A stretch of 64,000 nt of DNA, taken from the NCBI GenBank assembly GCA_002712005.1, contig PASP01000020.1, forward strand, positions 62,001-126,000. The letters run 5' to 3'. Below are positions 1 through 64,000 of this stretch, piece after piece (the first letter of the stretch is position 1; every line of letters starts with the position of its first letter). Both the position numbers and the translations under genes were made by a program. This stretch comes from Halobacteriovoraceae bacterium. Lineage in GTDB: Bacteria > Bdellovibrionota > Bacteriovoracia > Bacteriovoracales > Bacteriovoracaceae. Below the pieces are notes generated by a model. The model saw only the letters and a program-made list of their open reading frames with translations, was not told where the DNA came from and searched no databases.

Positions 1-289
1 TGGGGACATTTTTATTTTCAAAACATTGCCCTAACTTCCTAAGGCCTTTTTCAATAGACGTTACAAGCTTCTTCGAGCTACTGCCTTCTTGACCAAAATA
101 AGGAAAGCTTTCACAGCTATTTAGAGTTAAATTCACCGCCCTTAAGTTTAAATTATCGCTATCATAAGAAACTTCTGATTCTTCAATACTTGTCGATATC
201 TCTCTGAATTCTTGAATAAAATCAAAACGAGAGTATGAAGATATATTGGTGACAAGTAATGTAAACATTAGAAAACCTATTTTTTTCAT
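1..289 (-). CDS. Exported protein of unknown function, 3'-truncated by window edge
   Basis: The reading frame opens at an ATG at 289 and stays open to the window edge, giving 96 residues with no stop. The first ~20 residues (Met-Lys-Lys-Ile, then a hydrophobic run ending near Ser-Ser-Tyr-Ser) look like a Sec signal peptide. The rest is acidic and polar with two cysteines and no motif I recognise. It lies downstream of ahpF on the same strand, with a stem-loop between them, so it is probably a separate unit. The C-terminus is missing and no function is proposed. Confidence 0.55.
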   Translation of the reverse strand, partial: MKKIGFLMFTLLVTNISSYSRFDFIQEFREISTSIEESEVSYDSDNLNLRAVNLTLNSCESFPYFGQEGSSSKKLVTSIEKGLRKLGQCFENKNVP

Positions 290-353
290 AGTACTACTCT
301 ATTAGATTAGGAGTCATGAGGTAGGTTTTTTATAGAAATTATAGGCATGTGAG

Positions 354-382
354 AAACCTAACACGCTCAAAAGCGTGCTAGG
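354..382 (-). terminator. Stem-loop downstream of ahpF
   Basis: An 11-bp stem (357-367 with 372-382, one G-U pair in the RNA) closes a 4-nt loop just past the ahpF stop. On the minus strand it is followed by TTTCTC. The short U tract makes it a moderate Rho-independent terminator candidate. Confidence 0.55.
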
Positions 383-391
383 TCATTAGAA

Positions 392-1936
392 TTACGAATT
401 AATCATAAGATCTTCAAAGACAGTCAGACCTGCTTTTGCCCCCTCTCCCATTGATATTATAATTTGTTTGTAGGGAACAGTTGTCACATCACCAGCAGCG
501 TAGATACCTTTTGTTGAAGTCTTACACTTTTCATTAACAATAATCTCACCAAACTTATTGGTTTCAACTTTGTTCTTTATAAAGCCACTATTAGGTATTA
601 ATCCAATTTGAACAAAGACACCATCCAGCTGATGTTTCACGACCTCACCTGTTGTTCTATCTTCTACTTCGATTGCTGTAACTTTATCACCATCTCCAAT
701 AACTTCATTGGTCTTAGCATTTTTAATGACTCGAGTATTAGTTAAGGACTCTAGCTTCTTTATTAATACCTGATCCGCTTTTAATTCACTTGCAAACTCA
801 ATTACAGTAACTGATTTTACAATACCAGCAAGATCAATCGCAGCCTCTACACCGGAGTTACCACCACCGATTACAGCGATATCCTTTCCTTTATAATAAG
901 GACCATCACAATGGGGACAAAAGGCGACACCTCTTCCAATATATTCTTTTTCACCAGGTACATTTAGCTCACGCCATTTAGCACCCGTAGCGACAATAAT
1001 TGTTTTAGTGGATAAGAATTCTGGTGAGTTAAGTTTTAATGAATGACCAATTTCATGATCTTCAACTTCCTCTACTCTCCTATTTTCTAAGACTTTAATA
1101 TCATACTCGCTCATATGTTTTGCTAAATGACTTGAGAGCTCTGGACCTTCAATATAAGGTATCGATATCAAATTTTCGATCCCCTTAGTATCTTGAACTT
1201 GACCCCCAATTCGTTCAGCAATAACTGCAGTCTTTAATCCTTTTCGGGCTGTGTATATTGCAGCAGATGCCCCAGCTGGGCCACCACCGACAACAACGAC
1301 GTCAAATTGACCAAGATCCTCGGCTTCAGCTTCTTCTGCACCAAACTTAGTTTCAAGCTTCTCTATTAATCCAGCTAAATTATTCTTACCTGAACTAAAT
1401 AATTCGTTTCCGTGCATAACACTTGGTACGCCTTGTATCTTTAATTCTTCAATTTCATCTTGAAAGAACTCACCATCAACCATTTCATGCTGAATATTTT
1501 CATTATAAATTGCTACTAAATTCATGGCCTGAACCACTTCAGGACAGTTTTCACAAGATAGCGAGATAAAGGTTCTCAAGCTAATAGGACCTTTAATATT
1601 TTTAATTCTTTTTATAATCCCATCATCAGGAAGCTTCCCCTTATGATCAGAATTTAAGATGGCCAATATGAGTGATGTAAATTCATGTCCACCGGGTACA
1701 CCTACAAAACTCACTCCATTAGGCTTACCTTGATATAATATTCTAAACTTAGGGGCCTTAGAGCTTTCCTCTATTTCCTCAAGTTTAATTTTATCGGATG
1801 TTGTCGCAATTGATTCCAACATCTCTTTAAGTTCAATATTTTTCTCATGCTCTGATTTATAAATTTGAAGAACAATTTCATTTTCTAATGCAGAATAAAC
1901 GCTTTTTAATTGTTCAATAATATTACTATCCAACAT
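392..1936 (-). CDS. ahpF: AhpF-type NAD(P)H:peroxiredoxin oxidoreductase
   Basis: This flavoprotein passes electrons from NADH to the peroxiredoxin AhpC. The N-terminal part has the double thioredoxin-like fold of AhpF with a CENC redox pair near residue 130. A Rossmann FAD site (GGGPAG, about residue 218), the thioredoxin-reductase-like CPHC pair near 350 and an NAD site (GGGNSG) follow. The C-terminus carries the YAAGDVT FAD motif. The length (514 aa) is normal. An in-frame ATG four codons upstream is rejected, because a strong GGAGGA Shine-Dalgarno overlaps it and sits correctly before the ATG at 1936. ahpC lies immediately upstream on the same strand, separated by a terminator, so the two are probably transcribed separately but co-regulated through a shared upstream motif. 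Confidence 0.95.
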
Positions 1937-1980
1937 GGGTTCCTCCATTTGTCGTTATCTTTTCTGGTTATAATCATAAA

Positions 1981-2000
1981 GCATTCAATCATTAAAATCT
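1981..2000 (-). promoter_or_regulatory. Shared oxidative-stress upstream motif (ahpF copy)
   Basis: The plus strand reads GCATTC, then TCATTAAAATCT. The same arrangement (GCATYC followed by an ATTAAAAT block) occurs 30-60 bp before ahpC and katG. It lies 45-64 bp upstream of the ahpF start. It is inferred to be an operator or promoter element for a peroxide regulator; which regulator is unknown. Confidence 0.4.
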
Positions 2001-2049
2001 CATATTATTCTAAGATGACTCAATAGTTTTATCCTATTGTTTTTTGAAC

Positions 2050-2077
2050 AAAAAAAAAGCCGCTTACTAAAAGCGGC
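2050..2077 (-). terminator. Rho-independent terminator of ahpC
   Basis: A 7-bp GC-rich stem (GCCGCTT/AAGCGGC, 2059-2065 with 2071-2077) closes a 5-nt loop. On the minus strand it is followed by nine consecutive U positions (2050-2058). It lies just past the ahpC stop. Confidence 0.85.
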
Positions 2078-2109
2078 CTTTCTTATAAAGAACTTATTTA
2101 AGCTTAAGC

Positions 2110-2676
2110 TTAGATCTTACCTACAAGATCAAGACCTGGCTTAAGAGTCTCTGAACCAGGCTTCCATTTAGCTGGACATACTTGATCAGGGTTAGCTGCA
2201 GTAAATTGAGCAGCTTGTACTTTTCTTAGAAGCTCATCAGCGTTACGTCCAATTCCTAGGTCATGGATTTCAGCAATCTTAACTTTCCCTTCTGGGTTAG
2301 TTACGAAAGTTCCTCTAAGAGCAACACCTTCTTCTTCAATCATTACTCCAAAGTATCTTGAAAGAAGACCTGTTGGGTCTGCAAGCATTGGGTACTTGAT
2401 TTTCTTAATTGTTTCAGAAGCATCATGCCATGCTTTGTGAACAAAGTGAGTATCTGTTGATACAGAATATACCTCTACACCAAGTTTTTGAAATTCTTCG
2501 TACTTATCTGCCATATCTCCAAGCTCAGTTGGACATACAAATGTAAAGTCAGCTGGGTAGAAGAAAAATACTGACCACTTTCCTTCTAGGTCTTTGTTAG
2601 TAACCGTTTTGAAGTCACCATTGTGGTAAGCTTGTACTGAAAATTCTGGTGCATCCATGTTGATTAGGTTTTGCAT
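2110..2676 (-). CDS. ahpC: Alkyl hydroperoxide reductase C, typical 2-Cys peroxiredoxin
   Basis: This cytoplasmic peroxidase reduces H2O2 and organic hydroperoxides and is recycled by AhpF, encoded next to it. The peroxidatic cysteine is in the diagnostic FTFVCPTE motif near residue 48, and the resolving cysteine is in QVCPAKW near residue 167. The 188-aa length is typical of AhpC. The start has a clean Shine-Dalgarno (GGAGG, about 6 nt upstream). A terminator follows the gene and the shared oxidative-stress motif lies about 30 bp upstream. A TATAGT hexamer at about 2735-2740 is a possible -10 element. The family assignment is certain; induction by peroxide is inferred from the shared motif. 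Confidence 0.97.
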   Translation of the reverse strand: MQNLINMDAPEFSVQAYHNGDFKTVTNKDLEGKWSVFFFYPADFTFVCPTELGDMADKYEEFQKLGVEVYSVSTDTHFVHKAWHDASETIKKIKYPMLADPTGLLSRYFGVMIEEEGVALRGTFVTNPEGKVKIAEIHDLGIGRNADELLRKVQAAQFTAANPDQVCPAKWKPGSETLKPGLDLVGKI

Positions 2677-2705
2677 ATTTCCTCCGTTTAAATAAAATGC
2701 TCATT

Positions 2706-2726
2706 GGCATCCGTCATTAAAATTAC
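2706..2726 (-). promoter_or_regulatory. Shared oxidative-stress upstream motif (ahpC copy)
   Basis: The plus strand reads GGCATCC, then TCATTAAAAT, 30-50 bp before the ahpC ATG. It matches elements before katG (GGCATCC and GATTAAAATCT) and ahpF. A possible -10 hexamer lies just upstream, which would place the motif at or just after the transcription start. Confidence 0.4.
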
Positions 2727-2815
2727 ATCTACTATATACAAGTTTTAGTAAAGTTACTCATATTGTTTCCATATCAAACCATAGTTTTTTACTATCGTCT
2801 AATATGCTTAAATCA

Positions 2816-3244
2816 TTAATCTTCTAGCAGGTATTGGTCTAGTCTATTTTTGTTCATGACGACATTTTTTTTATGCTTCACATAAAAGTTTTTTACCTTC
2901 TCTTTATTCTCAGGCTCGCCCACTACCACCAAGCCCATCATTCCCATGACTCCATGATTTGCACAATCATAGAGGTAATAGCCAGGTTTATTAAACTCAA
3001 CAATAATTTCCTTTGAGTCTTTACCTTCCCAAGCTTGAGCTCCCTCTGGGACAAAGAGAGATTTTGAAGTGTGCCCCTCATCGGTAGGTTCAAATTTAAC
3101 TTTATCACCAACTTCTATCTCTAAAAAAAGCGGAGAAAAAGTCATTGAAACACCTTTTTCAGAGTCAGATGTCTTGACCACAAAAGTTTTACCAAAGATT
3201 TGTGGTACTAATATCAAACTAAAAATGAGTAAAAGTTTTTTCAT
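2816..3244 (-). CDS. Periplasmic cupredoxin, pseudoazurin/plastocyanin-like
   Basis: A small type-1 copper electron carrier, predicted periplasmic. Residues 1-18 form a signal peptide (KKLLLIFSLILVPQIFG). The copper ligands are visible in the expected places: His58 (EGHTSK), and Cys94, His97 and Met102 in YDCANHGVMGM, which is the pseudoazurin C-x2-H-x4-M spacing. The tail after residue 113 is lysine-rich and longer than in a minimal cupredoxin. It follows katG by 50 bp on the same strand with a strong stem-loop in the gap, so it may be a low-level read-through product of the katG transcript. Its redox partner is unknown; proximity suggests a link to the exported peroxidase, but that is inference. 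Confidence 0.88.
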   Translation of the reverse strand: MKKLLLIFSLILVPQIFGKTFVVKTSDSEKGVSMTFSPLFLEIEVGDKVKFEPTDEGHTSKSLFVPEGAQAWEGKDSKEIIVEFNKPGYYLYDCANHGVMGMMGLVVVGEPENKEKVKNFYVKHKKNVVMNKNRLDQYLLED

Positions 3245-3258
3245 GTCATTCTCACAAA

Positions 3259-3285
3259 GGACCTACCCAAAATCAGGGTAGGTCC
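3259..3285 (-). terminator. Perfect 10-bp stem-loop between katG and the cupredoxin gene
   Basis: GGACCTACCC (3259-3268) pairs perfectly with GGGTAGGTCC (3276-3285) around a 7-nt loop. On the minus strand only TTTG follows, so it is a weak intrinsic terminator or a processing/attenuation element within a katG-cupredoxin transcript. Confidence 0.5.
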
Positions 3286-3294
3286 ACTGAGTTA

Positions 3295-5538
<2,244 letters not shown>

Positions 5539-5564
5539 CTAACTCCTTTTTAAATTTACCCGAA

Positions 5565-5596
5565 GGCATCCCTCTTAATCATAATGATTAAAATCT
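5565..5596 (-). promoter_or_regulatory. katG operator candidate: 8-1-8 dyad within the shared oxidative-stress motif
   Basis: TTAATCATAATGATTAA (5575-5591) is a perfect palindrome with 8-bp arms around one base, the 7-1-7-like geometry of Fur/PerR-family boxes. It is bracketed by GGCATCC and ATTAAAATCT, which also occur before ahpC and ahpF. It lies 30-60 bp upstream of the katG ATG. Recognition by a Fur/PerR-type regulator is inference. Confidence 0.5.
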
Positions 5597-5703
5597 TATT
5601 CATGATCGATGAAAGTCAAAAAAAAAGATAATATATTTACGCTATTTAGCTATAGGGAAAAGCTATACAATTAGACGAGTGTTTTAGGGTGATACTATTA
5701 GAC

Positions 5704-5729
5704 GCTATAGGCTAGATGCAGCCTATAGC
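5704..5729. terminator. Perfect 10-bp stem-loop after the ribbon-helix-helix gene
   Basis: GCTATAGGCT (5704-5713) pairs with AGCCTATAGC (5720-5729) around a 6-nt loop, 29 bp past the stop of the minus-strand operon at 5758. No U tract follows on either strand, so it could be a factor-dependent terminator, an RNA-stability hairpin or a protein-binding dyad. Confidence 0.4.
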
Positions 5730-5757
5730 TTGGATAAAATATTTAGATTTCTTTACA

Positions 5758-5946
5758 TTAAGATAGCGGAGTTTTTCCCATGTAGTCACCATGTGAAGCT
5801 CTAAATCTTTTAAGAGCTGTAACGACAAGATCCTCTATTGGAATATCCGTTTTCTTTGCCATTAATTCAAAAGATTCTACAACATCTTTTTCAATCTTAA
5901 CTGTTAACTCTTTGAGTTCACCTTCATTGTGGACTTGAGATTTCAT
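5758..5946 (-). CDS. Small ribbon-helix-helix-like protein
   Basis: A 62-aa protein. A short beta-strand-like start (ELTVKIEKDVVESFELMAKK) leads into two predicted helices, and the segment PIEDLVVTALKRFRASH fits a CopG/Arc-type ribbon-helix-helix fold used for DNA binding or as an antitoxin. No toxin gene is adjacent. It is the last gene of a tight minus-strand operon: the gap to the DUF4388-like gene is 9 bp and that gene is 6 bp from the Mrp ATPase gene. It may be a small regulator or an accessory factor of that operon. The fold call is from pattern only. Confidence 0.6.
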   Translation of the reverse strand: MKSQVHNEGELKELTVKIEKDVVESFELMAKKTDIPIEDLVVTALKRFRASHGDYMGKTPLS

Positions 5947-5955
5947 ATTTGCCCC

Positions 5956-6495
5956 TTATTTCTTTTTGCCAACTACTTTTAGTGCGCCTTTTTGTCTTAA
6001 ACTAACTAAGGCATTGCTAACTTGGTATTCTAATAGTTTCGATTCATTAAATATATCTGAAACTCTACTATAATCTGAAATTGTACTCAATAATTCAAAT
6101 TCTACGTAACTCAGACTCTGACCCCTTGCAATAAAGTCAGGATCAATCATAAGTTTTATATGACCCGGAGGTCTAAATTTCTTTGATGATTTATAAGCTT
6201 GAAAGATTTTCTGACCTTTATCGACAAACTCTTGGTAGTCCAAGGTGAAGATAATTTCATTATCCCCAACGACTTCGGGTTCAACTGCAAACTTGAGATT
6301 TCCCTCTTCTAAATCTTCAATTAAGCAGTGATAAAGTGAGGACTTTCCAATTCGTTCTTTGAATTGAGTAAAAACGATAAGCCCATCTCTTAAAGTAATC
6401 CGACCAAGATATTTACCTGTTTGCTCAGTTAAAATATTTATTCTCCCCGTAAAACCGAGGTGAACTTGATCGGAAATTGTTTTAATTAGTGACAA
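5956..6495 (-). CDS. DUF4388/PATAN-like domain protein
   Basis: A 179-aa cytoplasmic protein without a signal peptide. The N-terminal half (GFTGRINILTEQTGKYLGRI, then LRDGLIVFTQFKERIGKSSLY) has the alternating strands and the 'gkiyf-rdG-iv' pattern of DUF4388/PATAN domains, common in Deltaproteobacteria-like signalling proteins. The C-terminal half (VEFELLSTISDYSRVSDIFN... VSNALVSLRQKGALKVV) resembles a winged helix. Together they suggest a small signalling or regulatory protein. It is in an operon with the Mrp ATPase and a ribbon-helix-helix-like protein. No specific target can be named. Confidence 0.55.
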   Translation of the reverse strand: MSLIKTISDQVHLGFTGRINILTEQTGKYLGRITLRDGLIVFTQFKERIGKSSLYHCLIEDLEEGNLKFAVEPEVVGDNEIIFTLDYQEFVDKGQKIFQAYKSSKKFRPPGHIKLMIDPDFIARGQSLSYVEFELLSTISDYSRVSDIFNESKLLEYQVSNALVSLRQKGALKVVGKKK

Positions 6496-6501
6496 ATAAG
6501 C

Positions 6502-7638
6502 CTACTTGAAAAGTTTTTTGAATATACCTTTTTTTTCTGTACCTACAATTTTAACCACATTTTCAGCAATTTCCATATAGGAATTCCAGCCGGCTTTTGT
6601 TTTATTCTTATCGTTGGCCATATAAGGATGACCCTCATCAGAAGATTCACGCATCCCCATTTCAAGAGGGACACCACCAAGAAATTTTACATCTTGCGAA
6701 GAGGCTGCATTCTTCACACCATCTTTTCCAAAAATATAATAAGTCTTATCTGAATCCTCTGGAGCAAAGTAGGACATATTTTCTACCATTCCAATGATAG
6801 GAATGTTGACTTGTTGAAACATCTTCAAGCCTTTGATGGTATCGGCAATAGCTACATCTTGAGGAGTAGAAACAACGACGACTCCGTCCACCTCTGTATT
6901 TTGCACAAGAGATAATTGAGTATCTCCTGTTCCAGGAGGGAGATCAACAATCAAGTAATCCAACTCACCCCAGTCAGTGTCAAAGAAGAATTGATTTAAA
7001 ACCCCGCCTAACATTGGTCCACGCCATATAACAGGATCTTCCTCATTAATAAAAAGGCCAAAACTAATGAATGACATACCGTATGCATCTAAAGGTCTAA
7101 TCTTCTTATCTTCAGTCGCTTGTGGCTTAGCACCTTTCTTATTCAACAATAATGGCATAGATGGGCCATAAATATCTGCATCCAAAATACCAACTTTATT
7201 TCCAAGCTTCTGCAGAGAGAGTGCTAAGTTTACAGACACAGTACTCTTCCCAACTCCTCCTTTACAGCTTGATACAGCGATAACTTTCTTTACATTTGGA
7301 ATACGCTTTTTATTACCTTGAACGCCATGGCCAACTTTCAAGTTTGCATGGGCAGACGTAGGTTTTTCTTGAGAGTTATTTGGTGCTGTTTGTGTACTCT
7401 TCTTTTCGGACACTGTCTTGACCAAGATCTTATCCTCATCATAGCTTCCTTTAAGAGCAGAAATAATATCTTCTTCTATTTTTCTTTTTTGCTCAGGTGA
7501 AATACCCTCTCTTTGATAAGTAACAGTTAATTGACCTTTTTCGTCAGCTTCTGCATTGATCCAACGATCTTCTTCACTCATCGATTTCCCAGTAGCTGGG
7601 TTTATAACACTAGATAGCATTTTCAAGGTATTTTCCAT
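6502..7638 (-). CDS. apbC: Mrp/ApbC-type Fe-S cluster carrier ATPase
   Basis: A P-loop ATPase of the Mrp/NBP35 family that carries and transfers Fe-S clusters to apoproteins in the cytoplasm. The deviant Walker A motif CKGGVGKST follows VIAVSS near residue 125. The conserved DADIYGPS and VDLPPGTGD motifs and the VENMS segment follow. The family's CxxC bridging pair is not obvious in the C-terminal part; the region after VENMSYF instead reads APEDSDKTYYIFG, so cluster binding may differ. The N-terminal ~110 residues are a diverged MIP18/DUF59-like domain plus a charged linker. It is the first gene of a three-gene operon. Confidence 0.88.
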   Translation of the reverse strand: MENTLKMLSSVINPATGKSMSEEDRWINAEADEKGQLTVTYQREGISPEQKRKIEEDIISALKGSYDEDKILVKTVSEKKSTQTAPNNSQEKPTSAHANLKVGHGVQGNKKRIPNVKKVIAVSSCKGGVGKSTVSVNLALSLQKLGNKVGILDADIYGPSMPLLLNKKGAKPQATEDKKIRPLDAYGMSFISFGLFINEEDPVIWRGPMLGGVLNQFFFDTDWGELDYLIVDLPPGTGDTQLSLVQNTEVDGVVVVSTPQDVAIADTIKGLKMFQQVNIPIIGMVENMSYFAPEDSDKTYYIFGKDGVKNAASSQDVKFLGGVPLEMGMRESSDEGHPYMANDKNKTKAGWNSYMEIAENVVKIVGTEKKGIFKKLFK

Positions 7639-7842
7639 TTTGACTCCTCATTTATACTCACTTTTCTAAACCAATAAGGTTAGAAAATAAAGGAATTAAC
7701 AGCTAGATAAGCGAGTAATTTGCTCATGAACAAACAATGCTAGGCGTGAATTATCTGGCCCTAATCCCTGATAAATATTAACATTATAGAGATAGTATTG
7801 CTGTGTCCATGAGGGACTAAGCTCACAAAGAAAGAATGATTC

Positions 7843-8406
7843 GTGGCCGATTATAAAAGATCTACTTATTTAATTAATCCCAAGTTCCAAATCAGATTCA
7901 GCCTGTTTTTTTGTGGACTCATTTTTCTGTCCAGTCTTATCTATCCCCTAACGATTTATGATCTTCTCACAAGTTTTATTGAGTACACATCCAAAAGCTC
8001 TCAAATCGTTGCTGCCCAACTCGAAAATAAACGCTCTGGTTTACTCGTGATTTTAGGCCTTTGGCAGCTTGGCTTTCTCCTTATTGTCTTTATTATATCT
8101 ATTTTCTTTAGTCATAAAATTGCAGGCCCAATGTACAAGCTGCAAAAATTTCTCAGAGAAAAAAAGAACAATACAACTCGTGATAAGCTCTATTTCAGAA
8201 AGGGTGACTACTTTCAAGAAGTCGCCTCCGATATAAACGAAGTTTTTGATCAAATGGACAAGGATCACTTTGATGATCTCGTCTACCTAGATGAAGTAAA
8301 AAGTTATTTAGGAAATTTGAGCATGGTAATTCCCGAGGATAAACAAGCGGTTCTTCAAGAAATTACTTCTAGGATTGAATTAATTCAAGAACGCTACAAT
8401 CGTTAA
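7843..8406 (+). CDS. Two-TM membrane protein with HAMP-like segment
   Basis: A 187-aa inner-membrane protein opened by a GTG codon. It has transmembrane segments at about residues 20-45 (FSLFFCGLIFLSSLIYPLTI) and 68-92 (LVILGLWQLGFLLIVFIISIFF). A HAMP-like linker follows (SHKIAGPMYKLQKFL), ending in a helical DINEVFDQM stretch, with no kinase, GGDEF or methyl-accepting domain. Such truncated HAMP proteins may act as sensors or scaffolds. It diverges from apbC and is followed after 50 bp by the slt gene on the same strand, so co-transcription with that cell-wall enzyme is likely. Confidence 0.6.
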   Translation: MADYKRSTYLINPKFQIRFSLFFCGLIFLSSLIYPLTIYDLLTSFIEYTSKSSQIVAAQLENKRSGLLVILGLWQLGFLLIVFIISIFFSHKIAGPMYKLQKFLREKKNNTTRDKLYFRKGDYFQEVASDINEVFDQMDKDHFDDLVYLDEVKSYLGNLSMVIPEDKQAVLQEITSRIELIQERYNR

Positions 8407-8456
8407 TTATACATTTGATGTTCGACATTTGCAGACATTAGGAAAAGGAGTTCTTT

Positions 8457-10493
8457 TTGTTAAAGCTATTGAAGTACACATTTTTAATTTCTTTCGTTCC
8501 TCAAATAGTTTTGGCGAATATCCCGCAAAGTCCTGCACAGGATTATGTCTATCTTAGTGATGGTGAAAAATACCACTCTAAAGATATTAAACAAGCCAAG
8601 TATCTCGAAGACTTTTATTGGGCCTTTCGAAATCAAAATCTTTCTTGGATGAATAAGTCTCTTAAAAACTTTAATCCTAAATCTGATCAGTTATTGCGTT
8701 ATAAGTCTGTCCTCAACCATGGATTTCAACTCGCTCGTCAAATTTCTAATAATAAGATTGATCACTGCTTACAACCGAAGGGATTTGACTATATCTCCAA
8801 GAAATACTTCCGTTTATTTAAGCAAATCTGTACCCAAGAAAAAATCACACATATTCTTAATTCCAAAGGGCAAATTTCGGATAACGAAAACGACCAGAAC
8901 TTCTTACTAAGAAACGACTATATCCTTACTCACAGAAGATATAAGAATTTACTCTTGAACAAAATCAAGTCATCTAATCTACGAGATAAAACTTTCTTCT
9001 CCAACTACATAAAACAATATATCTACGAACATTCAGCTCTTCCTAATATCGAGTTTATGGAATATATGGATGTAGATTCTAAAATTACTCTATTCATTCA
9101 ACAAAAAAGTTTATTCGATAAACAAGACTCTCATTATTTCACCAACGAATTTAAGCGATTAATTTCTGAATTTCGTTCTGACTTTCTTGAAGGAGATACT
9201 GAGTCAGCTTCTAACTCCTTAGACAATGCCATTCAGTTCTATACCAACAATGAAGACAAGATTAACAATGCAAAAGCCTGGAAACTCTTTTTCTATAACG
9301 GTAAAAAAGTTGCACGCACCATTGTAAAAGAAGAAGAAGCACAGGATCTTGCACTTAACTTATTTAAATTTTCTGAAAAGGTCGCTGAAGAAGAAAATCT
9401 CTTTGATAGCAAGTTTCAAAGCCTCATAACCTACTATCAATCTAATCAACTAGGGGAGGCCATAAGTTTCATTAATAAGAATAAGTTTCTACAAGATTTT
9501 GATAAACTTACTCCGCAACTTAGGTTTTGGAGTGCCTATATCTACGACAAGAAAAATGAAAAGGTACAAGCTAAAGAACTCTACCTTAAACAGATTTCTC
9601 TAAGCCCATTAAACTACTACTCAATACTTGCCCTTAAGCAACTACGTAATATCAATGATAATTATGATTCTGACATCATCATTAAGTCTGATAACTTCAA
9701 AGGTATTGATAAGATTGCTTTAACTAAGGAAGCTTCCTCTCATCTAGCTCTTTTTAACATCTTTTCAAATGCAGGTAGCTCTTTTTTAACAAGTCTTCAA
9801 GGGCGCCAACTTAGAAATCTTGCCCCTCACAAATTCTTTGCTCTAGAAAATGATCAAAACCATAGAAATAAAAAGAATTTTTTACTTTCTTACTTTAGTC
9901 ATAAGAAAGAATATCTTCTCTCTTTCAAGCAGGCCTATTCTGCATTGAGACGAGGAGATATTGAGTTAACTCCAACCGTTATCTCTGGCCTCTTTCCTCA
10001 AATCTACAAAGACATTATTAAAGAGCAAAAGTCTTCACTGGATCCACGCTTAGTACTCTCTCTGATTAGACAAGAATCGGCTTTCAACCGAAAAGCAAAA
10101 AGTGTGGTTGGTGCTCGCGGTTTAATGCAACTCATGCCCGCAACAGCTCGTATGTTTAAGAGAAGACTTAAAACTTATCAACTCTATGATCCAAATCTAA
10201 ATATAAAAATTGGTACTAAGTTTTTAGAACGTCTTGTTAAACGATACGACGGTAATCTAATGTTAACCTTAAGTGCTTATAATGCAGGAATGGGAAATGT
10301 TGCAAAATGGCAGAAATCAATTCCCTTTAGCGATGATATTCTTTTGAATGTTGAGCTTATTCCCTTTAGTGAGACAAGAAAATACGTGAAGTTGATTTAT
10401 AGAAATCTATTTTTCTATAAATATCTAGACCAAGATATTAACCACCTTGATCTAGACTTAGCTGATACGTTTAAAGTTTCATATAATCTTTAA
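8457..10493 (+). CDS. slt: Soluble lytic transglycosylase, Slt70-like
   Basis: A periplasmic enzyme that cleaves peptidoglycan glycan strands to 1,6-anhydro products. The start is TTG at 8457, supported by AAAAGGAG eight bases upstream. A signal peptide (LLKYTFLISFVPQIVLAN) precedes a long all-helical superhelix (about residues 30-500), as in Slt70. The C-terminal SLT domain has the catalytic Glu540 in RQESAFN, then the GARGLMQLMPATA and AYNAGMGNV motifs. The 678-aa length fits Slt. The 3' end overlaps the convergent ychF gene by 4 bp. It is one of two SLT-type transglycosylases and one GT51 enzyme in the window. Confidence 0.92.
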   Translation: MLKLLKYTFLISFVPQIVLANIPQSPAQDYVYLSDGEKYHSKDIKQAKYLEDFYWAFRNQNLSWMNKSLKNFNPKSDQLLRYKSVLNHGFQLARQISNNKIDHCLQPKGFDYISKKYFRLFKQICTQEKITHILNSKGQISDNENDQNFLLRNDYILTHRRYKNLLLNKIKSSNLRDKTFFSNYIKQYIYEHSALPNIEFMEYMDVDSKITLFIQQKSLFDKQDSHYFTNEFKRLISEFRSDFLEGDTESASNSLDNAIQFYTNNEDKINNAKAWKLFFYNGKKVARTIVKEEEAQDLALNLFKFSEKVAEEENLFDSKFQSLITYYQSNQLGEAISFINKNKFLQDFDKLTPQLRFWSAYIYDKKNEKVQAKELYLKQISLSPLNYYSILALKQLRNINDNYDSDIIIKSDNFKGIDKIALTKEASSHLALFNIFSNAGSSFLTSLQGRQLRNLAPHKFFALENDQNHRNKKNFLLSYFSHKKEYLLSFKQAYSALRRGDIELTPTVISGLFPQIYKDIIKEQKSSLDPRLVLSLIRQESAFNRKAKSVVGARGLMQLMPATARMFKRRLKTYQLYDPNLNIKIGTKFLERLVKRYDGNLMLTLSAYNAGMGNVAKWQKSIPFSDDILLNVELIPFSETRKYVKLIYRNLFFYKYLDQDINHLDLDLADTFKVSYNL

Positions 10494-11599
10494 ACATTGA
10501 ATCTGAAGTGAATGATATCCCCATCTTTCACTTCATATTCTTTTCCTTCAATTCTTAGTTTTCCAGCTTCTTTTACCTTCTGCTCACTCCCTAAACCAAA
10601 TAGGTCATCACAGTGATAAATTTCAGCTTTGATAAAACCTCTTTCAAAATCGGTATGAATAACACCAGCAGCTTGTGGTGCTTTTGAACCAGCTTTAAAG
10701 GTCCATGCTCTAACTTCTTTCTCTCCAGCGGTAAAATAGGTTCTTAACCCCAGCATATCGTAAGCTGTTTTTGTTAATGTTTCTAAACCAGACTTTTCTA
10801 CGCCGATCGCTTCTAGAAATTCTTGCTTCTCTTCTTCTGTTTCGAGTAGGGCGATTTCAGACTCTAGCTTCCCACAAATAATCAGGGCTTCTGAGCCTTC
10901 ACTTTTTGCGTAGTCTTTTACCTTTTGAGTATAATCATTACCTTCTGTAGCGCTATCTTCATCAACATTGCATAAGTAAAGAACAGGCTTCATCGTGATT
11001 AAATTCAAATCTTTAATCGCAATAGCATCTTCTTCAGATAAGCCAGCATTCTCTGCTCTTATGCCTTCTTCAAGCTTTGTCTTTAAGGACTCAAGAATTG
11101 GTTGCTGTATTTTAGCAAGTTTTTGTGCTTCTTTATTTTGTCCTTTTAATACTTTTGGAATTCCTAAAAGCTTCTTTTCAACAACCTCCAAGTCAGCCAA
11201 TGCCAATTCATAATTAATCGTAGTGATGTCATCTACAGGATCAATCGTTCCATGTACGTGGACAACATTTTCATCATCAAAACAGCGAACAACATGAATG
11301 ATGGCATTCACTTGTCTAATATGGCCTAGAAATTGATTTCCAAGTCCTTCTCCCTTTGATGCCCCTTTAACGAGTCCAGCAATATCAACAAACTCTACGA
11401 TTGTTGGAATTGTTTTCTGAGGTTTAATGAACTCTGTAATTTTATCAAGACGAGTATCGGAAACATTCACAATTCCAACATTGGGTTCAATAGTACAGAA
11501 TGGATAGTTTGCAGCCTCTGCAGGTGCAGCTGTTAAAGCTTTGAATAATGTTGATTTCCCTACGTTTGGAAGTCCAACGATACCACAATTTAATCCCAT
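10490..11599 (-). CDS. ychF: Ribosome-binding ATPase YchF/Obg-like
   Basis: A P-loop NTPase of the Obg family that prefers ATP and binds the ribosome. The Walker A/G1 motif GLPNVGKST is at residues 8-16, G3 DIAGLVKGAS near 70, and a coiled-coil insertion lies near 130-190. A C-terminal TGS domain covers roughly the last 85 residues (RAWTFKAGSKAPQAAG... KDGDIIHFRFNV). The 369-aa length is normal. The YchF-type substitution in place of the G4 NKxD reads CNVDE near residue 210. It is transcribed with pth 9 bp upstream, a common gene order with prs. Confidence 0.97.
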   Translation of the reverse strand: MGLNCGIVGLPNVGKSTLFKALTAAPAEAANYPFCTIEPNVGIVNVSDTRLDKITEFIKPQKTIPTIVEFVDIAGLVKGASKGEGLGNQFLGHIRQVNAIIHVVRCFDDENVVHVHGTIDPVDDITTINYELALADLEVVEKKLLGIPKVLKGQNKEAQKLAKIQQPILESLKTKLEEGIRAENAGLSEEDAIAIKDLNLITMKPVLYLCNVDEDSATEGNDYTQKVKDYAKSEGSEALIICGKLESEIALLETEEEKQEFLEAIGVEKSGLETLTKTAYDMLGLRTYFTAGEKEVRAWTFKAGSKAPQAAGVIHTDFERGFIKAEIYHCDDLFGLGSEQKVKEAGKLRIEGKEYEVKDGDIIHFRFNV

Positions 11600-11608
11600 G
11601 GTTTTCCC

Positions 11609-12178
11609 CTATAATACGGACCTTTTAGAAAAGGTGTTTTGAGCTTTTTTAATGCCATTTTTTAAGTAGGACTCAATGGCTTCAGCAGCTAATTTATGTA
11701 AATCTTCTAAATTTATTTTTTCTTCTTCAGTAAATTGACCTAGTACATGGGAGGAAACATCTCCAAACTTTGGTCTTCCTACCCCTATGCGTATGCGATG
11801 AAAGTCTTTAGTAGAAAGGTGTTGGTTGATAGACTTTAGTCCATTATTTCCTGCCAATCCCCCACCTGTTTTAACCCCAAGTGTCCCAAATGGTAAATCG
11901 ATTTCATCATGAACGACTAATAGTTCATCAGGTGTAACTTTAAAAAAGTCCACTGCTGGTCTCACACTTTCACCTGAAAGATTCATAAAGGTTTGAGGCA
12001 TGAGAAATATGACCTGTTCACCATTGATATTTTTTTGCGCAAATAGACCTTTGAATTTTTCTTTCCAGACAAGATCATTCCAGAAACTTAAGTGCTCAAG
12101 AGCTTTCCATCCAACATTATGTCTTGTGTTTTCATACTTAAGACCAGGATTACCAAGAGCTACAATCAACTTTGCCAA
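11609..12178 (-). CDS. pth: Peptidyl-tRNA hydrolase
   Basis: This enzyme recycles peptidyl-tRNA released by abortive translation by cleaving the ester bond. The N-terminal motif LGNPGLKYENTRHNVG contains the catalytic His20 and the conserved Asn. The MNLSGESV motif and LLVVHDEIDLPFG, which contains the catalytic Asp, follow. The GGGLAGNNGLKSI motif and the IRIGVGRP signature are also present. The 189-aa length is standard. It sits between prs (12 bp gap) and ychF (9 bp gap). The rplY/ctc gene often found between prs and pth is absent. Confidence 0.97.
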   Translation of the reverse strand: MAKLIVALGNPGLKYENTRHNVGWKALEHLSFWNDLVWKEKFKGLFAQKNINGEQVIFLMPQTFMNLSGESVRPAVDFFKVTPDELLVVHDEIDLPFGTLGVKTGGGLAGNNGLKSINQHLSTKDFHRIRIGVGRPKFGDVSSHVLGQFTEEEKINLEDLHKLAAEAIESYLKNGIKKAQNTFSKRSVL

Positions 12179-12190
12179 AACAACACCAAC

Positions 12191-13135
12191 TTATACAAAT
12201 AGAGAACTAACAGAATCGTTATTGAATGTTCTATGAATGGCCTTGGAGAGAAGTTCAGCAGTAGAAAGAACTTTTATCTTAGAAATTTTCTGACCTTCCT
12301 CTGATAGTGGAATTGTATCTGTCACAATAACTCTATCAAGAACTTCTGCATTTTTAATTCTCTCTAATGCAGGATCAGAAAAGATAGGATGGGTTGCACA
12401 TGCATAAACTTTAGTAGCTCCGTGCTCCCTTAGGGCCTTACAGGCTTCTATCAAGGTTCCGGCCGTATCAATCATATCATCAATGATGATGCATTCCTTC
12501 CCTTTTACATCCCCAACGATATTCATGGCCTTGGCCACATTCTTTCCAGTTCTTCTCTTATCTATCATAGCGATGTCGCCACCAAGCTTCTTAGCATAGT
12601 GCCTTACTCTTTCAACACCACCAGCATCTGGTGATACAAAGATAGCATTATCACTGAAGAGTTCTTTATCTATATAGTCTAAAAGAACTGGAGAAGCGTA
12701 TATATTATCAAAAGGAATATTGAAGAACCCTTGAATTTGTCCCGCATGTAAGTCCATTGTAATGACTCGAGTACATCCAGCAACAGTGAGAAGATCGGCC
12801 ACTAATTTTGCTGAAATTGGAGTTCTTGGACTAACTTTTCTATCTTGGCGCGAATAACCATAATGAGGAATGACGGCCGTAATTGAATTCGCTGAAGCTC
12901 TTTTAAGAGCATCCACCATAATCAATAATTCCATTAGGTTATCATTAACTGGAGTACAAGTGGATTGAATGACAAAGACATCTGCGCCTCTAACATTCTT
13001 TTCCATCTCACAGAATATTTCCCCATTAGCAAATCGAACAAGTTGGGGATCAACTAAAGAAACATCCAAAAAATCAGATATCTTATTCGCTAAGTTTTTA
13101 TTGGAATTACCAGATACAAGGACGATTCTCTTCAT
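12191..13135 (-). CDS. prs: Ribose-phosphate pyrophosphokinase (PRPP synthetase)
   Basis: Makes PRPP from ribose-5-phosphate and ATP for nucleotide, histidine and tryptophan synthesis. Class I features are all visible: FANGEIFCE near the N-terminus, the ATP flexible loop YGYSRQDRK near residue 95, DLHAGQIQGFF, the DAGGVERVR motif and the PRPP-binding loop CIIIDDMIDTAGT near residue 215. The 314-aa length is normal. It is the first gene of the prs-pth-ychF operon, with tRNA-Gln just upstream on the same strand. Confidence 0.97.
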   Translation of the reverse strand: MKRIVLVSGNSNKNLANKISDFLDVSLVDPQLVRFANGEIFCEMEKNVRGADVFVIQSTCTPVNDNLMELLIMVDALKRASANSITAVIPHYGYSRQDRKVSPRTPISAKLVADLLTVAGCTRVITMDLHAGQIQGFFNIPFDNIYASPVLLDYIDKELFSDNAIFVSPDAGGVERVRHYAKKLGGDIAMIDKRRTGKNVAKAMNIVGDVKGKECIIIDDMIDTAGTLIEACKALREHGATKVYACATHPIFSDPALERIKNAEVLDRVIVTDTIPLSEEGQKISKIKVLSTAELLSKAIHRTFNNDSVSSLFV

Positions 13136-13162
13136 TACTGATACCTTCGTTAGGAAGAAAGG

Positions 13163-13238
13163 TGGTAGGGGTGGTAGGAGTCGAACCTACGCATGGCAGA
13201 ATCAAAATCTGCTGACTTAACCACTTGTCGACACCCCT
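13163..13238 (-). tRNA. tRNA-Gln (anticodon TTG)
   Basis: The minus strand folds into a full cloverleaf. The acceptor stem is AGGGGTG/CACCCCT, the anticodon stem is GCAGA/TCTGC around the loop TTTTGAT (anticodon TTG, reading CAA/CAG), and the T arm is GTAGG-TTCGACT-CCTAC. The discriminator base is A and the 3' CCA is encoded. It is 76 nt including CCA and lies 27 bp before prs on the same strand. Confidence 0.95.
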
Positions 13239-13316
13239 ATATGGATAATGATGAGACAAATTATATACTAAAACGGACCCATAATGGCAAGATTTCTCAA
13301 GAAGTTCTTTAAGTTT

Positions 13317-15188
13317 TTAGCGACACACCATTTCATTAAACAATTTTCCACGATTCATATAATAGTCTTTGAAAATTAAAAATGCAGAATTAGATCCATA
13401 GAGATTGAGTTTTTCCCCATGATCCCTGCCCGACTCAATACCAACCCAATTCATCAATAATTCTTTGCCATCATAACCTATAAACCAATTATCATTACCT
13501 TGATTTGTAGTACCCGTCTTACCAAAGAACTTCATTTGTCCTAAATTCTCACCAACTCTGTAGCGAATTGTGGTTACTTTGGGATCAGATAACGCTTCTA
13601 TAACAGAGGGTCCAACCCCTTCATAACAAGAGCTTTTCAAAAAAGTTCCATATAAATTACCAAGTTCATCTAAGCTCATTTCAATCGAGCCCAGTAACTG
13701 AGCAGGATATTCAGCAAGTGGCGTGAGCAATTGAGGTATTATAGGTCTTAATTCTCCCTCCAATTTTTCCCATCCATAATTTTGAGCAGCTCTGACAACG
13801 GGTCGATTGAAACTTCTTACAAGAGCTTCCCGATAAGTAATATACTCTCTCTCTTCTTTATGAGCCTCTCGCGGACTCCAGCTTCCAGACTTAAGATTTA
13901 AGGTCAGCGGACCTGTTTCCACTTCGTCTTCTAAATTCAACCCATTTTTCACGAGTAACCAATAAAGAATAGGCTTTAGCGTACTTCCTACTTGATGCCT
14001 TTCTTTATTTAAAGCTTCTTCCCAACTTCTTTCGTACTTTGTGTAATGTTCGAATTTTCTTTCAATCTTATTTTTATCAACCTGAAATAAAAGTGTTTTG
14101 ACAGCAATATCTTTCTTGGGAAAGTCTTTTCTTAACTTCTTTCTAAGCTCTTCAATTTCTTTTATTAGAATATAATTCTTAAATTTTTTCTGATTTGAGG
14201 ATCGAGTTAAATAATAGAGCGATCGGAGATGAACTCTTTCGTTTCTGGTTTTTATGTCTTCTTCCCACTGCTTCCACTTTTTATCGTTCCATATAGCACC
14301 ACTCTCGGGAAACAATCTCAACTCTTTTAGCTTTTGATATACAACCTGAACCCTCTCTTTCAATCGATCAATATGGGTAATCGGTGAATAGAAGTAAGGG
14401 CCTTTTAATAAGCTAATGAGAATACTTACTTCAAAAGGAGTTAATTCTATTGGTTTTTTATTAAAGTAGCCCATCGCTGCTGCAGCAATACCTTTAAGCT
14501 TTATCCCCTGAACGCTCCCCCACATCACTTCATTGAAGTACATCTGAAGAATTTGTTCCTTATCTAATTTAAATTCTAAATAAGTACTGACCACCATCTC
14601 TTTTATTTTTCGCGAGAACTTCTTCTCCGAAGTATAAAAAAGGTTTTTTACCAGTTGTTGTGTAAGGGTTGAGCCACCTTGTTCCAATTTCAACACTTTA
14701 ATATCGTGCCAGATCGCTCTCATTAAGGATCTCGGATCTACTCCTTTATGCTCTAAAAACCGATAGTCCTCTATACCTATCAACCCCCTCCACAAGAGGG
14801 ATGGAATCTCATGGAAGAGCATTCTATGTTGCATACAGTAAACCAATTCACAGTGATTGGTTTCAAGGCTTGAGAGATAGAGATCTTCCTGCGGGTAGAT
14901 AAATTCTTTTTTTATCTCAATTTTCTTAGCATTTTCTTTAAATTTTATTTCATCTTCAAAGCCCACATCTGATTGATTCCATGTCCAATAGGCGGCCAAA
15001 TCTTCTTTTATAACCCTGGCCCCCTCATCAATCTGATCCAGCTTCTCCTTTTCCACACTCACAGTAGGCCTTGTCTCTCGTAACTCTTCCAAAGGAAGTT
15101 CTTCTATGACTTGATAGCTAAATAGCGCCATGCCCAATACAGCAATTGCACAGAAAGCAAGAAGAGCTAAAATAATTTTCTTTAACAT
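13317..15188 (-). CDS. Bifunctional (class A) penicillin-binding protein
   Basis: A membrane-anchored peptidoglycan synthase of 623 aa. One N-terminal transmembrane helix (ILALLAFCAIAVLGMALFSY) precedes a GT51 glycosyltransferase with catalytic Glu140 (GIEDYRFLEHKGVD), the GGSTLTQQL motif near 171 and the second acidic site FNEVMWG near 218. The transpeptidase domain has Ser402-x-x-Lys405 (GSTLKP), a Ser-Phe-Asn triad near 465 and KTGT at 557-560. The domain order is that of PBP1-type enzymes, but the transpeptidase part is compact. It is divergent from the outer-membrane protein gene at 15327 and stands alone. Confidence 0.9.
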   Translation of the reverse strand: MLKKIILALLAFCAIAVLGMALFSYQVIEELPLEELRETRPTVSVEKEKLDQIDEGARVIKEDLAAYWTWNQSDVGFEDEIKFKENAKKIEIKKEFIYPQEDLYLSSLETNHCELVYCMQHRMLFHEIPSLLWRGLIGIEDYRFLEHKGVDPRSLMRAIWHDIKVLKLEQGGSTLTQQLVKNLFYTSEKKFSRKIKEMVVSTYLEFKLDKEQILQMYFNEVMWGSVQGIKLKGIAAAAMGYFNKKPIELTPFEVSILISLLKGPYFYSPITHIDRLKERVQVVYQKLKELRLFPESGAIWNDKKWKQWEEDIKTRNERVHLRSLYYLTRSSNQKKFKNYILIKEIEELRKKLRKDFPKKDIAVKTLLFQVDKNKIERKFEHYTKYERSWEEALNKERHQVGSTLKPILYWLLVKNGLNLEDEVETGPLTLNLKSGSWSPREAHKEEREYITYREALVRSFNRPVVRAAQNYGWEKLEGELRPIIPQLLTPLAEYPAQLLGSIEMSLDELGNLYGTFLKSSCYEGVGPSVIEALSDPKVTTIRYRVGENLGQMKFFGKTGTTNQGNDNWFIGYDGKELLMNWVGIESGRDHGEKLNLYGSNSAFLIFKDYYMNRGKLFNEMVCR

Positions 15189-15229
15189 GATCTAAATCCC
15201 ATTAAACTAGCGTTAAAGCGAAGTCTATT

Positions 15230-15258
15230 TTGACGAATTTGCAGGCATTTTCTATAGT
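15230..15258 (+). promoter_or_regulatory. Sigma-70-type promoter for the outer-membrane protein gene
   Basis: TTGACG (15230-15235) and TATAGT (15253-15258) are separated by exactly 17 bp, each one mismatch from the sigma-70 consensus, about 70 bp upstream of the GTG start at 15327. The spacing and match make this the clearest promoter seen in the window. Confidence 0.7.
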
Positions 15259-15326
15259 ATACCGCTATGATTCAAAATCAAAGTTAATGAAGATTCACAT
15301 CGTGGATCTAACTCAAGGAGTTCTCA

Positions 15327-16775
15327 GTGACACTAAAAAGATCACTACTCATATCCCTGCTTACGCTTTTTTCTGCCCAATCTTTTGCCTTACCCATTGA
15401 TTGGCACGGAGTCCTTGGTTTCGATACTACAATTATCGATGGCTATAGAAGAGTTGATTCCCCTGTTGATAACTCAGGAGCAGCGGGTAGCCAAGAAGTT
15501 GGTCTTCCTACCGGTGGTACTGAAAATGCAAACTGGCAAAACTATGTGTTTCGTCTCATGCCCAATATTGTTATTAATGATTCAGCCTCTATTAAAGCTG
15601 AATTCTCTAATGGTTATGGCCGTGGTGGATTTATTGGAAACGACTCAACTCTTTCTCAACAATCAGGTAGGGCCAATCAACTCTATCCTTATAACTTTAG
15701 TAGCGGTGGCGATTCTCTAACGGTTAATCAACTTTACGCTGAACTCTACTCAGATACTGCAACTTACGTCATTGGACGTCACTCTCAACACTTTGGTCTT
15801 GGTGCTGTTGTCAATTCTGGCGATGATATCTGGGATCGCTTCTTTTACCTTCGTGATGGACTCACGATTAAAGTTAAACTTGGTAACTTTAAAATTGAGC
15901 CCTACTGGACAAGGGTTGCGACTGGCGACAGTCTTACTAAAGGAACACGTATTAAAGATTACGGTGTAAGTTTGGTTTACGATAGCATTGAAAGAGATCT
16001 AGCTTTTGGAATTCTTTACAATAAAAAACAGACGACAAGTAATTCTTCTGACTACACATCTGATGTCACTGGTACTGAAGAAACACTGGCCAATGGAGAT
16101 GTAAAACTTACTGATATTTATGTTCATAAATCTTTTGGTAATTTTGATATCGGTCTTGAAGTTCCAATAATGAGTGGAGAGATGGGGAATCTTTTTGGTT
16201 CAGGAACAACAAAATATAAAGCCAAAGCTTATATCTTAGAATCTCATTATAAAACATCTGGTTCATGGTCTTTCAGTTTTCTTGCTGGGATGGTTTCAGG
16301 TGATGATGGAACAGATAATAGCTTCGATGCAATGTATTTAAACCCTAACTACCAAATTGCGAATCTCCTTTTCCGTTATAATCTCTCTGCAGTTGGTGAC
16401 AATACAAATGCTAGTGTTTATGACAGTTATATCAACAATGCCACTTATGTTAAGTTTGGAGCTACTTATCAATCTGAAAAGTGGAAATGGGATATTGCTG
16501 GTATCTGGGCTCAAGCTGATCAAACAGCACAAGCGGGTACAACATCTTATAACCACGCAACTAATAAAACTTTCAATGCTAACTATGATCAAGAAGATGA
16601 CTTAGGTTTTGAGCTTGATACTGGTTTCGAATATAAGTGGAATTCAGAAGTAACTGTTGGCGCAAACTTTGGTTACCTTTTCACAGGTAAGTATTTTGGT
16701 TATACAAATACGGCAACAGAAAACGAAGTTGATGATACTTATGTAGTACAGCTTCGTACTTCTATTAACTTCTAG
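15327..16775 (+). CDS. Putative outer-membrane beta-barrel/porin-like protein
   Basis: A 482-aa exported protein. The start is GTG at 15327 with an AAGGAG ribosome site 7 bp upstream. A signal peptide (RSLLISLLTLFSAQSFA) is followed by alternating hydrophobic/polar strands rich in Tyr, Gly, Asn, Asp and Thr. It ends in a strand finishing with Phe (TYVVQLRTSINF), the usual C-terminal barrel signature. The pattern suggests a 14-18-strand barrel with long loops, probably a general or solute-specific porin. A strong promoter and a good bidirectional terminator suggest an abundant single-gene transcript. The substrate is unknown. Confidence 0.75.
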   Translation: MTLKRSLLISLLTLFSAQSFALPIDWHGVLGFDTTIIDGYRRVDSPVDNSGAAGSQEVGLPTGGTENANWQNYVFRLMPNIVINDSASIKAEFSNGYGRGGFIGNDSTLSQQSGRANQLYPYNFSSGGDSLTVNQLYAELYSDTATYVIGRHSQHFGLGAVVNSGDDIWDRFFYLRDGLTIKVKLGNFKIEPYWTRVATGDSLTKGTRIKDYGVSLVYDSIERDLAFGILYNKKQTTSNSSDYTSDVTGTEETLANGDVKLTDIYVHKSFGNFDIGLEVPIMSGEMGNLFGSGTTKYKAKAYILESHYKTSGSWSFSFLAGMVSGDDGTDNSFDAMYLNPNYQIANLLFRYNLSAVGDNTNASVYDSYINNATYVKFGATYQSEKWKWDIAGIWAQADQTAQAGTTSYNHATNKTFNANYDQEDDLGFELDTGFEYKWNSEVTVGANFGYLFTGKYFGYTNTATENEVDDTYVVQLRTSINF

Positions 16776-16796
16776 TTGAAGAAAGTAAAATTTAAA

Positions 16797-16828
16797 TAAA
16801 AAAAGGCCAACTTATGTTGGCCTTTTTT
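16797..16828. terminator. Bidirectional Rho-independent terminator
   Basis: GGCCAAC (16805-16811) pairs with GTTGGCC (16816-16822) around a TTAT loop, flanked by an A run on one side and a T run on the other. It serves both the plus-strand porin-like gene and the convergent minus-strand gene ending at 16855. Confidence 0.9.
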
Positions 16829-16854
16829 GTGCTTATTTTTCAATTCTTACTTAA

Positions 16855-18765
16855 TTATTGAAACATTAATGGATTTGCCATAAAGCTATTATTACCAGTC
16901 ATATTGTACATATTATTGGTACCCATTGGAGTTACCCCCATAAAGCTATAGTTCTGGGAAGACATGGGATCACCAGAGCCATAGAATGAAAAGCCTGAAC
17001 CACTTGAACTAGGCTCTCTACTTTGATTATTTTGCATATAATTTTGATAAAGTCCTAAGTAGTTCTGATAATTGGCAGAACGTTGATTAATGAACTGGGT
17101 GTGATTTCCAATAATACTCTGGAATTGTTGCTGTCTTTGTTGTTGACCACTCATCCAACGATTACACTGATACGGGTTCCTTTGTGTTCCTATTATACTA
17201 GTACCACAGTATTGCATCGTGTACTTGTACTCATTTTGTTGAAATGTTTGATAGTCTTGCTGCATTCTTCTATAGCGTAACTGAACATCACGAGCTGCAT
17301 TTCTAAGAGGTTCATCTTCACCATTTTTTACAGCATAAGCTTCTTCCCAACTTTGTAATTCTTTACTTTCAAATTCACGCAGCTTAGATCTAATTTCATT
17401 TTCTGCTCTTTTCATAGTTAGCGGGCGACCTCTATTATCATCTTCATCTAGGCCACCTCTTCTATGATAAAGTCTCCCATAGAAATGTGAAGCTAAACGT
17501 AGCCCTTCGATATTTCGAGCCTCATCAACGAGACCTTGTTCTTCAAGACGGTCATAAATTTTATCGATATCACCCTTAGATGGATTCGGATTCTCATTAG
17601 CAAATCTAGAAATCTTGTCATTCAATTCTTTAATTTGAATATCGATCTCCGCTTGCTCATTATCTGATGCATCTTCTCTGCGCTCAAGTAAGGCTTCAAT
17701 TCTCTCTACAGATGGCTGAACTACAATTTTATTTAGCTCTAATGCTAAATCCGCATATTCACCACCAAGTTCTTTAATATCGCTACGATCAAGATCTTCT
17801 TCATCTTTAAGTTCTTCTTCAATAGCGTCCATTCGAGCATAGATTTCATCGACTCTTCTTTCTTGAGCTTTATCAAATGCTTGCTCTAATATTCTTTCAA
17901 GTGCTCTAAAGTTACCCGCACTTGATTCTCTAAGCTTTGATAGTTCTTCCAGAATTTTCTCAGCACTCTCGGTTTGACATGCTTGCATGGCCCTGTCGTA
18001 AACTTGATCACGATAGGAAGTATAAAGTCTTTTTTCTCTATTTTGATTGAAGTTCTCATAGACTGTACAACGCCAATCACTTGGATGTGGACTAACATTT
18101 CCTGCCGGAAAGTCTTTTGGATACTCTGTTGCTTCCGGTGAGGCATAATAAAGGCTAACGCTTTCTTTTCCTTCACCAACATCTACAGTGAACGGTGAAG
18201 AAGTAGTTCCATATACGATTTCACTTCTTTGCTCAGCTTTAGCCCAATCGAATCCACCATTGGCCAACATATCTTTTCCTTCCAGACAGCGATAGTATTT
18301 TTCATCGTCAGAAAGTAGACCAATGTCCTCTCCTTCATTTAAATGTATATTTTCAGGAGTAAATTCGTAATGATTTTTAACTCTAACAAAGAAATTATTA
18401 TCTACTTTTCTAACTTCGAATTTTAGATCAGTACAAGCAGAGAAGTACTTATCCATTTTTACTTCGTAAACTCCAGGAGTTGATTCCTGAATTCTAAGAA
18501 CATCTGAATCAGGAACATTAGGATCTGTGATATTTCTTAAAAAAGATTGAGAAACATATCCACCTGTATTATTAGCTCTACAGTTACTTGCACTATCCTC
18601 TAACATTATCGTTCCAGGCTTTCCTACAGATGGAGTATCTGCACGATCAGCGACTCCTGTTCTGGTAGGTACACTTGTCGAAGAACCCCTATTGGGAATC
18701 CTTGCTTGGGTACTTATAACCATACTTAAACATAATGTAGGAAAAATTACTTTCTTAAAATTCAT
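16855..18765 (-). CDS. Large exported protein with coiled-coil and Gln/Asn-rich tail
   Basis: A 636-aa protein I do not recognise. Residues 1-22 are a signal peptide (FPTLCLSMVISTQA). The N-terminal ~230 residues have scattered Cys, possibly disulphide-bonded. About residues 250-470 are highly charged and helical (Glu/Arg/Leu heptads), a probable coiled coil. The last ~135 residues are Gln/Asn/Tyr/Met/Ser-rich with a Gly-Ser spacer, a low-complexity, prion-like composition. It is probably a periplasmic or surface structural protein, but this is inference. It is a single gene bounded by a bidirectional terminator and the priA gene. Confidence 0.7.
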   Translation of the reverse strand: MNFKKVIFPTLCLSMVISTQARIPNRGSSTSVPTRTGVADRADTPSVGKPGTIMLEDSASNCRANNTGGYVSQSFLRNITDPNVPDSDVLRIQESTPGVYEVKMDKYFSACTDLKFEVRKVDNNFFVRVKNHYEFTPENIHLNEGEDIGLLSDDEKYYRCLEGKDMLANGGFDWAKAEQRSEIVYGTTSSPFTVDVGEGKESVSLYYASPEATEYPKDFPAGNVSPHPSDWRCTVYENFNQNREKRLYTSYRDQVYDRAMQACQTESAEKILEELSKLRESSAGNFRALERILEQAFDKAQERRVDEIYARMDAIEEELKDEEDLDRSDIKELGGEYADLALELNKIVVQPSVERIEALLERREDASDNEQAEIDIQIKELNDKISRFANENPNPSKGDIDKIYDRLEEQGLVDEARNIEGLRLASHFYGRLYHRRGGLDEDDNRGRPLTMKRAENEIRSKLREFESKELQSWEEAYAVKNGEDEPLRNAARDVQLRYRRMQQDYQTFQQNEYKYTMQYCGTSIIGTQRNPYQCNRWMSGQQQRQQQFQSIIGNHTQFINQRSANYQNYLGLYQNYMQNNQSREPSSSGSGFSFYGSGDPMSSQNYSFMGVTPMGTNNMYNMTGNNSFMANPLMFQ

Positions 18766-18850
18766 AGTTGATCCTTAACAATCATATGACTTCTCCTACG
18801 TCGAATCGGCATTTGACAAAAAAACTTGAGTCTAAACCGCTATTTTTCGC

Positions 18851-20851
18851 TTAAGAAAGTTGTTGAGGATCTATATCTACTTTTACAGATACACTTTGGT
18901 GAAACTTAGAATGGGCTTGAAAAGCTTCCACTGCACCATGCAAACTATTGATATCACTCGTTTTTAATAGGAGATTCCATGTAAATTTATTCGCCCTCTT
19001 CTCTATACTGAGTGGCCTTGGCCCTAATATTTCAAGGTCTCCATATTTTTTATTTTTTACATACTCAAAAAAGTTTTTAGACCATATTGCCGCTTCTGAA
19101 GCCCTTTCTCTAAAGCGGCTACTAAAATAAAGGGCGCACATTCTTGTAAATGGTGGATAAGCAAGAATTCCTCTAACTTCTAATTCTTCCTCATAGAATT
19201 CCTTCCATTCATAATTTTTTACTCTTTCGAATATCTTATTTTCTGGTGATAGTGTTTCTACAAGCACTTGACCTTGCTTATGGGTTCTTCCTGGTCGACC
19301 AGCTACCTGAGTTAACAACTGAAAAACTTTTTCATTACTTCTAAAGTCTGGAAAATTGAGTTGCGAATCGATTCCTAAAACGACAACTAAGTTAACATTT
19401 TCGAAATTGTGCCCCTTTGAAAGCATTTGGGTTCCAACTAGAATATCAATGCTCCCCTCTTTAAAGGACTTAAGTACACTCTTTAGCTCTTCAAAATTTT
19501 TGATATTATCTCTATCAAAGCGGTCTATCTTTTTTTCAGGAATTTCCCTTTGCAGGACATCTTGTAATTTCTCGGTACCAAAACCTTTTTGTAATAACTT
19601 CATATTGCCGCAGCTAGGACAACTATCAGGAAGAGGGACTTTATATTCACAAAAGGGACAGTTTAAACTTTCGCTTCGTTTAAAATACTTCAACGAAACA
19701 GAACAATTTGGACAATCAAAGCCTTCTCCGCAGGAGCGGCATTGAACAAAGCTTGCAAAGCCTAACCTATTTACAAATACCAGTACCTGTTCACCCTCGG
19801 CTACTTTTTCTTTAATTCGTTGTAACCCTTTGTCAGTGAACGGCCAAATATCCTCACTTACTCTTGAGTTTCTATCTCGACCATCTATGATTTCAACTTC
19901 AGGCATAGAAATATTCTTTGGTCTTTGGGCCATTCTTATATAAGAGTCTTTTACCGCTATAGACTGCTGATAACTTTCAATTGTAGGTGTTGCCGATCCA
20001 AGAATAATTGGAATACCTTCACTATGTGCCTTTTTTATGGCTACATCTCTTGCATGGTAGGGACAGCGGTCTTCTTGTTTAAAACTTGTATCGTGTTCTT
20101 CATCAACTATAATCAGGCCTAAATTTTTATAGGGAAGAAATATACTACTTCTTACTCCGACCATTATATAAGGCTCTGAATCATCATTAATGAGATTCCA
20201 TATTTTATATTTTTCTGAATTAGTAACTGAGGAATGATAGGAAAGAATTTTGCCACTTACGTTCTGCTTCAAGACTTTTAAAAACTGAGGCGTCAAGTTT
20301 ATTTCAGGCACTAGAAAGAGTACGTTTCTACCTTTTTTCATTACCTTCTTTATTGTTTCACTATATACCGTGGTTTTACCGGAACCCGTTACTCCATGAA
20401 GTAATGTCTTATGAAACCTATCTAATTTCTTCTCAATTGTTTCAATAGCACTAGCTTGCTCTGAGGTTAGTTCATAGTCTAATGGTTCATTGATTCCCTC
20501 TAGTAATTCAACATTCTGAGGACGCTTCATTGGCTTAGGAAGAACATCAAAGATATGTTGTCCTACTGGATAGTGATAATACTGTGAGACCCACTTTAGA
20601 AATTCTAGAAAACGCTCATCTAATCGAGGCAGTCCTACAAAGAGCTCATCGATTTTTTTAATTTTATCTAAGTCGAGTTCAGCTGCGAGTTTTTTGACGT
20701 CTGTTATTTTATCTAAAACACATCCCTTCTCTTTTCTATTCTTTCCCAAAGGAACAAGAACGAGATCTCCTGCACAGAGATCCAACTCACTTGAGTAAGT
20801 AAGAAGTGATCGATTAAAGGGTGTATTAACAGCTACAAGATAGTAATTCAT
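18851..20851 (-). CDS. priA: Primosomal replication restart helicase PriA
   Basis: A 3'-5' superfamily 2 helicase that reloads the replisome at stalled forks. An N-terminal fork-binding domain (about 1-110) precedes Walker A GVTGSGKTT near residue 151 and the DEEH box near 250. The PriA-specific zinc-binding insertion has eight cysteines (CRSCGEGFDCPNC, then CPFC and CPSCG) around residues 372-415. Motifs V/VI (GTQMLSKGHNF, QVAGRPGR) follow. At 666 aa it is slightly short but complete. Its start overlaps the stop of the upstream exported-protein gene by one base, so galU, that gene and priA form one operon. Confidence 0.96.
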   Translation of the reverse strand: MNYYLVAVNTPFNRSLLTYSSELDLCAGDLVLVPLGKNRKEKGCVLDKITDVKKLAAELDLDKIKKIDELFVGLPRLDERFLEFLKWVSQYYHYPVGQHIFDVLPKPMKRPQNVELLEGINEPLDYELTSEQASAIETIEKKLDRFHKTLLHGVTGSGKTTVYSETIKKVMKKGRNVLFLVPEINLTPQFLKVLKQNVSGKILSYHSSVTNSEKYKIWNLINDDSEPYIMVGVRSSIFLPYKNLGLIIVDEEHDTSFKQEDRCPYHARDVAIKKAHSEGIPIILGSATPTIESYQQSIAVKDSYIRMAQRPKNISMPEVEIIDGRDRNSRVSEDIWPFTDKGLQRIKEKVAEGEQVLVFVNRLGFASFVQCRSCGEGFDCPNCSVSLKYFKRSESLNCPFCEYKVPLPDSCPSCGNMKLLQKGFGTEKLQDVLQREIPEKKIDRFDRDNIKNFEELKSVLKSFKEGSIDILVGTQMLSKGHNFENVNLVVVLGIDSQLNFPDFRSNEKVFQLLTQVAGRPGRTHKQGQVLVETLSPENKIFERVKNYEWKEFYEEELEVRGILAYPPFTRMCALYFSSRFRERASEAAIWSKNFFEYVKNKKYGDLEILGPRPLSIEKRANKFTWNLLLKTSDINSLHGAVEAFQAHSKFHQSVSVKVDIDPQQLS

Positions 20852-21870
20852 TAAAGAAAAAAGAAATCGGTACTTTCTGTTTCTCCATTTGATTTTAGCT
20901 TTTGAATATATTCATTATATCTTTGCCACATTGATTTACTTCCAAGATTAAGCTGTACATGTGAACTCGTTCTCAGAATAAATGTGTGTGATAAAGTATT
21001 CATTTTAATCGTTTTAGGAAGTTCATTATTCCCATTAAAGAGAATATAGTCATCAAGACTAACTGCAAGCTCATCACTTTCTTTTGTGAAATTTAGCTTT
21101 TGTAATCTCTGCGTTTTTCCATCAAATATGGCATCCAAAACATCGAGATCAACTTTCCATAAAAAACTTGCATCTTTCTTTTCCAAACTCACATGCGGAT
21201 CTTTTTGTAAAAATGGTCTTTCTTTAATTTTTTCAACCGTCTTTCTTACTTCTTCATCTTTCGGAGCCATAGGATTATCTAAGCTCTCCTTCAAAGACTC
21301 ATCTTCTTTTATCAATTTAAGATATTTCTTATACTGATTATAGAGATCTCTCTTTTCTGGATCGATTAATTCTTCATTACTCTTATAGTTGGTAGAAACT
21401 TTCTTTAAAAATGCTGAAATCTCTTCACTTCTATTAAGGGCCAAGGAAGAAAGAAGACCTAGCACAAGCCCCTTCCTATTGGTATTTTCGACTACGCCCT
21501 TTTCCAAATTCTTATAGTATTTAACATCGATGATATTATCATCATCCATCTTGCCAGGCTTATAGATTACCCTAACTACTTCTACATCTTCCCTCTCGTT
21601 AACAGAGAATAGATATTTTAAATTTACTTTCTTATTGATTTGCTCTTCAGGCTTCATGACATCAGCCTCTGAAAGAGGCGAGTCTTCAACAGGTTTCTCA
21701 AGTGCTTTTTCATTAAGCTTTTTTTCCGCTTGTAATGTCACCATGACAAGTGTCGCCTGAACATCTGTATTGTTATTATTCCTGAACAAACCTTCTGTTG
21801 TCGGTATTGATGCCCATAACGAACTTGTAGCTAAAAAAGATAAGAAAAGTAGAAGAGTTTTAGTTTTCAT
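20851..21870 (-). CDS. Exported protein of unknown function
   Basis: A 339-aa protein with a clear signal peptide (LLLFLSFLATSSLWA, cleavage near residue 20). The mature part is charged, Lys/Glu-rich and mainly helical. It has a stretch of mixed strand in the C-terminal third (VSLDDYILFNGNNEL... HTFILRTSSHVQLN) and no cysteines or family motif that I recognise. It overlaps the 3' end of galU by 11 bp and the start of priA by 1 bp, so it is the middle gene of a translationally coupled three-gene operon. Periplasmic location is likely; no function is proposed. Confidence 0.7.
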   Translation of the reverse strand: MKTKTLLLFLSFLATSSLWASIPTTEGLFRNNNNTDVQATLVMVTLQAEKKLNEKALEKPVEDSPLSEADVMKPEEQINKKVNLKYLFSVNEREDVEVVRVIYKPGKMDDDNIIDVKYYKNLEKGVVENTNRKGLVLGLLSSLALNRSEEISAFLKKVSTNYKSNEELIDPEKRDLYNQYKKYLKLIKEDESLKESLDNPMAPKDEEVRKTVEKIKERPFLQKDPHVSLEKKDASFLWKVDLDVLDAIFDGKTQRLQKLNFTKESDELAVSLDDYILFNGNNELPKTIKMNTLSHTFILRTSSHVQLNLGSKSMWQRYNEYIQKLKSNGETESTDFFFL

Positions 21871-22744
21871 AAGCAGTAATTTTCTCTTTCATAAGATTGA
21901 TAATATCGGGTCTCATCTCTTCATCCATCAAAGCAAATTCCATGGTTGCATCGAGATATCCTTTAATACTTCCTGTATCAAATCGTGTTCCCTTAAAAAT
22001 GTGCGCGAGAACGTTCATCTCAGACGCCATTAGATTAATTGCATCGGTTAACTGATATTCTCCTCCAACTCCTTTAGGTATACGTTCGAGATAACTGAAA
22101 ATTTCAGGTCCGAGGATATATCTTCCAGGCGTGGCCAATGTCGTTGGTGCCTCTTCAGGCTTAGGCTTCTCCACCATTTTATTCATTTTATAGGTTTCTT
22201 TCTTGCTATCAATGGGTTGACCGTCAACAATTCCATATTTATAGGTCTCACTTCTTTCAACTTCCATTACTCCAATTACCGAAGCGCCCTCGTTTTCTCT
22301 ACTGATCGTTAAAAGCTGTTTTGTTACAGGCTCTTTATTAACCACTAGATCATCGGCCAATATAACGGCAAATGTTTCGTCACCGATAAGATCTTTTGCA
22401 CAGTTTATGGCATGTCCAAGTCCTAATTGTTCCTTCTGACGAACAGTTGTTACTTCAGTCATCTGTCCAATTTCTCTTATCTCAGTGGCCAAATGAGATT
22501 TCCCATTTTTTTCTAAGAACTGTTCCAATTCTAAATTTCTATCAAAATAATCTTCGATCGAAGATTTTCCTGAACTTGTTACAAATATGATTTGTTCAAT
22601 ACCTGACAAAACCGCTTCTTCAACCGCGTAGTGAATCATAGGTTTATTCACAATTGGTATCATTTCTTTAGGAATTTCTTTAGTTGCGGGTAAAAAACGT
22701 GTCCCCTTTCCAGCAACGGGGATGACGGCCTTTCTTATCTTCAT
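21860..22744 (-). CDS. galU: UTP-glucose-1-phosphate uridylyltransferase
   Basis: Makes UDP-glucose for LPS, glycans and glycogen-like polymers. The nucleotidyltransferase signature (AVIPVAGKGTRFLPATKEIPKE split over residues 6-27), the LGHAINCA motif near 130, the DD metal site in FAVILADDL and the KMVEKPKPEEAP motif near 195 are present. The C-terminal substrate region (GGEYQLTDAINLM) is standard. The 294-aa length is typical of bacterial GalU. It diverges from the outer-membrane protein gene at 22783 across only 38 bp and heads the operon with priA. Confidence 0.95.
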   Translation of the reverse strand: MKIRKAVIPVAGKGTRFLPATKEIPKEMIPIVNKPMIHYAVEEAVLSGIEQIIFVTSSGKSSIEDYFDRNLELEQFLEKNGKSHLATEIREIGQMTEVTTVRQKEQLGLGHAINCAKDLIGDETFAVILADDLVVNKEPVTKQLLTISRENEGASVIGVMEVERSETYKYGIVDGQPIDSKKETYKMNKMVEKPKPEEAPTTLATPGRYILGPEIFSYLERIPKGVGGEYQLTDAINLMASEMNVLAHIFKGTRFDTGSIKGYLDATMEFALMDEEMRPDIINLMKEKITAYEN

Positions 22745-22782
22745 TATACTTTAACCTACTGTTCTTTTTTCTTAGAGGTAAT

Positions 22783-23697
22783 ATGCAATTCAAACATAGT
22801 AGATTCTATTTCTTTCTAGCAACAATAGCAATGCTTGCAACTTCTACTGAAGCCGCAAATCAAATACCTCAATTTGAAACAACTCGTATGAAAGGTACAG
22901 CAGGAGCTGGTGTAGCAAGTTTACTTATGGATGAAGCAACCTTTTTAAATCCAGCTTCAATTGCTTTTTACAAGAAAGGAAGTGTCTATTATCAACGCTC
23001 AGGTATAGACAGTACACAAAGACCAAGTAACTCTTCCGCTAATCCAGAAACCCAAGAATTCAGTTCTACGAGTGTCATTCTAAGTGATGCCAAAGGAAGT
23101 ACGGGTGGTTCATTTAGCTATAACGACATTGACTACCAGGGTCAATCAAAGAAAAGATTTGCAGCCGCCTTTGCTCATCCGATCGGCAAGAAAAGTAGCC
23201 TTGGGGTTACAGCATCCTATATCAAAGAATCTGTTTTCAATGATAATGATATTCTTGAAGAGCGTGACTACAAACAATCCACATTTGGAATTCTTCACGT
23301 CGTTGATGAATCTTTAAGTGTTGGATTTACAGTTCACGATCCCTTCCGTGAAAAAGAATCAGAAACTCGTGCAACAACAGGTATCCAATACCTCATGAAA
23401 GATATTTTTACTCTTATGCTTGATGCCGGTGCAGACTATAATAGTAATCTCTCCGATACTGTTGTTTGGAAAGCGGCTACCCAAATCAGACTTTTTTCAG
23501 ACTTCTATGCTCGTTTTGGAACTTTTAATGATAAAGGCCTTAAACAAAAAGGAACTGGAGTTGGACTAGGTTGGATGCAACCTCGCTTGAATATTGAGAT
23601 TGCTATGAAAAATACAGACCTCTTAGAATCTGAGCAACTTCAGCAGACAAGTGAAGAAATAAAAGAAACAAGCTTTAGTCTCTCTTATCGATTTTAA
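22783..23697 (+). CDS. OMPP1/FadL-like outer-membrane protein
   Basis: A 304-aa exported barrel protein. The signal peptide ends near Thr-Glu-Ala-Ala (residue 25). The early segment MKGTAGAGVASLLMDEATFLNPAS is typical of OMPP1/PorV-like barrels, where a Gly-Ala-Gly and 'NPA' motif lie in the N-terminal plug strand. Amphipathic strands follow, and the terminal strand is ETSFSLSYRF with a final Phe. The family is used for hydrophobic-compound transport or as a surface-protein shuttle; which applies here is unknown. It is the first gene of a plus-strand run through def, fmt and rpe, with the next gene 2 bp away. Confidence 0.7.
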   Translation: MQFKHSRFYFFLATIAMLATSTEAANQIPQFETTRMKGTAGAGVASLLMDEATFLNPASIAFYKKGSVYYQRSGIDSTQRPSNSSANPETQEFSSTSVILSDAKGSTGGSFSYNDIDYQGQSKKRFAAAFAHPIGKKSSLGVTASYIKESVFNDNDILEERDYKQSTFGILHVVDESLSVGFTVHDPFREKESETRATTGIQYLMKDIFTLMLDAGADYNSNLSDTVVWKAATQIRLFSDFYARFGTFNDKGLKQKGTGVGLGWMQPRLNIEIAMKNTDLLESEQLQQTSEEIKETSFSLSYRF

Positions 23698-23699
23698 TT

Positions 23700-24404
23700 A
23701 TGGCAAATACTCCTAAAGATGGCGACAAAGCTGATGCTCACCAAATTGAGATAACATCAAAAGCTTATAAAGAACGCTTAAAATTATTAAAGAAAGCTCA
23801 AGAATTTTCTCAATCTGATGAAATCCCAAAAGCAGTTGAGTATTACGGACAATATTTAAATGCCCTTGCGCTATATTACAAAGTCGATGAATCTAAACTT
23901 TCACCAAAACTTTTTGATCCGGAAAAAGATATTGCTGAATTATTCCTCATTAGCCATGCCTATTGGGACCTAGCAAAAGCTTATGACAGAAGCCCTAACC
24001 TCCATCTTGAATCAATCCGCTGCTTAGATCAATTTGTTAACTTCACCATTGGATATAAATATCAATACGCAAATGCTCGAACCATAAAGAGCTTTATTCG
24101 CAAAAGACTGGCCCATAACCCAGCGGCCTTCAAACAAGCTTATGAAAGAATCCAAGTTGAATCAAAAGGATGTTTCATTAGCACTGATCTCTTTGGTTCT
24201 CAACATCCTATTACCCATGAGCTTAGACAATGGAAGTTCTCTATTCAAAATACCAAACTAGGCTTTTTCTTTATAGAGTCTTACTACAATACGCTTTGCC
24301 CCTTTTATTTTAAGCTCTCTAAGTTTTCTCTATTTCGACCTATTCTGAGAACTTTATCTATCTATAGTCTCAAATTATTCATCAGGATTAAGAGGTCTTT
24401 TTAG
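23700..24404 (+). CDS. Protein with C-terminal CFI-box
   Basis: A 234-aa protein without a signal peptide. The N-terminal two thirds are helical and resemble a single TPR-like domain (KKAQEFSQSDEIPKAVEYYG, AYWDLAKAYDRSP). The C-terminal ~60 residues match the 'CFI-box' pattern seen at the ends of many unrelated bacterial proteins: Cys-Phe-Ile-Ser-Thr, a Phe-Gly-Ser, a Leu-Arg-x-(W/F) and a Phe-(I/V)-x-x-Tyr-Tyr, here at about residues 157-200. The CFI-box function is unknown. The last 40 residues are hydrophobic and basic, possibly membrane-contacting. It lies directly between a barrel gene and lptF/G, with no gap. Confidence 0.6.
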   Translation: MANTPKDGDKADAHQIEITSKAYKERLKLLKKAQEFSQSDEIPKAVEYYGQYLNALALYYKVDESKLSPKLFDPEKDIAELFLISHAYWDLAKAYDRSPNLHLESIRCLDQFVNFTIGYKYQYANARTIKSFIRKRLAHNPAAFKQAYERIQVESKGCFISTDLFGSQHPITHELRQWKFSIQNTKLGFFFIESYYNTLCPFYFKLSKFSLFRPILRTLSIYSLKLFIRIKRSF

Positions 24405-25505
24405 ATGCCTACTTTAAGAAGTTTAATCATTAAAGAATGGTTTAAGTTCTTCCTTGGAGCTTTCCTAGGCCTTTTACTTTTGATCACTGTAGCAGAGCTG
24501 ATTACTGGTTTTCTGCGACAAAATGTAACTCCCTTAGAAGTTATCCTTAATCATCTTCTCGAGATCCCAGATAAGTTTAAACTTATCATGCCTGTGAGCT
24601 GTCTAATGGCCTCGCTCTTTTCTATAAATAAACTGAGAAATAGAAATGAGCTTACAGCTATTTTTGCAGCTGGCTATTCTCGTAAGAAGTTCTTCAATGA
24701 TATTGCATCAGCTGCGATTTTTGTTGCTGCCTTTCAATTCAGTGTAAGTGGTTTCATAGAGCCCTATGCTATTTCCAAAAAAGACTTCCTCATCGAAGAT
24801 GGTCAATCTAAATTTAAAAATCTTCGATCTAAAGGGCTTATGGCATCCACTATCGGCTCTGGAAAAATGTGGTTTAAAAGTAATGATTATTTTTTCAGCT
24901 TTTCCACATTTGATGACAAAAAAAATACTCTCTCAGATGTATCGATCTACTTCTTTAAAGATAATAAATTAGCAAAGAAGATTTCTACTCCCCTCATTCA
25001 ATTTATGAATAATATTTGGGTAGCAAAAAAGAGTTCAATGACTACCCTTCTAGATGGTGCTGGATATCCAACATTTAAAGAAGAAGAAAATATCACTATC
25101 CCCATTTTTGAAGACCCCTCTGACTTCAGTGAAATTGAGGCCGATATCACAACGCTGAATTTCTTTGAGCTCTATCACTATATCACTCGCCTAAAAGCGG
25201 GTGGGATAAATGTTGATGAGTACTCTGTAATGCTTTATGAGAAACTTTCAACCTGTTTTGTATGTATCATCTTTGCCCTAGTCGCCTCAATAGGTGTCTT
25301 TAGTCCCAATCGACGCGGCAACTCTTTTGCAAAGAGCATTGGTGGAGTTTTTGCTTTTGTTATTCTCTACTGGTTAATCAATAGTTACTTTATAGAGCTA
25401 GGAAAGAGCTCCAAAATCTCCCCCTTTCTCTCATGCTTCGGGGTCCCCTTGCTTTTCAGTATTTACCTTCTCTACAACTTTTACAAAAATAGATCCTTAA
25501 AATGA
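24405..25505 (+). CDS. LptF/LptG-family lipopolysaccharide export permease
   Basis: A YjgP/YjgQ-family membrane subunit of the LptBFG ABC transporter that extracts LPS from the inner membrane. Three N-terminal transmembrane helices precede a periplasmic beta-jellyroll domain (about residues 120-270) and three C-terminal helices follow. The segment NRNELTAIFAAGYSRKKFF, containing the coupling-helix contact to LptB, is characteristic. The 366-aa length is normal. Whether it is F or G cannot be decided from one copy. It begins at the base after the stop of the CFI-box gene and overlaps the next gene by 4 bp (ATGA). Confidence 0.85.
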   Translation: MPTLRSLIIKEWFKFFLGAFLGLLLLITVAELITGFLRQNVTPLEVILNHLLEIPDKFKLIMPVSCLMASLFSINKLRNRNELTAIFAAGYSRKKFFNDIASAAIFVAAFQFSVSGFIEPYAISKKDFLIEDGQSKFKNLRSKGLMASTIGSGKMWFKSNDYFFSFSTFDDKKNTLSDVSIYFFKDNKLAKKISTPLIQFMNNIWVAKKSSMTTLLDGAGYPTFKEEENITIPIFEDPSDFSEIEADITTLNFFELYHYITRLKAGGINVDEYSVMLYEKLSTCFVCIIFALVASIGVFSPNRRGNSFAKSIGGVFAFVILYWLINSYFIELGKSSKISPFLSCFGVPLLFSIYLLYNFYKNRSLK

Positions 25506-27097
25506 ACTCACAAAAAAACTACCAAACAACAATTAAGATATTTATTTTCTTTATATTTGCCCTATTCTTTTTTGACCTAGGCAATGTAAACGCTCTTAGA
25601 CAAGGTACAGAAGGCTTCTACCTTCTTATCACTCAAGAGATGTACGAAGCCAAAAGTTTTTTAACTCCACTCATTTACGGTAAACCTCACTGGAGTAAAC
25701 CTCCATTACAATTTTGGCTCCCTCAACCTCTCTATTGGTTGTTTCAGGGTAATTATCTCCAAATGGGCCGTCTCTCCATTTTGATCTTTTCCCTTATCGC
25801 TTCTCTTTGGGTTTCATTTTGGTACGAAAGAGAGCTAAAAAGAAATTGGTATGAGTGCTTCTCTTTCTTACTCATACCCATTTATTTCATAAAGTACTCA
25901 CGTATTTTTATGATGGAAATGACCCTGACTTACTTAACAACCTTAGGTTGCCTTTATTTTTATTCTTTCTTACGTAAACAGAAATCTTCTGATTTATTTC
26001 TCTGTTCTTTGTTTGCAGGATTATCTGTACTTATTAAAGGGCCAGTATCCCTGGCGATGATTTTCCCAGGAACCTTTCTCTTCAGTATATTAAGAGAACG
26101 AAAGATTAAGCCCTTTATATTATTTAGTTTGTTCGCCACTTTAATTGGCTCTTCTTGGTTTATAGCTAGCTATCTTGAACATGGTTATGCTTTTATCGAA
26201 TATTTCTTTATTAGAGAAAATCTTGGCAAATTTACAGCTCGTAATTACCCCATTACATCAGTCATTCAAGGTTTAATCATTTTCACACTTCCTATCAATT
26301 TTCTCATCCCATTCATTTGGAAAGGACGAAAAAAACTGAATTTTAATCAAGATATTATTTTCTATCTTGTATTAAACTTTTGTTTTTTCTATTTTCTTTG
26401 GTTCTTACCAAAACAAAAATCCCATCATTATGCTGTTCCTGCGATACCTCTCTTTCTTATCCTCATTAGCTATTTCTTCTTTCAGCTACCGGTGCATATT
26501 AAGAAAGCTGGTCTCAAATTTCTCATTAATATCGAAAGTTTCTTTGTTTCTTTTGGCATGCTTTTAGTCGCCCTACTTTTTTACTTTCGCGAATCTTTAA
26601 ATTTTATGGAAAGTAATCAGTACCTATCAGGTTGTTTTTTTGTTACTGCAATCTTCTTTTATACAAAAAGATTCAAAGACAAAAAGCTTCAACTCTTTCG
26701 TCTAATCCTCCCACTGATTCTCTTTTGGCAATTTATTTTACCTATGGGAATTCTCCCTGTAGTTCCCGATACGGCCTACCAATTTATTCAGTCTCATAAA
26801 GAAAATCGTATTTTTGTCGATTATCGCAAACCCTTCTTTATTGAAGAATCAATTAGCCGAGATATCGAACTTATCAAGAATCACACGATCAAAGAGTCAT
26901 CTATTCAAAAAGGTGATCTCCTCTATACAAGCCTATTTCATTTCAACAACTACAAGAAATCAGGCACTTACAAGGAGCTTCACCGCTGGCGTGTATGGAT
27001 TCGTGGCTCCGACTCTAAAGAGATCTTTGAAGCTATTAAAAATCAAGACCTTAGATCGCTTCAAGAAGAGTATATCTTAGTTGAAAGATTAGACTAA
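25502..27097 (+). CDS. ArnT-like glycosyltransferase (PMT/GT83 superfamily)
   Basis: A 531-aa polytopic membrane protein. The N-terminal loop carries acidic residues after the first transmembrane helix (FDLGNVNALRQGTEGFYLL). The motif KPHWSKPPLQFWLPQP, equivalent to the 'gkp.w.KPPL..wl' of ArnT-like polyprenyl-phosphate glycosyltransferases, lies near residue 60. About ten transmembrane helices follow, then a soluble periplasmic C-terminal ~120 residues. Such enzymes move a sugar from a lipid carrier to lipid A or protein. Coupling to the LPS exporter gene by a 4-bp overlap supports an LPS-modification role, but the sugar is unknown. Confidence 0.8.
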   Translation: MNSQKNYQTTIKIFIFFIFALFFFDLGNVNALRQGTEGFYLLITQEMYEAKSFLTPLIYGKPHWSKPPLQFWLPQPLYWLFQGNYLQMGRLSILIFSLIASLWVSFWYERELKRNWYECFSFLLIPIYFIKYSRIFMMEMTLTYLTTLGCLYFYSFLRKQKSSDLFLCSLFAGLSVLIKGPVSLAMIFPGTFLFSILRERKIKPFILFSLFATLIGSSWFIASYLEHGYAFIEYFFIRENLGKFTARNYPITSVIQGLIIFTLPINFLIPFIWKGRKKLNFNQDIIFYLVLNFCFFYFLWFLPKQKSHHYAVPAIPLFLILISYFFFQLPVHIKKAGLKFLINIESFFVSFGMLLVALLFYFRESLNFMESNQYLSGCFFVTAIFFYTKRFKDKKLQLFRLILPLILFWQFILPMGILPVVPDTAYQFIQSHKENRIFVDYRKPFFIEESISRDIELIKNHTIKESSIQKGDLLYTSLFHFNNYKKSGTYKELHRWRVWIRGSDSKEIFEAIKNQDLRSLQEEYILVERLD

Positions 27098-27125
27098 CGC
27101 ATCTTGTCCATGGTATAAGCCCCCC

Positions 27126-27746
27126 ATGGAAACTACAAATATCAAGACATCAATCGATCTGTATCAAACAGAGTTCAAAGACTACAAACCTCAGGGCAAG
27201 CTGCTGGATATCTACACTTATCCTGCCCCCATTTTGAAAAAAATTGCTAAGCCTGTTACCGAGTTTGACGAAAACTTAAAAACTCTATGCTTGGATATGT
27301 TAACAACCATGTATGCCGCCCCAGGTATTGGTCTAGCGGCACCTCAAATCGGTGAAAGTTTACGTATCTTTGTCATGGATATCGACTATAACCGTGAAAA
27401 GGTTACTCGTGCAGATGGCTCTAGTGACTATGAGCTCACTCAGTTAAATCCTTATATCTTCATTAATCCCATCATCGAAAACAAAGAAGGTGAAATCCTC
27501 TATCAAGAAGGATGCCTATCCGTTCCCGGAATCTATGAAGATGTTAAGCGTGCTGAATCTATTGTAGTAAAATTTCAAGACTGGGAAGGAAACCACCATA
27601 GTATTGAAGCTCACGATCTCTTTAGCGTTTGCATTCAACACGAAAATGACCACCTCGATGGAATTGTTTTTCTAGAACGCTTAAGTATGCTCAAACGAAA
27701 TCTTCTTACTAAAAAGTTTATGAAACAAAAGAAGAAAGGGAAATAA
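27126..27746 (+). CDS. def: Peptide deformylase
   Basis: Removes the N-formyl group from nascent proteins. The three family motifs are intact: GIGLAAPQIG near residue 65, EGCLSVPG near 130 (metal-ligand Cys) and QHENDHLDG near 173 (two His ligands and the catalytic Glu). At 206 aa it is longer than a minimal PDF because of about 20 extra N-terminal residues before the usual start (KLLDIYTYPAPILKKIAKPV) and a short insertion (NREKVTRADGSSDYELT). An internal start is possible but the ATG at 27126 is the first available. It forms a def-fmt pair with a 7-bp gap. Confidence 0.95.
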   Translation: METTNIKTSIDLYQTEFKDYKPQGKLLDIYTYPAPILKKIAKPVTEFDENLKTLCLDMLTTMYAAPGIGLAAPQIGESLRIFVMDIDYNREKVTRADGSSDYELTQLNPYIFINPIIENKEGEILYQEGCLSVPGIYEDVKRAESIVVKFQDWEGNHHSIEAHDLFSVCIQHENDHLDGIVFLERLSMLKRNLLTKKFMKQKKKGK

Positions 27747-27753
27747 GAAGGCC

Positions 27754-28722
27754 ATGACAAAAAAATACAAAGTCGTTTTTTTTGGTACTCCCGATTTCTC
27801 TGTATCTTCTTTAAAAGTTCTCGCTGATCATAACTCTATTGAAATGGTTAATATTATTTCTATGCCAGACCGGCCAGCGGGAAGAGGTAAAAAACTACAG
27901 TCGCCAGCTGTAATTTCATTTGCAAAAGAAAATCAACTTCCCTTTTTTCAAACATCTAATATAAATAAAGAAGTCGAATTCCTCGATTCACTGGAAGCGC
28001 AAGATATAGACTTCTTTGTTGTTATAGCCTTCGCTCAATTCTTAGGAAAACGCTTACTCAATATACCTCGCCTAGGTGCTTTCAATATCCATACTTCTTT
28101 ATTACCAAAATACAGAGGAGCTGCTCCTATCCAGTACGCACTCTTAAATGGTGATGAATATACCGGTGTCTCTATTCAAAAAATGGTAAAAAAAATGGAT
28201 GCAGGGGATATTGTATATGAACACAAGGTACCTATTGATTCAGATGAAACATGTGACCTTCTTTTTAAAAAGCTAGAAAAGGAAGCAGCTCATGGTCTTG
28301 AAACTTTTATAAACAATCTGATTTCTTCCAACGAAGAAATTTCTTACAAGAAACAAGATGAAGAAAACGTTTCTTTTGCACCCACCATTGATAAAAAAGA
28401 TGGATTAATTGATCCTTTCCATTTTTCCTCAGACCAAATCTATAATCGTTTTAGAGCTTATTATCCTTGGCCAGGTACTTTCTTATTTATCAATGAGAAT
28501 ACTCGCCTAAAAATTAAAAAGCTCATTCCTTCCGATAAGGAAATAGCTCCAGGTACTTTCTTAATTGATTCCTCAAATTTATACCTTGGAACAAAGTCTG
28601 GTTCTATTCAACTTTTAGAAGTTCAACTTGATGGCAAAAAAGCTGTTAGTGATAAAGACTTTATTAATACTCTAAAATCTAAACAATCTGATCTCATCCT
28701 TGATAGGAGCCCTTATGCTTAA
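27754..28722 (+). CDS. fmt: Methionyl-tRNA formyltransferase
   Basis: Formylates initiator Met-tRNA using 10-formyl-THF. The FGTPDFSV start, the loop MPDRPAGRGKKLQSPAV, the catalytic SLLPKYRGAAPIQYALLNG motif (Asn/His/Asp site, about residues 108-145) and the C-terminal domain with RAYYPWPGTF are present. The 322-aa length is normal. It follows def by 7 bp and overlaps the rpe start by 8 bp, so the three are translationally coupled. The def-fmt pairing is very common in bacteria. Confidence 0.97.
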   Translation: MTKKYKVVFFGTPDFSVSSLKVLADHNSIEMVNIISMPDRPAGRGKKLQSPAVISFAKENQLPFFQTSNINKEVEFLDSLEAQDIDFFVVIAFAQFLGKRLLNIPRLGAFNIHTSLLPKYRGAAPIQYALLNGDEYTGVSIQKMVKKMDAGDIVYEHKVPIDSDETCDLLFKKLEKEAAHGLETFINNLISSNEEISYKKQDEENVSFAPTIDKKDGLIDPFHFSSDQIYNRFRAYYPWPGTFLFINENTRLKIKKLIPSDKEIAPGTFLIDSSNLYLGTKSGSIQLLEVQLDGKKAVSDKDFINTLKSKQSDLILDRSPYA

Positions 28723-29371
28723 TCTCGTTTCTCCTTCTATCCTTAGTTGTGACTTTATGAATATCCAAAGCGATTTAGCTCCATTTGAAGGGACGAAAGA
28801 TCTTTGGATGCACTTAGATATTATGGATGGTCACTTTGTTCCCAACCTTACTTTTGGGATACCCATCATTAAGCAAATCTCTAAGATTTGTAGCGTTCCC
28901 TTAGACGCCCATTTGATGGTAACAAATCCAAAATTTCATATTGATGAAATGAAGGATTTTGGATTGGCCAATATCACCTTCCATTATGAAGCCGTCGAAG
29001 ATGCTTTGGCCCTCACTCAACATGCCAAGAAGTTTTATCCCTCTGTAGGAATCTCCATTAAGCCCAATACTGATATTTCATCTTTAAGTGAAGAATTATT
29101 ACGAACGGTTGATCTTATATTGGTCATGTCAGTAGAGCCAGGGTTTGGAGGGCAATCTTTTATTGAAAACTCTTACGAAAAAATCTATAAGTTGCATGAA
29201 TTAAGAAATAAGAATCAATACACTTATCAAATCCAAGTTGATGGTGGTGTAAGTGATGCGAATGCAAAAAAGCTTCGCGAACATGGGGCTGACAACCTAG
29301 TAGCTGGTAGTTTTATTTTCAAAAAAGAAAAAGAACAATACCTAAACTTAGTCGAGTCTCTTCGTTCTTAA
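28715..29371 (+). CDS. rpe: Ribulose-phosphate 3-epimerase
   Basis: A TIM-barrel enzyme of the pentose-phosphate pathway interconverting ribulose-5-P and xylulose-5-P. Family motifs: SPSILSCDF at the N-terminus, the metal-binding HLDIMDGHFVPNLTFG, DAHLMVTNP, MSVEPGFGGQSF and the catalytic VDGGV near residue 170. An ATG five codons upstream exists, but AGGAG is placed 5 nt before the ATG at 28715, so that start was chosen (218 aa). The start overlaps the end of fmt by 8 bp. Confidence 0.96.
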   Translation: MLNLVSPSILSCDFMNIQSDLAPFEGTKDLWMHLDIMDGHFVPNLTFGIPIIKQISKICSVPLDAHLMVTNPKFHIDEMKDFGLANITFHYEAVEDALALTQHAKKFYPSVGISIKPNTDISSLSEELLRTVDLILVMSVEPGFGGQSFIENSYEKIYKLHELRNKNQYTYQIQVDGGVSDANAKKLREHGADNLVAGSFIFKKEKEQYLNLVESLRS

Positions 29372-29415
29372 GTTTGTTAAATTGAAGACCCAAAACATTC
29401 TCATTAGGATATACA

Positions 29416-30954
29416 ATGAAAGAAATTTTAATTGATGGTAACTCTCTATCAGTCGAACAAGTTGTAACCGTTGCCTTGGCCAAACAAGGTGAAGTCAAAG
29501 TACAGCTTACAGAAGATTCAAAAAAGAAAATTGCACGAGCTAAAGAATACGTTCATGAAATCGTTAATAAAGACAATGCCGTATACGGTATTAATACCGG
29601 CTTTGGTGCTCTTTCTAATGTTCATATCGATAAGTCGGATCTAGGACAGCTTCAAGTAAATCTTATTCGTAGTCATTGTACTGGAGTTGGTGAAGCTTTT
29701 AATCGTGAAGTTACCAGAGCGATTATGCTTCTTCGTGCTAATTGCCTCGCTTCTGGTTACTCTGGTGTAAACCCGGAAGCTATCGATCTATTAATTGATT
29801 TTCTTAATCACGATATTATCCCTTTCGTTCCCTCTAAAGGATCTGTTGGTGCAAGTGGTGACCTAGCCCCATTAAGTCACATTGCTCTCTGCCTCATTGG
29901 AGAAGGTCAAGTTACCTATAGCGGTAAGTCTGTTCGCTCAGATTTTGCTATCTCTCAAATTGGTAAGAAGCCTATTACTCTTGGACCAAAAGACGGTTTG
30001 GCCTTAATTAACGGAACTGCAGTTATGGCCGCGCTAGGTTCTTTGGCCATTGTTCATGCTGAAAAAATCATGACTCTTGCCGATATTTCTGCTGCCATGA
30101 CTTGTGATGGTGTGAAAGGATCAAAAAGAGCTTACGATCCTCGTATCCAAAAGTTAAAGCCCCATCCTGGTCAGATAGCGGTTGCCCAAAACCTTAATTC
30201 ACTTCTTGAAGGTAGTGAGATCATGGACTCTCACGATACTTGTGGAAAAGTACAAGACCCTTATAGCCTTCGTTGTGTACCTCAAGTTCATGGTGCCTGC
30301 CGCCAAACTCTTGAGCATATTAAAGTTGTTTTCGATCGCGAACTTAATGCTGTAACTGATAACCCTCTTCTCTTTATTGATGATGATGATGTTATTTCTG
30401 GTGGTAACTTTCACGGGGAGGCCCTAGCCTTGGCCATGGATTACTTAGCAATGGGTGTTGCTGAAATTTGTAATATTTCGGAAAGACGTGTTGAAAAGAT
30501 GATGAATCCTACTTTCTCCGAACTACCGGCCTTTCTAACAGGTAAGTCTGGATTAAACTCTGGTCTTATGATTGCTCACGTAACATCCGCAGCTTTAGTG
30601 TCAGAAAATAAGTATCTTTGTCACCCTGCTTCCGTTGATAGTGTGCCTACTTCTACAGATAAGGAAGATCACGTTTCTATGGGTGTGACTTCTGGTAGGA
30701 AACTTTTAGAAGTCGTAGAAAATGCTTACGACTGTCTTTCTATTGAGATTCTATGTAATACTCAAGCTATTGAGTTTCAAAAACCACTCAAGACTTCTAA
30801 ACCTATTCAAGCGGCATATGATGTTGTTAGACGCCATGTCGAACCCATTACAGAAGACAGAGTCTTCCATAATGATATGATGGCCATAAAGAAATTATTA
30901 AAGACAGATGAAATTCTTAATGAAGTTAAAAAACATATGGGAGAACTCCAATGA
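29416..30954 (+). CDS. hutH: Histidine ammonia-lyase
   Basis: First step of histidine catabolism: deaminates L-histidine to trans-urocanate. The autocatalytic Ala-Ser-Gly that forms the MIO prosthetic group is in [14 protein letters not shown] near residue 145. The [10 protein letters not shown] substrate loop near 56 and the KNQDYSL-like region ([17 protein letters not shown]) near 280 are also clear. The 512-aa length is normal. It overlaps hutU by an ATGA. HutU and HutI follow in pathway order. The formiminoglutamate-processing enzyme (hutG/hutF-hutG) is not in this window. Confidence 0.97.
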
Positions 30955-32609
30955 CAAATAATCTTGTACCTTTACCCCCCACAGGTCCAGAACTTACTTG
31001 CAAAGGTTGGCATCAAGAAGCTGCCCTACGTTGTTTATTAAATAATCTTCATCCAGAAGTGGCAGAAGACAGAGACAATCTCATTGTATACGGTGGAAAT
31101 GGCCAAGCTGCTAGAAACCATAAGGCGCTTAATGATATTATCGAATCATTAAAGAATTTAGAAGATAATCAAACTCTTCTCGTACAATCAGGTAAGCCTG
31201 TTGCAATCATGCCATCCCATAAAGACGGCCCTAGAGTTCTTATTGCGAATTCTAATCTTGTTCCAGAGTGGGCGCACTGGGAACATTTCAATAAATTAAA
31301 AGATGAAGGTCTTATGATGTATGGGCAGATGACTGCTGGTTCATGGATCTATATTGGTTCTCAAGGAATTCTTCAAGGTACTTACGAAACTTTTATGGCA
31401 GCAGCCGAAAAGCATTACGGTGAAGGCTCAAACCTAAAAGGTAAACTTGTTCTCACCGCAGGAGTTGGTGGAATGGGTGGTGCCCAACCTCTTGCTGTTA
31501 AAATGGCCGGTGGTGTTTGTCTCTGTTGTGATACCACTCAATGGCGTATCCAAAAGCGTCTCGATACAAAGTATGTTGATGTTCTCGCTAATGACTTTGA
31601 TGAAGCTATTGAGATGGCACTTACTGCTAAAAAGAATGGAGAAGCAAAAAGTATTGCTGTCGTGGGTAATGCTGCAGACTTTTTCAATTATGTCTTAGGC
31701 AAAGATATTATTCCTGATCTTGTTACGGATCAAACAAGTGCACACGACCCATTAAATGGCTATGTTCCTCACGGGTTTGAAGAAGAAGATCTTGATAAAC
31801 TAAAAAAAGAAAATCCATCTCTCTATATGGAAAAAAGCTATATTACGATGGCGGTTCATGTTCAAGCCATGCTCGATTTTCAAAAGCGTGGTTCTTATGT
31901 TTTTGATTATGGAAATAATTTAAGAGCTGGAGCTCAAAAAGCTGGGGTTGAGAATGCATTTGATTTCCCAGGATTTGTTCCCGCTTATATTAGACCTCTC
32001 TTTTGCCAAGGATCAGGTCCTTTTCGCTGGGTAGCACTCTCTGGAGATCCTGAGGATATCCGTGTTACGGACGAAGCTCTTAAAGAAGCTTTTCCAGACA
32101 ATAAGAAATTAATCAATTGGCTTGATAAGGCTGCTGAAATGGTTTCTTTTCAAGGTCTTCCCTCTCGTATCTGTTGGTTAAAATATGGAGAACGTGAAAA
32201 AGCTGGTCTTATCTTCAATAAACTTGTTCGTGATGGAAAGGTAAAAGCTCCCATCGTAATTGGACGTGATCATCTTGATTGTGGAAGTGTAGCTTCTCCA
32301 AATCGTGAAACTGAATCAATGAAAGACGGAACAGATGCTGTATCCGATTGGCCAATTTTAAATTTTGCGATTAACACAATGAATGGTGCCTCTTGGACTT
32401 CTTTTCACCACGGTGGTGGTGTAGGTATGGGCTTTAGTCAACATGCTGGAATGGTTATTTGTGCTGATGGAACAACAGAAATGGACGAACGCCTTTCACG
32501 AGTCCTTAATAGTGATCCAGGCATGGGCATTGTACGCCATGCAGATGCTGGATACGATATTGCTCTTGAGGAAACAAAGAGAACCAATATTAAATTTCCA
32601 AGTCTTTAA
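30951..32609 (+). CDS. hutU: Urocanate hydratase
   Basis: Second step of histidine catabolism: hydrates urocanate to 4-imidazolone-5-propionate with NAD+ as an electrophilic cofactor. The protein shows the urocanase signature ([45 protein letters not shown], about residues 45-180). [20 protein letters not shown] and the C-terminal [18 protein letters not shown] motif follow. The 552-aa length is normal. Translation is coupled to hutH through an ATGA overlap and hutI starts 21 bp later. Confidence 0.97.
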
Positions 32610-32630
32610 TCTAAACGCAGGATCTTCTTT

Positions 32631-33845
32631 ATGAATAAACTTAAAGGTTACGCTCAAATTTCACAGCTCGCTACTCTGAAAGGAGTAGCTGAAAAAGATG
32701 GGCGCAAACCTCTTAAAGAAGATCTTTCCATTATTGAAAATGGTGCTATCGTTTTCAATGAAGATAAAATTCTTTGGGTAGGTTCTTCAGATGATATTCC
32801 TACCAAGTATATGGATATCAAATGGGAATCCTTGAAAGGTAAAACACTCACCCCAGAACTTGTTGATTCCCACACTCACTTAGTCTTTGGAGGTAACCGC
32901 TCTCAAGAGTACTCAATGCGACTCAATGGAGCTACCTATGCTGATATAGCAAAAGCTGGCGGTGGCATATTAAGTACAATGAAAATGACAAATGAAGCTA
33001 CTGAAGAAGAACTTTACACTTCAGCTTCTGAAAGAATTAAGCAATTGCGCTCTTATGGTGTGGGAACGATTGAAATCAAAAGTGGTTATGGTCTCAATAT
33101 TGAACGCGAAGTACTCTGTTCAAAAATTATAGATCGCTTAAAAAAAGACTTCTATCCTCAAGTTCAAATTTTTAATACTTTCATGGCCGCTCATGCTATT
33201 CCAAAAGAATTTGCTTCTGGCCGTGATTATATAGATGCAGTTGTTTTACCTGCCCTTAACGAAGTTGTTAAAACCGTTGAAATTGATGCTGTAGATATTT
33301 TTCATGAAGAAGGCTACTTTTCTACTGATGATGTTTGTTATTTATTCGATTACTGTAAAACTCTTGGCCTTAAGCTAAAGACTCATGCCGACGAGTTCAA
33401 AGACAATCAAGGAGCAGCCCTAGCTGCAAAGTATGAATGCTTAAGTACAGATCATCTTTTATGTTCTTCTAAAGAAGGTATTAAAGCTCTAGCTCAATCA
33501 AAAACGGTAGCAACCATTCTTCCAGGAACAGGTTTCTTTCTAGGTAAACCTCAATCAGATGCTCGATCTATGATTGATACTGGGGCTAAAGTTGCTATTG
33601 CTTCAGACTACAATCCTGGTAGCTGCCATTGTGATAATTTATTACTCATAGCTTCTATAGCAGCTCCAAATCTAGGCTTAACTCAGGCAGAGCTTTGGAG
33701 TGGAATCACTTTTAATGCAGCAGCTGCACTTGGACTATATGACCAAGGCGCTATTACTGTGGGAAATAAGCCAAGATTCTCAATATTCAATGTCCCCAGT
33801 CTAGATGAGATTACCTACAACTGGGGTAAGAACTACGCGCTTTAA
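32631..33845 (+). CDS. hutI: Imidazolonepropionase
   Basis: Third step of histidine catabolism: opens the imidazolone ring to N-formimino-L-glutamate. It is an amidohydrolase-fold metalloenzyme with the HxH metal site in LVDSHTHLVFGG near residue 80. The EIKSGYGL substrate motif, FMAAHAIPKEF, the KTHADEF histidine near 251, and the final Asp in IASDYNPGS complete the site. The 404-aa length is normal. It ends the hut operon and converges on a small exported-protein gene 1 bp away. Confidence 0.96.
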   Translation: MNKLKGYAQISQLATLKGVAEKDGRKPLKEDLSIIENGAIVFNEDKILWVGSSDDIPTKYMDIKWESLKGKTLTPELVDSHTHLVFGGNRSQEYSMRLNGATYADIAKAGGGILSTMKMTNEATEEELYTSASERIKQLRSYGVGTIEIKSGYGLNIEREVLCSKIIDRLKKDFYPQVQIFNTFMAAHAIPKEFASGRDYIDAVVLPALNEVVKTVEIDAVDIFHEEGYFSTDDVCYLFDYCKTLGLKLKTHADEFKDNQGAALAAKYECLSTDHLLCSSKEGIKALAQSKTVATILPGTGFFLGKPQSDARSMIDTGAKVAIASDYNPGSCHCDNLLLIASIAAPNLGLTQAELWSGITFNAAAALGLYDQGAITVGNKPRFSIFNVPSLDEITYNWGKNYAL

Positions 33846-33846
33846 T

Positions 33847-34221
33847 TTATTCTCTACTTTGATAGATTAGACCTGACATCTCTAATTCTGCAGCAGCTCC
33901 ACAAAGCGCCTGGCATCTAGAACCAGAAACGACTGATACCTTTAATTCATTAGATAGTGTGGTACTCAATCTAACTCTACAAGAGCTCAAGTCTTTATCT
34001 TGATAAATTCCTTCCATCACTTTTTCACCCATAAAGGTACAGCCATGACCGGTTTCTGAATCCTCGTGAATAATCTCTAAAGAGTGATCCCCACCCGTAA
34101 TCATGGCCACAGATTCTGCATTACCATCGTGTACCTGACTTGGTGATGTTTTAACAAATACCTCCATTGAGAAAGCATTCATTTGAATAAGGCACATGGC
34201 CATAAGAATTAATTTCTTCAT
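33847..34221 (-). CDS. Small exported protein of unknown function
   Basis: The chosen start (34221) has a near-perfect AGGAGG ribosome site 6 bp upstream; a longer frame starting at 34269 would add residues with no signal features. The 124-aa protein begins with a signal peptide (KLILMAMCLIQMNAFS). The mature ~105 residues contain four cysteines (near GHGCTFMG, LSSCRVRL and SRCQALCGAA), suggesting two disulphides. It is otherwise unrecognised, a probable periplasmic or secreted small protein. It is convergent with hutI. Confidence 0.7.
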   Translation of the reverse strand: MKKLILMAMCLIQMNAFSMEVFVKTSPSQVHDGNAESVAMITGGDHSLEIIHEDSETGHGCTFMGEKVMEGIYQDKDLSSCRVRLSTTLSNELKVSVVSGSRCQALCGAAAELEMSGLIYQSRE

Positions 34222-34377
34222 ATATCCTCCTAAGACCTTTAGAGGATATCTCGTATTTTCTCTGGACATGGGTATTTTGTGCTTATTACAGGGGGTGTTT
34301 AGACTTTAAACGTATTTAAAAACAGTTACTTATAAATAGTTCTAAATAGTTAGCTCCAAATACCCGATAAGATCAGT

Positions 34378-34755
34378 ATGCTAAAGAAATCATATATTCT
34401 TCTATTTAGTCTCATTTTTATCGTATCTTGTGGCCAAGATGTGACTTCAAATATGCTTACAACAGGCTCTTCTTCAAGCGCTGCGAGCTCAAATAATTGT
34501 TCTTGCTCAAACCAAGTCGATCCTGTTTGCGCTACGGCGAATGGACAGTATATCACCTATAGAAATGGCTGCTTGGCCCAATGTGCTGGACTTCGCTATA
34601 CCACTGGCCAGTGCTCTATGGATGATTGCGATTCAGATTCTGGTCCTGTATGTGGAGTTATTGACGAGGATCTCAGCCCAAGAGTGTATTCAAATGAATG
34701 TTCACTACTTAAGGCAGGTGCTGATCAGGTTGTAGATAGCGAGTGTAATCTTTAA
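34378..34755 (+). CDS. Lipoprotein with two Kazal-like domains
   Basis: A 125-aa lipoprotein. The lipobox LIFIVSCG puts the lipidated Cys near residue 18. A Ser/Thr/Ala linker follows, then two Kazal-type serine-protease-inhibitor-like modules. The first is C-S-C...DPVCATANGQYITYRNGC...C...GQC (about residues 41-79) with the canonical PVC, the Tyr and the NxC. The second (CDSDSGPVCGVIDED... YSNEC... C) is shorter. Kazal domains inhibit serine proteases by a substrate-like loop. Surface display on a bacterium may protect it from proteases, possibly from prey or host; that is inference. Confidence 0.8.
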   Translation: MLKKSYILLFSLIFIVSCGQDVTSNMLTTGSSSSAASSNNCSCSNQVDPVCATANGQYITYRNGCLAQCAGLRYTTGQCSMDDCDSDSGPVCGVIDEDLSPRVYSNECSLLKAGADQVVDSECNL

Positions 34756-35309
34756 AGCCAACTTCTCAGATCTTCTTTAAATTCCTCTGAATGAAAGTCC
34801 TTCGCACCTTGTGAAACTTCTTGAACCTTTCCATCTACATAAATTATAGATACAGGAATTGCATCAATCATAAATTTATTAACGAATTCACTTCCCTTAT
34901 CCGCAATGATTGGAAAATTAAGTCCATACTTTTCTTTGATCTTTTTAATTTCTTTAAGTTGATTACTTTCGTCAGTATTAATACCGATAACTTTAATATC
35001 TTGAGTACTAAACTCTGATACTAGCTCAACTAATGATGGGAACTCTTCTAGACAAGGAGTACACCAAGAAGCCCAAAAGTTTATAATTACAACTTTTGGT
35101 GCTTTCTTAAAGGTAATCTGATTACCTTCTATGTCTACCCCTTTAAAGTCACGTAGAACACTTTCATAGTGGGCATATTGCTTCTTCTGTTTCGCTACAG
35201 GGTTGGCCGTAGGGTCACTCAGATTAAATACACCCTGACTCACTAAATAAAGTGAGAATATAAAGATTAGGACAAATAGGGGTACATATTTTTTTATTGT
35301 TTTGGCCAT
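34752..35309 (-). CDS. TlpA/ResA-like membrane-anchored thioredoxin
   Basis: A periplasmic thiol-disulphide oxidoreductase of 185 aa from the ATG at 35309. The longer frame from 35375 would overlap the divergent gene and has no ribosome-site advantage. A single N-terminal transmembrane anchor (YVPLFVLIFIFSLYLVSQG) precedes a thioredoxin fold with the active site ASWCTPCLEEFPS near residue 90 and the cis-Pro in DAIPVSIIY. TlpA/ResA-type proteins keep apocytochrome c or other cysteines reduced. The 3' end overlaps the convergent Kazal gene by 4 bp. Confidence 0.88.
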   Translation of the reverse strand: MAKTIKKYVPLFVLIFIFSLYLVSQGVFNLSDPTANPVAKQKKQYAHYESVLRDFKGVDIEGNQITFKKAPKVVIINFWASWCTPCLEEFPSLVELVSEFSTQDIKVIGINTDESNQLKEIKKIKEKYGLNFPIIADKGSEFVNKFMIDAIPVSIIYVDGKVQEVSQGAKDFHSEEFKEDLRSWL

Positions 35310-35333
35310 AAGCTTCTCTATAATAAACCATAT

Positions 35334-35573
35334 ATGAGATTTAATAAAATGAACTTCCCGAGGAAAAAGTTTCACTATTTACCAGAAGAAGAATTTTCAG
35401 ATTCAAATAGTGAGTCAGGACAAACATTTATCGAGTTTATCCTACTGCTTCTCATTATGATTACGTTATCTATGGGAATGGTAGGTGGCTTTAATAACAC
35501 AGTCGGCAAGCAATGGCGAGCACTTGTTAAGGCCATCTCATTACCTAATTCTACTAACGACTTCGAAATATAA
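35334..35573 (+). CDS. Small pilin/TadE-like protein
   Basis: A 79-aa protein with an internal hydrophobic helix preceded by Gly-Gln-Thr-Phe-Ile-Glu-Phe (about residues 29-35), followed by ILLLLIMITLSMGM. The Gly followed by a hydrophobic stretch with Glu at +5 resembles a prepilin-peptidase site in Flp/TadE-type pseudopilins. The polar C-terminal ~30 residues are short. No tad or pil genes are nearby in this window, so it is an orphan here. It runs on the plus strand 9 bp before glpK. The prepilin assignment is by motif only. Confidence 0.5.
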   Translation: MRFNKMNFPRKKFHYLPEEEFSDSNSESGQTFIEFILLLLIMITLSMGMVGGFNNTVGKQWRALVKAISLPNSTNDFEI

Positions 35574-35581
35574 GGTCTTTC

Positions 35582-37063
35582 ATGAAATATATTCTATCTA
35601 TCGACCAAGGTACTACTGGAACAACTGCGGCTCTTCTCAAAGCGGATGATTTAACTTTTGTTGCAAAAATCAATCGTGAATTTCCTCAAATTTTTCCTAA
35701 GCCTGGTTTAGTTGAACATAATTTAAAAGATATTTGGGCCTCTATCGGTTCAACTGTTACAGAAGTAATAACCATGGCCAATATCTCTCCATCCGATATT
35801 GTATCCATCGGAATAACCAATCAAAGAGAAACAATCTGTCCTTTCAATATTGCAGGGGACCCTCTACATAATGCCATAGTTTGGCAAGACCGTAGAACAG
35901 CGGAATATTGTAAGTCTCTAGATAGCGAAAAGAAAAAATCAATCAAAAGAAAAACAGGACTTCCTACTGATCCCTATTTTAGTGGTACTAAGGCAAAGTG
36001 GTTAATTGATAATGTCGAAGCTGTTAAAGAAGCTCAAGTAAATGATGACCTTCGCCTCGGAACAATAGATACCTTTATTCTATATAAGCTTACTTCTGGT
36101 GAGTCCTTTTACACTGAAGCAAGTAATGCATCTCGAACATTACTTTATGATATTCATAAAAATAAATGGTCTACAGAATTAACTGAGCTCTTTGGAATTA
36201 AAATATCAAGTTTACCTGAAGTAAAACCCAGCTTTGGAGAATTTGGTAAAACGAGAGGACTCAGTTTTCTTCCTGATGGAATACCCATAACAGGAATTCT
36301 AGGTGATCAACAAGCCGCTCTCTTTGGTCAAGGTGGACTTTCTAAAGGTAAGAGTAAGTGTACTTACGGTACAGGTGCTTTCTTTCTCATGAATACTGGT
36401 ACAGAGGCCATCTCCTCTGAGAATGGTCTTCTTACAACCATTGCTTACCAAGATAACGAAAATACTTATTATGCACTTGAAGGAAGTTGTTATATTGCTG
36501 GAGCAGCAGTGCAGTGGTTACGTGATTCTCTACAAATGATTGAGTCGGCACCTGCTGTTGAAACTCTTGCTCGAAAAGCTTCTGATGACTCTTGTGAAAA
36601 TATCCTTTTTCTTCCTTTCTTTACCGGTTTAGGATCTCCTCATTGGATCAGCAATTCTCAAGCTGCAATTGTTGGACTCACTCGTGATTCCGGAAAAGAA
36701 CAAATTGCTCGTGCAACTCTTGAAGGAATTTCGCTATCCATAAATGATCTTTTACAAAGTGTAGAAGAAGATAGTGGCATGAATCTCAAAGAACTTAGAG
36801 TTGATGGCGGTGCTGTTGCCAATAATTTCTTAATGGAAATCCAGGCCAATATAAGCGGTCTAAAAGTCATAAGACCTGTTGTTATAGAAACCACTGTTTT
36901 TGGCGCTGCATGTGCAAGTGCAGTTGGTGCAAATCTCTTATCAAAAGATAATCTTTCAGAAGTTGTTGAAATTGATAAAGAGTTTGAACCCAAAGAAGAA
37001 CTTCATTATGAATCCAAGAAGAAAGATTTGTGGAATAAATATATTAAGAAACTCTATCTTTAA
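35582..37063 (+). CDS. glpK: Glycerol kinase
   Basis: Phosphorylates glycerol to sn-glycerol-3-phosphate for catabolism or phospholipid synthesis. The FGGY-kinase hallmarks are present: the N-terminal phosphate-binding SIDQGTTGTTAAL, VSIGITNQRET, the WQDRR glycerol-binding site near residue 101, GILGDQQAALFGQ near 240, CTYGTGAF and LRVDGGAVANNF near 405. The 493-aa length is normal. No glpF or glpD is nearby. It lies 2 bp upstream of the radical SAM gene, so the two are co-transcribed. Confidence 0.96.
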   Translation: MKYILSIDQGTTGTTAALLKADDLTFVAKINREFPQIFPKPGLVEHNLKDIWASIGSTVTEVITMANISPSDIVSIGITNQRETICPFNIAGDPLHNAIVWQDRRTAEYCKSLDSEKKKSIKRKTGLPTDPYFSGTKAKWLIDNVEAVKEAQVNDDLRLGTIDTFILYKLTSGESFYTEASNASRTLLYDIHKNKWSTELTELFGIKISSLPEVKPSFGEFGKTRGLSFLPDGIPITGILGDQQAALFGQGGLSKGKSKCTYGTGAFFLMNTGTEAISSENGLLTTIAYQDNENTYYALEGSCYIAGAAVQWLRDSLQMIESAPAVETLARKASDDSCENILFLPFFTGLGSPHWISNSQAAIVGLTRDSGKEQIARATLEGISLSINDLLQSVEEDSGMNLKELRVDGGAVANNFLMEIQANISGLKVIRPVVIETTVFGAACASAVGANLLSKDNLSEVVEIDKEFEPKEELHYESKKKDLWNKYIKKLYL

Positions 37064-37065
37064 TT

Positions 37066-38178
37066 GTGAAAGATAAAACCTGTGCCATTCCTTGGAAGTC
37101 TCTATATATCCATTCTAATGGTTCTGTTTTTCCTTGCTGTATAGTTTTCAAAAAGCTTGGAAATTTCAATGAATTAAATCTAGAAAATGCATGGAATCAT
37201 CCAACAATGCTTGAGATTAGAAAATCGCATGCTCAAGGACTTGAGTACCCAGGCTGTAAGTCGTGTTGGAATAGAGAAGATAAAGGCCTTTCTTCACGTA
37301 GAAATTCTTTTCAATTAGACTTAGAAGAAGCTGGGCTCACAACCCATTTTGAAACACCTTCTCACGCATCACTTGAAGATATTGTTCATTTTGATATTTC
37401 ATTTGGAAATCAGTGCAATCTAAATTGTGCTTTTTGCTCCCCAGATAAATCTTCCAAATGGGAACAACTTGTTAATGATCTTCCTTCCGAATCCACCTTC
37501 GACTTTTATAGAGATCGAGCTAAAAATATTTCTTCTATTAATTCACAACGCCTTATCGATTCAATTTTAATGCTCCCCTCTTTATCGATACTAGAAATAA
37601 AAGGGGGTGAACCTTTTTTTGCAAAAGGTCACCAATCACTCTTAGAGAAATTAATTAGTGCAAACAGAGCAAAGAATATTTCACTTTGGTATTCAAGTAA
37701 CTTAACGATTCTTCCCGAATACTTATTTGAACTTTTACCTCACTTTAAATCAGTCCACATATCTATTTCTCTCGACGGTGTTGGCGAAGTTCAAGAAAAT
37801 ATTAGAGGTAAGAAAGCATCTTTTGATGATGTTATTCTTCCCAATGTTAATAAGATTCGCATGCTACCCAATTTATCGCTCTCTACACATACTACTGTTT
37901 GTGCCTATAACTTTATCCATTTAGAATCCATGCTCGAATATCTTCACTCGAGTAAAGTCTCATTAAGATCAAATGCATTTGGCCTTGTTAGAAAACCAGC
38001 CTTTCTCTCTCCATTTGCACTTTCTCAATATTCCGTTAAATCAAAACTTTTTGAGTTCAAAAATTCTTCTTTTAAAAAACTTCGAAAATTTGCACAAAAT
38101 ATTAACATTGAAGACTTTAATGAAGAAACTGATCCTGAGTTTTTATCATTCAATCAATATTGGAGTTCTGTTTATTAA
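37066..38178 (+). CDS. Radical SAM protein with N-terminal cysteine-rich segment
   Basis: A 370-aa radical S-adenosylmethionine enzyme opened by GTG two bases after glpK. The 4Fe-4S site is CNLNCAFC (CxxxCxxC) near residue 117, preceded by DISFGNQ. The GGEP SAM-binding motif is in EIKGGEPFFAKG near 182. The first ~65 residues carry a separate Cys set (CAIPW, FPCC, CKSCW) that could hold an auxiliary cluster, SPASM-like but at the N-terminus. The substrate is unknown, and no RiPP precursor is visible next to it. It converges on radA with a 3-bp gap. Confidence 0.8.
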   Translation: MKDKTCAIPWKSLYIHSNGSVFPCCIVFKKLGNFNELNLENAWNHPTMLEIRKSHAQGLEYPGCKSCWNREDKGLSSRRNSFQLDLEEAGLTTHFETPSHASLEDIVHFDISFGNQCNLNCAFCSPDKSSKWEQLVNDLPSESTFDFYRDRAKNISSINSQRLIDSILMLPSLSILEIKGGEPFFAKGHQSLLEKLISANRAKNISLWYSSNLTILPEYLFELLPHFKSVHISISLDGVGEVQENIRGKKASFDDVILPNVNKIRMLPNLSLSTHTTVCAYNFIHLESMLEYLHSSKVSLRSNAFGLVRKPAFLSPFALSQYSVKSKLFEFKNSSFKKLRKFAQNINIEDFNEETDPEFLSFNQYWSSVY

Positions 38179-38181
38179 AAG

Positions 38182-39549
38182 CTAGAGATAGCTTTCTAAA
38201 TCTTTTGCTCTCTTAATTCCAATGAGCTTTAATTTTTTAAATTTATCTTTGAATTTTACTGCTGTTTTTAATGAGGTATATACAACTTCATAATTGAGTT
38301 GTTGTATTTCTTTTAGTCTAGACTCTATCATTGGCACACTTCTAACCTCTCCAGTCAGTCCAACTTCACCTAGAAAGATCTCTCCAGTTTTTATAGCTCT
38401 ACCTTTATAGCTTGATAAAAGACTTGCAATAATACTCAAATCACTTTCTCTAGATGAAAGCTTAAAGCCACCTACAACATTGAGATAGATATCATTGTAA
38501 CTTAAAGGTAGCTCAAAATATTTTTCAATAATGGCCACCATCATAGATAATCTATTTTGATCTATCCCCTGTGTTGTCCTTCTTCCATTTCCAAATTTGT
38601 TCTCAACAACGAGAGCTTGAATTTCAATAAATAAAGGTCTTGATCCTTCTAAAATGCAAGTCAAACTTCGACCGTAGGAGTCTTCTAATTGATCGTCTAA
38701 AAAGTATTGGCTAGGATTGGGAACTTCTTTAAGCCCCGCTTCTTCCATTTCAAAAATACCCACCTCATTCGTATTACCAAATCTATTTTTAATGGCCCTT
38801 AGTATACGATACTGACCAAACTGATCCCCTTCAAAGTAGATTACTGTATCTACCATATGTTCTAATATTTTCGGCCCTGCAATATTTCCATCTTTTGTTA
38901 TATGACCAACTATAAAGCATGTAATTCCTTTCGTTTTAACATGATTCATAAGTTCATAGGTTACTTCTCTGATTTGACTAACTGTCCCAGGTGCTGACTG
39001 TATATCTTGCGACACTGTAGTCTGTATGGAGTCCACAACCAGAAAACTTGGCCTTTCTTTTTGTATGACTTCTAAAATATTTTGCCATGAAGTTTCATTT
39101 AAAATGAGTAAGTTTTCTGAACTTACTCCCATTCGCTTTGCTCTTCCAGCTATCTGAGATTCCGACTCTTCTCCAGATACATAGAGAATTTTCTTATCCT
39201 TATATTTCGATGATAGTCGTGACATTACTTCTAAAAGAAGAGTTGATTTTCCAATTCCGGGTTGCCCACCTATTAGACTTAAACTACCTGGAACGAGCCC
39301 ACCTCCTACAACACGATCAAACTCATTGAGGTAAGTTTTTGTTCTTTCAATATTTATGGCCGTGATTTCAGATATTGTTTTCGGGTCTTTCAATGATTTA
39401 GATCTTCTTGTACCAGCACTACTTGATTGTGTAATTGGTGCCGACTCTTCCAAAGTATTCCATTCACTACATTCTGGACACTTTCCTAGCCACTTTGGAG
39501 ATTCATAATTACAATTTTGACAAATATAGACCGTCTTCTTTTTAGCCAT
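38182..39549 (-). CDS. radA: DNA repair protein RadA/Sms
   Basis: A RecA-like branch-migration helicase for recombinational repair. The C4 zinc finger (CQNC...CPEC) is at residues 10-30. Walker A GGQPGIGKST lies near 93, the RadA-specific KNRFG motif near 250, and a Lon-like C-terminal domain with GEVGLTGEVRSV near 385. The 455-aa length is normal. It is the second gene after ligA on the minus strand (9-bp gap), a plausible repair operon. Confidence 0.96.
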   Translation of the reverse strand: MAKKKTVYICQNCNYESPKWLGKCPECSEWNTLEESAPITQSSSAGTRRSKSLKDPKTISEITAINIERTKTYLNEFDRVVGGGLVPGSLSLIGGQPGIGKSTLLLEVMSRLSSKYKDKKILYVSGEESESQIAGRAKRMGVSSENLLILNETSWQNILEVIQKERPSFLVVDSIQTTVSQDIQSAPGTVSQIREVTYELMNHVKTKGITCFIVGHITKDGNIAGPKILEHMVDTVIYFEGDQFGQYRILRAIKNRFGNTNEVGIFEMEEAGLKEVPNPSQYFLDDQLEDSYGRSLTCILEGSRPLFIEIQALVVENKFGNGRRTTQGIDQNRLSMMVAIIEKYFELPLSYNDIYLNVVGGFKLSSRESDLSIIASLLSSYKGRAIKTGEIFLGEVGLTGEVRSVPMIESRLKEIQQLNYEVVYTSLKTAVKFKDKFKKLKLIGIKRAKDLESYL

Positions 39550-39558
39550 TCTTAGATC

Positions 39559-41442
39559 CTAGTTTTCTAATTTTTCAAAGAATTCATCCTCTGAAATAAC
39601 TGGAATTTCTAGTTCTATTGCCTTTTTGAATTTGCTACTTGTTGGCTCTTTATCATTTGTGATTAGAAAGTCTGTTGATTTAGAGACTGAAGAGGCTACG
39701 ATTCCTCCAATCTCCCTAATTACTTTTTCTATTTCTGAACGTTTTCTAGTTAACGACCCTGTAATACAAATTCTCTTCTTAAGAAAGATTGTTTCTTGAT
39801 GGTTAATTTCTTCAAAATGAAATCCCAAGGCCAAGAGATTATCTATTAGATCAAATTTACTCTTTAAACTATTTAAAAATTCAGTCGAAGACTTTTCTGC
39901 AAAGCCTTCTATCTCTTGCATCTTTTCAGGTGTTAAGGATTTTATCTTTTCTACAGTATTATATCCGGCCATGACCACTTTTTCACACTTATTATAGGCA
40001 CCGCCCTGGATGCCCAAAGCACTTAAAAATGTGGGGAAGTCTACAGTTTTGGACTTATTTATAGAATTGATAAGCTTATTGGCCAACTTATCTTTTACCT
40101 TATCTAAGGTCATAAGCTTTTCTACATCTAGTTTATAAAGATCTTCTATTTCTAATACGAGTTCTGCTTTGATGAGTTCATCTAACCTTTTAGAAGAGAG
40201 ATCATCTATTCCAATTTTTTGAATAAAGTTGAGTATTGTTTCTTTAACCTGAGCTGGGCATTTCGGATTTTCACAGATGAGTCTAATCTCTTTTTCTATT
40301 ACAGCTTGCTTACAACTAGGGCACTCTTTTGGAATAACATATTCGTCTTTTGATGACTCAATGACATCCATAAACTTAGGAATAACTTCGCCACTTCTTA
40401 TAATTTGAATTTCATCATTCTTTTTTAATTTAAATTGCTTAACCATTCCATAGTTATGAAGCGTAACACGTGATATCTTCGCTCCTGATAGTTCTACAGG
40501 TTCAACTTCTGCTATTGGTGTTAAGATTCCATTTCTTGACACTTGCCAAGTCAATTTTCTAATCTTCGTATTCTTAGCTTCACCTTGAAACTTAAAGGCC
40601 ATTTTATATCTTGGATGGTGAGCTGTTGCACCTAACTCTTCATGAATAGACAAATCATTATAGCTGAAAACTACTCCATCTATTTGAAATTCGCCTTCAG
40701 ACATAAACTCTTGTGCTGACTTAAGAACTTCCTCAATTTTCTTTTCATTCTTATGAAGAACAACTTCTGGTATGAGAAATTTCATTTGATTCAACTTATC
40801 AAACTTCTCCATTTCCGTTTTTAGGTTGATACTCTCTTCGATGAGATCAAATGCACAAAATCTTATGTATCGATTTAATTCTAAATTATCTTTTCTACCA
40901 ATAAGTCCAGCAACTATATTTCTTTGAGAGGTGGGTTTATCCAACCCAATATTTTCCATTTCATCTGAAAGTTTGAAGAAGTCTTCTTCTGTACAATAAA
41001 TTTCACCTCTTATCTCTAGTCTTTCTTTGACATCAATTGTCGTACTAATACCCTTCATCCAAATTGCTTTAGAGGTTATATTTTCACCAATTGAGCCATC
41101 ACCACGTGTCTTTGCCATGCTCAAACTTCCATTTTCGTAGACTAAGCTACAACTCACACCGTCGTACTTAAACATAGAGACGACTTCTTTTCCATCTATC
41201 CAACTAAGTAAGTCTTCTTCCTTATATGTTTTATTGAGGGAGAGCATTTTCGTGTCATGAGCGACTTTATCTAAACCTGTTGGCGCAGAACCCACGATAT
41301 CAAGAACTCTATTATTGGGGCTTAACGTGCGTAATTCATCTTCTAGCTTATCGTATTCGATATCCATAATTTCTGGATATCCTTGATAATATTTAGCCTT
41401 ATGATACTTGATCAACTCTTCTAGCTCTTGAATTCTGTTCAT
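39559..41442 (-). CDS. ligA: NAD+-dependent DNA ligase
   Basis: Seals nicks using NAD+. The adenylation-domain active-site lysine is in SMFKYDGVS near residue 92, with TRGDGSIGENIT and the QIDGVVFSYND motif following. The OB fold, the four-Cys zinc finger (CPSCKQAV... CENPKCPAQ, about 375-400), the HhH region and a C-terminal BRCT domain (ICITGSLTRKRSEIEKVI, about 555-627) are present. At 627 aa it is slightly below the usual ~670, through short loops rather than a missing domain. It follows the barrel-protein gene on the same strand. Confidence 0.96.
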   Translation of the reverse strand: MNRIQELEELIKYHKAKYYQGYPEIMDIEYDKLEDELRTLSPNNRVLDIVGSAPTGLDKVAHDTKMLSLNKTYKEEDLLSWIDGKEVVSMFKYDGVSCSLVYENGSLSMAKTRGDGSIGENITSKAIWMKGISTTIDVKERLEIRGEIYCTEEDFFKLSDEMENIGLDKPTSQRNIVAGLIGRKDNLELNRYIRFCAFDLIEESINLKTEMEKFDKLNQMKFLIPEVVLHKNEKKIEEVLKSAQEFMSEGEFQIDGVVFSYNDLSIHEELGATAHHPRYKMAFKFQGEAKNTKIRKLTWQVSRNGILTPIAEVEPVELSGAKISRVTLHNYGMVKQFKLKKNDEIQIIRSGEVIPKFMDVIESSKDEYVIPKECPSCKQAVIEKEIRLICENPKCPAQVKETILNFIQKIGIDDLSSKRLDELIKAELVLEIEDLYKLDVEKLMTLDKVKDKLANKLINSINKSKTVDFPTFLSALGIQGGAYNKCEKVVMAGYNTVEKIKSLTPEKMQEIEGFAEKSSTEFLNSLKSKFDLIDNLLALGFHFEEINHQETIFLKKRICITGSLTRKRSEIEKVIREIGGIVASSVSKSTDFLITNDKEPTSSKFKKAIELEIPVISEDEFFEKLEN

Positions 41443-41454
41443 TTTAATCTCGTA

Positions 41455-42915
41455 TTAGAAAGTAAAGGTCGTACCTAATTTGAAAGTAGATTGCTTAACT
41501 GTAATACTTTTTTCTGGATTGGTAAAACTGGCCTTCGAAGAGTTCACGCCATAGGATAAATCAAATGTCATATTTGGTGCGTAAAGATATTTTCCACCAA
41601 ATTCTAAGGCATAATTTCTTGCTGAATCTTCTTCTCCAAAAACAGCTCCCTCTTCATCATATGAAGGATTAAATAGAAGAGATAATTCCATATATAATCT
41701 AACTATTTTTTGTACTGGAATACTTCCTCTAGCTCCCATTAAGATACCTTTAAATGAGACCTCAGTCATACCATCAGCAGGGGAAGAATCCAGTCCATAG
41801 GTATATGACCCATAACCAATAAACGCATCAATTTGTGGACCGTAGAAAAATCCCATCGGAAGATATTTATATCCAAACTTCAAATTAAAAAGTGAGTTAC
41901 TCATGTCATTCTCACTTCTTGAAAGACTACCTTCTTCTGAAGAAAGACTTCCAAAAGTTTTTCCTATATCTAATCCTACCCAATATTTTCTCGTGATCCA
42001 AAGAGAAGTTCTGAGATCTACACCTAAAAGAGTTCCACCTATTTTTTTAACATCAGGATTTTCTGATGTTGCCGATCCTTTCCCAACATTAAATAGAAGT
42101 GATACCTCTCCTAGTTTTCCAAATTCATAAGGGTTATCTTCCTCATACTTTCTTTTTTCAACAAGATTAGAGTCTTTATTTCTCTCCAATAAGACCCAGT
42201 CTCCAACTCTCAATCTCTTTTTTGTTGAATAACTTAGGATATTTCCTTGTGCCTGTGTATCTGAACTATGTATGACTTTCCCTTCTCCAAGCTTTTCTGT
42301 TTCCCAGTCTACAATTTCTTTAAGAAGTGGGTGATTTCTCTTCCCTAAAGGGCGTAAGACAACAACCTCATTGCCTTGGAACATACTTCTATTTGTCCCA
42401 ACATCTAATGTGAATTGATTCCCTAATACACCTGTTATAATTCCATCATATGGAATTTGCTTTTCATAAACGACTAACCAATTCTTTATCGTTTGAGATA
42501 TTACTTTATGCTCTTCTGTGTTAAGTCTCGTACTTTCTTTGAAGTAAATATCCTCGCCATTTTTACCAATGACTTCGATTTCTACATTTACACCCTTAAC
42601 TTCATTTTCTACTTTTACTTTAATCAACGACCCAGTATTTGTTTTTTCACTTATTATTTTTAATACTCTTGGGTTCTCTAAAACCTGATCTAAATTTTTC
42701 TTATAATTAGCTAAAATATTTAAAATTTCACTATTACTTGTATAGTAGCACCAGTCTGAATCTCTTAAGTATCTTTCGACATCTTCAAATACTTTAAAGC
42801 CTATTGCTCCTCCAACATTATCCTTCACAGGCAGAATCATACATCGTCGCATCGATGCCTCTGCTGTAAAGATTGTGCAAAAGAATATTACAATTAAAAT
42901 TAATTTAGATTTCAT
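41455..42915 (-). CDS. Exported FlgT-like/outer-membrane barrel fusion protein
   Basis: A 486-aa exported protein from the ATG at 42915; an upstream frame to 42960 adds only 15 residues ahead of a good signal peptide (KLILIVIFFCTIFTAEAS). The N-terminal half (ILPVKDNVGGAIGFKVFEDV onward) is CsgG/FlgT-like in its mixed alpha-beta pattern. Near residues 160-240 a PYDGIITGVLGNQFTLDVG... GNEVVVL segment resembles the SH3-like C-terminal domain of FlgT. The last ~200 residues are amphipathic strands ending VKQSTFKLGTTFTF, a barrel with a terminal Phe. It may be an outer-membrane assembly factor. It overlaps the upstream HTH gene's 3' end by 11 bp. Confidence 0.6.
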   Translation of the reverse strand: MKSKLILIVIFFCTIFTAEASMRRCMILPVKDNVGGAIGFKVFEDVERYLRDSDWCYYTSNSEILNILANYKKNLDQVLENPRVLKIISEKTNTGSLIKVKVENEVKGVNVEIEVIGKNGEDIYFKESTRLNTEEHKVISQTIKNWLVVYEKQIPYDGIITGVLGNQFTLDVGTNRSMFQGNEVVVLRPLGKRNHPLLKEIVDWETEKLGEGKVIHSSDTQAQGNILSYSTKKRLRVGDWVLLERNKDSNLVEKRKYEEDNPYEFGKLGEVSLLFNVGKGSATSENPDVKKIGGTLLGVDLRTSLWITRKYWVGLDIGKTFGSLSSEEGSLSRSENDMSNSLFNLKFGYKYLPMGFFYGPQIDAFIGYGSYTYGLDSSPADGMTEVSFKGILMGARGSIPVQKIVRLYMELSLLFNPSYDEEGAVFGEEDSARNYALEFGGKYLYAPNMTFDLSYGVNSSKASFTNPEKSITVKQSTFKLGTTFTF

Positions 42916-43231
42916 TAGGCAACTCAGGTAATGGAGGAGTATTTCTTTTATCGTTTTCATAGATTTGAACTAACATTTTCAGGTCATTATTCTCTTCTTC
43001 AAGCTGACGTATTCTTGATTCAAGCTCTACCAATCTGAAACGCAATTCCATTTCTTCTTTTTCCAAAGACTGTTGCTTATTTTGATAATTCTCATCAGAT
43101 ACAAAAATATAGTACTTACCTTCTTCAAGTTTATATTTAACTCTTTCTGATTTTATATATCTTCGAATTGTAGAAACTGATTTATCCCGATAACTAGAAT
43201 ACTCGGGTATTGTAAGCCAATGACCTTCCAT
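42905..43231 (-). CDS. Small HTH (MerR/excisionase-like) protein with coiled coil
   Basis: A 108-aa protein. Residues 1-50 (LTIPEYSSYRDKSVSTIRRYIKSERVKYKLEEGKYYI) follow the winged-HTH pattern of MerR/excisionase DNA-binding domains. Residues 55-95 (LEKEEMELRFRLVELESRIRQLEEENNDLKMLVQIY) form a leucine-zipper-like coiled coil with clear heptads. It is likely a dimeric DNA-binding regulator or scaffold. Its 3' end overlaps the start of the barrel-protein gene, so they are co-expressed. Confidence 0.6.
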   Translation of the reverse strand: MEGHWLTIPEYSSYRDKSVSTIRRYIKSERVKYKLEEGKYYIFVSDENYQNKQQSLEKEEMELRFRLVELESRIRQLEEENNDLKMLVQIYENDKRNTPPLPELPNEI

Positions 43232-43320
43232 AGTTCACCTCTGCCTTTATTCTAGTCAATAATCAATTATTTTCAAAGTTCATACTCGACTTCTTTGTTA
43301 AATTTCCGATAAGTTAAAGT

Positions 43321-44496
43321 ATGAGACGTGTAGATATTGATAATTTTAAAGGCAAGAAAATTGCTCTAGTATTAAGTGGTGGCGTAGTTAAGGCCTCTGC
43401 CTGGCATATTGGTGTTGGTCTTGCCTTAGATGAACTTGGATTTTCCCTTAAGTCTAATCACTCTGAGCCTAGCCCATTAGAAATTTCAACATATGTTGGG
43501 AGTTCTGCAGGAGCTTTGATCAGTTTGTATTATGCTTCTGGTTATAGCCCTCGTGATATCATTAATGCTCATCTTTATAAAGACAAGAATGTTCTCGCAC
43601 CAGTCACCTATAAAGACATGCTATCGCTAAAATCGGATACTCCTCGTCCACCTAAGGGAAAATTCTATGAACCCTTTTCCGAGTTCCCGTTCTTTCTAAA
43701 ATCTATACTAAATCCCCTTCTTTCCTTTAATGGTCTTTTCAGTACTACTGGTTTGAAGCGTTATCTTGAACGAGAAGTTCTTATCTCAAATAACTTTCAA
43801 GACTATAAATCTGATGTTTTTGTAATAGCCACTCAGCTTGATCACTCTCGAAAGGTTGTTTTTTCAAAATATAAATATCCTAGTCCCTATCATGATAAGA
43901 CAGTTTCTTATTATACCAATACACCAATCTCTGAAGGTGTTGCTGCCTCCATGAGTGTCCCTCCTTTCTATTCTCCATCTCCTGTAAAAAATCCCGTAAC
44001 GGGTAAAACAGAATATTATATTGATGGAGAAATTAGAGAGACTCTTTCTACTCATGTCGCAGTAGACAATCAATGTGATGTCATTATCAGCAGCTGGACC
44101 CACACGCCTTATCATTTTCACAATGAGATAGGCTCGCTTGTTAACTACGGTCTTCCTGCTATTGCGACTCAAGCCATCTATCTCATGATCCAAAAGAAAA
44201 TCGTTTCATCACGGGCCAAAAGAGCTGCATCTGCAGATATCATTGATACGGTTAATGAGTATTGTAAGGGCCATCGAATCGATGAGGTTCATAGAAGAAA
44301 CCTTCTTCAGATTCTCGAAAGAAAGCTTAATTATAATCCCAATATCCACTATATCGATATTTTTCCGACCCATGAAAACTATGGTATCTTCTTTAAAAAT
44401 AGTTTTTCTTTAAACCCAAATAATATGAGAAGCTTAGTTAAGCTCGGGTTTCAAAGAACAATGGAAATTTTTAAAAGGCACGAATGGGAAAGTTAA
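43321..44496 (+). CDS. Patatin-like phospholipase
   Basis: A 391-aa predicted lipid acyl hydrolase using a Ser-Asp dyad. The oxyanion-hole glycines are in VLSGGVVKASAWHIG near residue 20, the nucleophile Ser is in GSSAGALIS (GxSxG) near 61, and the dyad Asp is in YIDGEIRETL near 238. No signal peptide is evident, so it is cytoplasmic or exported by another route. It overlaps the downstream transglycosylase gene by 13 bp, suggesting coupled expression of a lipid hydrolase and a cell-wall hydrolase. Confidence 0.85.
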   Translation: MRRVDIDNFKGKKIALVLSGGVVKASAWHIGVGLALDELGFSLKSNHSEPSPLEISTYVGSSAGALISLYYASGYSPRDIINAHLYKDKNVLAPVTYKDMLSLKSDTPRPPKGKFYEPFSEFPFFLKSILNPLLSFNGLFSTTGLKRYLEREVLISNNFQDYKSDVFVIATQLDHSRKVVFSKYKYPSPYHDKTVSYYTNTPISEGVAASMSVPPFYSPSPVKNPVTGKTEYYIDGEIRETLSTHVAVDNQCDVIISSWTHTPYHFHNEIGSLVNYGLPAIATQAIYLMIQKKIVSSRAKRAASADIIDTVNEYCKGHRIDEVHRRNLLQILERKLNYNPNIHYIDIFPTHENYGIFFKNSFSLNPNNMRSLVKLGFQRTMEIFKRHEWES

Positions 44497-45836
44497 TTTT
44501 ATTTTTTTTTCTTATAAATATCTTATCTGTTAAAGCATTTAATCCTGATAATATCTTTCAAGACGATCTAACTCTTTTTGACTCACTGAATATTAACTTA
44601 TCAGGCCAGGCGCATTCTGTTCGTGATAAAGAAGACTTTACTCTCTTTCTCACAGATCCTTCGCAAAAAGTTTCTGATGACTTTGCTGTACCAACAGCTT
44701 TAATGGATCGAGTAAGATTTTGGTTTAATGTATACACTAAATACACTAGTCATTTTTCTGTAATTCACGACATTGATAACCTCGGAATCATTTATGATGT
44801 GATTGATTTCTCCGATGTAGTTTCTAATATCTCTAACCGTAATACTCGCTATGCGATACAAAATAAGTCTCTCAAAAGTATCATTAAAGAGTACAAGTCA
44901 TCTTTCTCATCCCTTTCTAAAGGAAAGTGTAATACTGAAAAGTGTTTGCGTATTTTATCCGCACTAGATAAAGCCAAGGTCAAGATTCCTAAAAAAGGAC
45001 GGAAGCAGTTCTTCCTTAATCTTAGAAATAAAGTTCGAACACAAACGGGCCAACATGATCACATTAGACAAGGTCTAGTGAATATCGATGGTTACAATGA
45101 GAGTATAGAGCACCTCTTTAAAGTCTTTGATTTGCCTCACGAACTTCTCGCCGTTAGCTTTCTCGAGTCTTCTTTCAATATCCACGCCGAATCCAAGGTG
45201 GGTGCAACTGGACCATGGCAATTTATGCGCGTTATTGGTAAACATTTTATGAAAATTAATAGAAATGTAGATCAAAGACGCTCCGCTGTTCTAAGTACAG
45301 CTGCAGCCCTCCATCTTTTGAAGCAAAATAAAAAAATTATGAAAACATGGGATTTGGCCGTTAATGCCTACAACTCTGGAACCGGTCTACTAAGAAGAGG
45401 TGTTAAGTCTCTTTATAAGAAAGGTTTTAAAAACCCTCGTGTTGAACATCTCATTGACCATTTTCAACATCGCAACTGGGGATTTGCCGCTAAGAATTTC
45501 TATTCCGAGTTCTTGGCCCTCGTTTACACACTAGCCTATAGAGACGAAATACTTCAGCAGAAGTTCAATTTAAAGGATGGCGATTTAGATATTTATTTAA
45601 CAAAATGTAAATTGCCGCTAGTGAAGCTGATTTCTACATTAAAAAGTTCAAAGCATAATATTCTTCGCGTAAATAATCACTTAAAACGCTCGAGAGCAAC
45701 CTATCCTAAAGGGACCGTCCTCATATCTGATGTTAATCTAACATCACGCAAATACTTAAAAATTCCCCATAACAAGCTCAAGAGCTATTACCCTAAAAAT
45801 CTATATAAACTAGTTGCTAAGGAAAGATGTCGATAA
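44484..45836 (+). CDS. MltD-like lytic transglycosylase
   Basis: A 450-aa periplasmic enzyme with a short signal peptide (LILFFFLINILSVKA). The SLT domain spans about residues 205-340: catalytic Glu228 in SFLESSFN, the GATGPWQFM motif and a VNAYNSGTGLL segment, as in MltD. MltD usually ends in LysM repeats, but here the C-terminal ~100 residues (HNILRVNNHL... YPKGTVLIS... YKLVAKERCR) are basic and only faintly LysM-like. It is translationally coupled to the patatin gene. Confidence 0.85.
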   Translation: MGKLILFFFLINILSVKAFNPDNIFQDDLTLFDSLNINLSGQAHSVRDKEDFTLFLTDPSQKVSDDFAVPTALMDRVRFWFNVYTKYTSHFSVIHDIDNLGIIYDVIDFSDVVSNISNRNTRYAIQNKSLKSIIKEYKSSFSSLSKGKCNTEKCLRILSALDKAKVKIPKKGRKQFFLNLRNKVRTQTGQHDHIRQGLVNIDGYNESIEHLFKVFDLPHELLAVSFLESSFNIHAESKVGATGPWQFMRVIGKHFMKINRNVDQRRSAVLSTAAALHLLKQNKKIMKTWDLAVNAYNSGTGLLRRGVKSLYKKGFKNPRVEHLIDHFQHRNWGFAAKNFYSEFLALVYTLAYRDEILQQKFNLKDGDLDIYLTKCKLPLVKLISTLKSSKHNILRVNNHLKRSRATYPKGTVLISDVNLTSRKYLKIPHNKLKSYYPKNLYKLVAKERCR

Positions 45837-45844
45837 TTCTTTGA

Positions 45845-48136
45845 TTATAGCTGTTCAAGAATATAGCTACCTGGTGAGCAGTAAGTTCTAAGATAATCTT
45901 TCTTCCCATCTGCATACTCAACAAGTATAGGAAAGATTCCCTCTTCATTACCTAATATAAATAGTTTACCCGACATAGGTGAAACATATTTTGTGAATAC
46001 ACCATCTTTATCTAGGAAGTTTTGTTCAAATGTCATAGGTCCCTGAGCACTTTCTCCTCTGAGGCTAACATTTACAACTTCCTTTTTATCAAAATTAACT
46101 TGAACGAGACACTCTCTTTCATTTAATCCATCAATTTGAAAGCTTCTCATAATTTCTTGTACAAACTCTAAACTCGGTAATTCTAATTTATTTCCACCAT
46201 CTACACCGACAAAGATTGGTGACTCAAGATGGTTTACTTCAATATAGGTTCTACTTCCTTTTGTTCCCCAAGGAATATTGAGACTATACTTTCCTGAAGA
46301 TGTTTTCACGGGTTGTACCGCACCAACAAATGTTGTCATCTTTTGAGTATTCAAATCTAAGGGTACATTCTGTACTCCTAGAGTATTTTTTAAAGTAAGA
46401 TCAAAATTAATTTCGTGACTAGGCCTAGATGTAGCTATATCAAATGTCATTTCATCTGGGGCAACAAATGTAATTTTTGAGGCCTCGATTCGATTGGCTC
46501 CTAAATATTGAACACGGATATTTCCAGGAATGACTCCTAAGAAAAGAATATATCTATAATCATTGCCAGATTTAACAATTTTAAAATTCTCATCCAAATA
46601 CACTCTTTGCTCATAGCTATATTCTGTATTTTGATCACTTGATATCTCTACATCTTCAAAGTACTCACCCAGATCAACTAAATAGTAACCACCATAACCA
46701 CTTAATTCATTCTTATCCAAGTAGTCTTCTATAGACTTGATATCAATCATTGGGACTTCTACATTTGAAAACTCACCAGATAGTGGCGCTTCAATCGTAG
46801 TTCTTATATAAAAATTCTTAACTAAGGTTGCTCTTAATATTCCTGAGTATCCATTTAATGAGTACTCATATTCAATCTTTCCTGAATTATAATCTTCATA
46901 AGCTTTATTATTATTTGAAGCTGAGTACATTGAAAATCCATGAAGATTTTCACTCATTTCTTTATCAAGCTCAGTATGGATAGCATGAATAGTCAGTTTA
47001 GATTCTTCTTCAATTTCTCTAGTTGGAGCTGCTAATCCCGTTGTTATAGGATCATCTTTTTTAAACTCTTTTAATAAAGCTGCATAACTTTCAGCTTGAA
47101 CTTCCGTCCTTGCCTTCTGTCCACCCATCTCTCTATGTATAACGCTTTGTACTCTGTCTGAGATATCAGCCTTAGATACTTCTTCTAAAGAGCTTTCCAT
47201 GGCCATCATTGCTTCTGCTCTTGATAATTCTGTAGCATTTGCATCTGTGATTTTTTGAACATTATTATTGAGTGAATCTTCTATCTTTATAGTTTGTTCA
47301 ATTTTTTGATTAGGTTTTATTTCTTCTTGTGTATTTTCTATCGCAAGCTTCTCTGTGTTCTTATTTTTTTCTTCTTCTGTTTTCTTATCTTTTGAGTAGT
47401 CAAAGAATACAAGGTCGTCATCTATGGCCTTATCTTTCGAATTGGAAGCTTCCACTAATGAAACGATATCTTGTAGCTTTTGTTCTTCGAAGTTTTCTAT
47501 GGCTTCTTTACTATTAGGATCGATTTGATTTTGTTGAGAAGACTTACTTGCTATCAAGTCGTTCGTACTCTTTTTGCCTACTTGAGCTAGCTTTTCTTTC
47601 ATATTTTGAAAGTGTAATTCATAGGCAGCAGTCATACTTTCGACTGGTAGTTTTTTTAGTTCAAATCCATTGTGCTCAATATACATACTCAAGGATAGGA
47701 CAGACCCATCTGTTTTAACTTTGTTATTTGTTAGTTCCTTAGGTCCATCTTTTAAACTTTTGAGCTTATCGCTCTTAATTTCTTCTTGAATATTGAAATC
47801 ATCTTTTGCGATAACTTCAAGCTCATCTATATTCAATGCTTTCGTCTTTCTTTCTATTTTTATCTTTTCGATCAAACGAGGAGCTTTAGATTGTGTCTTA
47901 ACAGCTAGCTGTTTAGCAGAGTTTTGCTCTATGGCCTTTCGGTAAAGATCTTCTTCTGGGATATTTGAATTGGTCTTAGGGAGCTCTGTATCAGTGATCT
48001 TTACGATATTAGGAAATTCAATGGAAGGTATTTTTATCGTTAAAAAACTAGGTTTATTAGCTATACCACTACAGCCCTGACCCAATACGATCAGATAAAA
48101 TACGTAAGAAATGTAGAGAAAAAATTTGTTTTTCAC
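45845..48136 (-). CDS. Large lipoprotein of unknown function
   Basis: The frame can be extended to an ATG at 48226, but that ATG lies inside the stem of the atpC terminator. A GTG at 48136 with an AGGA ribosome site gives a proper signal sequence (KNKFFLYISYVFYLIVLGQGC) with the lipidated Cys near residue 22. The resulting protein is 763 aa. Residues ~40-380 are low-complexity, Lys/Glu/Ser-rich and probably disordered or coiled. Residues ~400-763 are a globular strand-rich part with one Cys pair near the C-terminus. Not recognised; probably an envelope or surface protein. Confidence 0.65.
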   Translation of the reverse strand: MKNKFFLYISYVFYLIVLGQGCSGIANKPSFLTIKIPSIEFPNIVKITDTELPKTNSNIPEEDLYRKAIEQNSAKQLAVKTQSKAPRLIEKIKIERKTKALNIDELEVIAKDDFNIQEEIKSDKLKSLKDGPKELTNNKVKTDGSVLSLSMYIEHNGFELKKLPVESMTAAYELHFQNMKEKLAQVGKKSTNDLIASKSSQQNQIDPNSKEAIENFEEQKLQDIVSLVEASNSKDKAIDDDLVFFDYSKDKKTEEEKNKNTEKLAIENTQEEIKPNQKIEQTIKIEDSLNNNVQKITDANATELSRAEAMMAMESSLEEVSKADISDRVQSVIHREMGGQKARTEVQAESYAALLKEFKKDDPITTGLAAPTREIEEESKLTIHAIHTELDKEMSENLHGFSMYSASNNNKAYEDYNSGKIEYEYSLNGYSGILRATLVKNFYIRTTIEAPLSGEFSNVEVPMIDIKSIEDYLDKNELSGYGGYYLVDLGEYFEDVEISSDQNTEYSYEQRVYLDENFKIVKSGNDYRYILFLGVIPGNIRVQYLGANRIEASKITFVAPDEMTFDIATSRPSHEINFDLTLKNTLGVQNVPLDLNTQKMTTFVGAVQPVKTSSGKYSLNIPWGTKGSRTYIEVNHLESPIFVGVDGGNKLELPSLEFVQEIMRSFQIDGLNERECLVQVNFDKKEVVNVSLRGESAQGPMTFEQNFLDKDGVFTKYVSPMSGKLFILGNEEGIFPILVEYADGKKDYLRTYCSPGSYILEQL

Positions 48137-48211
48137 TATCTTAATTTTCCTACATTTTCTAAAAATTACTATGGTTTGGAGCTTTTTACCCCTATTTTTT
48201 GACTGGCCAAA

Positions 48212-48241
48212 AACAAAAAAGCCCATGCATTAAACATGGGC
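48212..48241 (-). terminator. Rho-independent terminator of the atp operon
   Basis: GCCCATG (48221-48227) and CATGGGC (48235-48241) form a 7-bp stem around a 7-nt loop. On the minus strand six U positions follow. It lies 59 bp past the atpC stop and contains the spurious upstream ATG of the next gene. Confidence 0.85.
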
Positions 48242-48299
48242 AATTTGAAAATCTAATTTTTTTGAGTATTCATTTCTACTGGCTAAATAAATCTCTTTT

Positions 48300-48719
48300 T
48301 TATTGATTCGTTTTGGCCAATTGAATTCGAATTTGAGCACGTTCAGCTTTATTTCTGTACTGCTCAACTTTAGCATCTGATAGTGGCTCTCCACTATTTA
48401 GTTTTTCCTGTGCATGTTCAAGAGCTCTTTCAGCTCTTTCTAAGTCAATTTCTGTATTCTTCTCAGCAATATGAGTCATTACAATGACCTTATCGTTAAG
48501 AACTTTACAAATTCCACCAGAAACTGAGTAGTCAACATCAGGATCATCTGCTCCACCAAAAACTGTGAGTACCCCAGTCGCAAGTTCATTAATGATATGC
48601 GTGTGATTAGGCAGAACATTAATTTGTCCGCGCACACTTGGGATAAGAAGAGATTCCGCTGGAATCCCTTCTGCCACTATTTTTTCCGGAGTTAAGATAT
48701 CAACTGTAAAATAGTTCAT
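48300..48719 (-). CDS. atpC: ATP synthase epsilon subunit
   Basis: Part of the F1 central stalk; it couples rotation and restrains ATP hydrolysis. The N-terminal beta-sandwich (FTVDILTPEKIVAEGIPAES, LIPSVRGQINVLPNHTH) and the two C-terminal helices (ERAERALEHAQEKL and the following) are visible in 139 aa. It is the last gene of the atp cluster, 23 bp after atpD, and is followed by a strong terminator. Confidence 0.95.
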   Translation of the reverse strand: MNYFTVDILTPEKIVAEGIPAESLLIPSVRGQINVLPNHTHIINELATGVLTVFGGADDPDVDYSVSGGICKVLNDKVIVMTHIAEKNTEIDLERAERALEHAQEKLNSGEPLSDAKVEQYRNKAERAQIRIQLAKTNQ

Positions 48720-48742
48720 CTTTTAGCCTTTAACCGTAGTTA

Positions 48743-51038
<2,296 letters not shown>

Positions 51039-51063
51039 TTCAGCTACCTGTCCTTAAGTTTTA

Positions 51064-52587
<1,524 letters not shown>

Positions 52588-52590
52588 TTA

Positions 52591-53130
52591 CTAGGAATTA
52601 AGTATTTCCGATTTTAATTTATTTAATTGGTTATCAATTGTTGCGTCTAACTGAAGGTCTTCAACTGTTACTCTATAACCTGCAGTTAAATTTTCATTCT
52701 TTTTGTAAGTTAATACTGGCTTTGATCCTACTTTTTCAGAAAGGTAAGATACGATCTTCTCAGTAACTTCAGGACTAGCTTCATCTTCGCGACCTTCAAT
52801 TACTCCGCGGATGAATCCTTTCTTATGATCATCGATCACAACAAGTTCTTTGAAAATTAATGGTAAGATTCCCATTCTTTTTTCAGTCATTAAAAATGCA
52901 ATTACATTTTTAACAAGTGATGATGTACCTAGTTTCGCTAATACATCTTTTAGAACAGCTTCTTTTTCTTCGTATGAAAACACATCTAGAAATAAAACAG
53001 TTTCAAGATCATTATTTTCATTAATAACTTCTGTAAGCTTTGTTAGCTCAGCCGTTACATCAACTTTTTGCTCTTCACCTAGAGCATAGATCGATTTTGC
53101 GTAAGCTCTTGCTACGATTGATTCTTTCAT
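52591..53130 (-). CDS. atpH: ATP synthase delta subunit
   Basis: Connects F1 to the peripheral stalk. The N-terminal helical domain (VARAYAKSIYALGEEQKVD) and the conserved C-terminal motif GYRVTVEDLQLDATIDNQL are clear in 179 aa. It is 10 bp downstream of the second b-type subunit gene and 15 bp upstream of atpA, the normal gene order. Confidence 0.93.
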   Translation of the reverse strand: MKESIVARAYAKSIYALGEEQKVDVTAELTKLTEVINENNDLETVLFLDVFSYEEKEAVLKDVLAKLGTSSLVKNVIAFLMTEKRMGILPLIFKELVVIDDHKKGFIRGVIEGREDEASPEVTEKIVSYLSEKVGSKPVLTYKKNENLTAGYRVTVEDLQLDATIDNQLNKLKSEILNS

Positions 53131-53140
53131 CTTCTACCTA

Positions 53141-53674
53141 TTATCTAATTTGTGAAATGAGTTTTTTAGTTACTTTTTGACTTAAGCTAGAGTCACTTCC
53201 AATTTTATTTTTAGCTTTAGAAATAACTTCATCCACTAAATTCTCTTCTAACTTTGCAACTCTAGAAGTTCTTTCATATTCTAGTTTGCTCTCAGAGTCA
53301 GACTCTAATCTTCTTAAATAATCTTTTGATTCTTTTTCAGATCTAGCGATAAAATCATCAGCTTCTTTCTCAGCAGCTTTCATGATTTTATTTTTTTCAC
53401 CTTCAAGATTACCCATTTTTTCTTTTAGAGCTGTAAGTTTGATACTTGCTTCTTTATCTTTTTTCTCTGCGTGCTCAAAAAGATATTTCACATCATTTGC
53501 ATTCTTTTCGAACATTTCTCTTAAAGGCTTTTTCACTTTCCATACTAGAAAGCTAGCAAGAATTAAAAAGTTAATTGCTGGCCACATTAAATCAGCCACG
53601 CTTCCGTGACTTGCACCACTTCCTGCTGCGTGAGCAGTACCTACAAGAGCAATCAAAGTCATTACTACTTTCAT
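53141..53674 (-). CDS. atpF: ATP synthase b-type subunit with signal-like N-terminus
   Basis: A peripheral-stalk subunit of 177 aa. It starts with a short signal-like helix (VVMTLIALVGTAHAAG) followed by SVADLMWPAINFLILASFLVWKVKKPL, the membrane segment of b subunits, and then a long charged coiled coil (about 55-177). The extra N-terminal signal is a known variant in some deltaproteobacterial-type b subunits. It is the second of two b-type genes in tandem, so the stalk is probably a b/b' heterodimer. Confidence 0.85.
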   Translation of the reverse strand: MKVVMTLIALVGTAHAAGSGASHGSVADLMWPAINFLILASFLVWKVKKPLREMFEKNANDVKYLFEHAEKKDKEASIKLTALKEKMGNLEGEKNKIMKAAEKEADDFIARSEKESKDYLRRLESDSESKLEYERTSRVAKLEENLVDEVISKAKNKIGSDSSLSQKVTKKLISQIR

Positions 53675-53686
53675 CTTATACCTATA

Positions 53687-54130
53687 TTAGTTAGTGATTT
53701 TATCTACGAGTTTTTCAGATAGTTCATCAGCTTTAGAAAGAATTTCTGATTTGCTTGCTTCGATTGAAGCTACAACTTCAGCTTTTTTACTTTCAAAGTT
53801 ATTCAAGATTCTTTCTTCTTCTGATTTCTGAACATCTTCAATATTTTTAAGAGCATTTGATTTTTTTTCAGCCATTCTTTGATGAACAACTTCATTTGTT
53901 TTCTGAACCTCTTCATCAAATTCTCTAGAAAGCTTATCTGCTTCCTTCATTTTATCTCCAGCACCGGCCTCTAACTTTGTTGTCTTAGACTCACGTGTTT
54001 GTAAAACAAAGAGTAGTTTATTGAAGAAAAGGATTTTTAATAGGAAAAAGATGACGGCAAAAATTGCGAATTGGTAGAAAATAGATTGGTCGACACCTAA
54101 TTTAACAAAGATCTGGATGATTTTATCCAT
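53687..54130 (-). CDS. ATP synthase b'-type subunit
   Basis: The other peripheral-stalk subunit, 147 aa. One membrane helix (YQFAIFAVIFFLLKILFF) is followed by a 100-residue charged coiled coil (KMKEADKLSREFDEEVQKTN... SKAEVVA-like heptads). No signal peptide. It is the first gene of the atp cluster, 12 bp before atpF. Genes for the Fo a and c subunits are not next to it. Confidence 0.8.
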   Translation of the reverse strand: MDKIIQIFVKLGVDQSIFYQFAIFAVIFFLLKILFFNKLLFVLQTRESKTTKLEAGAGDKMKEADKLSREFDEEVQKTNEVVHQRMAEKKSNALKNIEDVQKSEEERILNNFESKKAEVVASIEASKSEILSKADELSEKLVDKITN

Positions 54131-54201
54131 AATTACTCTATCTCCATGACAGCGTATTTATTCATATAAATACACACTTGTGCAAAAGCTATAAATTGAA
54201 C

Positions 54202-54234
54202 CTTATATGTAGTCATTGGGGGTGAATTTGTCAA
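54202..54234 (-). promoter_or_regulatory. Candidate promoter for the atp cluster
   Basis: On the minus strand TTGACA (54229-54234), a perfect -35 hexamer, is followed 21 bp later by TATAAG (54202-54207), one mismatch from -10. The spacing is longer than the ideal 17, so this is a tentative call. It is placed about 70 bp before the first atp gene. Confidence 0.3.
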
Positions 54235-54311
54235 AGTGTTTCGACGCTCAAACGAACCTTTATAGGGTAAGCGAAACTTTTACCTGCGCCCTGCGCTATT
54301 CTGTAAATAAA

Positions 54312-54650
54312 CTACATTTTTGTTGTACCGTGAAAGATAACCCCTTCTTCCACAATTAGACTAGGCGTAGTTATTGTTCCTTCAAATCTAGCAGGCTTGA
54401 TAATTTCTACTCTACTACTGGCTTTAATATTGCCCTTAACAGTTCCACTAATAAGGATAACGTTTGCATTTATATCGGCATTAACCACAGCGCCTTCAGA
54501 AACAATAACTGTATCATTTGAAAATACGGAGCCGTTAACCACACCTGCGATTCTTGCGACTCCGTTAAAACTTAAATTTCCTTCGAATTTACAGCCCTCT
54601 TCAATGATGGCAGAAATTTCACCTTTTTGTCTCACTGCGACAATCTCCAT
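54312..54650 (-). CDS. Bactofilin-family cytoskeletal protein
   Basis: A 112-aa bactofilin. The polymerising core is a right-handed beta-helix, seen as repeated short Gly/Val/Ile strands: IIEEGCKFEGNLSFNGVARI, GVVNGSVFSND, VIVSEGAVVNADI, VILISGTVKGNI, and EGTITTPSLIVEEG. Short N- and C-terminal tails flank it. Bactofilins form non-dynamic filaments, and in Myxococcus they bind the ParA/ParB-parS system. Its position right after parB supports a role in chromosome placement here. The gap to parB holds a 16-bp dyad described below. Confidence 0.92.
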   Translation of the reverse strand: MEIVAVRQKGEISAIIEEGCKFEGNLSFNGVARIAGVVNGSVFSNDTVIVSEGAVVNADINANVILISGTVKGNIKASSRVEIIKPARFEGTITTPSLIVEEGVIFHGTTKM

Positions 54651-54657
54651 GGATTAG

Positions 54658-54673
54658 TGGTCCCATAGGACCA
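54658..54673 (+). repeat. Solitary 16-bp dyad identical to the mnmE array unit
   Basis: TGGTCCCATAGGACCA, an inverted repeat with 6-bp arms around CATA. It is the same sequence as the perfect copies in the mnmE array at 59356-59584. It lies in the 28-bp gap between the parB stop and the bactofilin start, in non-coding DNA, so protein coding cannot explain it. Confidence 0.85.
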
Positions 54674-54678
54674 CTTTA

Positions 54679-55596
54679 TTATCTTTTTAAAAGATATTCG
54701 TAGATATCATTAAATTCAGCTTCGTTAGTAAACTTTATCACAAATTCACCTTTTCCAGCTTTTTTTGATTTTATATCAAAATGATATCCCGTTTTTTGTT
54801 CCAATTTATCTTTAAACTGGTTTAGTTTTTCATTAAAGAATTTATTTTGCTTTTCTTTAGGCTCAGTAATTTTCTTCTTAAGGAGTTTTTCAACTTCTCT
54901 AATAGAAAGTTTTTCTGCGATTGCTTGGTTAGCTACTCTAATACATTTTTCTCTGTCTTTTTCTCCAGCCAAAACCTTTGCATGTCCAAAGCTTAATTCT
55001 TCTTTTTGTAATAATTCAATTACTGGTCTAGGAAGCTTTAAAATTCTTAAAAAGTTTGCAATCGTTGATCTTTCTTTACCTAATCTTTTTGCAACTTCTT
55101 CTTGTGTTAGATCATATTCATTCATAAGTTGGTAGTAAGCTAATGCTTCTTCTACACAATTTAAATCTGATCTTTGAACGTTTTCAATAATGGCAATGAC
55201 CATCTTTTCACGTTCAGTTATTTTCTTTATAACAGCTGGAACCTTTTCTAAGCCAGCCATTTTAGCTGCTCTTAACCTTCTTTCACCGGCTACAAGTTCA
55301 AAGCCTTTTTCAGCTTTAACAACTACTAAGGGTTGAATAATACCATTTTCTTTAATTGAATCAGATAATTCACTTAAATCTTTTTCTTTAAAAATTTTAC
55401 GTGGTTGATTTGGATTTGCTTTAATTTCATTGATATCAATTAAAGCTGGACCCGCTTCTATACTTACTTCTTTCTTTTCTTTATTTACTTCTTTTTTCTC
55501 AGCTTCTTTATCTGCTAGTGACGCTTTCAAGATTTCATTAGGAGAATCTTGAATGAGTGAAGCTATACCTTTACCAAGTGCTAGTTTCTTTGCCAT
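54679..55596 (-). CDS. parB: Chromosome-partitioning protein ParB
   Basis: Binds parS, uses CTP to slide and spread, and loads SMC. The N-terminal 'KGIASLI' region interacts with ParA. The ParB/CTP domain has NPNQPRK near residue 65, ENGIIQPL and the CTP-binding GERRLRAAKMAGL near 117. The HTH (LTQEEVAKRLGKERSTIANFLRIL) lies near 160-185 and a C-terminal dimerisation region at the end. The 305-aa length is normal. It is 12 bp after parA. The two perfect parS sites are 0.9 and 3.4 kb upstream. Confidence 0.96.
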   Translation of the reverse strand: MAKKLALGKGIASLIQDSPNEILKASLADKEAEKKEVNKEKKEVSIEAGPALIDINEIKANPNQPRKIFKEKDLSELSDSIKENGIIQPLVVVKAEKGFELVAGERRLRAAKMAGLEKVPAVIKKITEREKMVIAIIENVQRSDLNCVEEALAYYQLMNEYDLTQEEVAKRLGKERSTIANFLRILKLPRPVIELLQKEELSFGHAKVLAGEKDREKCIRVANQAIAEKLSIREVEKLLKKKITEPKEKQNKFFNEKLNQFKDKLEQKTGYHFDIKSKKAGKGEFVIKFTNEAEFNDIYEYLLKR

Positions 55597-55608
55597 GACC
55601 TTTTACTC

Positions 55609-56478
55609 CTATTGAATCGTTGGTTGATTATCGCTTCCTTTATTACCCTTATATTCTTCAGGTATTTCAGGAATCGTAAAATCAAGCTCAGGTTGATCTT
55701 TAGGGGCCATAACTCTATCTTTCATTATTAATTCTTTTGCTAGTGCAAGATAGGCCTTACTTCCTTTCGACTCAATATCATAAAGTATTATTGGCTTACC
55801 GAATGAAGGACTTTCAGATATTTTTACATTTCTAGGTATAATCGTTTCAAAAACCTTGTCACCAAAGTGAGTTTGAACTTCATTGGCAACTTGCTTATGT
55901 AAAGATGTTCTTGAATCAAACATAGTAAGAAGAATTCCTTCTAAATCTAAGTTTGGATTGAGTGATGATCTTACTAATCTAATGGTATTCAATAATTGTG
56001 CTAAACCTTCCATCGCATAGTATTCTGTTTGCAATGGAACAATCACACTATCACAAGCTGTAAGAGCATTTACGGCCAATACATTCAATGACGGTAAACA
56101 ATCGATAATAACGTAGTCATAATCTCTTTTTATAGTATCGATAGCTGCTTTTAGCTTATGTTCCCTAGCGAACTCACTAACTAGCTCAATTTCTGCACCA
56201 ATAAGATCTTGGTCTGCAGGACAAACGTCAAAATTAGGTAACTCTGTCGGATATATACAGTCTTTAAGTGTCTCTTTACCAATAATTGCATGGTAAATAT
56301 TCTTCTCTCCAAATTCTTCTTTATCCAGGCCAACACCAACACTAGCGTTACCCTGCGGATCAAGATCAATTAGTAGAGTTTTTTTCTCAGCTACTGCTAG
56401 ACACGCCGCAAGATTAATTGCTGTAGTAGTCTTGCCAACGCCGCCTTTTTGATTAGCAACTGCAATAATTTTAGACAT
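55609..56478 (-). CDS. parA: Chromosome-partitioning ATPase ParA/Soj
   Basis: A deviant-Walker-A ATPase that moves ParB-parS complexes. The motif NQKGGVGKTTTAINLA is at residues 9-24, DLDPQGNAS near 40, the switch IIDCLPSLNVL near 125, and the ISESPSFGKPIILYD region near 225. The 289-aa length is slightly above the usual ~260 because of a polar C-terminal tail (MAPKDQPELDFTIPEI...). It is downstream of rsmG by 37 bp and in an operon with parB. Confidence 0.96.
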   Translation of the reverse strand: MSKIIAVANQKGGVGKTTTAINLAACLAVAEKKTLLIDLDPQGNASVGVGLDKEEFGEKNIYHAIIGKETLKDCIYPTELPNFDVCPADQDLIGAEIELVSEFAREHKLKAAIDTIKRDYDYVIIDCLPSLNVLAVNALTACDSVIVPLQTEYYAMEGLAQLLNTIRLVRSSLNPNLDLEGILLTMFDSRTSLHKQVANEVQTHFGDKVFETIIPRNVKISESPSFGKPIILYDIESKGSKAYLALAKELIMKDRVMAPKDQPELDFTIPEIPEEYKGNKGSDNQPTIQ

Positions 56479-56515
56479 TTAGAACTCCAGGTGGTTTATT
56501 GTTGCACCCAAATTT

Positions 56516-57151
56516 TTAATGAAGTTCTGATAGTTTGACAAGATTTTTCTTTGTTCCACGTGGAACATTTTGTGCTTCATACGCAACAAAATGCCGTATA
56601 TGACCACTAGGGAGCTTATATTCAGATAATAAAACTTTCTTAAAAATTCCAACTTTTTCTGGACTTGTCTCAAGCTCTAAAAGGTTTGGTCCTTTATAGA
56701 AATAGACCTTAACTTTGCTGCCGGCCTGGACATTTACCTTATTGAGAAACTCTTTAATCTTCCCTACTGCCTTAAACGTAATCACGCAATCCTGATCAAT
56801 TAATACTGTCTCTATTCTATTATGAAAGGTTTTTACCTTTGATAATCCTAGCTTTAAGGCTATGGCCTCTACAGCTTCAGCTTTCTTTCTTCTAGCTTCG
56901 AATCCAATTGAATCAATGCCAGGTACAGATGCAGCAATTGGCAATAGTGGAAATCCTCCACCAAACCCAACATCTACATGTAGACCTGTTGTTTCTATTT
57001 CGTTTTTGAAGCTTTCATATATTTCTAACGGATATATAGAATCTACGATTTGTTTTTCGTAAAACTCATCGGGCTCTGAGATTCTAGTTAGGTTCAATGT
57101 GGCGTATTCACCAAAGAGTAAATTTCTGTATTGTTCTGAAAATTCTTTCAT
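56516..57151 (-). CDS. rsmG: 16S rRNA (guanine-527-N7)-methyltransferase RsmG/GidB
   Basis: Methylates G527 of 16S rRNA. The SAM-binding motif HVDVGFGGGFPLLPIA near residue 60 replaces the usual DVGSGAGFPG, and the DSIGFEARRKKAEAV motif follows. The 211-aa length is normal. Its last residues (Asn-Val-Pro-Arg-Gly-Thr) are encoded over a perfect parS palindrome at 56552-56567, so the C-terminal tail sequence is constrained by DNA function. It starts at the base shared with the mnmG stop. Confidence 0.93.
   Translation of the reverse strand: MKEFSEQYRNLLFGEYATLNLTRISEPDEFYEKQIVDSIYPLEIYESFKNEIETTGLHVDVGFGGGFPLLPIAASVPGIDSIGFEARRKKAEAVEAIALKLGLSKVKTFHNRIETVLIDQDCVITFKAVGKIKEFLNKVNVQAGSKVKVYFYKGPNLLELETSPEKVGIFKKVLLSEYKLPSGHIRHFVAYEAQNVPRGTKKNLVKLSELH
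56552..56567. other. parS centromere site 1
   Basis: TGTTCCACGTGGAACA is a perfect 16-bp palindrome of the parS family (TGTTnCACGTGnAACA) in the last codons of rsmG, 75 bp upstream of the parA start. ParB from the adjacent gene is the expected ligand. Confidence 0.92.
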
Positions 57152-59004
57152 TAAATATTACCTGCTACAAAAGCCAAGGTGGCTGGCCTGATACCTTTTA
57201 TCTTCTGAAGTTGACCAAAGTTTTCTGGCTTAACCTTTTCAATTCTTTGCTTACACTCAAAGCTTATATTTTTGTTTTGAAGTAATTCATTCCAACTAAG
57301 TGGTTTATTCTTAAGTTTCATCCATTTTTGAAAATCAGCATCACTTCTTTGAATATAACCACGATACTTAACCGATATAGCTGCAGCTCTTAATACTCTT
57401 TCCTCGATTTTGATTCCAGTTATATTAAGTAGCACTCTCAATGTTTCGATAGGATTATTTTGACTACGTTGTAATATTTCTGCAATGGACACCTTATTCT
57501 TTATACCACCAAAGCCTAGTTCGCTTAAAAGATTGATATTCTTCTCTGATTCTTTAAAAAAGGTTTCGTCGATAATATCAATAAGGTTGTTATAGGCTTC
57601 GATAAAGTTTGAATTATAGTAATCTACTGAGTTTTCTAATGATAATCTTGATCTATACTTTGCCATTCTTAAAACAGTATTATCTTCTCTAAGCTGTAAC
57701 CTATTTTCCGCTCTAGCAGTAAAAAGCCTATATGGCTCATCACGATCATTCGCCGTAAGATCATCTATCATGACTCCAATATAGCTTTCATCACGATCTA
57801 AAATTAAAGAATCCCTACCTAGATAAGATAAAGCTGCATTTACGCCAGCAATATAACCTTGTCCAGCGGCCTCTTCATAGCCAGAAGTCCCACAAACCTG
57901 TCCCGCAAAATAAAGACCTGGAATATCTGTATATTCCATTGTTTTATTTAAATATAGAGTATCAACCACATCGTATTCTACTGCATAACCATATACCGCT
58001 ATCTCAGCTTGCTCCAAGCCTTTTATAGTTCGAATAAAATCAAGTTGAACTTCCTTAGGTAATGAGGTTGAAATTCCATTAGGATAGAAGGTATCAATAT
58101 CAAGACCTTCAGGCTCTACAAAGACGTGATGAATATTTCTATCTTCATAGCGATAGGCTTTATCTTCAATTGACGGACAATATCTTGGCCCTACACCTTG
58201 TATTTGACCATTAAAAATGGGACTCCTCTCTTTATTTTCACGAATTATGGCCAAAGTTTCATCATTAGTTCGGGTTAAATAACAAGATACTTGTTTAGCT
58301 TGCCTATAATCGACATCATGGCCAAAATGGAAAGAAATCGTACCTGGATCACTAGGCTGCTCATCCATTTGGCTAAAGTCTATAGATTGTCTCGTTAATC
58401 GAGCAGGTGTACCTGTTTTGAACCTTTTCTTAAGCTTTGAGACTCCATCAAATAGTGAATCTAAGCCTTGCGAAGATCTACATTCAACTCGTCCGCCAAT
58501 AGTAACTTCTTCTCCAGTGTGCATCTGACCAGCTAAAAAAGTACCCGTAGTGACAATAAGCTTTGAACAACTGATGACTGTTGAATCATCAGCGATCAAC
58601 TGAAATCTATCACCAGTCTTACTTACCTTTTCTACTCTCTTTCTAATCACTGAGATATTTGAACTTTCAATATAATATTCAGCCCGAGAGGAATATAAAT
58701 TTTTATCGATTTGGATTCTGGTACTTTGAACCGCATAACCCTTAGACTCATTCAAGGTTCTAAATTGTATACCAGACTCATCAGCAAGCTTGCCCATTAA
58801 GCCACCAAGAGCATCAAGCTCTCTAACAACTTGTCCCTTCCCGACTCCACCTACAGCTGGATTACAAGGGGCACTTGCAAGAGGAACCTCTGGAATAGTG
58901 ACTATAGCAACTCGAAGAGACTCAAACTGGTGGGCAATCCATGCAGCTTCAACACCAGCATGACCACCGCCTAATACAATTAAATCAAAACTTAAATCGT
59001 TCAT
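57151..59004 (-). CDS. mnmG: tRNA uridine-5-carboxymethylaminomethyl modification enzyme MnmG/GidA
   Basis: An FAD enzyme working with MnmE to modify U34 of tRNAs for Gln, Lys, Glu, Leu and Arg. The Rossmann motif GGGHAGVEAA is at residues 12-21. The CNPAVGGVGKGQVV motif near 47, the GTFLAGQMHTGE motif near 155, the PRYCPSIEDK catalytic Cys region near 270 and the GYEEAAGQGYIAG motif near 375 are all present. The 617-aa length is normal. It overlaps rsmG by one base, and a parS site lies in its leader. Confidence 0.97.
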   Translation of the reverse strand: MNDLSFDLIVLGGGHAGVEAAWIAHQFESLRVAIVTIPEVPLASAPCNPAVGGVGKGQVVRELDALGGLMGKLADESGIQFRTLNESKGYAVQSTRIQIDKNLYSSRAEYYIESSNISVIRKRVEKVSKTGDRFQLIADDSTVISCSKLIVTTGTFLAGQMHTGEEVTIGGRVECRSSQGLDSLFDGVSKLKKRFKTGTPARLTRQSIDFSQMDEQPSDPGTISFHFGHDVDYRQAKQVSCYLTRTNDETLAIIRENKERSPIFNGQIQGVGPRYCPSIEDKAYRYEDRNIHHVFVEPEGLDIDTFYPNGISTSLPKEVQLDFIRTIKGLEQAEIAVYGYAVEYDVVDTLYLNKTMEYTDIPGLYFAGQVCGTSGYEEAAGQGYIAGVNAALSYLGRDSLILDRDESYIGVMIDDLTANDRDEPYRLFTARAENRLQLREDNTVLRMAKYRSRLSLENSVDYYNSNFIEAYNNLIDIIDETFFKESEKNINLLSELGFGGIKNKVSIAEILQRSQNNPIETLRVLLNITGIKIEERVLRAAAISVKYRGYIQRSDADFQKWMKLKNKPLSWNELLQNKNISFECKQRIEKVKPENFGQLQKIKGIRPATLAFVAGNI

Positions 59005-59016
59005 AAAAATACCTAA

Positions 59017-59032
59017 TGTTCCACGTGGAACA
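59017..59032. other. parS centromere site 2
   Basis: A second perfect TGTTCCACGTGGAACA palindrome, in the 84-bp gap between mnmE and mnmG, 13 bp before the mnmG start. It is 324 bp from the array of 16-bp dyads within mnmE. Confidence 0.92.
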
Positions 59033-59088
59033 AATATATACTCTAATTGAGAATGTGAATCTAGTTTTAAGGTAAGGTACTGTAAATA

Positions 59089-60645
59089 CTACTTTCCTAT
59101 ACAGAAATTGGAAAAAATATTATCAAGAACATCATCAGGGCTCGTTATGCCTACTAACTCGTCAATATAAATCCCTAAACTATTGATTTCATGGGAAATA
59201 ATCGCGATATCCTGATTATTAAATATATATTGTTTAACATGTGTAAATCTATTGTAAATATCTGTAATCACTTCTCTATGTCGTGAAATAGGAATAGGAT
59301 TAAGGCTCGACTTAGACCTGTAAGTATTTGAAATTAATGTATTTAAGGATAATACTGGTCCCATAGGACCAGTTGATTTCAACGAATCTGCCCCCATAGG
59401 ACCAAGTTCATTGTAGAATTCTGCCCCCATAGGACCAGGTGAAAACAAAAGTGGTCCCATAGGACCAAATTTGAAAGAAGTATCTGGTCCCATAGGACCA
59501 AAAGAATCCCCTGCCCCCATAGGACCATTTTTATTATAAAGTGGTTCTATAGGACCAATCTTAGAATCTGCCCCCATAGGACCAGAAATAAAAATCGGTT
59601 GTTCAAGAGATGATAACCTAGATTTCAAACTTAAAAGTTCTGTATCGTTTAATAAATCAACATGAGTAAGAATATATGCAGAAGGCGTGATAGAAGGCAG
59701 TTCACCCTTCCAGGTTTTGATATTAATTAGATAGAAACGTAGAAAACATTGTTCTATTAAACGTTTACCACGAGAAATCCCCTCTTGTTCAATAGTGTCA
59801 CTACTAACACGCAGACCTGCAGTATCAATTAATTGATAAGCTTGGGAATCAATATAAATATACTCAGATACGAAATCTCTTGTGGTCCCATGAATATCAG
59901 AAACAATGGCGCGATCCTGACCCACTATTTGATTAAAGAGAGTACTTTTTCCTGCATTTGTTTCTCCATAGAGGCCAATTTTAGGAGAAAGAAGACTATT
60001 AATATCGCCTTGAGATCTTTTGAATAAATTATTAATAATTTTATCAATATGATGAGTTTGAGAAGTTATTAATTTCGAAATCTCTTCCTCTCCAACATCT
60101 TCACTGAAATCTATAGCTAACTCAATAGATGAGCGTAATGAAATATAACTGTCTCTGAGAGCTGTATATTCCTCAAATAGCTCATTATTCATAATTTTAG
60201 TGGCCTGACTTAAACCGAAAGAACTAGAAGCATTTAAGAGTAAATCAAGACCCTCAACTTGCGTAAGATTCATTTTTTTATTTCTTAAGGCCCTATAAGT
60301 AAATTCACCAGGAAAGGCCTTCTTAAATCCATATTGAGAAATAAGAAGAGAAATAATTCGTTCTAAATTAAACGGATTTCCATGCACCTGAAATTCGATT
60401 ACATTTTCGCCAGTAAAACTATGGGGCGCTTTAAAGAAAAGCAATACACCATCATCTAAAACATTTTCAGAGTCTTTTATAGAAACATAATGAGCATATC
60501 GGGGTTTTACTTCGGATAAACCACATAAGGGTTTTAAAAAGGAAAGATCTTTGAAGCCAGTAATTCTGATGATCCCAATTGCAGCCTGAGATTGAGTGCT
60601 TGTACTTACAGCTACAATAGGGTCATCACGAAAATACTGATTCAT
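59089..60645 (-). CDS. mnmE: tRNA modification GTPase MnmE with GPMG-repeat insertion
   Basis: GTPase partner of MnmG. The N-terminal folate-binding domain is intact (residues 1-~115). The helical domain follows, and the G domain has G1 GETNAGKS (227-234), G2 GTTRD (253-257) and G3 DTAG (274-277). The C-terminal CIGK (515-518), carrying the catalytic-site Cys, is present. Two features are odd. The G4 NKxD reads Thr327-His-Val-Asp330. From residue 355 to 430, where G5 and its flank should be, there are eight GPMG[A/P]-type repeats that raise the length to 518 aa from the usual ~455. These are encoded by an array of 16-bp dyads. It starts 3 bp after yidC. Confidence 0.95.
   Translation of the reverse strand: MNQYFRDDPIVAVSTSTQSQAAIGIIRITGFKDLSFLKPLCGLSEVKPRYAHYVSIKDSENVLDDGVLLFFKAPHSFTGENVIEFQVHGNPFNLERIISLLISQYGFKKAFPGEFTYRALRNKKMNLTQVEGLDLLLNASSSFGLSQATKIMNNELFEEYTALRDSYISLRSSIELAIDFSEDVGEEEISKLITSQTHHIDKIINNLFKRSQGDINSLLSPKIGLYGETNAGKSTLFNQIVGQDRAIVSDIHGTTRDFVSEYIYIDSQAYQLIDTAGLRVSSDTIEQEGISRGKRLIEQCFLRFYLINIKTWKGELPSITPSAYILTHVDLLNDTELLSLKSRLSSLEQPIFISGPMGADSKIGPIEPLYNKNGPMGAGDSFGPMGPDTSFKFGPMGPLLFSPGPMGAEFYNELGPMGADSLKSTGPMGPVLSLNTLISNTYRSKSSLNPIPISRHREVITDIYNRFTHVKQYIFNNQDIAIISHEINSLGIYIDELVGITSPDDVLDNIFSNFCIGK
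59356..59584 (+). repeat. Array of eight phased 16-bp dyads inside mnmE
   Basis: Units start at 59356, 59389, 59422, 59452, 59485, 59512, 59542 and 59569. All are in the same orientation, with periods of 27, 30 or 33 bp (about three helical turns, always a multiple of 3). Three are perfect TGGTCCCATAGGACCA and four are TGCCCCCATAGGACCA. One (59542) is TGGTTCTATAGGACCA. Spacers of 11-17 bp are unrelated to each other. The array translates to Gly-Pro-Met-Gly repeats on the minus strand (Gly-Pro-Ile-Glu for the 59542 unit). Confidence 0.95.
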
Positions 60646-60648
60646 AAA

Positions 60649-62139
60649 TTAATCTACAGTCTTATAAACGAAAAGTTGCTGGGTAATACCAAATACTGTT
60701 GAAACAAGAATATAGAGATTTAAACCTGCAGGAAGGTCTTTCATAAAGAAAGTAAAAATAAGAGGCATAAACATCATCATCTTCTTCTGCATAGGATCAG
60801 CAGTAGTTGATGGATTAAGCTTTGTTTGAAAGAACATAGCTATCCCCATAAGGATAGGAAGTACGTAGTATTGGTCCTTTGCGGAAAGATCAGTAATCCA
60901 AAGCATAAAGGGAGCATTTAATAACTCTACCGAATTGAAAAGAACTTGATAAAAAGCAAAGAAAACAGGCATTTGAAGTAAAAGCGGAAGGCAACCCCCC
61001 ATAGGATTGGCACCATTTTTCTTAAAGAGTTCCATCGTCGCTCTTTGCATCTTTTGAGGATCATCTGCGTGTTTTTCTTTTAGCTTAGCTAGCTCAGGTT
61101 GGAGCTTTTGCATCTTCTTCATACTTTTGAAACTTTTAAACTGAAGAGGAAATAAAAGCGTTCTAATAAAAATAGTAATAAGAATGATAGCTAAACCATA
61201 GTTGGGAACATACTTATAGATAAACTGGATTCCCTTTAAAATTGGAACCGCAATAATACCAAACACACCAAAATCAACGGCAAGGTGTAGCTTACTACCA
61301 ATAGCTTGGAGCTCATCATGACCTTTTAAACCATAGAAAGAAAAACCTGAAAGAGAGGTCGTACTTTCGATAATTTTAGTATCTAGGTTACCAGAGGCAA
61401 TTTTAATAGAGCTCATAGGTTTACCGTTAAATACATTAGCAAAGAGATGATAATGATAATCGACGGCCATCCACTGTAGAGGTCCATCATACTTTTCATC
61501 ATCGTCTATATTAGTTCTTTGCGTATCTTTTAAAAGTGTAACGTATTGACGAATTTGTCTCCCCTCACCCTCTTGTTTTTCTGACTGCATACGCGTGAAA
61601 TATTGGTAAGGCTTAGTTGAAGATAAAGTCCATTGGAATAGACCTTTTTCATCTAAATAGGCGTTAAAATTGATATTAAAGCGAGAATCTGTACCCGAAA
61701 TTTCACTTTCTGATGTTTTACTAAGATTGAACAGAAGAGGAGTAAGAGATCCATTATTAACAATAAAGAATTGAAAAGGCTTTTTAACACCTACAATATC
61801 AGTGAAAGCATCTCTTTCTTCCTTTAAAGGCATAAAAGACTTAATAACAAGCTCATTAGTTAAAACGACCTTAGTAACACTATTAGAAAGAGTGTAAACA
61901 CTTACAGAGGGAGCGACTGTCTGCTCTACAGGTGCCTGATTAGAAGTTCCTTCAGCAGGCAGCTTATCGACAGCCACGGCCTTTTCGTGCTTTGAATCTG
62001 CTTGCGCGACAGCCTGTTTATTCTTATCAAAACTCCCCTTCTCGAACTGATTTTTGGGAGCAAAAAAGTACTGCCAACCAAAGAGAACCAGAGCTGATAA
62101 AGAAAGAGTAAGAAAGAGACGTTTTTGTTCTGAGGCCAT
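60649..62139 (-). CDS. yidC: Membrane protein insertase YidC
   Basis: Inserts and folds inner-membrane proteins alone or with SecYEG. An N-terminal anchor (LFLTLSLSALVLFGWQYFF) leads into a periplasmic beta domain (about 60-280). The conserved core has the cytoplasmic loop (QFKSFKSMKKMQKLQPELAKLKEKH split over ~345-370) and NPMGGCLPLLLQMPVFFAFY near 400, with the last helices following. The ATG at 62139 was chosen over one three codons upstream because AAGGA is 8 nt before it. The length is 496 aa. The jag/khpB gene usually between yidC and mnmE is absent. Confidence 0.95.
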   Translation of the reverse strand: MASEQKRLFLTLSLSALVLFGWQYFFAPKNQFEKGSFDKNKQAVAQADSKHEKAVAVDKLPAEGTSNQAPVEQTVAPSVSVYTLSNSVTKVVLTNELVIKSFMPLKEERDAFTDIVGVKKPFQFFIVNNGSLTPLLFNLSKTSESEISGTDSRFNINFNAYLDEKGLFQWTLSSTKPYQYFTRMQSEKQEGEGRQIRQYVTLLKDTQRTNIDDDEKYDGPLQWMAVDYHYHLFANVFNGKPMSSIKIASGNLDTKIIESTTSLSGFSFYGLKGHDELQAIGSKLHLAVDFGVFGIIAVPILKGIQFIYKYVPNYGLAIILITIFIRTLLFPLQFKSFKSMKKMQKLQPELAKLKEKHADDPQKMQRATMELFKKNGANPMGGCLPLLLQMPVFFAFYQVLFNSVELLNAPFMLWITDLSAKDQYYVLPILMGIAMFFQTKLNPSTTADPMQKKMMMFMPLIFTFFMKDLPAGLNLYILVSTVFGITQQLFVYKTVD

Positions 62140-62164
62140 TACAAGCATCCTTAATATAGATTAA

Positions 62165-62386
62165 TTACCTTTTGGTTTCAGGAATAGGATCAAACCCACC
62201 TGAGTGAAAAGGATTACATTTTAAAATTCTGACAAGTGAATACCATAGAGCCTTGTGGGCTGGAAAGTGTTCAAGACATTCTTTAGCGTAACAACTACAA
62301 GTTGGAGAAAATCGACAGTTTCTTCCGAGAAATGGGGAAAGAAGATATTGATAAGTCTTAATAAAGAAAAGGAGTAAAAACTTCAT
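62165..62386 (-). CDS. yidD: Membrane protein insertion efficiency factor YidD
   Basis: A 73-aa amphipathic protein aiding YidC-dependent insertion. The family pattern is clear: YQYLLSPFLGRNCRFSPTCS, then YAKECLEHF, KCNPFHSGGFDPIP at the C-terminus, with conserved cysteines. It overlaps rnpA by 4 bp and lies 25 bp before yidC, the standard order. Confidence 0.95.
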   Translation of the reverse strand: MKFLLLFFIKTYQYLLSPFLGRNCRFSPTCSCYAKECLEHFPAHKALWYSLVRILKCNPFHSGGFDPIPETKR

Positions 62387-62763
62387 GAAATAGAAAAACC
62401 CCTATCAGAGGAGCCCCTAGATACCGCTTTCTCTAAAGATGAGTTAACCGCATCTTTAAATTCATTGCCTTTAAGTTTCTTTAACCTTGGGGAAGCAATC
62501 ACAAGAATATCAAGAGATGAGCTACGCAGAAAGCTAGTTCGAAAAACTTCGCGCACTCTTCTCTTGATAAAATTTCTGTGGACGGCATTACCTGATTTCT
62601 TTGAAATACTTAGGCCAAGACGTGCATGACCTAGGTTTTTATCTTGAGACTTCTTAAAATAAAAACGCAAAAAAGGGGTATCTACACGAGATGCCCCTCT
62701 TCTTAAGTATTGAAAATCTTTAGGCTTTAATAATCGAAACTCTTTATTAAAAGAGAAATCCAT
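62383..62763 (-). CDS. rnpA: Ribonuclease P protein component
   Basis: The protein cofactor of RNase P for tRNA 5' maturation. A basic 126-aa protein with an N-terminal LKPKDFQYLRRGASRVDTPF and the family signature LGLSISKKSGNAVHRNFIKRRVREVFR near residues 48-75. The RNR motif here reads HRNFIKRRVRE. It lies 20 bp downstream of rpmH. Confidence 0.95.
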   Translation of the reverse strand: MDFSFNKEFRLLKPKDFQYLRRGASRVDTPFLRFYFKKSQDKNLGHARLGLSISKKSGNAVHRNFIKRRVREVFRTSFLRSSSLDILVIASPRLKKLKGNEFKDAVNSSLEKAVSRGSSDRGFSIS

Positions 62764-62783
62764 TTAAAACCCTAAGTAAAAGA

Positions 62784-62936
62784 TTACTTTGTACCTGTAG
62801 AAACAGTTAGTCTCTTTCTACCTTTTGCTCTACGAGCATTAATAACCTTTTTCCCACCAGCAGTGGACATTCTCTTCAAAAAACCATGCACACGAAGACG
62901 CTTCTGTCTTTTTGGTTGCCACGTTCTCTTACTCAT
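62784..62936 (-). CDS. rpmH: 50S ribosomal protein L34
   Basis: A 50-aa ribosomal protein. The start [19 protein letters not shown] and the [19 protein letters not shown] core are the L34 family signature. L34 is basic and buried in 23S rRNA. It is the first gene of the rpmH-rnpA-yidD-yidC-mnmE cluster and diverges from dnaA, the typical origin arrangement. Confidence 0.97.
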
Positions 62937-63213
62937 ATCAACCTCACGGAACAAATCACTTTAACGTAAAAAAACTAATTAGGTGCGAAATCTACATAAA
63001 CACGAGGAAAAAAGCAATGGCCAATTGCACAGTATGAATAAAAAAATGGATAAAAATGTGGTAGTCAAAGAAATGACAGGATGTAAGAAGAGTTCAGAAT
63101 AACTGCACACTGCGTAATATTGATTCTTTAACTTCCTTTCGGTAATTATATTGCCCCTAACAACGAGAACATTAAATTTACACACAACGATTGCCCGTGG
63201 AGAGACGTTTAAC
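62937..63213. other. rpmH-dnaA intergenic region, candidate oriC
   Basis: 277 bp, AT-rich, between divergent rpmH and dnaA, the classic origin location. Two degenerate DnaA-box-like 9-mers in tandem are visible on the minus strand: TTATTCATA (63033-63041, one mismatch to TTATnCACA) and TTATCCATT (63045-63053, two mismatches). No perfect box is seen. An opposing minus-strand ORF (62979-63353) overlaps it and the dnaA start, and is judged spurious. Confidence 0.4.
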
Positions 63214-64000
63214 ATGACGACAGACTTCCCTTTTGAAAGGTTTTTAAATACTAAGAAAACTTCTGGAAATAGCACGCCAACAATTAAAGAAAATACTAAT
63301 AAAAATAACCATTTATTAGATGATATCTTTGGTAGCAGCGTAGCGAAAAACAAAGTAGAAGAAGTATCCCCAGTAGATCATTCGGATATTTCACCATTCA
63401 AACCAATAACAGATGCTATTTTTGCGAGTCTTGAAGGCCAAATAGAGCCCATCAAATATAATACATTCATAAAAAATAAAATCTCTATTGAAAGCTTGAA
63501 TGAAGAGAAAGTTGTCTTTTCAGCGCAAACTCAATTTATTTTGAACACAGTGAAAAGCACCTATCTTCCAGTAATAAAATCCATACTTAAAGAACTTATG
63601 GGTGAAGATTACGAAATTGAGTTCATCATAAAGGGACAAAAATCCCCCAACGGACAATCACATAGTGAAGAACAAGCAATAGATGGACCGCCTTCGTTTA
63701 GCCAATTTCTCGAAGAAACTGAGCTCAATCAGAAAAAGAATATGGATCAAGCTAAGAAAAAATCTTCTTTTACACTTGATCTAAGTCCTACTAAAGAAGA
63801 GCGCCAGGAAGAAGCAAAGAGTAAATATATAGAACATATGAAAGAAGGCGAATCTGGTGAATCAATCGATCCAGCAAAAACATTCGATAACTTCATCGTT
63901 GGTCCATCAAATAACCTAGCATTTGCTACAGCTTGCGCAGTAGCCGATGATCCTGGAAAAGCTGGTAAATACCCTTGTGTTTATTTTTACTCTGATTCTG
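63214..64000 (+). CDS. dnaA: Chromosomal replication initiator DnaA, 5' part, truncated by window edge
   Basis: Opens replication at oriC as an ATP-dependent filament. The ATG at 63214 has GGAGAG about 10 bp upstream, and the frame is open to the window end (262 aa shown). Domain I (about residues 65-150) contains the ILNTVKSTYLPVIKSIL helical region. A long charged domain II linker (about 150-230) precedes the start of the AAA+ domain, recognisable as KTFDNFIVGPSNNLAFATA near 225-243. Walker A lies beyond the edge. An N-terminal extension of ~60 residues before domain I is longer than usual. Confidence 0.9.
   Translation, partial: MTTDFPFERFLNTKKTSGNSTPTIKENTNKNNHLLDDIFGSSVAKNKVEEVSPVDHSDISPFKPITDAIFASLEGQIEPIKYNTFIKNKISIESLNEEKVVFSAQTQFILNTVKSTYLPVIKSILKELMGEDYEIEFIIKGQKSPNGQSHSEEQAIDGPPSFSQFLEETELNQKKNMDQAKKKSSFTLDLSPTKEERQEEAKSKYIEHMKEGESGESIDPAKTFDNFIVGPSNNLAFATACAVADDPGKAGKYPCVYFYSDS

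Follow-up and report, generated by a model that had tools for sequence, protein, structure and literature searches.

The parABS operons of plasmids and second replicons are autoregulated, and short palindromes are known from several other settings, such as the ram motifs bound by RacA, which are concentrated near oriC, and the RPE of Rickettsia, which are palindromic elements placed in frame inside protein-coding genes. In the chromosomal ParABS systems the centromere, parS, is a 16-bp palindrome with a TGnTYC outline, found in several copies near oriC and less than about 15 kb from parAB. Noc, an orphan ParB-family paralog, has its own parS-like 16-bp palindrome (NBS), distinct from parS and scattered round the chromosome (PMC4331003).

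The window analysed here is a 64,000-nucleotide stretch from a Halobacteriovoraceae bacterium (GTDB family Bacteriovoracaceae), and it contains repeated copies of a 16-bp palindrome with the consensus TGGTYCTATAGRACCA, in which a half-site reads TGGTYC or, provided that the other half is TGGTYC, TGCCCC. The element resembles parS in length, outline, copy number and closeness to both oriC and parAB, but differs from it at position 3, in the central four bases and at the mirror position; moreover it stands beside parS and does not replace it, its candidate genes are some 350 kb away and its arrays lie inside mnmE. Unlike NBS it is confined to the origin, its sequence is not that of the ram motifs and, in contrast to the RPE, it is not dispersed but keeps a fixed place in the genome across some 47 genera. 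In the open-access literature we found no description of this element or of a second ParAB in Bacteriovoracaceae; subscription literature was mostly outside the scope of the search, which is hence no proof of absence. The features of the locus are collected in Table 1.

Table 1. Palindromic element, parS sites and neighbouring genes in the window
Feature	Positions	Strand	Remarks
bactofilin gene	54312..54650	-	PF04519, E 9e-27
parB-bactofilin gap	54651-54678		28 bp, holds one element copy
element copy in gap	54658..54673	. (match on +)	TGGTCCCATAGGACCA; sequence search
parB (ParB1)	54679..55596	-	canonical ParB_N and HTH_ParB domains
parA (ParA1)	55609..56478	-	named by homology and position
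canonical parS	56552..56567	.	TGTTCCACGTGGAACA; rsmG 3' end
canonical parS	59017..59032	.	TGTTCCACGTGGAACA; mnmE-mnmG gap
mnmE	59089..60645	-	array within in-frame variable loop, between G4-like motif and C-terminal helical part
element copy 1, mnmE array	59356..59371	.	exact TGGTCCCATAGGACCA
element copy 2, mnmE array	59389..59404	.	heterotypic, TGCCCC half, TGCCCCCATAGGACCA
element copy 3, mnmE array	59422..59437	.	heterotypic, TGCCCC half, TGCCCCCATAGGACCA
element copy 4, mnmE array	59452..59467	.	exact TGGTCCCATAGGACCA
element copy 5, mnmE array	59485..59500	.	exact TGGTCCCATAGGACCA
element copy 6, mnmE array	59512..59527	.	heterotypic, TGCCCCCATAGGACCA
element copy 7, mnmE array	59542..59557	.	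TGGTTCTATAGGACCA
element copy 8, mnmE array	59569..59584	.	heterotypic, TGCCCCCATAGGACCA

The initial annotation had noticed an exact, non-coding recurrence of the 16-mer between parB and the bactofilin gene, and both points are borne out, the copy lying on the forward strand between the two ORFs. It had also called this copy the same dyad as those of the mnmE array, which holds for the element and not for its letters, as just four of the nine copies read TGGTCCCATAGGACCA (the one in the gap and those starting at 59356, 59452 and 59485); of the eight array sites three are exact, one is TGGTTCTATAGGACCA and four carry a TGCCCC half. Chance had been dismissed as the source of the identity, correctly so: about 0.002 occurrences of any one 16-mer would be expected in the 3.96 Mb of this genome (20 contigs), and TGGTCCCATAGGACCA occurs four times within a span of less than 4.9 kb. 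With oriC placed by the cluster of DnaA boxes in the dnaA-dnaN gap, all exact copies are found 5-10 kb from it, the gap copy at about 10.3 kb and the mnmE array at about 5.4 kb. A possible far copy (C4:169601) lies within a 1375-aa ORF and was judged to be due to chance. We regard it as confirmed that the DNA element is real and that the 16-mer of the parB-bactofilin gap is a non-coding copy of it close to the origin.

Judged from sequence comparison, the site is conserved throughout the family and almost exclusively at the origin. The consensus is present in 116 of the 129 Bacteriovoracaceae genomes versus one of 240 other genomes of the phylum, and the reversed pattern, used as control, in none of the 369. 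Across 12 near-complete genomes (about 44 Mb), 60 copies with at most one mismatch were counted, every one of them no more than about 12 kb from mnmE (reversed control, 0); of the heterotypic copies, 26 out of 28 fall within about 16 kb. When the halves TGGTYC, CGGTYC and TGCCYC were counted in 80 fetched origin loci and the window, 499 sites were obtained across 81 loci (mean 6.2), every locus having at least one. TGCCCC makes up 14% of the halves and pairs with itself once (four times if TGCCTC is counted); since such halves almost never self-pair, one TGGTYC-type half seems to be required per site. Moreover, in an unbiased scan of the 80 origin loci for perfect 16-bp palindromes, the widely recurrent ones were parS (45 loci) and TGGTYCTATAGRACCA (CC form in 24 loci, TT form in 22), the third in rank being a parS-like variant, TGTTCCATATGGAACA, in three loci. 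An operator of the CsoR-like or GntR-like kind was also considered as a reading of the C-rich or TGGT halves.

A coding repeat (a collagen-like GPxGP peptide), an RNA hairpin or an inert dispersed palindrome might be thought to account for such an element, as arrays of this kind encode GPIGP/GPIEP repeats (GPMGP/GPMGA/GPIEP in the window), the palindrome could fold in mRNA and an unrelated viral contig has, coincidentally, the same 16-mer in a collagen-like frame. Explanations of this class are nevertheless already contradicted, and we give them almost no credence. In one genome (G045) the MnmE protein is of normal length and the array is intergenic, following the stop codon with a spacing of 27/29/27/29 bp; because this array is non-coding after a normal MnmE, it is the DNA rather than the peptide that is selected, and this array and the other non-coding copies rule out a peptide-level repeat. 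A hairpin is ruled out by the mixed sites, whose sense strand has the C-A mismatch (TGGTCC..GAACCA) in 148 cases and allows U-G pairing (TGGTTC..GGACCA) in 43, counted over the array at 59356-59584 and the 80 related origin loci, the opposite of what a hairpin needs, and by the lack of any Rfam family matching the element. An inert dispersed repeat is ruled out as well, no scatter being seen through the bacterium's own genome or the 12 near-complete genomes. The orientation bias of mixed sites is also present in intergenic copies (18 versus 4). Two matches to viral arrays were obtained, of which one is not a site and the other, on contig L200 (1949-2221), consists of two exact TGGTCCTATAGGACCA palindromes in a collagen-like GPIGP repeat frame and was judged coincidental.

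The initial annotation had tied the element to the ParAB-bactofilin segregation locus. What stands of this is an origin-proximal element linked to chromosome segregation; it does not appear to be the site of the adjacent ParAB, which has parS sites of its own, both in places conserved in most Bacteriovoracaceae loci. Identity of the element with canonical parS (TGTTYCACGTGRAACA) is ruled out, the two sharing 10 of 16 positions and the outline TGnTYC....GRAnCA. It is improbable that the element is a second class of parS recognised by ParB1, although the ParB1 gene is adjacent, the element partly resembles parS and most ParB1 of the family have K184, which has been described as allowing a broader specificity in ParB and Noc (PMC7383237). 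True parS is maintained as a separate sequence class, and ParB1 keeps R173 and G201, which are reported to be conserved in parS-binding ParBs (PMC7383237); besides, the ParB1 of one genome (G020) has N184 yet coexists with a full array, and half-sites found at a distant promoter (see below) would be left unexplained. In three loci (L055, L069 and L073, from G031, G025 and G068) parS is two mismatches off the canonical sequence, and these may or may not be the three that have TGTTCCATATGGAACA; divergent parS and TGTTCCATATGGAACA suggest a shift in ParB1 specificity.

The MnmE variable loop holds 329 of the sites and the parB-bactofilin gap 51, the remaining ones being distributed over yidC, the N-terminal part of mnmE, parB, other gaps and a cluster past the atp genes. 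The adjacency to bactofilin is probably incidental, because a gap copy is found in 32 of 67 loci compared with mnmE copies in 74 of 81. MnmE is longer where there are more sites (r = 0.83). The cluster past the atp genes is the third recurrent one, at about 15.8-17.8 kb in oriented coordinates (e.g. L038, L049, L071, L075), and occurs in many genomes that have no parB-bactofilin copy. At L163:16149-16916 a look at the sequence found an atpB-like gene, on the opposite side of oriC from the atp genes of the window. By eye, no recognisable SAK (G5) motif follows the G4-like motif of Bacteriovoracaceae MnmE, even where there is no array (59089-60645; L058, L086, L097), and the MnmE GTPase of this family may work differently.

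In the 46 loci with two parS, the intervals between the pair add up to 112.8 kb and contain 2 sites, against 233 in the preceding 4 kb and 43 in the following 4 kb; the element brackets the parS pair and is nearly excluded from the interval. This arrangement would suit another DNA-binding protein that limits or gates the spreading of ParB1 around parS, as a boundary or centromere-silencing factor, and that also controls a second operon, parA2-parB2. We take this as the main rival explanation because in attack-phase Bdellovibrio bacteriovorus short parS-flanking regions block ParB accumulation through a Bdellovibrio-specific factor, itself not identified (PMC10547168). It is nonetheless unlikely in our opinion: the element is absent from other families of the same phylum, the interval between the parS sites holds mnmG, which encodes a conserved enzyme and may just be intolerant of insertions, and ParB2 is already a fitting candidate at the origin sites as well as at the promoter of its operon.

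ParB-domain proteins of three recurring kinds are found in Bacteriovoracaceae. ParB3 (the C6 paralog) is disfavoured as a binder: two element-bearing genomes (G027 and G080) give no above-threshold match, and one genome from a different family has a similar protein but not the element. ParB2, which we infer to be the protein that binds the element, is present in 119 of the 129 Bacteriovoracaceae genomes, in single copy in all but one, and in none of the 240 others. The family genomes with no ParB2 match are mostly incomplete; the 99% complete G032 was discarded as a counter-example, its parA2 being truncated at a contig edge. Since element and ParB2 are both ancestral to one family, their family-restricted co-occurrence counts as about one event.

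The parB2 gene comes immediately after parA2 in the same orientation. It sits on the chromosome among recurring neighbour genes and is 324-392 kb from parB1 in the five genomes that have both on one contig. Its product has predicted ParB_N (the N-terminal CTPase domain) and HTH_ParB domains and no ParB_C match; its closest solved chain is Noc, from which it differs in being encoded together with a ParA. Plasmid and phage relatives of ParB2 have about 35% identity or less, among the matches listed. The recognition helix (SKSEVHRSLLIAK) is unlike those of ParB and Noc, so the specificity of ParB2 is not readable by analogy.

Multiple palindromic sites clustered at the origin, and a candidate cognate ParB wherever these occur, are what characterises a ParABS-type centromere, and both are found here. 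Such a centromere would also be near its own parAB. Around parAB2 no full site was found in 196 kb (12 Bacteriovoracaceae genomes) and an unbiased palindrome search gave no recurrent palindrome proper to that locus; only half-sites are present, at the parA2 promoter.

These half-sites (TAGGACCA or TAGGGGCA, on either strand) are enriched there: 34 of 92 genomes, from 11 of 45 genera, have them in the 200 bp preceding parA2, and none does with the reversed control. The genus tally is the only account taken of kinship, here and in the permutations. Column permutations (n=1993) gave a mean of 1.2 loci, and the two that exceeded 34 corresponded to the promoter's own -35 sequence. The same scan on twelve origin-region genes found 0-3 loci for each of eleven and 8 for rnpA, and over the reversed control there was no enrichment in the parA2 coding sequence, in the parA2-parB2 gap or in origin loci outside full sites. 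The half-sites upstream of rnpA (8 of 72 origin loci) are isolated, and this is the only other origin-region gene with a mild excess. In one genus the two half-site variants interchange at the same position of the parA2 promoter, and the inverted repeat that they make up there, immediately 5' of TTTGACA, exceeds the origin site in width by 10 bp. The strict half-site is absent from 58 of the 92 promoters, among them those of the genus to which the window belongs. An operon promoter preceded by likely binding half-sites, together with a separate centromere array, is reminiscent of plasmid and second-replicon parABS; in contrast to these, parA2-parB2 has no replicon of its own and its candidate centromere is on the main origin.

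Taking the distribution of sites, ParB2 and half-sites together, we consider it likely that the element is the centromere of a second ParABS-type system, bound by ParB2 from the distant parA2-parB2 operon. Against this count the unusual distance of about 350 kb between the presumed centromere and its own parAB genes and the orientation bias of the mixed sites, for which it gives no account; a protein other than ParB2 could also be what binds at the origin and at the parA2 promoter. According to the preferred reading, in which ParB2 is the binder, the palindrome would mark the origin region as a DNA site to which a protein binds, and ParB2, encoded with ParA2 about 320-390 kb from parAB1, would load at the mnmE and post-parB clusters. 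There it may clamp or spread with CTP, and ParA2 may move or anchor the resulting complex alongside the classical ParAB1-parS. In many lineages ParB2 (or ParA2) would control the expression of its own operon through the half-sites upstream of parA2. With slightly less assurance, but still as the account we favour, we are inclined to suggest that the whole family Bacteriovoracaceae has two independent ParABS-type systems on one origin, parS with ParAB1 and a second centromere that brackets parS, consists largely of an expandable in-frame array inside mnmE and is served in trans by ParA2-ParB2.

If this is true, two ParA/ParB machines with distinct sites handle one origin, and a further natural specificity would be added to the ParB/Noc family. 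The mnmE array would, moreover, clearly exemplify the evolution of a DNA centromere array inside sequence that codes for an enzyme. The named records of the family include Bacteriovorax, relatives of the predatory Bdellovibrio, and the element and ParB2 would then provide a concrete pair of site and protein for the question, left by the work on Bdellovibrio, of what anchors or silences the origin from one growth phase to the next.
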